Virus record (IMG/VR): IMGVR_UViG_3300025098_000232
Coordinates: 1 to 27,113 of that record
DNA: 27,113 bases
Direction: 5' to 3' (one strand)
Source: a virus
The notes beneath the pieces are model-generated. The model did no database searches and was not told the origin of the DNA. It saw only the letters and a program-made list of their open reading frames with translations. Numbering within the stretch: the stretch's first letter is position 1; every line of letters starts with the position of its first letter. A program made the position numbers and the translations under genes. This document shows, one piece after another, positions 1-27,113 of this stretch.

Positions 1-1908
1 GTAATTATCTCCCGAGCCATAAGGAATACCAAGAGATTCTCCACTAGCAAACATACGCTGACCTACACCTGCGTTCTTTCCGAAGTAAGACGGTCCAGCA
101 GCATTGGTTCTAAAGGTCCACCTCTTCCCATTGTTTCCTGGAGCCCAGTCTGATTGGTGTCTTGACCTAAGGAACTTATCTCCAGCCTCCACTTTGGTCT
201 GCATCAACCCAGCCTCAAAGTTAAGAGCTCCATCGGGGTTTCCATTAGAAGGGTTTACGGTACCCTTATGACCCGTCCTATGGGTAAGGTGCCTTGATCC
301 GTGATAAGACGCCCTAGCTTCGTATACGTGAAAGTTATTGTTTGGAAGAAGCCCAATGTTTATAGTAATCTCAGATCCGCTCTCATAGAAGTCGGAAAGC
401 CCCTCTGTGTTTATTCTAAACCCTATAGACTTGTTTACAGCCCCAGTAAACTGAAACTCATCCGCTCCATCGCCGTAAGTGTGACCAGGAGCAAGATCAG
501 GATCTTTTACAGCTCCCCCGCCTTGATTTACGTTTTGTTCTGTAGGTTCGCCCCACTTTCTGCTAGCCTTCGGGCCGTGGTATACAGCTGGCTCAATAGA
601 CAGACCTCCGCTTCTACCCTCTTCTTTTCTCTCCCTGTACGTTACGCTCGACGTAACACTGACATCTGGGAGGCCGTCGTAGCCGTCGACATAGTTGCCA
701 TAGAAGAGTCTATTTTGTTGTACAGTCTGAGCCTTAGCCTTTCTAGGTAGGTTGTTGAACTGCTTCGCCTCCTCTTCTTTGCTTACAGCGCTTACTACAC
801 TATCATTCTTAAACACGTACCTACCTCTTGAGCTGCCTGAACCCCAAGCCAATGGTGTCCAGTTAGGAGAGGTTTTATAGGGGAGCACCTCATCTATGAT
901 GAAGAACCTGCCTACATTGCCCTGCCTTGCCATAATCCTTATCTTCTCTACCTGAGTAGAAGGCCATTCTTTTGTGTAGGCCCCTACGACATCAAGCGTA
1001 CACTGGTTGTACTCGTTATGGTCTGGTGCTGGCTGGTTGCCCTGCTGAAGCACAGAAGGTGGGAAGGCTACATCAGAGTAGGGGGACATAGCGCTCTCGG
1101 TACCATCCCTGTATACGTACTGATATGAGAACTGAAACCCTGGGATGTTCTTGAAGTTAGAAGACCTCGCTGTGCCGTCATTCCCAAATTCAAAAAGTAT
1201 AGGCTTAAGAGGTGTCCTAGGGGCAGCAAGTACTACGTCGTTTTCAGAATAATCCTCTGCCGTAGCAGCCCAACTACTAAGATAGTTGGTGCCTGGGGAT
1301 CCCGTGGTCGCTGGATCTGAAGTCTTCAGACCAGACAGGTAGTAAGAAAGGTTTACCTTTTTAGGCTCTGAGTCTCCATCAGTAAAGTACACGAAGACGT
1401 CTTTGTCCCAGTTCTGTTGCCACGTCTTGGGCATATCGGCGTATTCCACGCCTGCCCTTCTGTATGAGCTTTTAGGAGACCTTATAAAGTTCCCCTTTAC
1501 AAAGCTGTTTTCGCTAAACGAGATTCTAGGACTTCTTATCTCGGCCTGAGTGAGGTATGCCTCAGAGACTGCGTCCCACATATTACCTGTCTGCGAGAAG
1601 AAGATTACGGTGTGATACTTAGGAATAGAAGACCACACAAAGACAGCAGCCAACCCAAGCCTTTCATCAACACACGCCCCAACGGGCTTGAATTCAACCT
1701 CTCTGGTTTCGCCTGTGTCAACAGATATAGTGATTGAAGACTCTGTGCCTAAGATATTCTTAAGCACCCCAAGGTCACCACTCTGGGACTCCCCTGTGTC
1801 AACAGACTCTGTGATACTCAAGTTTAGAGCATCAACCATTGCTGTGCTTGGAATAAGTCTATAATCAGAGGACTTATCAAGCTGCCTAGGCGTATTCTTT
1901 GCTATCAT
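1..1908 (-). CDS. Large tail/neck protein, muzzle/stabilization-like (C-terminus outside window)
   Basis: The frame is open from an ATG at 1908 to the left edge, giving 636 codons with no stop, so the C-terminus is missing. The start overlaps the stop of the upstream gene as TAATG, which suggests translational coupling. The N-terminus contains DYRLIPSTAMVDALN. This resembles the opening of the large tail-end protein (muzzle or 'stabilization' protein) that I recall from crAss-like podoviruses; that is memory of a family, not a search result. The body is rich in Gly, Ser, Asn and aromatic residues, as in beta-rich virion proteins. Its place after two neck-like genes fits a protein at the distal end of the short tail. 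It could instead be another large tail or fibre protein. I am sure of the gene and moderately unsure of the role. Confidence 0.6.
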   Translation of the reverse strand, partial: MIAKNTPRQLDKSSDYRLIPSTAMVDALNLSITESVDTGESQSGDLGVLKNILGTESSITISVDTGETREVEFKPVGACVDERLGLAAVFVWSSIPKYHTVIFFSQTGNMWDAVSEAYLTQAEIRSPRISFSENSFVKGNFIRSPKSSYRRAGVEYADMPKTWQQNWDKDVFVYFTDGDSEPKKVNLSYYLSGLKTSDPATTGSPGTNYLSSWAATAEDYSENDVVLAAPRTPLKPILFEFGNDGTARSSNFKNIPGFQFSYQYVYRDGTESAMSPYSDVAFPPSVLQQGNQPAPDHNEYNQCTLDVVGAYTKEWPSTQVEKIRIMARQGNVGRFFIIDEVLPYKTSPNWTPLAWGSGSSRGRYVFKNDSVVSAVSKEEEAKQFNNLPRKAKAQTVQQNRLFYGNYVDGYDGLPDVSVTSSVTYRERKEEGRSGGLSIEPAVYHGPKASRKWGEPTEQNVNQGGGAVKDPDLAPGHTYGDGADEFQFTGAVNKSIGFRINTEGLSDFYESGSEITINIGLLPNNNFHVYEARASYHGSRHLTHRTGHKGTVNPSNGNPDGALNFEAGLMQTKVEAGDKFLRSRHQSDWAPGNNGKRWTFRTNAAGPSYFGKNAGVGQRMFASGESLGIPYGSGDNY

Positions 1909-2735
1909 TAGTACTTAGGTACTTGCATAAAGTTCTTGCGAATAGTCTTGAGAGCTTCTTCTTTGGTGAAGTTGTTGAGCCTTGCCTTAGCCTTTCTCAA
2001 CTCGTTGTAGTACTCTGCTCTAGCTCTTTGCTTTTCGTTCGCAGGAACGATTGATTTTCTTTCAATTATCTTGTAGTACATGTAGGACCTGAGGGCCTCC
2101 TCAGCATACACATGGACCTCTGGGTCTCCAGACCTAGCCTCATCGGCTATGTATTCAATGATGACATCTGTGTAAGAGTCATTCATCTCTATCTCGATTC
2201 TGTTCTGATCTAGGTTCAGCCTATACTGCCCTGGCAGGTGAGCCCCTCCTATACCGTAAAGCCTTCCTATGCCACCCTCGTAGAGGTAGTTCTCAAAAAC
2301 GTGGTAGTCCAAGTCGTCATCAGAGCTGTCAGCAGTAGTAGCCGTCTTGTCGTTTTCTCTGTCAGCGATTGAGTTGGCTGCAATGTTTAAGGGCTGAGAG
2401 TCAAAGGTTGTGGTTGTTACAGAGTCAGTCATCTTCCTGGAGTAGTTGATGTTCTTGTTCTCACCCAAGACCCTTACGAATCCGTCTGCATCAACAATTC
2501 CAACCTTCGTCAGATCAACAAAGTCCTCAGGAAGGATTATGGTATTCGTAGTCGTCTGGATGGTACGTCTTAAAGACTTTATCTTCCTGCTGGCATCAAA
2601 TCCAATCTCACGCATACCGCGCAATCCCATGTTACGAAGAGCGTAATCTGTTACGTTCGCTCCGTGGTCGTCTTCACTCTGTGTGAGTTTAAAGTCACGT
2701 ATGACCTGACTAAGCTTTACCTTATTGTGACTCAT
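1908..2735 (-). CDS. Neck/ring protein, gp4-like head-tail connector candidate (275 aa)
   Basis: A 275-residue soluble protein with no membrane segment. The N-terminal half has the pattern RNMGLRGMREIGFDAS followed by ILPEDFVDLTKVGIVDADG. The C-terminal half is helical and charged, with HVYAEEALRSYMYYKIIERK and a closing FTKEEALKTIRKN. I recall this arrangement from small connector (ring) proteins of crAss-like and marine podoviruses, related in role to P22 gp4, which extends the portal. The start overlaps the preceding stop as TAATG and the stop overlaps the next start the same way, so the three genes form a tightly coupled unit. Assignment to a specific ring position cannot be made from the sequence alone. 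Confidence 0.55.
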   Translation of the reverse strand: MSHNKVKLSQVIRDFKLTQSEDDHGANVTDYALRNMGLRGMREIGFDASRKIKSLRRTIQTTTNTIILPEDFVDLTKVGIVDADGFVRVLGENKNINYSRKMTDSVTTTTFDSQPLNIAANSIADRENDKTATTADSSDDDLDYHVFENYLYEGGIGRLYGIGGAHLPGQYRLNLDQNRIEIEMNDSYTDVIIEYIADEARSGDPEVHVYAEEALRSYMYYKIIERKSIVPANEKQRARAEYYNELRKAKARLNNFTKEEALKTIRKNFMQVPKY

Positions 2736-3466
2736 TATGTATTTGCTTCTTCTTGCGCAGCAAATGAAGCGACACCTTGATCTTCAAGCCGCACTCCAAT
2801 AAGCTTTGCCATTTCATAAACAAGCTCAGACTCATAAGCCCTAGGTATCATAAAGTTCCTGTGACCTGTGGGCTGGACGATGCCTTCATTCACCAACCCA
2901 TCAATCTTGGCGGCAATGAATGGGGCTCTGTCGTCAAAAACTCCGCTGTCTAACACGCACCCAGGAAGCCTGTAGTAGCTTACAATAGCCTTGGTGATAG
3001 AAGTAGGGAAGAGCTCTATAGAGTCTGTAACTATAGCAACAGGAAAAGCAGCAGTAGGGGTAGACAGGTTGCTGCCCAAGATGTACGCCGCATCGTTGTT
3101 GTTTCTTACGATCTCAAAAGGAACACGCTCCAAGACATTAGAGCTTTCTTTTCTGATACCGATAAGCTTGTACATGTCCCCAGGCAGAGCAGCCTTCCCG
3201 CTAGACATAGATACGGTCCTGTCCTTCTTGAAGAAAGCGAGATTCTCTACCGCTTCGTTGTACATAGACAGCCCATCAGAACCGTCTACACCCTGAGCGC
3301 GAAGCTTTCTCCCGTCAATCACATCGTCGAACATCTCGTGGAAGACGTTGAGCTGAGCAATTTGAGCAAAGGAGTTAAATACCCTAGGGGTCACAAAGCC
3401 TTTCTGCTCTTTGTTCATGAGGTCTTTTACCCCCTCATACACTCTTATCGCTCTTGCTGCGTCCAT
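2735..3466 (-). CDS. Neck/structural protein, first gene of its unit (243 aa)
   Basis: I start this gene at the ATG at 3466 rather than an upstream in-frame TTG at 3481, because the TTG lies inside the promoter box. The N-terminus reads as a helical segment with LMNKEQKGFVTPRVFNSFAQ, a pattern I associate with neck-region structural proteins of Bacteroidota podoviruses. The remainder is mixed alpha/beta and has no catalytic motif that I recognise. The TATATTTGC promoter ends three bases before the ATG, so the transcript probably has no leader. It overlaps the next gene as TAATG. Position between the capsid block and the large tail protein supports a head-completion or ring role, which remains an inference. 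Confidence 0.5.
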   Translation of the reverse strand: MDAARAIRVYEGVKDLMNKEQKGFVTPRVFNSFAQIAQLNVFHEMFDDVIDGRKLRAQGVDGSDGLSMYNEAVENLAFFKKDRTVSMSSGKAALPGDMYKLIGIRKESSNVLERVPFEIVRNNNDAAYILGSNLSTPTAAFPVAIVTDSIELFPTSITKAIVSYYRLPGCVLDSGVFDDRAPFIAAKIDGLVNEGIVQPTGHRNFMIPRAYESELVYEMAKLIGVRLEDQGVASFAAQEEANT

Positions 3467-3469
3467 GAA

Positions 3470-3478
3470 GCAAATATA
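3470..3478 (-). promoter_or_regulatory. TATATTTGC promoter box, leaderless type
   Basis: The minus strand reads TATATTTGC, then TTC, then the ATG at 3466. It matches the Bacteroidota -7 consensus TAnnTTTG. With initiation a few bases downstream of the box, the mRNA would begin at or next to the start codon. It sits directly after an intrinsic terminator whose U-tract abuts it. I see no clear -33 TTTG element. Confidence 0.75.
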
Positions 3479-3487
3479 CAAAAAGAA

Positions 3488-3510
3488 AAACCACCCGTTT
3501 TGGGTGGTTT
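3488..3510 (-). terminator. Intrinsic terminator after the 3524-4354 gene
   Basis: A perfect 9-bp inverted repeat, AAACCACCC and GGGTGGTTT, encloses a GTTTT loop. On the minus strand the hairpin is followed by TTTTTCTTTTTG, a typical U-tract. It lies 14 bases after the stop of the upstream gene and directly before the next promoter. Confidence 0.9.
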
Positions 3511-3523
3511 CTCTTCTCGACTG

Positions 3524-4354
3524 TTATCCTAGTCTCTGTAGCTTGTCCTCTAGGGAGCTTAGAACAGAGGCTCCTTTTTCGGTGAGACAGAACCTAACCA
3601 TAACATTCATGGGGTCTTGTCCTACAGGGACAGAAACAATTAAGTTGTTGGAGTCAAACCAGTAGCATCCGTCATCTTTGATTCTAATGATCTGATAATC
3701 AGCAGCTTGCTTGATGGTTGCCCTGGCTTTAACACGAGGAGAGTCAAAGGCTTCTAGGAAGTCCGCTGGCTTTCTCTTGGCGATGTTCAACAGATTGAAT
3801 CTGATCTCAGATGTGTCTGTGTCAATGTTTACGTTAAAGTACAAGGCAATAGGGAGCAGGTCGTTGATGTCGAGGTCTCTAACTTTTGAGACAGCTTCCA
3901 TCATAAGGAACTCCTTGTCAAGCTCCTTCTTAGCGTCAAGCTTCTTGTTGACCTCCTTGAAGACGCCACCGCCGTTCTTCTTGTTTCCTGGATGAGTCTC
4001 CATAAACACCCTGAGGTTTGGCTTGTCTTTAGAGACAAACAACTTACCCTCTCTGAATACTACTGACTGCTTGACGGCTTTGTCGCCTTGCTCGTCGCTC
4101 CAGATAGAAGGCTCGTTGGGGCAGTAGCGCATCTCGCGCACCGTGTCCTTTTCTGCGTCATAGACAGTGATGCCCTTTTGAGGCAGCATGTATACGAGCC
4201 CACCCTTGCCGATGATTTCATACTCGGCGTGAGTGTTTACGGCTTCTTTCCGCTTGATTACAGGCTTCTTAGGAGTTGCAGCTACAGTAGCTTCCTTTAC
4301 CTGTGTTGTCTGAGCTTTAGGGCGCCCAGGAGACCGCTTGGTTTGTTGTGCCAT
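3524..4354 (-). CDS. Conserved phage protein of unknown function with basic AT-hook-like N-terminus (276 aa)
   Basis: A 276-residue soluble protein. The first 40 residues are low-complexity and basic and include KRSPGRPKAQ, which resembles an AT-hook core (GRP flanked by basic residues). A mostly charged domain follows, with MRYCPNEPSIWSDEQ and FMETHPGNKKNGGGVF. I recall similar proteins in virion gene clusters of marine phages but know no function for them. It is the last gene of its unit and is followed by a strong terminator. A DNA-binding or internal virion role is possible from the basic tail but not shown. There are no membrane segments or enzyme motifs. Confidence 0.55.
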   Translation of the reverse strand: MAQQTKRSPGRPKAQTTQVKEATVAATPKKPVIKRKEAVNTHAEYEIIGKGGLVYMLPQKGITVYDAEKDTVREMRYCPNEPSIWSDEQGDKAVKQSVVFREGKLFVSKDKPNLRVFMETHPGNKKNGGGVFKEVNKKLDAKKELDKEFLMMEAVSKVRDLDINDLLPIALYFNVNIDTDTSEIRFNLLNIAKRKPADFLEAFDSPRVKARATIKQAADYQIIRIKDDGCYWFDSNNLIVSVPVGQDPMNVMVRFCLTEKGASVLSSLEDKLQRLG

Positions 4355-4365
4355 TTGAAATTAAA

Positions 4366-5655
4366 TTAAGGTTTATACTTATTGTAGAGATCCAATGCCA
4401 TGGCACGGCAAAGGTTGTCTCCAAGATCTTTCTCGACCACTCCAAATCTAGCAAATGCAGACTTAGAAAATACATCTCCAACGCTTCCGTCACCAAGCCT
4501 TGTTATCTTAAGGTCTCCGTCAGTTCTTGCGTTCTTTGATGCTGAGTATCCAGGGCTAAGGTTAGCGTATTCTGGGGTTGAAAAATCAGCGTCAGGGTCT
4601 ATAGTTGAGGGGATGTAAGCAAACAGGCCGTCCTTGGTATAGAAGAACATGTTGAACTGCTTATCTCTTCTTATGACCAGAGGGTAAGCCGTCTTCGTTT
4701 CAGCCCCACCAATTCTATTTAGCTTATCTGCTGGCCAAAGATTTGGGTCAGGAGGGTTAGCAATGATTGCAGAACCAGCAACATCATGCCGCATTTGAAG
4801 CTTAGACGTATCCCCAAAAATCATTGGTCCGAAACAGTCACCCTCTTCGTCAGCGAAAAACGTAGCGGCGTTTCCAGAAGAACTTCCGAGAAGCATCACT
4901 AGGTAAATTGTGTAATCGCCTGAGATGTTTATCTCTGGGACGACGAAATAGTCTGCAGCTCCTGATCCTGAGCCCTGTCCGCTCACGTACTTCTGAGAGA
5001 AGTTGGTATCGGCAAAGGCTATCTTAGGTGTACCTACGTTCGAGGTAATGTCGTAAGCCGTACCTCCAGTAGCCTTTGTAGAGTTCTTCCATGCGGTGAT
5101 CTCAGCATTGTCAGAAAAACCATTAAAGTCTGTGGCTGTAGCGTTGTAGTCTACAAGGGGAAGGTTCGAGGCGTCCTCAAACTCCACACCCTCTATTGAT
5201 GTAGCAGTAGAAACAGTAAAGGCATCAGATGACCCGACAAACGTTTGTACGCTAGGCTCCTGTGTGATACGCTTTATTGGCTTCCTGGGTGACTTTACAA
5301 CAGGGGTCTTGCTGTTGAAGGTAGAAACACCTACAGCATCAAACTTCATGATATTGCGACCTGGCTGGTCTTCACGAGAAAGGAATCCAAGAACCTGTTC
5401 TACTAGGTCGAACTCACCGCCCTCATCACACTCTACTTCTATGGAGGCCTTTTTCATAGACTCTCCGTCAGTGAGGTTGCTCTCCTCGTATATGGTGGCG
5501 TCATTGAATACAAAGAGAACCTTACCTACCTCAGAAGAGACGAAGGCTAGGCTGTCCGCTGGTACAGCAAACACGCTCACCGTGTCTCCAGTGTCATCTA
5601 GCGTAGAGCTAGTTATAGACACTTCTTCTTTTCTGAACAGGAAGTATTTCTTCAT
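4366..5655 (-). CDS. Virion protein with C-terminal concanavalin/LamG-like domain (429 aa)
   Basis: The open frame extends upstream to 5874, but that part overlaps the preceding gene, terminator and promoter. The ATG at 5655, which begins MKKYFLFRKEEVSITS, is therefore the likely start. The N-terminal 110 residues form a separate domain (DGESMKKASIEVECDEGGEF) that I recall at the start of marine-phage structural proteins. From about residue 160 the sequence looks like a jelly-roll of LamG/concanavalin type, with ISGDYTIYLVMLLGSSSG and a closing ARFGVVEKDLGDN strand and helix. Such domains bind glycans or form fibre tips. A fibre or decoration role is inferred. It shares its unit with the 3524-4354 gene. 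Confidence 0.6.
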   Translation of the reverse strand: MKKYFLFRKEEVSITSSTLDDTGDTVSVFAVPADSLAFVSSEVGKVLFVFNDATIYEESNLTDGESMKKASIEVECDEGGEFDLVEQVLGFLSREDQPGRNIMKFDAVGVSTFNSKTPVVKSPRKPIKRITQEPSVQTFVGSSDAFTVSTATSIEGVEFEDASNLPLVDYNATATDFNGFSDNAEITAWKNSTKATGGTAYDITSNVGTPKIAFADTNFSQKYVSGQGSGSGAADYFVVPEINISGDYTIYLVMLLGSSSGNAATFFADEEGDCFGPMIFGDTSKLQMRHDVAGSAIIANPPDPNLWPADKLNRIGGAETKTAYPLVIRRDKQFNMFFYTKDGLFAYIPSTIDPDADFSTPEYANLSPGYSASKNARTDGDLKITRLGDGSVGDVFSKSAFARFGVVEKDLGDNLCRAMALDLYNKYKP

Positions 5656-5670
5656 TGCATTAAAACTACT

Positions 5671-5679
5671 GCAAATATA
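5671..5679 (-). promoter_or_regulatory. TATATTTGC promoter box for the 5655-3524 unit
   Basis: The same nine bases as at the other unit starts, 15 bases upstream of the ATG at 5655, so the transcript has a short leader. The preceding terminator U-tract, TTTTTCTTTTTCCC on the minus strand, touches the box. No convincing -33 motif is visible. Confidence 0.75.
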
Positions 5680-5690
5680 GGGAAAAAGAA

Positions 5691-5712
5691 AAAGGCCCCC
5701 GAAGGAGCCTTT
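5691..5712 (-). terminator. Intrinsic terminator after the 5732-6109 gene
   Basis: Inverted arms AAAGGC (5691-5696) and GCCTTT (5707-5712), with partial pairing of CCC and GGA inside. On the minus strand they are followed by TTTTTCTTTTT. It lies 20 bases after the stop of the upstream gene. Confidence 0.85.
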
Positions 5713-5731
5713 CCCAATCCGTAAGTAGCTA

Positions 5732-6109
5732 TTAAGCCAATACTGGGTACCCAGCAACAGCGTTTGCTGCTGCTGCAGTTGAACCCGCTCTGCTAACGAC
5801 GGCCCATCCGTCCTCGGTCCACACGCATGTGAAAGATTCTCCAATGTTAGTGGTTGCAATCGTGGCGTAAGCACCAGCAGTGGTAGCTGGGGTCAAAGTC
5901 ACAGTATTTGCAGTACTAGAAATGAAGATCTTAATCTGACCAACAGCTACGCCATTAGCCAAAGTCACACCCTCGTCACCGTCGTGATCAAATATAGTAA
6001 TTGGTGTTGTCACGCTACATGCAGCGGCGTCGGTTGAAACGACCTCAGAGCCGTAAACAACAGAGCCAGCCTGCACCTTGGAGACCAACAGTTCATCAAT
6101 ATGTCCCAT
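5732..6109 (-). CDS. Small beta-rich structural protein (125 aa)
   Basis: A 125-residue protein rich in Thr, Ala, Val and Gly, with alternating hydrophobic residues such as GQIKIFISSTANTVTLTP and a tryptophan-containing strand near CVWTEDGWAVVS. This looks like a compact beta-sandwich. I see no signal peptide or enzyme motif. It is flanked by terminators on both sides and has no TATATTTGC box, so it may be made by read-through from the capsid unit. Its leader is unusually A/T-rich, with runs of A before the ATG. Position next to the capsid genes suggests a head decoration protein, but this is inference. Confidence 0.5.
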   Translation of the reverse strand: MGHIDELLVSKVQAGSVVYGSEVVSTDAAACSVTTPITIFDHDGDEGVTLANGVAVGQIKIFISSTANTVTLTPATTAGAYATIATTNIGESFTCVWTEDGWAVVSRAGSTAAAANAVAGYPVLA

Positions 6110-6152
6110 AATAATTTTTGTTTTTTTGTTTTTTTAAAAAGAGAAAGCAAAA

Positions 6153-6175
6153 GGGCTGGGGACTTTCCCCAACCC
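6153..6175 (-). terminator. Intrinsic terminator after the 6183-6662 gene
   Basis: Arms GGG-TGGGG and CCCCA-CCC with one internal mismatch enclose a short ACTTT loop. On the minus strand the hairpin is followed by TTTTGCTTTCTCTTTTT. The interrupted U-tract suggests a leaky terminator, which would let some transcripts reach the 5732-6109 gene. The rest of the gap (6110-6152) is A/T-rich leader. Confidence 0.8.
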
Positions 6176-6182
6176 ATTCGCA

Positions 6183-6662
6183 TTAGAAGTGTCTGTAAAC
6201 AACGTGGATTTCAAGCTCGTTATCACCAGAGATTGCTTGGTTTCCCGTGTCGATGCGACCGAAAATTTTTCTAGCAACCCCCGTAAATGAACCTGTACCG
6301 TTTGTTACTCCAGCGGCAACAACACCTCCAGTACCTGCAACAGTAAATGAAATAACATTTCCTGCGGCAACTGTAGCGTTATCACTCTGATCCAGAATAC
6401 CTTCTGGCGCGTCTGCAACAATTTCTTGACCAGTGTGATCAGAGTTAGTTCCCATGCGGAATCCAACATCTGCGGCACCGCCTATAGTAATTGCACCTAC
6501 AACACGAACTAAAACTGCATCAACAATGCTATTTGCTGGTTGATCAAATTCAAAGTCCGTATCTGTATTTTGCTTACAAGCGTTCTTAATCGTAATCTTA
6601 TGCGATGAGGTCATAGAACCTGGTGTCGCATGCGTAAATGTAGCGTCAGTATTTGCAGCCAT
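6183..6662 (-). CDS. Beta-rich structural protein downstream of the major capsid protein (159 aa)
   Basis: A 159-residue protein of low charge, rich in Gly, Ala, Thr and Val, with repeated strand-like segments such as IVDAVLVRVVGAITIGGAAD and NELEIHVVYRHF at the end. It begins MAANTDATFTHATPG and has no membrane segment or catalytic motif. It is the first gene after the major capsid protein, separated by 35 bases, and is followed by a terminator. The composition and position fit a capsid cement or decoration protein. I do not recognise a specific family, so the function is inferred only from context. Confidence 0.5.
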   Translation of the reverse strand: MAANTDATFTHATPGSMTSSHKITIKNACKQNTDTDFEFDQPANSIVDAVLVRVVGAITIGGAADVGFRMGTNSDHTGQEIVADAPEGILDQSDNATVAAGNVISFTVAGTGGVVAAGVTNGTGSFTGVARKIFGRIDTGNQAISGDNELEIHVVYRHF

Positions 6663-6697
6663 AATGATTAGGTTTTAATAGTTAATAAATAAGACTA

Positions 6698-8158
6698 TTA
6701 CCCCTTGATCATTACGTGCTGGTTAGCAGCGCGAACGCAAAGAGCGACTTCAGAGCGGTAGTGGAATACTGCCTGATCTGTACCGAGGTCACCGTTGTTG
6801 TTGTGTCCGAGAACACCACCACCAGTCACCCAGTGCTCCATCTCACGGCTGTAACCGTTAGCTTCCTTGTAGTGCATAGAGAGCGCAGGAACAGAAGCAC
6901 CGCTACGGGCGTCGTTCACAGTTCTCAAAGGCACCATAGCACCCTGCAAGAAGTTTGAAGAATTAGCACCCAACATGGTTGGATCGTTCAACAACTTCCA
7001 GTCGTGCTTGTGGAAAGTGTAACCGCCACGAGTAAAGGACTTAAATCCGAGCTTGACAGCCATATCTGCACTGTTCTGGAATGCACCGAACTGACCTGGG
7101 AGACCAGCAGTAACACCAGTAGCAATACCAGCAGCCAACATGTCGTCGATAGCGAGGTCCTGCTTTCTGTTCAAGTACATAGCGTACTCAGAAGGGGCGC
7201 CTTGCTTGTCGAGCTCCATGATGATATCGTCGAACTCAGAGAAGGAATCAAGTGGGTTGGAGTTGGCTCCAGACACGATGATACCTCTGTCCTCTACAGC
7301 TGAGAAGTAACCTTCAGAACCAGCGACAGCATTGTCGAGTGCGGTAGCGTCTGAAGCAGATCTCTTCTCACCGAACAACATCATCAACTCACGCTTGTCT
7401 TCGAAACGAGCACGAGCCTCTTTTTCGCCGTACATGAACCAACGGTAGTCACCACCGCCCAAGTTCAAGTAACCGATGTTGGTAGCTTGTGACCCGTTCA
7501 CCTCATAACGATCCTTAACGATCATGTATGGGTTGGTGTAACGAACGATACCTGGATCAGTGAAGCCAGTTGGTTGGTTTGTTCCTTGACCGTAAATGTT
7601 ACCGATAACAAGAAACTTACCAGCACTAGCACTGTAGTCAGTACCAGAGACAGCGTCCGTGCCATCCATCTTAACCAAAGTAACCGCAGAGGGAGAAGAC
7701 GTAGAAGTGGTAGCTCCGCCAGACTGAACGATAAAGCGAGCTCCGCTCTCAGCGTCCATGACAACGTCGTTCTTCTGAACGTTAGATGCCAAAGCGTTTG
7801 CGGCAGAAACTGTTACGTGTGCATTACCCGCACCAGCAGTCAAGTCGGTGGTGTAGTCGTATGCTCTGTGACGACGGCCAGCCTCCCACCAGTCAACCTG
7901 GTCAGAAGATCCGCCGCTGTTTACAGCGCCTGTGAGCTTCAAAAAGCCTGTGAGACCTTGATCGCCATAGGCTTCAACGAGGTCGGGCATGACGTCCTCT
8001 TTCGTTGCTTTGATGAGGTCATCAATAGTTGTGTAAGTCTCAGGGGTCAGCCTAAAGCTTCTGCTGAGATTTTTTCTTTCAATCTGAACGTTTGGTGAGC
8101 TCAGAGTAGGGTCGAGATCTGGAAGTGTACCAGCTGCTCTTGTTCCCAAAGTAGCCAT
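6698..8158 (-). CDS. Major capsid protein, HK97-fold candidate (486 aa)
   Basis: A 486-residue soluble protein, the usual size for a major capsid protein. It follows an acidic scaffold-like gene by 13 bases and precedes small beta-rich proteins, the classical head gene order. The N-terminal region (residues 1-65) is charged and helical, with DDLIKATKEDVMPDLVEAYG. The middle has a glycine-rich beta region and a helical spine-like stretch containing GEKEARARFEDKRELMMLFG. Near the C-terminus are HDWKLLNDPTM and several strand segments. The fold assignment is from length, order and general pattern; no single motif proves it. No decoration domain is obvious beyond an insertion-like beta segment at roughly residues 95-170. 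Confidence 0.82.
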   Translation of the reverse strand: MATLGTRAAGTLPDLDPTLSSPNVQIERKNLSRSFRLTPETYTTIDDLIKATKEDVMPDLVEAYGDQGLTGFLKLTGAVNSGGSSDQVDWWEAGRRHRAYDYTTDLTAGAGNAHVTVSAANALASNVQKNDVVMDAESGARFIVQSGGATTSTSSPSAVTLVKMDGTDAVSGTDYSASAGKFLVIGNIYGQGTNQPTGFTDPGIVRYTNPYMIVKDRYEVNGSQATNIGYLNLGGGDYRWFMYGEKEARARFEDKRELMMLFGEKRSASDATALDNAVAGSEGYFSAVEDRGIIVSGANSNPLDSFSEFDDIIMELDKQGAPSEYAMYLNRKQDLAIDDMLAAGIATGVTAGLPGQFGAFQNSADMAVKLGFKSFTRGGYTFHKHDWKLLNDPTMLGANSSNFLQGAMVPLRTVNDARSGASVPALSMHYKEANGYSREMEHWVTGGGVLGHNNNGDLGTDQAVFHYRSEVALCVRAANQHVMIKG

Positions 8159-8171
8159 AATTTCTTAGTTT

Positions 8172-9257
8172 TTAGATTTTAAAGGAAAGTCCGTTGCCTC
8201 TCTTCATGAGTGTTCTCACTTGATCAGCAAGCGGGTTTGAAGTTTGCATCGAAGGACTCTGACCTGGTGTCTCTGCAGAAACGTTTGCCGCCTTCTCAAC
8301 CAAGCCTTTCTGACCATCACCGATACCCTGTCTGTAGGCACTTGCCACGATAGAATCAATGTTGTTCAGTACGGCCATGTGAGAGTTGAGCTTGTCAAAA
8401 TCCCAGCTGCCTGCATCGTCGACGTACCCATTAAAGAATTCGTCGATGTATGCGTTGTTTTGCACCAACTCACCTTTTGTCTGATCGTCCAATCCGTAGG
8501 TAAAGCTCCTTCCGCCCCCGAGGTCAAACTCAAGGCCTTCTAGGCTATCTACTTCATCGGACATAACTGACAGCCAGTCCTCGTTGATAAAGGTCTCCTG
8601 TTCTTGATTTCCAGTCTCATCCTGCACAGGCGCCGAGTATTCATTTCGAATACCATCAATGGTGTCCCGTGCACTTTGAGCATCAATCTTCAGCTGAAGC
8701 TGAGACATCTGGATTTCTTGCTCAGAATGTTGATCAGGGTCGAGCTTGTATTTGTTCGACATGAGCATATTGAGCTCCTCGTAAGAAAGGTTCGGATACT
8801 GGTTAGCCATGCTAACGCGGATAGCAGTCTGATCATCCATTTCGGATGGGTTGAGCTGCTGGTATCTAAACCAATCTTCTGGCGCTCTGCCAGTGTCTTC
8901 TACAAAGCGAGCAATAGCTTCGAGTCTTTCATCGACCTTAGCCTGTTCCTGATTGAAGTAATCAAAGGATTCTATGTCCGTACCAAGCCTTTCGCTCATG
9001 TACTGAAGGACTGCACCTTCGATATCATCTTCAGAATAGTCGCTTTCTACCTGATCTGTATCTTGTTGTTCAGGAAACTCCTGAACTTCTTGATTCTGTA
9101 ACGGCGCCGCCTCTGGGTCTACGTAGGGTGTAGACTCTTGCTCCTGTACGGGAGCTTCTTGAGGTTGCGCTTCTTCTTGAGGCTGCTCAGCAGCCATCAT
9201 CGCGTCGGGGGTGTCGAACACCTCGATTCCAGCGATACTGTTGTTATTCTCTTCCAT
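8172..9257 (-). CDS. Capsid assembly scaffold-like protein (361 aa)
   Basis: A 361-residue, strongly acidic protein. The first 75 residues are disordered-looking and rich in Gln, Glu and Pro (QEEAQPQEAPVQEQES). A helical, charged middle follows, and a short basic tail ends VRTLMKRGNGLSFKI. An acidic, Gln/Glu-rich protein with a basic C-terminal helix directly before the major capsid gene is the common layout for scaffold proteins, where the C-terminal helix contacts the capsid protein. I see no serine protease motif, so it does not look like a protease-scaffold fusion. The leader is A/T-rich and has no Shine-Dalgarno sequence. Confidence 0.7.
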   Translation of the reverse strand: MEENNNSIAGIEVFDTPDAMMAAEQPQEEAQPQEAPVQEQESTPYVDPEAAPLQNQEVQEFPEQQDTDQVESDYSEDDIEGAVLQYMSERLGTDIESFDYFNQEQAKVDERLEAIARFVEDTGRAPEDWFRYQQLNPSEMDDQTAIRVSMANQYPNLSYEELNMLMSNKYKLDPDQHSEQEIQMSQLQLKIDAQSARDTIDGIRNEYSAPVQDETGNQEQETFINEDWLSVMSDEVDSLEGLEFDLGGGRSFTYGLDDQTKGELVQNNAYIDEFFNGYVDDAGSWDFDKLNSHMAVLNNIDSIVASAYRQGIGDGQKGLVEKAANVSAETPGQSPSMQTSNPLADQVRTLMKRGNGLSFKI

Positions 9258-9281
9258 TATATTAAATTATTTGATTTTGAT

Positions 9282-9662
9282 TTATCCTGCGTAGGCGAAC
9301 CCAACAAAGCTATTGGAAGCCTTTACGCTGTCAAACCGCCCATAGATTGTTTGGCCAACGATCATTGGAATTGTTCTGGCCTCGGTAGGGATTGACTCAT
9401 AATATCCATCTCCACGAGCTTCTGCAATTTCATCACTAACAAAAGGCTGGGAGGTTTGGGGGTCGATGAGTTTAGCTGCGGCGGTGTCGCTGAGTTCGGT
9501 GGTGTCAGCATAGATAAAGATGCCGCCGCCTGTAACAATAATGTCTCCTGCAACGGAGCACGAAATAGCGAAAAACTTTCCAGACCTGGGTGGTGCCTGA
9601 ACATCCGTGGCATTAGCGTCAATCACATAAATGTTAGACGGTAGTTGATTGTGTAGATTCAT
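9282..9662 (-). CDS. Small structural protein of the capsid unit (126 aa)
   Basis: A 126-residue protein with strand-like segments (NIYVIDANATDVQ, FFAISCSVAGDIIVTGGGIF) and a glycine-rich turn, likely a small beta-sandwich. There is no membrane segment, signal peptide or catalytic motif. It lies 10 bases after the 9673-10077 gene and 24 bases before the scaffold gene, inside the capsid operon. Size and location fit a head-associated or head-completion protein. I do not recognise the family. An overlapping frame of 86 codons at 9362-9622 is a shadow with no support. Confidence 0.5.
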   Translation of the reverse strand: MNLHNQLPSNIYVIDANATDVQAPPRSGKFFAISCSVAGDIIVTGGGIFIYADTTELSDTAAAKLIDPQTSQPFVSDEIAEARGDGYYESIPTEARTIPMIVGQTIYGRFDSVKASNSFVGFAYAG

Positions 9663-9672
9663 ATCTTATTTA

Positions 9673-10077
9673 TTATCCGAGAGTTACAGCCGAGCTATCA
9701 AGGCCAAACACTCCGTATTCAACAATTTGATCTACGTCAGTACCGTAAACCTTCAACGTCTTATCTGTATGTACAGGCAAGAAAGCAAACTCACCGCCCC
9801 CTAGCTTGGCTACAGCAGCGTCAGAGTCGGTGGCGTTATAAACGTAGATGTACTTCTCGCGCTCTGAGTTCATGTTTCTCACGAAAACATAAGCCTGAGT
9901 AGTCTTATCGTCTGCTTTGTAAATAGTAAGGGCGGCAGAATGAGCCGAAGTCTTCAAGACCTTAGCTTTCATGAGGACGCCAGAGTCAGCCTCAACAGAA
10001 GAGTTGTACCCGATATTAAGAACCGAGGACAATATATCTGAAGACTGAACTACGAGTTGAGCCCTAAGAACACCCAT
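9673..10077 (-). CDS. Decoration-like structural protein, relative of the next gene (134 aa)
   Basis: A 134-residue protein ending in VEYGVFGLDSS. It shares a layout with the 10077-10472 product: an opening strand region with SSDILSSVLNIGYN, then a KYIYVYNATDSD segment resembling KIYIKNPSTN, then GGGEFAFLPVHTDKTLKV resembling GDFALIPWQGSYDFK, and a closing I-E-Y strand. The two are probably diverged tandem paralogues. Their starts and stops abut, with the stop of the upstream gene overlapping this ATG by one base. I recall similar small virion proteins in marine phages but no proven function. Head decoration is the likeliest role given its position before scaffold and capsid. Confidence 0.55.
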   Translation of the reverse strand: MGVLRAQLVVQSSDILSSVLNIGYNSSVEADSGVLMKAKVLKTSAHSAALTIYKADDKTTQAYVFVRNMNSEREKYIYVYNATDSDAAVAKLGGGEFAFLPVHTDKTLKVYGTDVDQIVEYGVFGLDSSAVTLG

Positions 10078-10472
10078 TATCCTTCGTGAATAAGGACGTA
10101 CTCAATCTTCATGTTGATGGCAGAGGTTGAGAACTTAAAGTCGTATGATCCCTGCCAAGGGATGAGAGCAAAGTCTCCAGAGTAGAGCCTTCCAATCTCC
10201 TGGCTGCCAGCCTTTAGACTTACGTACTCTGCAGCGTTGGTAGAAGGGTTCTTAATGTAGATCTTGTGAGCCTTGTCGTTGGTGTACGCAGAACCTGCGA
10301 ACAAAACGGCGTCAGTTTGTGCAGAGGCGTAGCTCTGTCTTGCAACACCTGTAGTTTGATCCAGGCCAGTGTTAGTTCCTGCCTTCTTGAACTGAGTGCT
10401 CGTAGAAAGCGCAAGAGTATCAGCAGTAAGGTCTGCACTACTGATATTAAGGGATGCGGTGGTTGTAGCCAT
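10077..10472 (-). CDS. Decoration-like structural protein, first gene of capsid unit (131 aa)
   Basis: A 131-residue protein beginning MATTTASLNISSADLTADTL. The middle holds NDKAHKIYIKNPSTNAAEY and GRLYSGDFALIPWQGSYDFK, and it closes with MKIEYVLIHEG. This alternation of strands and turns is a pattern I recall from small virion proteins of Bacteroidota phages. It is related in layout to the adjacent 9673-10077 product and more distantly to the 25914-26375 product, which also carries K-Y-x-R-I-T-N. It is the first gene after the promoter at 10492 and overlaps the next gene by one base. The exact virion role is not known to me. Confidence 0.55.
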   Translation of the reverse strand: MATTTASLNISSADLTADTLALSTSTQFKKAGTNTGLDQTTGVARQSYASAQTDAVLFAGSAYTNDKAHKIYIKNPSTNAAEYVSLKAGSQEIGRLYSGDFALIPWQGSYDFKFSTSAINMKIEYVLIHEG

Positions 10473-10491
10473 ATTTCTTTTGTTAGTTTGT

Positions 10492-10500
10492 GCAAATATA
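10492..10500 (-). promoter_or_regulatory. TATATTTGC promoter box for the capsid unit
   Basis: Nine bases identical to the other boxes, 19 bases upstream of the ATG at 10472. The leader is A-rich (ACAAACTAACAAAAGAAAT) and has no Shine-Dalgarno sequence. The box begins directly after the stop codon of the upstream gene. No -33 TTTG is evident. Confidence 0.75.
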
Positions 10501-10505
10501 AGTAT

Positions 10506-10754
10506 TTATCGCTTCTTCTTTAGGACGCGATATCTGGACACTCTGCCTTTCTGCCTTTTCTCCTTCCTGGCCCTAGACTTTTCAGCTGGGGTAAGCTCAC
10601 TAGAGGTTACAGGGGTGTCCTTTGATACTCTTTTTGTAGGGCGGAAGGTCCTGTCTCCCTTGGAGTAATCCTTATCTCCAGACAGCGTTCTCCAGTCCTC
10701 TTTAAACCAACGTTTTAGGTTGAGGCCAGCTTTAGTCTTTCTTACTCTTGGCAT
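10506..10754 (-). CDS. Small basic phage protein (82 aa)
   Basis: The frame is open further upstream, but the ATG at 10754, giving MPRVRKTKAGLNLKRWFKED, is the sensible start because it leaves only a 23-base overlap with the previous gene. The product is very basic. Its opening resembles a small protein family I recall in many phages, with an R/K-rich start followed by a W-F-K-E-x-W segment. The rest is a charged, probably disordered tail ending in KKKR. There is no enzyme motif. It is the last of five tiny basic genes in this unit. Nucleic-acid binding or virion packaging is plausible from charge alone. Confidence 0.6.
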   Translation of the reverse strand: MPRVRKTKAGLNLKRWFKEDWRTLSGDKDYSKGDRTFRPTKRVSKDTPVTSSELTPAEKSRARKEKRQKGRVSRYRVLKKKR

Positions 10755-10881
10755 TGCCCCATTTTGATGCGCCCACCTTGCGACACTTAGCCAAAGCTCC
10801 TGAAGCGTAGGCAGAGGGCCATACACTGTAGCGAGCCTTCACCTTGTGGTAGCAAGCGTCTTTGTTTGTCTTCGCCTTCAT
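10732..10881 (-). CDS. Small conserved phage protein, ACYHKVKARY type (49 aa)
   Basis: A 49-codon gene. The core reads DACYHKVKARYSVWPSAYA and then GALAKCRKVGASKWG. I recognise this C-Y-x-K-V-K-x-R-Y, W-P-S-A-Y-A-S-G-A and C-R-K-x-G pattern from many small phage and giant-virus-like proteins. Its function is unknown to me. Two cysteines (C10 and C33) could bind metal or pair. The start overlaps the previous stop as ATGA, which supports translation. The 3' end overlaps the start of the 10506-10754 gene by 23 bases. Confidence 0.72.
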   Translation of the reverse strand: MKAKTNKDACYHKVKARYSVWPSAYASGALAKCRKVGASKWGNAKSKKD

Positions 10882-11069
10882 GACTTAGGATGGTTTGCGA
10901 GTTTAAACTTGGCCTTGGGTACTGCTCCAGGATGGGGCTTATACGCACCAGCCATAAGGAAGTACCTACCTCTCTCTTCCATCCAGTGATATCCTTTAGG
11001 GGGGTCTACAGACACTGTCTTGCTAGACACCTTGAGCTTCCCTCCCTTGTTGTACTTGACGGTATTCAT
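10878..11069 (-). CDS. Small basic protein with N-terminal KGGK tag (63 aa)
   Basis: A 63-residue basic protein opening MNTVKYNKGGKLKVSS, which contains the KGGK motif shared with several other products in this window. After it comes a compact segment with PPKGYHWMEERGRYFLMAG and a basic, proline-containing end. Start and stop both use ATGA overlaps with the neighbouring genes, a strong sign that this small frame is translated. I recall related proteins beginning with a K-Y-x-x-G-G stretch in marine phages but no function. It may be a minor virion component. Confidence 0.7.
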   Translation of the reverse strand: MNTVKYNKGGKLKVSSKTVSVDPPKGYHWMEERGRYFLMAGAYKPHPGAVPKAKFKLANHPKS

Positions 11070-11248
11070 TTTAATACGAGTTGTTCGAGTTTCTTTTGAT
11101 AGTCCTTAAATGACATCTGACCAGCTCGATACTCTTTAAATAGCAGCGCCTTCTCCTTCTTCATAGAAGATTTAGACTGAGGCCCCTTGTGCTTGCCAAG
11201 GTAATTCAGGAGATGCTTTACTCCCGATGGCTTTTTCTTTGTCTTCAT
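11066..11248 (-). CDS. Small lysine-rich protein (60 aa)
   Basis: A 60-residue, strongly basic, probably helical protein beginning MKTKKKPSGVKHLLNYLGKH and ending with a YQKKLEQLVLK helix. It has no cysteines and no membrane segment. The next gene's start overlaps its stop as ATGA, and only one base separates it from the upstream DUF6321-like gene. The family is not known to me. Its place in a run of five tiny basic genes between portal and capsid genes suggests a packaging or internal-virion role, inferred from context only. Confidence 0.6.
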   Translation of the reverse strand: MKTKKKPSGVKHLLNYLGKHKGPQSKSSMKKEKALLFKEYRAGQMSFKDYQKKLEQLVLK

Positions 11249-11249
11249 A

Positions 11250-11543
11250 TCAGCAATTCCACTTTCTAAGGGCCAGAGCCTTGCGTGTAGGCTTGCCGTT
11301 TGGTTTTCTCATTGGACCCTTCATGCCGCTCATACGAGCACAAAAAGACTTTCGCCTTCCAGCAGCCTTGCTGCCTTTCTTGAGTTTCGAAGGCGGCGTA
11401 GTAACGGCTGTCTTGAGCTTGCTGCCTGGGTTGGCCCTTCTGTATGCGGCTACGCCTTTGGCTGTAAGCCCACCAGAGCGACTCTTGTGAACCCCCATCT
11501 TCATCTTGGGCATAACCCCTTTTCTCTTCTTTACCGTAGGCAT
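11250..11543 (-). CDS. DUF6321-like small basic protein (97 aa)
   Basis: A 97-residue basic protein with the sequence pattern GLTAKGVAAYRRANPGSKL, then TPPSKLKKGSKAAGRRKSFC, ARMSGM, and a final RKWNC. I recognise this combination from a widespread phage protein family annotated, as far as I recall, as DUF6321; its function is not established. Two cysteines (in KSFCARM and at the end) are part of the recurring pattern. The ATG is separated from the TATATTTGC box by only three bases, so the transcript is probably leaderless. It is the first gene of the small-basic-protein unit. Confidence 0.8.
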   Translation of the reverse strand: MPTVKKRKGVMPKMKMGVHKSRSGGLTAKGVAAYRRANPGSKLKTAVTTPPSKLKKGSKAAGRRKSFCARMSGMKGPMRKPNGKPTRKALALRKWNC

Positions 11544-11546
11544 ATT

Positions 11547-11555
11547 GCAAATATA
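11547..11555 (-). promoter_or_regulatory. TATATTTGC promoter box, leaderless type
   Basis: The minus strand reads TATATTTGC, then AAT, then the ATG at 11543. Upstream is A/T-rich (TATATATTAAATTTTC). It lies between the stop of the 774-residue gene and the DUF6321-like gene, so it separates the two units. Confidence 0.75.
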
Positions 11556-11561
11556 GAAAAT

Positions 11562-13886
11562 TTAATATATAGAGTAATGGTCGTTCACATTGCCCTGCAC
11601 TCTTTCCAAATCTCCGTCTGAATAATTCCTCCAAATAATAAATTCAGAGTACATACCCGCGTTGAGGTCTGTGGAGTACGCTCTTCCGATGCGACCTATG
11701 TTTGATTTCCTTTCGCCCCCAGATACCCAGCCACTTGAGCCAGAAGAAGAAAGGTTTTGTCCGTTTACATTTAACTTCTTCACCTCCGAATCAACGTACA
11801 AAGCAAAAGAGGCTATTGTATCATGAGTGAAAAAGGGGTCTGGAAGAGCGTAGTTGGTGTTGACGTTTTCGTCAGGAGCGGTGCTCGTTTCGTTCGTATG
11901 TCTAAACCTGTAGCGGGAACTATTGCCTTCGTATGAAAAGAAGTTAAACGACTGAAATGATATACCCCCGAAATACTCTCCTGCGTTATTGTTTGGACTG
12001 GTAAAGTACCCCACATCGCTGTCTTCGTCACTTACATCTGCAACAAAAGAAATCAAGAACCTGTCTGGATTGGCATTCCTTAGAACTACTTCGCTGTCAA
12101 AAGAATAAGATTGGTTGCTTTGTGTTAAATTAAAAATGACCGTGGGGTTTCCTTTGTTGTCTGTTGTTACACCCGTGCCGCTGTTACAAATCCTTGCCTG
12201 TAAAAGGGCGTTAGTTTGCGTTGCGTTGTTAAAGTTACCGCTTTGGTCGTACCAAGTCGTTACAAAGCCATTGGTGCCTTCGCAAAAAGAAGCCAGAGAT
12301 GTTACGTCGAGCTCATTGTTCGCAAACCCAATATCTATTTCCTTATCATCAGACTCTCTTCTAACTCTAATGGCTGCGCCCGCATGAAGAAAACTAAGTT
12401 TACGCAAAGAGTATGCTACTTCTGCCTGATCCCTAATTTCAAGCAATCCATGAAAAAGCGGGTCTATACTTAAATCAACAGCGTTGGAGGCAGAGAAGGG
12501 TATATCAACAGAAACAGAAGTAACAGACGAAGAAAGGTCTATATCTACGTTAGCGTCAGCACGACCCGAGGGTTCGTTAACATTAAACGAAACAAGGTCT
12601 GGCAAATTGGCAACATCGACGGCTTTGCTAGGCCTGGGGGCTATCCTGTACTTTTTATGAATGTCAAGGTGCTCCTCTGTAGTAAGGGCTCTATCGTACA
12701 TACCCCAGGCGTATATATTAGCGCTTCCTGCGCCGCAAACCCTAAGGGTCTCGTCGGCATTCATAGAAATACCCGTCACCCATCGAGGAGAGGTCGAGTT
12801 GAGGATGGAGTCTACTATATCCATCTCTACTACAAACTCTCCGTCTGCATAAACCCTTGCCTTGGGGCCGTCTACTGTAACGGAAAGAACATTTGGGGAC
12901 TGTTCTGTGAGGGGGTGGTAATGAAACCGATTTCCAGGAATATAGGGTGTGTATTCACCAAATTGGAGCTCACCATTTGCGGTGAGGTTGAACCCACCTG
13001 GGGGCGGATAATAATCGAGAAGGGCTTGGTTGTACGAAGAGTCTTCTAGAAAGCTAATCTGGCGAGAACGAACGCTATAGTCTTGGCCCGAGAACTTCGC
13101 AAAACCCAAGACGACGCTTCGGGAAAAGAGGACGGTGGGTATGCCCTCGAAGGGCCTCAAGTCGTAAGCAACGGAGAAAAGGTAATGTCCGCGCAAAGCG
13201 ATACCGCCTTGGCCGCTTCTTGTATTTAAGCCAATTCTTCTTGAGGCACCCAGGATAGTGGGGTCGTCAGGGTCGTCAACTTCATTGTCATAGTCAAGCA
13301 CAGTGCTAGACAAGTAGTCGTCTATGTCTCTATTCTCGAAAACCATAAAAGTAGTATAGGTGCCCGAGTCGTTGCCTGGGGCGTCCCAGCTTAAATACTT
13401 AGCGTTTTCTGTTTCAATATTTGGGTTTATCTTAACAAAGGTACCCGTGTTGTTAGACTCCACATCGAAATCAATTATTGTACCAGAGTCGCTAGCAGGG
13501 CCGCCAACTTGATACGCGCAGTTACTAAAATTTGAGTTGTCAGCGGCAGGGTCAGAATAAAGAATATCTAGCTGCCTGTGTACACAATCATATCCGTTGC
13601 TGCTTAGGTCGAATAAGGTGTTGCCAGACCCAGGGTAACAGGAGGGATTTGAGACGTCAAAAATAAATCTCTCGCTGCCAGTAGGTAAAGACAAAGCCTC
13701 TCTATCTTGAGAGGTGAGCCACCCCCTATTGGAGCTTACGTTTATATCTGCTGATGATGAACTTATACTTAGGTCTACGGTTGATGTCTTTACGTCTCTA
13801 ACATCACCTATGTCAAGAGGGTCTACGTCAACGTTTATTGCCGCAGAGGAAAGATCTACATCTACCGTGTATAAATAAGAACTCAC
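11562..13886 (-). CDS. Two-domain lectin-like fibre protein with arabinofuranosidase-B-like module (774 aa)
   Basis: A 774-residue protein built of two similar halves. Each half opens with an alternating Val/Ile-Asp stretch (residues 7-50 and about 443-475, for example ANVDIDLSSSV). A concanavalin-like domain follows (about 60-415 and 490-774). The second domain carries VAYSLRKLSFLHAGAAIRVR, DIGF and FVTTWYDQSGN, a signature I know from alpha-L-arabinofuranosidase-B-like domains in phage structural proteins. Both halves end with a LamG-like strand and helix (YAWGMYDRALTTEEH; SEFIIWRNYSDGDLE). I infer a head or tail fibre, or a glycan-binding decoration. Catalysis is not shown. It follows the BppU-N-like gene by 12 bases and is the last gene of the portal unit. 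Confidence 0.7.
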   Translation of the reverse strand: MSSYLYTVDVDLSSAAINVDVDPLDIGDVRDVKTSTVDLSISSSSADINVSSNRGWLTSQDREALSLPTGSERFIFDVSNPSCYPGSGNTLFDLSSNGYDCVHRQLDILYSDPAADNSNFSNCAYQVGGPASDSGTIIDFDVESNNTGTFVKINPNIETENAKYLSWDAPGNDSGTYTTFMVFENRDIDDYLSSTVLDYDNEVDDPDDPTILGASRRIGLNTRSGQGGIALRGHYLFSVAYDLRPFEGIPTVLFSRSVVLGFAKFSGQDYSVRSRQISFLEDSSYNQALLDYYPPPGGFNLTANGELQFGEYTPYIPGNRFHYHPLTEQSPNVLSVTVDGPKARVYADGEFVVEMDIVDSILNSTSPRWVTGISMNADETLRVCGAGSANIYAWGMYDRALTTEEHLDIHKKYRIAPRPSKAVDVANLPDLVSFNVNEPSGRADANVDIDLSSSVTSVSVDIPFSASNAVDLSIDPLFHGLLEIRDQAEVAYSLRKLSFLHAGAAIRVRRESDDKEIDIGFANNELDVTSLASFCEGTNGFVTTWYDQSGNFNNATQTNALLQARICNSGTGVTTDNKGNPTVIFNLTQSNQSYSFDSEVVLRNANPDRFLISFVADVSDEDSDVGYFTSPNNNAGEYFGGISFQSFNFFSYEGNSSRYRFRHTNETSTAPDENVNTNYALPDPFFTHDTIASFALYVDSEVKKLNVNGQNLSSSGSSGWVSGGERKSNIGRIGRAYSTDLNAGMYSEFIIWRNYSDGDLERVQGNVNDHYSIY

Positions 13887-13898
13887 CTAAGCCCTATG

Positions 13899-14303
13899 TT
13901 ATGTAGAAGCGTAGTCAGTTACGTCTTCGTTTACCACAAAGCTTCCTTTCACCCATGTCTGAATAGCCCCAGACTTGTCTGCCTGAATGTCGTAAACGTA
14001 GTTTCCGCTAGGCACCAGCTTCATAACACTATCATCAATAGTAACAGCCAAGACCCCGTTGGCCCCTGGAGTTAGGGTAATTTCACCCGCAGAACCAGTA
14101 CCAGAGGTAGAGTCTCCTAAAATAGGGGTGCCAGTATCCTGATCAGAAGACCTAACCTGCATCTGAAATGAAAAAACACTATCAATAGCAATAGGAGCAA
14201 GGTTTGAGCTACTGTCCCTAAAGGTGATGTCAATAGCAAATGTATCACCCTTTCGGCATGTGATGTCTAGCGTCTGTGCAATATCCGTGTTTATACTACT
14301 CAT
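13899..14303 (-). CDS. BppU N-terminal-like structural protein (134 aa)
   Basis: A 134-residue beta-rich protein. The pattern CRKGDTFAIDITFRDSSSN, FSFQMQVRSSDQ, and VPSGNYVYDIQADKSG then WVKGSFVVNEDVT resembles the N-terminal domain of BppU-type baseplate upper proteins (PF10651, by recall), which attach fibres to virions. Here the domain stands alone and is followed 12 bases later by the large lectin-like fibre protein. It may therefore be an adaptor that links that fibre to the capsid or tail. Five bases separate it from the portal gene. The family assignment is from memory. Confidence 0.62.
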   Translation of the reverse strand: MSSINTDIAQTLDITCRKGDTFAIDITFRDSSSNLAPIAIDSVFSFQMQVRSSDQDTGTPILGDSTSGTGSAGEITLTPGANGVLAVTIDDSVMKLVPSGNYVYDIQADKSGAIQTWVKGSFVVNEDVTDYAST

Positions 14304-14308
14304 AGTGT

Positions 14309-16723
14309 TTAACTAAATGGTTCTTGAAGTTCGCCTCTTTCTCCTTTTCTCTGAGACATAAGCTTTGATTGTTGAGCCGCCTGCTTGGAGATACGGTCGT
14401 CTTTCTTTTCTTCTTTGAATGTTTCGAGCTTCTCCTTAAACTCCTGATCCTCAGTCTTAAAGCCTAGCATAGACTGAGCCTTGATGATGGCTATCTCTTT
14501 CTCGAACTCGTGCTTCATCTGCTCCATCTGCATATCAACCTGAGCCTTAAGTTGAATCTTCTGAGACTCGATCTCAGCCTCCATCTGCATCTCCTGCTGT
14601 CTAGACTGTGCAGCCATCTGTGCTGCCTGCTGGGCCTGCTGGGCCTGCTGCTGCGCATTGGCTTGCGCCGCCTCCTGGGCAGCCTTCATACGCTTCTTTC
14701 TCCTTACGATGAGAAGTCTCTCCGCTTGGTTGACGTCTTTCATAGACCTCACAGCCATAGCGTCCTCAAGGTCTATCTCTTGCTGCTGCAAAGACATCTG
14801 TATGTTCTGCTCAAGGTACTGCTTGTCGGAGTCCTCCATGTCTTTGTTGACAAGGACGCCGAAGTTGTACATAGGAAGGGACTTGAATGAGTTCAAGGCT
14901 TCCATGTTGCTCATGCCAATAGCATTCTCGTAAGCCTTGTATAGTACAGAGCCCTCTGGTATAACTTGCAAGCACTTTACAATATCCTCACACACCTTCT
15001 TGTAGATGACCATAGAGGCATTGGTGATATCGTAGATAGCGTTGTTGCCTGCTGAGATAGCCTGCTCACGCACACCGACCAAAGCATCACCCTTAGGTGA
15101 CGAAGCATCCATGGCCTCGTTGATACCCGTCGTATCACGAATCATCTGCAAGTAGTGGTTGTATATACCCACCAACTCGTTGATGTTTCTGATGTTGTTG
15201 TTTATGGTCTGTATAGGTGCACCCTGGAATCCACCCTCTGGGTTTTTGCTTCTGTAGTAGAAGACACCAGTCTTCTCGTAGATATCGTGCAAGTCTAGAG
15301 GCTGGAGGTCACCACCTTTTCCGAGCTGCACATTCTCAAGGCCTTCGATATCAATGATCAACCCATCTGGCTTCGCCTTGGCTATAGCCTGCTGGATCTT
15401 GAGGTGAGTGATCTGCAACATATCTGCAAAGCCCATGCAGCTGTCTACCATAGACTTAGGCTTCATGTCGCGCAGGTTCGTACACACAGAAGAGTAAGAA
15501 AGCTGAGCCCTAGTGAGATCGTGGATGTTCTTGGGCATGTTCTTAGACTTGCTGTACCCAAACATGTAAGCAGTCCCCATGATGTAGCTGCCTCCGTAGA
15601 TACACTCTACCTCCATCTTATGTGGCTTGCGCTCATAGATGCTACCCTGTGGCTCCTTGTATTCGAAGCCTTTGTAGAAGAAGTTTGTGTTACCGTGTCT
15701 GCTTTCTTTTTCTTCAAAATAGATGCAGTCCACTGCCTTGAACTCAAAATCGAGGACCTCTACTGTATACTGATCGTACTCGTAGACATACCGCCCAGAG
15801 CGCTCATCAAAGCGACTCTTGTTGTACGCAGAGTACTTGTTTCCGTTGCTGCTCCTTACGGCCAAAGCAATCTTCTCGTAGCTCTCTTCGTCGAAGGAGT
15901 CGCCAGCCAATCGCTTGAGCTCACCTATCGTAATCTTCTTCGTATGACCCGCATACACCAGGTCGTTCATGCCTGGGTCCTCTGTATAGCTATGGACGAA
16001 GTTGATGGGGTCTACATACTCTGTAGAGATGCCGTAGTTGGGATCGTTGGACCTCTTTACAACAGATGTCCCAAGTGTTACAAGGTCGTTGACAGCTCTT
16101 CTAAATACGGCTTGGTCGAAGTCGTTCCAGCGGAGGGTCATCTCTGTGCCTATCTGAGCAGAGATCTCAGCATCAGTTTTGATGTTAGTATCCATCATGA
16201 TTTCAGCCTCCTCTGGAGTATCTGGAATCTCTTCGGGGTCCATGTCCAGGACTACGCCTGTCTGCTCCTTCAGGGCTGCAAGTTGCTCCTTGGCCTCCAC
16301 CTGAAGTCTAATCTTCTTTTTCTTTTCGTTCTTTTCGGAAGAAGACAAAGGGTCAACAGCCTCAAGGTTGGGGTATAGATTCCTAGATAGAATCTTGTTT
16401 ACCACAACACGAACAAACTTAGGGAGGATGGGTACTGGAGTGTAGTCCAGATTCAACAAACTGCCGTCACCGTCATTGGGATCCAAAGACCTCAGGAGCT
16501 TCTTATAGATGCTTGTGTCTTGCACTCCATTAGAATAGTCTCTATTCTTTTGGAACATCTTGTTTCTTCTACCAAAAAGGCTAGACGTCTCACTGTTCTT
16601 ACCCCACTGCCTTTCAATAGCTTTTGCATACTTGAGACCGTAAGACTGAGTTGACTTTTCTTCCGCACTAGCTAGAGGATCTGGGAATCCAAATCCCTCT
16701 TCTTTCTGGTTGTAAATGCTCAT
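14309..16723 (-). CDS. Portal protein (804 aa)
   Basis: An 804-residue protein next to the terminase gene. The portal core shows RWNDFDQAVFRRAVNDLVTL followed by GTSVVKRSNDPNYGI and a VDPINFVHSY strand. Helical segments later contain DTTGINEAMDASSPKGDALV, matching the central domain of portal proteins. The C-terminus (about 668-795) is a long Gln/Ala/Lys/Glu-rich coiled coil, probably the barrel or an internal extension. Its length is large for a siphovirus portal and typical of podoviruses with a barrel. It is first in its unit, 22 bases after a TATATTTGC promoter. The identification rests on these motifs plus gene order. Confidence 0.85.
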   Translation of the reverse strand: MSIYNQKEEGFGFPDPLASAEEKSTQSYGLKYAKAIERQWGKNSETSSLFGRRNKMFQKNRDYSNGVQDTSIYKKLLRSLDPNDGDGSLLNLDYTPVPILPKFVRVVVNKILSRNLYPNLEAVDPLSSSEKNEKKKKIRLQVEAKEQLAALKEQTGVVLDMDPEEIPDTPEEAEIMMDTNIKTDAEISAQIGTEMTLRWNDFDQAVFRRAVNDLVTLGTSVVKRSNDPNYGISTEYVDPINFVHSYTEDPGMNDLVYAGHTKKITIGELKRLAGDSFDEESYEKIALAVRSSNGNKYSAYNKSRFDERSGRYVYEYDQYTVEVLDFEFKAVDCIYFEEKESRHGNTNFFYKGFEYKEPQGSIYERKPHKMEVECIYGGSYIMGTAYMFGYSKSKNMPKNIHDLTRAQLSYSSVCTNLRDMKPKSMVDSCMGFADMLQITHLKIQQAIAKAKPDGLIIDIEGLENVQLGKGGDLQPLDLHDIYEKTGVFYYRSKNPEGGFQGAPIQTINNNIRNINELVGIYNHYLQMIRDTTGINEAMDASSPKGDALVGVREQAISAGNNAIYDITNASMVIYKKVCEDIVKCLQVIPEGSVLYKAYENAIGMSNMEALNSFKSLPMYNFGVLVNKDMEDSDKQYLEQNIQMSLQQQEIDLEDAMAVRSMKDVNQAERLLIVRRKKRMKAAQEAAQANAQQQAQQAQQAAQMAAQSRQQEMQMEAEIESQKIQLKAQVDMQMEQMKHEFEKEIAIIKAQSMLGFKTEDQEFKEKLETFKEEKKDDRISKQAAQQSKLMSQRKGERGELQEPFS

Positions 16724-16745
16724 TTCTAGTATGCAGAGTTATTTT

Positions 16746-16754
16746 GCAAATATA
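16746..16754 (-). promoter_or_regulatory. TATATTTGC promoter box for the portal unit
   Basis: Same nine bases, 22 bases before the portal ATG and beginning just after the terminase stop codon. The upstream sequence includes AGTTTGT directly next to the box, too close to serve as a -33 element. Confidence 0.75.
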
Positions 16755-16759
16755 ACAAA

Positions 16760-18985
16760 CTAGCCCCTTACCTTATATCGCCTGAAAAACGTCTTCTCAG
16801 AGAACTCAGCTTTAGGCTTTACTTTGGCTTTTTGAGCAGCTAAAAGCGCAAGTCCAGAACTGATGGTAAGGTCAAACTTTGTTCGCTTATCTATCTTGTA
16901 TCCAATCCAATCCTCAAGGGTTCGGTTAAAATACATCTTTCCTATTTCACCAGTTTCGTAGTTGACACCTACGTGGTCGTGTATGTAAGCCTCGATTGCT
17001 TGAGCGTGAGAGTGGATGACGTCTTGAGAGTTTGAGGGTATGCCTTTGGTCTTAACCTTTATGTTTGCCGAATTGGGGTTTAAGTGCCTAGGCCTCTCAA
17101 GTAGATAGCCATCGTAACCCCTTGATTCAAAGTATCTTGCGATGCCGTACTTATTGTTTTCAATTAACAGTGGATACCCGTAAAAGAAAGCGGCCATCAG
17201 ACAGTCTTCGTAAAAAATCTTTGCAAGGTCTGGCCTAGAGGCATACTCAACGACAAACATGTTGCTTGGTCTATCTAAAGAAAACTTGTTGTAAAGGTGC
17301 AAGGCTCCTTTAGACCCCCTACCATCGACGGTGGCGTCAAGGTCGTAAGAGTCAACACCACCGCATCCAAAGGCTTCGAACGGAGCCACCCTCTTAGAGC
17401 GCTCCACCTTCTTTACGTTTCTTTGAGAAGTATCTGGCATCCAAGCCACCCTAAACCTGCCGTTAGGGTCTGGAGAGAACACAACCTCCTCATCTATTGT
17501 CTTCCACACGAAGTTGCCCCTGACAACGGGGCTGGGGAATAGGTCGTCATTGTGCTCTATCTGCTGATAGATTTTACCCACGTTGAATATGCTACCATCA
17601 ATACTGTCTCTAAAGGCTTCATCTTCGGTAAACGGAAACTGACGTGTAACCTCATTGAGCTCTGAAGGGTTGGCCTTGAAGGCCTCTCTTTCATTCTTGA
17701 GATACTCTTTAGATCCAATCTCAATGACCTCACCATCTATTCCGTCGACAGGGGACTCGGGCTTCGTCTCTACAGCTCTGCCATGCTTGTCAAAAAATCC
17801 CTCTAGTGCCTCTTGGGCGGGTATAAAGAGCCTGTATAGACCAGACCTAGTTCTCCCATTCGCGTTCCTCTGATTCGGATCTGAATCCTCCCATAGCTCC
17901 TTGTATTCTTTTCCGCCCTTGTTCATTGGATTTACCGTGCTTCCCACCAGGGCCTTTCCGACGACTCTTCGCCCTACGATCAAACACGTCCGTTGAATCC
18001 TCCAGGCGTCCCTTATGTCTGTAGGTTTTTCCCATTTTCCTGCCTCGTCTAAATACAACAAGTGAAGCTTCTCACCGTCGTATGCGTTATTGGTAGTATT
18101 CTTCCAGTTGACAACCGTATTAAGGGCCTCCCCTTTTTGAGCGGTCTTGTTCTTTTTCGTTATTCTCTTGCTGGGCTCTCTAAAAGCCAGCTCCATACGA
18201 GGGTTTGTAGTACCGTCTTGTATGGGCTTGAAGAAGAAAGGGTAGTGCCTAAACATGTACACCACCTTCTTCATGAAGATGTTCTCTTGCGCGTCTTTAC
18301 CAGTCTTAGACTGAATACCAAGAAGCTTATCCTTGACTTGTGTGGCTTCGTCCAAAAGAACAGCGGAGCAGATATTTGTATACCCGCTCCGCCTACACTT
18401 AGTGTACAGCTGCCCTATGCAGCGAGAATCCGCCTCACACGCAGCCAAATGTAAGAAGATATTTCTTTGAAACTCTAGGTACTGTGGACTCCCGATATCC
18501 ATTCGGGTCCACTGAAGCATCATGTAGTGCCGCCCCGTAATATATGTAGTGACACCTGCATTATAAAACCAAAAGCCCTCACGGCGACGGCGAAACTCCT
18601 CTTCGATATACGGAGAAAACTTCTGTCGAAACTCCCTTGGCATTTCGAGCCACTCATCCATAGACTTAATCCTAGACAACTCTTTGGGCATAGAAACTCT
18701 TTGCCACATCTGCATGTCGTCTGGCTGTCCATATCCAGAAATCTTCTTTTTGGGAGGTGTAGCGGGAAGTACAATGACCAGCCCACCGATCTCGATAACT
18801 TCACCTTTTGAACCGTTGGGACAAATTGAGACAGCAGGATCTTCATACTCTTCTATGTCGACTAGGTTGTTCAAAAGTAAAGCTTCTTGGGAAAAAAGTC
18901 TTGCATCAGAAAACCTGACCCCACCTGTTGCTTCTAAAGCTAGGGGCTCCTGATTTAGGGTTGGCAAGCTCCATGTATTTACCAC
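16760..18985 (-). CDS. terL: Terminase large subunit (741 aa with the GTG start)
   Basis: The packaging motor ATPase and headful or end-cutting nuclease. Numbering from the GTG at 18985: a Walker-A-like CRRSGYTN at 197-204, a Walker B LLYLDEAG with D313 and E314, a coupling motif GSTVNP at 348-353, and an RNase-H-like nuclease domain beginning GCGGVDSYDLD (D545, D548, D550) with a later EN around 609-610. The start is uncertain: the GTG overlaps the upstream zinc-knuckle gene by 80 bases, and a TTG about 38 codons in is possible. The protein is somewhat long for the family because of its N-terminal extension. It is the last gene of its unit, directly before the portal promoter. Confidence 0.93.
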   Translation of the reverse strand: MVNTWSLPTLNQEPLALEATGGVRFSDARLFSQEALLLNNLVDIEEYEDPAVSICPNGSKGEVIEIGGLVIVLPATPPKKKISGYGQPDDMQMWQRVSMPKELSRIKSMDEWLEMPREFRQKFSPYIEEEFRRRREGFWFYNAGVTTYITGRHYMMLQWTRMDIGSPQYLEFQRNIFLHLAACEADSRCIGQLYTKCRRSGYTNICSAVLLDEATQVKDKLLGIQSKTGKDAQENIFMKKVVYMFRHYPFFFKPIQDGTTNPRMELAFREPSKRITKKNKTAQKGEALNTVVNWKNTTNNAYDGEKLHLLYLDEAGKWEKPTDIRDAWRIQRTCLIVGRRVVGKALVGSTVNPMNKGGKEYKELWEDSDPNQRNANGRTRSGLYRLFIPAQEALEGFFDKHGRAVETKPESPVDGIDGEVIEIGSKEYLKNEREAFKANPSELNEVTRQFPFTEDEAFRDSIDGSIFNVGKIYQQIEHNDDLFPSPVVRGNFVWKTIDEEVVFSPDPNGRFRVAWMPDTSQRNVKKVERSKRVAPFEAFGCGGVDSYDLDATVDGRGSKGALHLYNKFSLDRPSNMFVVEYASRPDLAKIFYEDCLMAAFFYGYPLLIENNKYGIARYFESRGYDGYLLERPRHLNPNSANIKVKTKGIPSNSQDVIHSHAQAIEAYIHDHVGVNYETGEIGKMYFNRTLEDWIGYKIDKRTKFDLTISSGLALLAAQKAKVKPKAEFSEKTFFRRYKVRG

Positions 18986-19085
18986 ATGAGCACCTTACGT
19001 CGTGCCGAGCCTCACCGTCTACAAATTTGATGCTGACGCCTGAGACTTCTTTGGTCTCCCCGCAAGGACATTTGTAATCAGGCAT
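18906..19085 (-). CDS. Small zinc-knuckle protein upstream of terminase (59 aa)
   Basis: A 59-residue protein with two paired cysteine motifs, CPC at residues 6-8 and CSC at 32-34, arranged as a small zinc ribbon (MPDYKCPCGETKEV, RCSCGKYMEL). I recall very similar small proteins just before the terminase in Bacteroidota phages. Their role is unknown; DNA or terminase contact is a guess. Its 3' part overlaps the annotated terminase start by 80 bases in a different frame. The ATG follows the previous gene's stop region after two bases. Confidence 0.75.
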   Translation of the reverse strand: MPDYKCPCGETKEVSGVSIKFVDGEARHDVRCSCGKYMELANPKSGAPSFRSNRWGQVF

Positions 19086-19087
19086 AA

Positions 19088-19219
19088 TCAGCGACCTTGA
19101 GAAGCATAAGGCTTCTTGTAATTAGACGAACCTTTAGACTTTGACTGCTTGGTCTTGGCATGAACACCTTTTCGTCGAATGCGCTTCTTTTTGTAATTGT
19201 TTACTTGAATTTTAGCCAT
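19088..19219 (-). CDS. Tiny basic phage protein, KGVHAKTK...NYKK type (43 aa)
   Basis: A 43-residue, highly basic protein with KKRIRRKGVHAKTKQSKSK followed by SSNYKKPYASQGR. I recall this K-G-V-H-A-K and final Y-x-x-Q-G-R pattern from small proteins near the terminase of several marine and Bacteroidota phages. No function is known to me. It overlaps the end of the upstream small gene by eight bases and is followed two bases later by the zinc-knuckle gene. The tight packing supports expression. Confidence 0.65.
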   Translation of the reverse strand: MAKIQVNNYKKKRIRRKGVHAKTKQSKSKGSSNYKKPYASQGR

Positions 19220-19373
19220 AAATAGGTTTATTAAAGTGATTTAATGTAATTATTATTTCATGAATTTGACCCCTGTTGTATCTAATTTCTTTTCTGTTTA
19301 AGACAGAAGAGGCACTATCCATAAATGGAATAAGCATTAAGATCAATAGTACAAACCTAGAAACAACTTTCAT
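19212..19373 (-). CDS. Small protein with N-terminal hydrophobic segment (53 aa)
   Basis: A 53-residue frame starting at the ATG at 19373, preceded by an A/T-rich ATTAAA. The N-terminus MKVVSRFVLLILMLIPFMD is a basic start plus a hydrophobic stretch followed by small residues (SAS), as in a signal peptide or single membrane anchor. The remainder is polar with a basic middle. It could be a small membrane protein linked to lysis (for example a spanin- or holin-like factor), but no motif proves that. An in-frame extension upstream runs into the tRNA and is rejected. It overlaps the next gene by eight bases. Confidence 0.45.
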   Translation of the reverse strand: MKVVSRFVLLILMLIPFMDSASSVLNRKEIRYNRGQIHEIIITLNHFNKPIYG

Positions 19374-19388
19374 TTTAATTAAATTTCG

Positions 19389-19462
19389 TACACCTGACAG
19401 GATTCGAACCTGTGACCTACGCATTAGAAGTGCGTTGCTCTATCCAGCTGAGCTACAGGTGC
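19389..19462 (-). tRNA. tRNA-Arg (anticodon TCT)
   Basis: A complete cloverleaf of 74 bases. The acceptor stem is GCACCTG with CAGGTGT, closed by one G-U pair at the end. The D-arm is GCTC/GAGC, the anticodon stem ACGCA/TGCGT, and the loop CTTCTAA gives anticodon TCT. The T-arm is ACAGG-TTCGAAT-CCTGT. The discriminator is A and no CCA is encoded. It would read AGA and AGG codons, which are frequent by eye in the neighbouring genes. Confidence 0.97.
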
Positions 19463-19468
19463 ATGTCC

Positions 19469-19696
19469 TCACTTGCTGTTCCGACGCAAAGGCCTGTTCC
19501 TGCCTCTGTTTTTGGACTGTGGCTCCAGCTTTGTCTTATCAGAAGACCCAACATGGGACTCATCAAGACCGTCACCATTGCCGTAGTTGCCTTTGCGCCT
19601 GTTGATGCGATTCAAGAAAGCTCTGTACCTCTTGGCTTTTCCGCCCTTACCGTACTTAGCGTACTCTTTTTTGTAGTCTCTTTTCTTGATGCGCAT
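19469..19696 (-). CDS. HNH-like small basic protein with KGGK motif (75 aa)
   Basis: I take the ATG at 19696 rather than an upstream in-frame TTG at 19702, because the TTG lies within the promoter box. The product is basic and contains YAKYGKGGKAKRYR and then GNGDGLDESHVG with PQSKNRGRNR. The second part resembles a short HNH-like family I recall from phages, with a G-N-G-D-G-x-D-x-S-H core and an S-K-N-R-G-R-N tail. The usual catalytic set is incomplete, so activity is doubtful. The promoter box ends two bases before the ATG. The gene is followed after six bases by tRNA-Arg. Confidence 0.65.
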   Translation of the reverse strand: MRIKKRDYKKEYAKYGKGGKAKRYRAFLNRINRRKGNYGNGDGLDESHVGSSDKTKLEPQSKNRGRNRPLRRNSK

Positions 19697-19698
19697 AC

Positions 19699-19707
19699 GC
19701 AAATATA
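19699..19707 (-). promoter_or_regulatory. TATATTTGC promoter box, leaderless type, for the tRNA/terminase unit
   Basis: The minus strand reads TATATTTGC, then GT, then the ATG at 19696. It lies just after the glycosyltransferase stop codon. Transcripts from here would contain the HNH-like gene, tRNA-Arg and the genes down to terminase. Confidence 0.75.
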
Positions 19708-19708
19708 A

Positions 19709-20560
19709 TCATACTTTGTTATGGAATACTTTGGAGAAGTAGTTGATCACATCCTTGCTCAAGTTAGGAGTCTTTTTGCTGACATCAGAGACTGGGTTGA
19801 TAGCGTTGTTAGCCGTGTTACCGTCGGTAACATTTGAAGGAGCTTTCTCCTGAAAAGCAGTTTTTTCAAAAGGACAAACCACAATCGTTTTCCCTTTGGT
19901 CCCAAGATACCCGCTCAAGTAGATGTCGTCTACAAAAAAGGCAGACACCTCTGGGAAGTCCTCGTCAACAGAAGAGTAGTCAAATACGTCTTGATCAAAG
20001 TAAGAGGCCCTATATGCTACTGCAGAAGTTCCGTAGAGGCAATCGACACGAGTCAAAGACTCCTCGTCACCACCGTTATAGATGCGCTCTAAGATGCCAT
20101 CGTTCTTAGCGGTGTAGAAAGGGTGGTCCGTGTCGGCCAAGTAGATTCTAGACCCCTTTCTGCAAGCGACCGCACCACATTCGATAGCTCCAGAAGAAAG
20201 CAAGTTTTCAAAGGCGTTTCTCTGGTAGTGCTTGTCATCATCAAAAGTAATAATGATGCTCTCTTTGTCTTTTGACAAGCCAGCCTCCATCTCTCTCTTT
20301 AACACAGGAAACAGCTTCGTGGCTGGGCCGTGGTCTTCTTCGCTGTGCAACAAAGTGATGACACCAGAGTCAGACATAGTCTTGATCTCTTCGTGAATTT
20401 CGTAGTCCTTTTCTTCTCTCATAGAGTGAGAAGGAAGAGCCACCACGATTTCATCAGGCTTAATTGATTGAGCAAGAATGCTCTTGATGGAGAAGTGCAG
20501 GTTGTCCATCCGAGAAGGGATGGTTGATGTGGTCGCAATGACCTTTCTTTTATTGTACAT
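19709..20560 (-). CDS. Glycosyltransferase, GT-A family 2-like (283 aa)
   Basis: I take the ATG at 20560 as the start because the longer frame runs into the tRNA-like RNA. The protein opens with KVIATTSTIPSRMDNL, a nucleotide-binding-type beta strand. It then has DHGPATKL (residues 76-83), a FDDDK motif with the metal-binding DxD type (106-110), and VDDIYLSGYL (210-219). This order is typical of small GT-A fold glycosyltransferases acting on sugars with a nucleotide donor. The substrate is unknown. Possible roles are glycosylation of virion proteins or of host surface glycans to block superinfection. It closes its unit. Confidence 0.75.
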   Translation of the reverse strand: MYNKRKVIATTSTIPSRMDNLHFSIKSILAQSIKPDEIVVALPSHSMREEKDYEIHEEIKTMSDSGVITLLHSEEDHGPATKLFPVLKREMEAGLSKDKESIIITFDDDKHYQRNAFENLLSSGAIECGAVACRKGSRIYLADTDHPFYTAKNDGILERIYNGGDEESLTRVDCLYGTSAVAYRASYFDQDVFDYSSVDEDFPEVSAFFVDDIYLSGYLGTKGKTIVVCPFEKTAFQEKAPSNVTDGNTANNAINPVSDVSKKTPNLSKDVINYFSKVFHNKV

Positions 20561-20578
20561 TGTTTTGAATTTAATTTG

Positions 20579-20655
20579 TCCGCGAAGTGGGACTTGAACC
20601 CACATGTAACCAGTTACTCTTTCTACAAGGTATAAGCTTGAGGAGATACTCGCGG
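20579..20655 (-). ncRNA. tRNA-like RNA with canonical acceptor and T-arm but aberrant core
   Basis: A 77-base RNA. The ends form a 7-bp acceptor stem, CCGCGAG with TTCGCGG (one G-U), followed by a discriminator A. The T-arm is perfect: GTGGG, loop TTCAAGT, CCCAC. The 45 bases between do not fold as D-arm plus anticodon arm. Instead I see CAAG-CTTATAC-CTTG, a 4-bp stem with a 7-base loop in which TAT would be at anticodon positions, and a second hairpin GTAA-CTGG-TTAC just before the T-arm. It exactly fills the gap between a small gene and the glycosyltransferase gene. It may be a degenerate tRNA, a D-armless tRNA or a tRNA mimic. Confidence 0.6.
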
Positions 20656-20799
20656 CTAGACCTCGTGTTCTTCGTTCCAGGAGTCCTCCCAGAACCTATA
20701 ATCTGTTTTATTGTATTGCCAAACCACTTGTTTCCAATCACTTAGAGAATCTCTCAGCGAAACCTCCGCTGTAGTCTTTTGCTTCTTCGATTGCTCCAT
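20656..20799 (-). CDS. Small tryptophan-rich protein, overlapping gene (47 aa)
   Basis: A 47-residue frame starting at the ATG at 20799. The second half, DWKQVVWQYNKTDYRFWEDS, has the charged and aromatic composition of a real protein. Outside its overlap with the upstream gene this frame is the only reasonable coding choice. It overlaps the 20738-21028 gene by 62 bases in another frame, and its stop is next to the 5' end of the tRNA-like RNA. The family is not known to me. It may be a false positive. Confidence 0.4.
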   Translation of the reverse strand: MEQSKKQKTTAEVSLRDSLSDWKQVVWQYNKTDYRFWEDSWNEEHEV

Positions 20800-21028
20800 T
20801 AGTATTTAAGTCTTTGATCATTTGCTCCAATCGCTGTCTTTCAACGATTAGCTCCTTGCAGTCAGTTGCTGTCTGCTTAATAGACTGAAGCTCAGCCTTT
20901 CTAGCGCTACCATTGATGTCTGGATCAACGGGCTTTCTAACCTCGTCAATCATGTTGTCGATAGCAGCCTCCATTGATTTCATCAGCCGCTGTGCGGCAT
21001 CAATCGTTGTGAACTTCTTCTTCGACAT
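20738..21028 (-). CDS. Small helical, coiled-coil-like protein (96 aa)
   Basis: I start at the ATG at 21028 (MSKKKFTTIDAAQRLMKSME), which limits the overlap with the upstream co-chaperonin gene to 29 bases. The product is charged and helical, with a heptad-like ELIVERQRLEQMIKDLNTN region near residues 60-80. It has no cysteines, membrane segments or enzyme motifs. Its role is unknown. It follows the GroES-like gene, but a functional link with it is only positional. Confidence 0.55.
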   Translation of the reverse strand: MSKKKFTTIDAAQRLMKSMEAAIDNMIDEVRKPVDPDINGSARKAELQSIKQTATDCKELIVERQRLEQMIKDLNTNGAIEEAKDYSGGFAERFSK

Positions 21029-21605
21029 ACATGAGGTCTTCAATGCGGGTTCTGTAGTACTCTTTCCCGTCAATGGTTATACGATAATCTCTGTTCTCCT
21101 TGAAGCCTACGACATCTCCAACTTTGGCGCCTATATCAGAAAGCTCATCTGAATGGAAAGCAACCCTTGCCTTTGTAGGCAGGTGCTCTTTGAGACTCAC
21201 GATTTCTATTGTGTCGGAAGTAAGAGCATCTTCGTCTTCTACGGGTTCTAGGAGTGCCCACCCAAACATAGGTCGGATCTTGTTGTCTTTCTTACTCTTG
21301 TAGGCTATGGCCTGGTTGCTGACAGCAAACTGATCGTTGTAGTTGACGATGTAATGATTCTCAAACCCAGTAAGGGGCTGACCTCCCTGCATAACAACAA
21401 GATGGTGAAAGTACATAGTGTCACCCTCTTCAACTCCAGTCTCGCAGTTAAAGGGGCATGCAACGACAGGACCTTCTGTAACTCTGTACTCAAACTCAGA
21501 GTTCTCAAACTTGGTCTCTACAAACAACTCAAGACCACTTTCGGTCTTAATTGTATCGTTGATCGGCTTTTCAAGCTCCACAACGAAGAAGTTGAATGTT
21601 TTCAT
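21000..21605 (-). CDS. Tandem GroES-like co-chaperonin (201 aa)
   Basis: Two GroES/Cpn10-like units in one 201-residue chain. The second (about 108-197) is clearer: KIRPMFGWALLEPVE at its start, then VGDVVGFKENRDYRITIDGK and EYYRTRIEDLMYVEEE. This matches the GroES ending, which has a V-G-D, a K-x-D-G-x-x-Y strand and an E-D-I-x-x-V-E close. The first (about 10-100) is more diverged, with SGLELFVETKF and VEEGDTMYFHH. Phage co-chaperonins such as T4 gp31 replace host GroES so that the chaperonin can fold the capsid protein; that is the likely role here. The start overlaps the previous stop as ATGA. Confidence 0.72.
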   Translation of the reverse strand: MKTFNFFVVELEKPINDTIKTESGLELFVETKFENSEFEYRVTEGPVVACPFNCETGVEEGDTMYFHHLVVMQGGQPLTGFENHYIVNYNDQFAVSNQAIAYKSKKDNKIRPMFGWALLEPVEDEDALTSDTIEIVSLKEHLPTKARVAFHSDELSDIGAKVGDVVGFKENRDYRITIDGKEYYRTRIEDLMYVEEEVHND

Positions 21606-21760
21606 TTCTTGTACGGGAAGGCCTTATTCAGTGCTTCTTGACGCTTCTTACATCCGCAGTCTTTGCCCACAGCCTTTGAAGCGGCCTCTACAACGGCCTT
21701 GATTCCCGTAGCCTTGGTGATCTTCTCGATAGAGTCACCTAAACCTTTGCTCTTGCTCAT
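21602..21760 (-). CDS. Small conserved phage protein with DCGC motif (52 aa)
   Basis: A 52-residue protein with IEKITKATGIKAVVE, then GKDCGCKKRQEALNKAFPY. I recall this T-K-A-T-G-I and D-C-G-C-x-x-R-x-x-x-L-N-K-x-F-P-Y pattern from many Bacteroidota and marine phages, where its function is unknown. The two cysteines (C35 and C37) are part of the conserved core. The stop overlaps the GroES-like start as ATGA, and two bases separate its start from the upstream gene. This packing and the known pattern make the small gene convincing. Confidence 0.78.
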   Translation of the reverse strand: MSKSKGLGDSIEKITKATGIKAVVEAASKAVGKDCGCKKRQEALNKAFPYKK

Positions 21761-21762
21761 GA

Positions 21763-21999
21763 TTAAAAATTTAAGTCGTATTCAATTATACAGGGCATCT
21801 CATTGACTGATTTCCAGAGGATCTGCCCATCTTCTCTTTGCAAATATACGAGATATCTGCTTTTATTATACCTGACCATGTGCTCCTCGTCGAAGAGTAT
21901 AGCACTGACCTCTCCGCTGCCAGCTCTCATGCCAACATAGTAAGCCATCGCATCCTTAGGATCTCGACCGATGACTATCTTTCTAATAACCCCCTCCAC
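21763..21999 (-). CDS. Small conserved phage protein (78 aa)
   Basis: A 78-residue, probably beta-rich protein: IRKIVIGRDPKDAMAYYVGM, then SAILFDEEHMVRYNKSRYLV and ILWKSVNEMPCIIEYDLNF. I recall closely similar small proteins directly upstream of the DCGC-type gene in Bacteroidota phages; no function is known. Its 5' end overlaps the previous gene by 17 bases. A TATATTTGC copy at 21840-21848 lies inside this gene and encodes part of YLVYLQ, so it is probably not a unit promoter. Confidence 0.68.
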   Translation of the reverse strand: MEGVIRKIVIGRDPKDAMAYYVGMRAGSGEVSAILFDEEHMVRYNKSRYLVYLQREDGQILWKSVNEMPCIIEYDLNF

Positions 22000-22447
22000 C
22001 TGAAGTTCTGTTTTGTTGGCTTCTAGCAGGCCTAGACTCTGGTCTAGAAGCTGGTGCTACCTGCTGAGGAGCTGGTGACGTTTCGGGTGGCTGGACCTTT
22101 TGCCCCACAGTGCTCTTACTGCCTGACCCACTCCTAGATGGTGAGGGTTTTCTTTTGCCTGTCCTGTTAGAGAAGGTAGACTTCTTCTTGGCAGAGGTAG
22201 CTGTGGCTTTTGCGCCTGGGATATCTTGCTCGAACTTAGGAAAGCTCTTTACAGGTCCTTCGCTTTTGTCTTTCCATTTTGCGCAGATGTACGCTCCGCG
22301 TACCTGCGCACCGCGCCAAACGCCGCACTTGCTACCTACCAGGTATGCGCAGTTGGCGCAGTTCTTAGCCTGCTCCTTTGACTTCCTGTAAGCAGTAGGT
22401 AGCTTGGGATCCATCATGATCCCGTCTTTGTAAACTCCTGATGCCAT
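21983..22447 (-). CDS. Four-cysteine (HiPIP-like) protein with disordered tail (154 aa)
   Basis: The N-terminal 60 residues carry C30, C33, C41 and C55 in CANCAYLVGSKCGVW and YICAKW. The C-x2-C-x7-C-x13-C spacing and the tryptophans resemble the cluster-binding part of high-potential iron-sulfur proteins, as seen in other phages I recall. An Fe-S cluster or zinc is therefore likely to be bound. The remaining 95 residues are low-complexity and basic, rich in Ser, Pro, Gln and Arg, ending GGGGY. The function is unknown. It starts directly after the stop of the 22448-22732 gene. Confidence 0.65.
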   Translation of the reverse strand: MASGVYKDGIMMDPKLPTAYRKSKEQAKNCANCAYLVGSKCGVWRGAQVRGAYICAKWKDKSEGPVKSFPKFEQDIPGAKATATSAKKKSTFSNRTGKRKPSPSRSGSGSKSTVGQKVQPPETSPAPQQVAPASRPESRPARSQQNRTSGGGGY

Positions 22448-22732
22448 TTAATTAAGTGATATTTCGAGTCCGTCCAAGAGGTCATCGAGGGTGGGGCCTG
22501 GTTTACAGGTCTCCCTTATAAATTCCATAATGGCCTCTAGTTCTTCTTCGTTGTTAATGTCATACTTATACATAGCTGTCAAACTAAGATCTCCATCTTC
22601 GTTTATGGATGACAGCCCAGCTACAAACATACAAACAAAATCATCTCTCATGTCGTAGTCGTCGATAAGGTCGTCCATTTTTTGGGCTAGATCTCTCATC
22701 TCGAACAGGAATTCAGTTCTATCTTTACTCAT
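22448..22732 (-). CDS. Acidic protein of unknown function (94 aa)
   Basis: A 94-residue acidic protein with DLAQKMDDLIDDYDMRDDFV and a closing LDDLLDGLEISLN. The middle contains FVAGLSSINEDGDLSLTAMY. Probably a small alpha/beta fold; I do not recognise the family. No membrane segment. It is the first minus-strand gene after the lone plus-strand gene and is divergent from it, with 14 A/T-rich bases between the two starts. There is no TATATTTGC box in that gap, so the promoter of this unit is not identified. Confidence 0.6.
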   Translation of the reverse strand: MSKDRTEFLFEMRDLAQKMDDLIDDYDMRDDFVCMFVAGLSSINEDGDLSLTAMYKYDINNEEELEAIMEFIRETCKPGPTLDDLLDGLEISLN

Positions 22733-22746
22733 AATAGTTAAATTTT

Positions 22747-23166
22747 ATGCGAAAACGAAAAGCTTCAAGGAAAAAGATGTTCCGTGATTTCTTGTACCAA
22801 GATACAAAAGATATCAAGAGAAACTATTTGAAGAGGCTGAAGCAAAGCAGGAGGGAGTTTTCTAATGACGACATATCTTTCGCGGAGCTAGAGTTTCTTA
22901 TGTGGGCTTACGACCTGCAGTTCTTTACAATAAAGTGGGCAGCCGATCAGCTGGATCTAAACAGCAACAACTTTGCCAACAGGTACATATACCCTCTTTT
23001 GTCAAAGGGGTACATATACAAGCACTTTGATAGGCTCACTCCTTCTGACACATACGAGGACCATTTGTTCAGAGAAGAGACAAAGTACAACTACAGAGTG
23101 AGGTATGCTATAACGCAAAAAGCCCGAATCAATGTTCAGGCTTTTTACAGAAAGATGGAGGGGTGA
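22747..23166 (+). CDS. Winged-helix-like protein, only plus-strand gene (139 aa)
   Basis: A 139-residue basic protein. After a charged helical start (residues 1-35), the segment SFAELEFLMWAYDLQFFTIK, then KWAADQLDLNSNNF and YPLLSKGYIYKHFDRLTP, fits a MarR-like winged helix-turn-helix, closed by YAITQKARINVQAFYRK. I recall similar proteins near head genes in Bacteroidota phages. A transcription regulator is likely but not proven. It is divergent from the 22732 gene and converges on the 23169 gene with two bases between stops. The nearest promoter-like sequence is a TAAATTTT directly before the ATG, imperfect and partly palindromic. Confidence 0.68.
   Translation: MRKRKASRKKMFRDFLYQDTKDIKRNYLKRLKQSRREFSNDDISFAELEFLMWAYDLQFFTIKWAADQLDLNSNNFANRYIYPLLSKGYIYKHFDRLTPSDTYEDHLFREETKYNYRVRYAITQKARINVQAFYRKMEG
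23117..23148. terminator. Bidirectional terminator inside the plus-strand gene
   Basis: Arms AAAAAGCC-C-GAA and TTC-A-GGCTTTTT with a TCAATG loop. The A and T runs give a U-tract in either direction. It lies within the last 17 codons of the plus-strand gene and just past the stop of the convergent minus-strand gene at 23169, so it can end the 26375-23169 unit. Confidence 0.75.
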
Positions 23167-23168
23167 CC

Positions 23169-23729
23169 TTACTTTGTCCCCGTAATTCTTCGGTACTCCT
23201 GCACCAAGGCTTTGGCCTTTGGAGTTCCTTTGGCTTGCTTTATAGCAGCCTCAAGAGCTTTTCTCTTCTTAGTCATAGCGTTCCTAACCTTGGTTCGCTG
23301 CGACAGGGAGCTTGGGGCTACTCCGCCCTCAGAGTACTTAGGCAATCGGCCACCTTTCTTAGCTAGAACCTTTGGGCCTTCTGAGGCGTTGGCCATGTTC
23401 TTGGCTGCAAGACCCTTTCTAGCCATACCTCCTGCTACGCCAGGAAGGAATCCAGCCATAGTCTGATTTCTTACGGCCTTCTTATAGTCCTTACCTGTAA
23501 GTCCAGCTTCGGATGCCTGTTGCTTCGCGGCCTTTCTTGAAGCGAGCATGCCTACGACTCCACCCATCTGGGAAGCACCCTCAAGCACACCCTTCCCTAC
23601 GGGCTTGGAGAAAAAGCCTCCGCTCTTAAAGACACCTCTGCCCTTAAGGATATCAGCTCTTGTGATCTTACCATCTTTGTTGAGATCGGGGAATTTTCCG
23701 CCCTTCTTGTATTTTTTCTTAGTCTTCAT
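23169..23729 (-). CDS. EF-hand protein with N-terminal KGGK tag (186 aa)
   Basis: A very basic 186-residue protein. It opens KKYKKGGKFPDLNKDGKITR: the KGGK tag (residues 9-12) is followed at once by a canonical EF-hand or dockerin-type calcium loop, D15, N17, D19, G20, I22, T23 and D26. The middle is Gly/Ala-rich with GASQMGGVVGMLASR and FLPGVAGGMARKG, which could be membrane-active or internal. A second KKGGRLPKYSEGG lies near residue 130. I recall the F-P-D-L-x-x-D-G-K-x-T pattern from marine-phage virion proteins. It ends its unit. A structural or injected protein is inferred. Confidence 0.65.
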   Translation of the reverse strand: MKTKKKYKKGGKFPDLNKDGKITRADILKGRGVFKSGGFFSKPVGKGVLEGASQMGGVVGMLASRKAAKQQASEAGLTGKDYKKAVRNQTMAGFLPGVAGGMARKGLAAKNMANASEGPKVLAKKGGRLPKYSEGGVAPSSLSQRTKVRNAMTKKRKALEAAIKQAKGTPKAKALVQEYRRITGTK

Positions 23730-23741
23730 AATTGTTTGTTA

Positions 23742-24002
23742 TTATGGTATTTCTGGTATTTCTTGTTCCTCATACCACCCTTCTCTTTCGTCAGAAACAA
23801 TAGCTCTCATCTGAGAGTGAGTATATGTAGTGTAGGAGTCAAAAAAACTTGGTGTAGACCCTCCATCCCAAGACATGATAACTCTGTCGTCACCAGAGAC
23901 AGACCTCCTGAGGGAGTCTTTGACCTTTATGGACGATGCAGCCAACATGTCGTCGGTGACGTCTGCGTAGTTGACGATGCAGTAAGTTCTGTTCGGATTC
24001 AT
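23742..24002 (-). CDS. Small unknown protein coupled to the lectin-like gene (86 aa)
   Basis: An 86-residue acidic protein beginning MNPNRTYCIVNYADVTDDML, with VIMSWDGGSTPSFFDS in the middle and a Glu/Pro-rich end. Its start overlaps the stop of the lectin-like gene as TAATG, showing coupling. I do not recognise the family, and there is no signal peptide or membrane segment. It may be a chaperone or partner of the lectin-like fibre protein made just before it, a guess from the coupling alone. Confidence 0.55.
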   Translation of the reverse strand: MNPNRTYCIVNYADVTDDMLAASSIKVKDSLRRSVSGDDRVIMSWDGGSTPSFFDSYTTYTHSQMRAIVSDEREGWYEEQEIPEIP

Positions 24003-24835
24003 TATGTTGGTACGCTTGTGGAGAATGTAGCCCCAGTAATTGCAAAGTCATTGCTGTTGGCGCTGCCGTCGGCCCCGTTGTCTTCGAGCCTCCAGTACCC
24101 AACAAGCCTACTTCCGTGTACTGCCAATTCGTCTCTAGGCACTCCGCTATTGTATATTTCTGCCACCTGACTGCCATTCAAGGCCGTATTGTAAAAACTA
24201 ATCTCATCCAATGAGAGTTCTTCGTAAGCCCCTATACCTCCGTTAAAGTTCTGCGTCGGTATCTTAAAGTTCTTGAATTCTCTCGAAGAAAAATCATCAG
24301 CTGCGGAGGCATCCGAGGCCGTCCTGTCTACCCCGTTGATATATATCTTCCCAGTTCTAGTACCCCCAGAGACTTCACTTGTATATGCTACATGAAACCA
24401 AGTGTCGTCAGCAAGTATTGAGCTTAGATTGGTACTAAAGGTGTTGAAATAGTAGCCACCTTCGTTTCCATCAAAGTACGCAAAGCTCATGGCTCCCTGA
24501 AAACTTGTCGTGCTATGTGAAGGAGGGTAAATGATGCCAAGGTTTACTATTCTGGTCGGGCCGAAGGCAAACTCCTCCAAAAGAGCTGACCTGCCGTTGG
24601 CCCCGCTGGAGTCCATGATGTCGGCAGCCTTCATCCAGTATGACATAGTAAACGAATCAGCACCCAAGAGAGACTGGAATGTGGTGTTTGGATTCGAACC
24701 AAACTCCATGGTGTCGTTGACCCCGTCAAAAGACAAGGACTTGGTGTTAGAGAAAGAAACTCTAGCCCCAGAGGCCTCTGCTGATGCGTTGGCCGAAGCG
24801 TCAGTTTTCGACAAAGATTGACCGAGCCCCAGCAT
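24002..24835 (-). CDS. LamG/concanavalin-like virion protein (277 aa)
   Basis: A 277-residue protein with a single LamG/concanavalin A-like jelly roll. The marks are SLSFDGVNDTMEFGSNPN, FTMSYWMKAADIMD, DDTWFHVAYTSEVSGG, GKIYINGVDRT, and the closing LDEISFYNTALNGSQVAEIY and GYWRLEDNGADGSANSNDF. This is the classical order of strands in the LamG_3 type. Such domains bind glycans and occur in phage fibres and decoration proteins. The short Ala/Ser-rich N-terminus may be a linker. It is coupled by TAATG overlaps to the small genes before and after it. Confidence 0.75.
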   Translation of the reverse strand: MLGLGQSLSKTDASANASAEASGARVSFSNTKSLSFDGVNDTMEFGSNPNTTFQSLLGADSFTMSYWMKAADIMDSSGANGRSALLEEFAFGPTRIVNLGIIYPPSHSTTSFQGAMSFAYFDGNEGGYYFNTFSTNLSSILADDTWFHVAYTSEVSGGTRTGKIYINGVDRTASDASAADDFSSREFKNFKIPTQNFNGGIGAYEELSLDEISFYNTALNGSQVAEIYNSGVPRDELAVHGSRLVGYWRLEDNGADGSANSNDFAITGATFSTSVPT

Positions 24836-24966
24836 TATCCGCTACAGCTTTCGCACTCCTCGGGGTTATCGAGGTTGCAGGTTATCTCTCCAGACTTCAC
24901 CTTGTCTTCTTGCTTCTTAAGCTTCTCTTGATCCAAAAAGCTGATGTCGTCAAATTCGTCTTCCAT
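24835..24966 (-). CDS. Tiny acidic cysteine-containing protein (43 aa)
   Basis: A 43-residue protein: an acidic, helical first part (MEDEFDDISFLDQEKLKKQE) and a short C-terminal cluster ITCNLDNPEECESCSG with C30, C37 and C40. The stop overlaps the start of the lectin-like gene as TAATG, and its ATG lies two bases after the stop of the peptidase gene, so translation is likely. The three cysteines could bind metal. I do not recognise it. Confidence 0.6.
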   Translation of the reverse strand: MEDEFDDISFLDQEKLKKQEDKVKSGEITCNLDNPEECESCSG

Positions 24967-24968
24967 AG

Positions 24969-25448
24969 TTATAGTCCTTTACCAAATATTACTTCGTAGT
25001 ACGTCTTTCCTTCATCATCACGACAAGCCTTGAGGCACCGACCACGATTAACGCCATCATAAACGTAAGACACGTGAACCCAATCAGGATTGTCCTCAGT
25101 ACCAAACTCCCAAATAAGCTGATCAAACGTAAGGTTATTGAGTATATACTGGAAGATTTCAGAGTTCGAACACCTTCCGAATACATCCGCGTCAAGATCG
25201 AGTGCTCTTCCCTCCACGTGCTGACTACGAACTGAGCCGCCGATCGCAACATTGAGATCAGCCGAACGATACCCGCTCGACACGAATATAGGACACTTGA
25301 AAGCGTCCCTAAGAGGTTGAAATACGTGTTCTGCAACCGCCTTGAGATTTCCTTGTACCCAATCATCTGGAGTGTTATCTATGTTAAGACGCTTAGCCGT
25401 GATGCTTTTGGTCACCTCGGCGAGTGACAGATTTTTTGATAGCTTCAT
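24969..25448 (-). CDS. M15 family peptidase, endolysin-type (159 aa)
   Basis: A zinc D-Ala-D-Ala carboxypeptidase-like enzyme that cuts peptidoglycan cross-links. From the ATG at 25448, the motifs are SSGYRSADLN (58-67), SQHVEGRALDLD with H77 and D84 as zinc ligands, and DWVHVSY with D122 and H125. These complete the usual His-Asp-His site. The length of 159 residues is typical of the M15_3 type. An earlier ATG at 25469 is possible. There is no signal peptide, so release needs a holin or the enzyme is virion-borne. It lies in a virion operon near a lytic transglycosylase. Confidence 0.87.
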   Translation of the reverse strand: MKLSKNLSLAEVTKSITAKRLNIDNTPDDWVQGNLKAVAEHVFQPLRDAFKCPIFVSSGYRSADLNVAIGGSVRSQHVEGRALDLDADVFGRCSNSEIFQYILNNLTFDQLIWEFGTEDNPDWVHVSYVYDGVNRGRCLKACRDDEGKTYYEVIFGKGL

Positions 25449-25524
25449 TCTTAAGCCTTCTTTTTTCATTTTCTACAACAGGGTCCTTCCGCTTGCGCTT
25501 GGGATTGAAGTAGAACTTGTTCAC
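25393..25524 (-). CDS. Possible small basic overlapping gene (43 aa)
   Basis: A 43-codon frame with a GTG start immediately after the stop of the 25525-25911 gene. The product is basic, with KFYFNPKRKRKDPVVENEKR followed by a Lys/Arg-rich helix. It overlaps the M15 peptidase start by 56 bases in a different frame. It fills an otherwise empty gap of about 76 bases and I faintly recall similar openings in other phages. The GTG start and lack of a known family keep confidence low. Confidence 0.35.
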   Translation of the reverse strand: MNKFYFNPKRKRKDPVVENEKRRLKNEAIKKSVTRRGDQKHHG

Positions 25525-25911
25525 TTAGCGACGGAGCTTTCTCTTGGGCTTAATGCCCTTACCGACGTTTCCGCCCTTGCCCTTGGTTCTAACCTTCAGA
25601 CCGCCTGGGTTGCCAGTTTTAGTCATTTCAAAATCACCAACAAAGGTGTTTTTTCTCTTGACTTTCCTGCTTCCAAGACCAGGGTTAGGTACTTCTGCAC
25701 CTTTCTGCATTTCCTTGCCGATGCGGTCATCCATTGCTAACCTGCTGATTCGATCTTTGTTTTTGTTAGACATTGGGGCGCCAGGCACATTGTAGAGCTT
25801 GGACATCTTTCTAGGGGAGGGTGAGGGCTTTTTAGCAGTCTTCTTTTTGCTGTAAGCCATCTTCTTAGGATCGCCCGTCTTCCCTCCTTTCTTGTACTTT
25901 GTTACTTTCAT
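25525..25911 (-). CDS. Highly basic protein with N-terminal KGGK tag (128 aa)
   Basis: A 128-residue, extremely Lys/Arg-rich protein opening MKVTKYKKGGKTGDPKKMAY. The KGGK tag is followed by GDPKK, a five-residue piece also present in the transglycosylase two genes upstream. The rest is low-complexity, with VPGAPMSNKNKDRISRLAMD and a Gly/Lys tail (KVRTKGKGGNVGKG). No fold is obvious and it is probably disordered. High charge suggests DNA contact inside the capsid or an injected protein; this is inferred. It lies two bases after the 25914-26375 gene. Confidence 0.65.
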   Translation of the reverse strand: MKVTKYKKGGKTGDPKKMAYSKKKTAKKPSPSPRKMSKLYNVPGAPMSNKNKDRISRLAMDDRIGKEMQKGAEVPNPGLGSRKVKRKNTFVGDFEMTKTGNPGGLKVRTKGKGGNVGKGIKPKRKLRR

Positions 25912-25913
25912 AG

Positions 25914-26375
25914 TTAGTCTATAGATGCTGCGAAAATCTCCACAGCGATGTTTGTGCTGGCTTTCGCCTTTATGGTTTCAATGTTTGCAAATCCTACCGC
26001 GTCACCAAGCTCATCTGAAGCACTGCTCTGAGCATACCTCTTTACATCCATCTCGTTGTTGAAGAGAACGTAAGACTCTTTCGGGCCGATCTGAACAAGG
26101 TATTCATCGACAGCCGTGGCGCTAGTAAACCTAAGGTCTACCGTTCCAGAGTCTGCCGTGTTGGTGATACGCAAGTACTTGAGCTTGTCTATATGCAAAG
26201 ACCCTGCGTCTGGCCTGTCGGCCTGGAAGTTCAGGATGTCTTCCTCTGTAGTAGTAACTCTAAGTAGGCGGTTTACGGTTTGCTCAATGCTTTCAATGGT
26301 CTTAGAGACCTCATTGCCCCTCTCCTTGCCGTTCAAGACGACCTCTTCTTTCATTGTTACCGTTAGTGTAGCCAT
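25914..26375 (-). CDS. Beta-rich virion protein, first gene of its unit (153 aa)
   Basis: A 153-residue protein opening MATLTVTMKEEVVLNGKERG. It has a KLKYLRITNTADSGTVDLRF segment and ends with a strand-rich IAVEIFAASID. This is a pattern I recall in small virion proteins of marine phages. The K-Y-x-R-I-T-N strand resembles segments in the 9673-10077 and 10077-10472 products, suggesting a shared fold. The TATATTTGC promoter ends three bases before the ATG, so the transcript is probably leaderless. Head decoration or a tail component are both possible. Confidence 0.6.
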   Translation of the reverse strand: MATLTVTMKEEVVLNGKERGNEVSKTIESIEQTVNRLLRVTTTEEDILNFQADRPDAGSLHIDKLKYLRITNTADSGTVDLRFTSATAVDEYLVQIGPKESYVLFNNEMDVKRYAQSSASDELGDAVGFANIETIKAKASTNIAVEIFAASID

Positions 26376-26378
26376 AGC

Positions 26379-26387
26379 GCAAATATA
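26379..26387 (-). promoter_or_regulatory. TATATTTGC promoter box, leaderless type
   Basis: The minus strand reads TATATTTGC, then GCT, then the ATG at 26375. A TTTTTG lies 16 bases upstream of the box, a candidate -33 element at a slightly short spacing. It sits between the transglycosylase stop and the next gene. Confidence 0.75.
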
Positions 26388-26398
26388 GTGACTTCTTC

Positions 26399-27113
26399 TT
26401 AATCAAAAAGTATCTTGTTTAGGTACCCCCTAGTCTCCTCAGGAAGGTATCCCATCCAAGCTCTGGGGTCACCATAGATATCAACGCCTTCCTCTTTTGC
26501 TTTATTAAGAGCCTTCAACACATTGCCCTCCCCGTAGTTGTACGAAGCATATATACGTGCCAACTTGTTGACCTCTGGAATAGGTTGTGGGGGGTTATCT
26601 ATAAACTGCAGCTTCATAAGTGCGTTTATCTTCGCATCACGCATCTGCCTGCTAGCTTTGCTGTCGTAAGGATCCAACCCCCTAGGGATAAGGCCTCTAT
26701 CTTCAAGGTCCCTTTGGGTATCAGGCATGATCTGCCACCTACCCATAGCCCCAGCCTCCGAGACAGCTCTGTCAGGATCCCTTTCCCCTCCACTCTCCGC
26801 TTGCATCTGCCTCTGTATACGCTCAGCAGAGTCCCTCATATAGTTTGTAGTGTCCGATGGAGCCTCCTCGGCCATCCTGGCCAAGCGAGCATCAAGCCTG
26901 GCATAACCCGTACTCTCTTTCTTGGGGTCACCATCCTTCTTCTTGAGCCTCATGCCTTCTTGAGCTTTTTTCTTCACTTTGAACTTTCCGCCCATAGCCA
27001 TCCCTTGAGGCGGTTGCTGATCAGAATCCATAGCGCCATACGCGGCGGTCGCGCCAGTTGTTGCGGCAGAGAATTTGAATAGTTGAGACAGTCGTTCTTT
27101 TTTCTCTTTGCTA
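26399..27113 (-). CDS. Virion-associated lytic transglycosylase (N-terminus outside window)
   Basis: The frame is open to the right edge, so the apparent ATG at 27031 is internal and the true start lies outside. The C-terminal part is an SLT-type lytic transglycosylase: QMQAESGGERDP with the likely catalytic Glu, GAMGRWQIMPDTQRD, and ARIYASYNYGEGNV, matching the family's E-S-G, G-x-x-Q-x-x-P and A-Y-N-x-G-x-G-N-V motifs. Before it is a basic stretch with MGGKFKVKKKAQEG and DGDPKKES that resembles the KGGK-tagged proteins. The enzyme would cleave the glycan strand of peptidoglycan during DNA entry. Confidence 0.83.
   Translation of the reverse strand, partial: SKEKKERLSQLFKFSAATTGATAAYGAMDSDQQPPQGMAMGGKFKVKKKAQEGMRLKKKDGDPKKESTGYARLDARLARMAEEAPSDTTNYMRDSAERIQRQMQAESGGERDPDRAVSEAGAMGRWQIMPDTQRDLEDRGLIPRGLDPYDSKASRQMRDAKINALMKLQFIDNPPQPIPEVNKLARIYASYNYGEGNVLKALNKAKEEGVDIYGDPRAWMGYLPEETRGYLNKILFD

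Follow-up and report, generated by a model that had tools for sequence, protein, structure and literature searches.

To our knowledge, the order of the tRNA arms has been treated as universal, and the known exceptions lose or resize arms while the strand order is kept. Standard strand order is kept in tRNA-Sec, tRNA-Pyl and allo-tRNAs, which resemble the RNAs described here as natural tRNAs with arms of non-standard dimensions. D-armless metazoan tRNAs are mitochondrial (PMC7609411, PMC8450103), and permuted, split and intron-containing tRNA genes are described as being processed to restore the cloverleaf (PMC4033280). The class analysed here shares with D-armless mitochondrial tRNAs such as tRNA-Ser(GCU) a usual D-arm site without a D-arm, but the arm is lost in those tRNAs, whereas its D-stem and D-loop are relocated in the rewired class. 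With permuted, split and intron-containing genes it shares a non-standard segment order in the gene, but here the mature RNA itself would keep that other order. Its likeness to canonical class I tRNA (RF00005) extends to a 7-bp acceptor stem, a T-arm with a UUCRANY loop, a 7-nt anticodon loop with U33, a D-loop of the form A-R-n-y-GG-n-n-A, 15/48 covariation, A20 (Arg), A73 (Ile) and a length of ~77 nt; it differs in that the anticodon arm precedes the D-loop and the 5' strand of the D-stem, the D-stem encloses the anticodon arm and a GAAA junction replaces the variable loop. Judged by identity elements and context the class is tRNA, yet its strand order fails the cloverleaf definition. Full-text searches of published, largely open-access papers yielded no account of it, and within that literature it is so far unnamed. 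A review of non-canonical tRNAs (PMC7609411) contains none of 'phage', 'permut' or 'topolog', and the tRNAscan-SE 2.0 paper (PMC8450103) does not contain 'phage'.

The window, the whole 27,113-nt stretch analysed, is a virus record of 27 kb. Its large terminase and portal, and a virion structural protein, have matches in phage families; phages of Flavobacterium, Cellulophaga and Maribacter carry relatives of the terminase. On the minus strand of the window, positions 20579-20655 (5' end at 20655) encode a tRNA-like RNA of 77 nt that has an acceptor arm, an anticodon arm and a T-arm but lacks a D-arm where one is usually found. This RNA is very probably a tRNA-Ile(UAU) belonging to a class in which the strands of the core are joined in another order. 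From 5' to 3' it reads CCGCGAG-UAUCUCC-UCAAG-CUUAUAC-CUUGU-AGAAA-GAG-UAACUGGUUA-CAU-GUGGG-UUCAAGU-CCCAC-UUCGCGG-A. The acceptor stem joins 20649-20655 to 20580-20586 by seven pairs, one of them G-U on the minus strand, and all seven covary across 86 sequences. U8, A9 and a further U follow at 20646-20648 (A9 is invariant in 220 members, and U8 in the 148 tabulated). The next strand, CUC at 20643-20645, corresponds to canonical positions 23-25 and pairs with GAG at 20617-20619, the equivalent of positions 10-12, with covariation. Between these strands lie the anticodon arm (20625-20641; four pairs plus U.U), with the anticodon UAU at 20632-20634, which would read AUA (Ile), and the junction A-GAAA (20620-20624), which for most members was a requirement of the scan pattern. 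Adjoining the second D-stem strand on its 3' side are a U and the D-loop AACUGGUUA (20607-20616; A14 A15 .. G18 G19 U20 .. A21), in which U20 is at 20609. CAU (20604-20606) follows, its U48 being expected from matched-pattern scans to make a Levitt-like pair with A15, and then the T-arm (20587-20603), which, like the 3' acceptor strand, is evident in the sequence and in the 86-sequence structure count. The discriminator A73 is at 20579, with CAA next and no encoded CCA. An earlier note made from the sequence had described the 7-bp acceptor stem, the five-pair T-arm, the 45-nt core and the CAAG/CUUG stem presenting UAU, all of which held up, the last as a real anticodon arm. Its statement that the RNA fills the intergenic gap exactly was wrong: ~18 nt separate it from the likely start codon at 20560 and ~82 nt from the upstream gene. 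An inverted repeat (GTTCTGGG/CCTGGAAC, minus strand) lies directly upstream, at 20672-20694.

Standard searches recognise this RNA poorly. Rfam RF00005 scored it at 27.1 bits, under the gathering score of 29, with four bases covering 15 model positions of the D-arm region. In the window, the only report at the gathering score and the sole ARAGORN call is an ordinary tRNA-Arg(UCU) on the same strand (19388-19462; 73.5 bits in Rfam), and 20579-20655 is uncalled. A canonical cloverleaf for the window RNA was rejected on both grounds. Model R1 gave 88.2 bits, the window copy being one of its training sequences; with R1, variant members mostly scored 35-56 bits and ordinary tRNAs at most ~29, with rough E-values. 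One relative just passed the RF00005 gathering score (30.3 bits). Because the D-arm strands are joined in a different order, standard tRNA finders miss nearly all members of the class: ARAGORN had no overlapping call for 216 of 220.

BLAST found 63-nt homologues (79-81% identity) in a Bacteroides crAss-like phage, where the homologue is unannotated and lies within a tRNA cluster, and in Streptomyces phages. Matches to T4-like tRNA-Leu genes in the first BLAST covered the T-arm and 3' end only (~30 nt) and were set aside. A pattern built from the homologues hit more than 119 IMG/VR loci among the matches listed, nearly all with the complete RNA, and further scans enlarged the set to take in Arg-type and G15/C48 members. 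In all, pattern scans of viral contigs, named phages and a few bacterial-genome contigs yielded at least 220 distinct, structure-checked members; these are related, so the counts overstate independence. The scan patterns fixed GAAAG, TA(A/G), GG and ACA(T/C), and the invariance of GAAAG, TAR, GG and ACAY is therefore no evidence. Relaxed scans with GAAA or ACAY optional recovered ~12 extra members with other junctions, all Ile or Arg and with D-stems that include ATG/CAT, CGG/CCG and ACC/GGT. Members with such different junctions and D-stems indicate that the GAAA form targeted by the scans represents part of the class.

The common order is acceptor strand, UAU, three bases, anticodon arm, GAAA, three complementary bases, D-loop (U-A-R-n-y-GG-n-n-A), CAY and T-arm. 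All 148 members first parsed have a 7-nt linker without a D-arm between acceptor and anticodon stem, nearly always UAU-N-N-C-C/G, and so depart from cloverleaf order, while the 7-bp acceptor stem, 5-bp T-stem and 7-nt anticodon loop with U33 are those of tRNA; the base of the anticodon stem is often U.U. RNAalifold, given 86 members and no structure, returned the same architecture without a cloverleaf D-arm. When the named structure was counted over these 86, 94.2% of cells were paired; shuffles reached 59.8% and slid controls no more than 46.2%. Cells changed on both sides numbered 637, compared with 175 in shuffles. In the D-stem every cell with letters was paired and two of the three pairs changed on both sides; combinations comprise CTC/GAG, CCC/GGG, ACC/GGT, CGC/GCG, TCC/GGA and AAC/GTT, with GC/GC and CC/GG in a shorter form of two pairs.

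These counts bear on the fold proposed in the earlier note, a tRNA in which the D-arm is missing and the variable region forms an additional GUAA/UUAC hairpin. The window copy can form this hairpin, and its single-sequence minimum-energy structure (z = -1.4 against shuffles) contains it and lacks the D-stem. Across the 86 members, however, cells of the hairpin are paired almost as often in shuffles (63.7%) as in the real sequences (64.0%), and a single double change is seen, whereas the competing D-stem is 100% paired; GTAA/TTAC does not covary and is not conserved. The note was right that no D-arm stands at the cloverleaf site, but the RNA is not D-armless: its D-stem strands, which covary, stand on either side of the anticodon arm, and its D-loop, complete with GG and the position-20 identity base, lies elsewhere. 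We consider the D-armless fold highly improbable.

The re-threaded core is best seen by mapping it onto an ordinary tRNA, whose chain runs through 8-9, D-stem 10-13, D-loop 14-21, D-stem 22-25, 26, anticodon arm, variable loop, 48 and T-arm. The rewired chain would run 8-9, 22-25, 26, anticodon arm, GAAA, 10-13, D-loop 14-21, CA, 48 and T-arm, so that the partners of the D-stem strands and of the D-loop are retained and the order of joining is changed. The D-stem, closing around the base of the anticodon arm, would form with it one continuous stacked hairpin, and the D-loop would still be placed where docking on the T-loop is possible. A non-standard segment order is also what a permuted or intron-bearing gene processed to a normal cloverleaf would present, but permuted tRNA genes start inside the tRNA and require splicing (PMC4033280), and in all members the acceptor strands are at the two outer ends. 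With these outer strands, the length of a mature tRNA and the constant 7-nt linker, there is no spare sequence to remove, and we give this explanation even less credence than the D-armless fold.

Comparison of the class, position by position, with the ordinary tRNAs of the same loci is consistent with the re-threaded core. In the 220 verified members the 15/48 combination is A-U in 149, G-C in 56, A-C in 10 and G-U in 5; in 859 ordinary tRNAs of member loci it is G-C in 461, A-U in 315, A-C in 44 and G-U in 11, so G-C and A-U lead in both sets. Scans of viral contigs with otherwise identical patterns found G-C at 79 loci, G-U at 12 and A-C at 11. By sequence, the base immediately 5' of the T-stem plays the part of position 48. 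G10-C25, the commonest such pair in ordinary tRNAs, has its G-C equivalent in 220/220 members, the G side being fixed by the pattern.

Anticodons are confined to two isotypes: UAU (90), GAU (33) and CAU (10) for Ile, and ACG, UCG, UCU and CCU (87 together) for Arg. When anticodons with G or T in the middle were scanned for, none of the 120 loci listed proved valid. Position 20 follows isotype: all 87 Arg members have A, and U is found in 132 of the 133 Ile members, including the window RNA (Fisher P ~1e-61, for members that are not independent); ordinary tRNA-Arg genes of member loci have A20 in 162/165. For E. coli ArgRS, A20 is the main determinant, together with C35 and A/G73 (PMC9976931). 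Position 73 is A in all Ile members and G, A, T or C in Arg members. The identity elements (anticodon, 20 and 73) are consistent with isotype, although some Arg members with U73 or C73 break the E. coli rule. With these three elements masked, nearest neighbours agree in isotype in 71 of 86 cases, and core identity is 0.79 between isotypes and 0.81 and 0.83 within them; this incomplete separation and the near-equal identities suggest that the Ile and Arg forms share one core.

The earlier note had also raised the possibility of a decaying gene, a reading that could draw on the sub-threshold general tRNA score and on the annotation of similar members elsewhere as tRNA-OTHER or tRNA-Undet. About 26 contigs encode a close homologue of the window terminase (72-83% identity), and close relatives of the window RNA are 86-100% identical to it. 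In one related contig (L103) the 77-mer is identical (77/77), while the terminase (TerL) is 78% identical and the 150-nt flanks are 0.77 identical upstream and 0.54, the background level, downstream; an identical RNA beside such a flank is not chance. Over 46 close RNA homologues the mean RNA identity is 91%, against 0.62 and 0.59 for the 150-nt flanks and 0.57 for shuffled sequence. The RNA is conserved among relatives sharing neighbouring genes while its flanks are near background, which excludes decay; no relative with a normal tRNA at this site was seen, and the relaxed constraint and broken pairs of a tRNA pseudogene were not found. One covarying architecture in 220 distinct members likewise leaves a decaying gene, or a chance tRNA-end fragment, with next to no probability.

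Placement and codon use point to a role in decoding. For 149 members the sequence covers 1 kb to either side; 123 of them have one or more ordinary tRNAs in that range, and always at least one of these shares the member's strand. Rewired members lie inside phage and bacterial tRNA arrays, on the same strand, but the array tRNAs found by ARAGORN are ordinary, whereas the rewired ones are mostly missed. At Arg loci the rewired anticodon duplicates an ordinary one of the same isotype in 2/42 cases (12.2 expected, P = 5e-5), and at Ile loci in 4/18 (8.3 expected, P = 0.02), so rewired members would usually supply an anticodon missing from the adjacent ordinary tRNAs; complementarity by whole isotype is weak (Ile P = 0.07, Arg P = 0.31), and the anticodon-level test is clear. 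Of the Ile codons in the window 26% are AUA, and of the Arg codons 67% are AGA or AGG. The Ile(UAU) and Arg(UCU) tRNAs would serve these codons, which supports decoding without proving it.

An alternative role is that of a tRNA-like decoy or regulator that would imitate the acceptor, the T-arm and the anticodon arm so as to occupy a synthetase, RNase P, the CCA enzyme or a host tRNA nuclease, and has no use in translation. In its favour, so unusual a core might hinder translation, most Ile members do not encode CCA, and published work treats phage-encoded tRNAs together with anticodon nucleases. A decoy, however, has no need for agreement among anticodon, position 20 and position 73, nor for anticodons that complement the adjacent ordinary tRNA set, and 66 of 87 Arg members encode CCA, which suggests that their 3' end is charged. 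We regard a decoy as unlikely, and less likely than a decoding tRNA. The best reading of the comparative data is that class members would be working tRNAs with a rewired core. It draws on the helices, 15/48 covariation, isotype-linked position 20, Ile/Arg-only anticodons and placement among tRNA genes, which the alignments demonstrate at the level of sequence; from these we infer that the window RNA adopts an L-shaped fold, is charged by host IleRS and decodes AUA. More tentatively, the phage RNAs may be charged and decode while the rewired D-arm conceals them from host enzymes whose destruction or inactivation of tRNAs depends on reading the normal D-arm or elbow; the restriction to Ile and Arg would then reflect a continued ability of IleRS and ArgRS to recognise the class.

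By sequence, the class is widespread and mostly encoded by phages. Named phages with members include Kehishuvirus tikkala, Streptomyces Stanwilliamsviridae, Microbacterium Zooman and bajarodcaudo virus 1, with variant members in Rhodococcus Trina and E. coli phi92-like phages and, by BLAST, a member in Microbacterium phage A3Wally. Phages phi92, Antha and EmilieFrey carry CGGGGUG-UAU-CUC-A-CCUGA-CUUCUAA-UCAGG-CGUUAACC-GAG-UAAUUGGAG-UAU-T-arm-CACCCCG, an Arg(UCU) member with A20 and an encoded CCA, and the PATM member departs from it only beside the 3' end. These phi92-like loci (L551 895-973 and L552-L554) are unannotated or labelled tRNA-OTHER or tRNA-Undet. In Streptomyces phage EGole (L004 295-371) the rewired tRNA is annotated as tRNA-Leu (UUA), and it is unannotated in other Streptomyces phage records; in Rhodococcus phage Trina (L556 394-472) an annotated thioredoxin frame (439-744) begins within it. 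Matches in Aeromonas phage 1233 (L559) and psageK4 (L557) look like ordinary-order tRNAs and were rejected.

Outside named phages, a loose pattern gave 119 listed matches in genome contigs, of which valid members occur in only seven contigs and the rest fail the structure check. Contigs with matches include phage-like ones, such as one with ribonucleotide reductase, thymidylate synthase and HNH genes (G002:C8) and one with a phage lysozyme gene (L436). Another, from a Saprospiraceae MAG (G001:C37; L401 1-8000, L568 and L569), is chromosomal: among its genes for citrate synthase, Mfd, FtsH and SprA lies an array of 20 ordinary tRNAs, none of them Ile, plus two rewired tRNA-Ile (UAU and GAU), which indicates that a cellular chromosome has acquired members of the class. 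Under stricter filtering, and with 12 candidates per genome scored, no other member was found in 394 sampled genomes of the phylum of this MAG (G001) or 397 of that of G002, and plasmids scanned with an Arg-type query gave no match.

If this reading is true, the L-shape and synthetase recognition would rest on spatial contacts rather than on cloverleaf order, and phage and metagenome annotations would systematically miss Ile and Arg tRNAs. Charging, structure and decoding are testable in E. coli, because phi92-like phages that grow on K-12 carry an Arg(UCU) member.

We also note members that keep the strand order with differing junctions and D-stems, two each in L114 (2956-3032 and 5066-5139) and L501 (537-613 and 2084-2163) and one each in L033 (2864-2942), L259 (14212-14288) and L486 (9511-9585). 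In the window itself, short Lys/Gly-rich frames with recurring KKGGK-like starts lie at 11066-11248, 10878-11069, 23169-23729 and 25525-25911.
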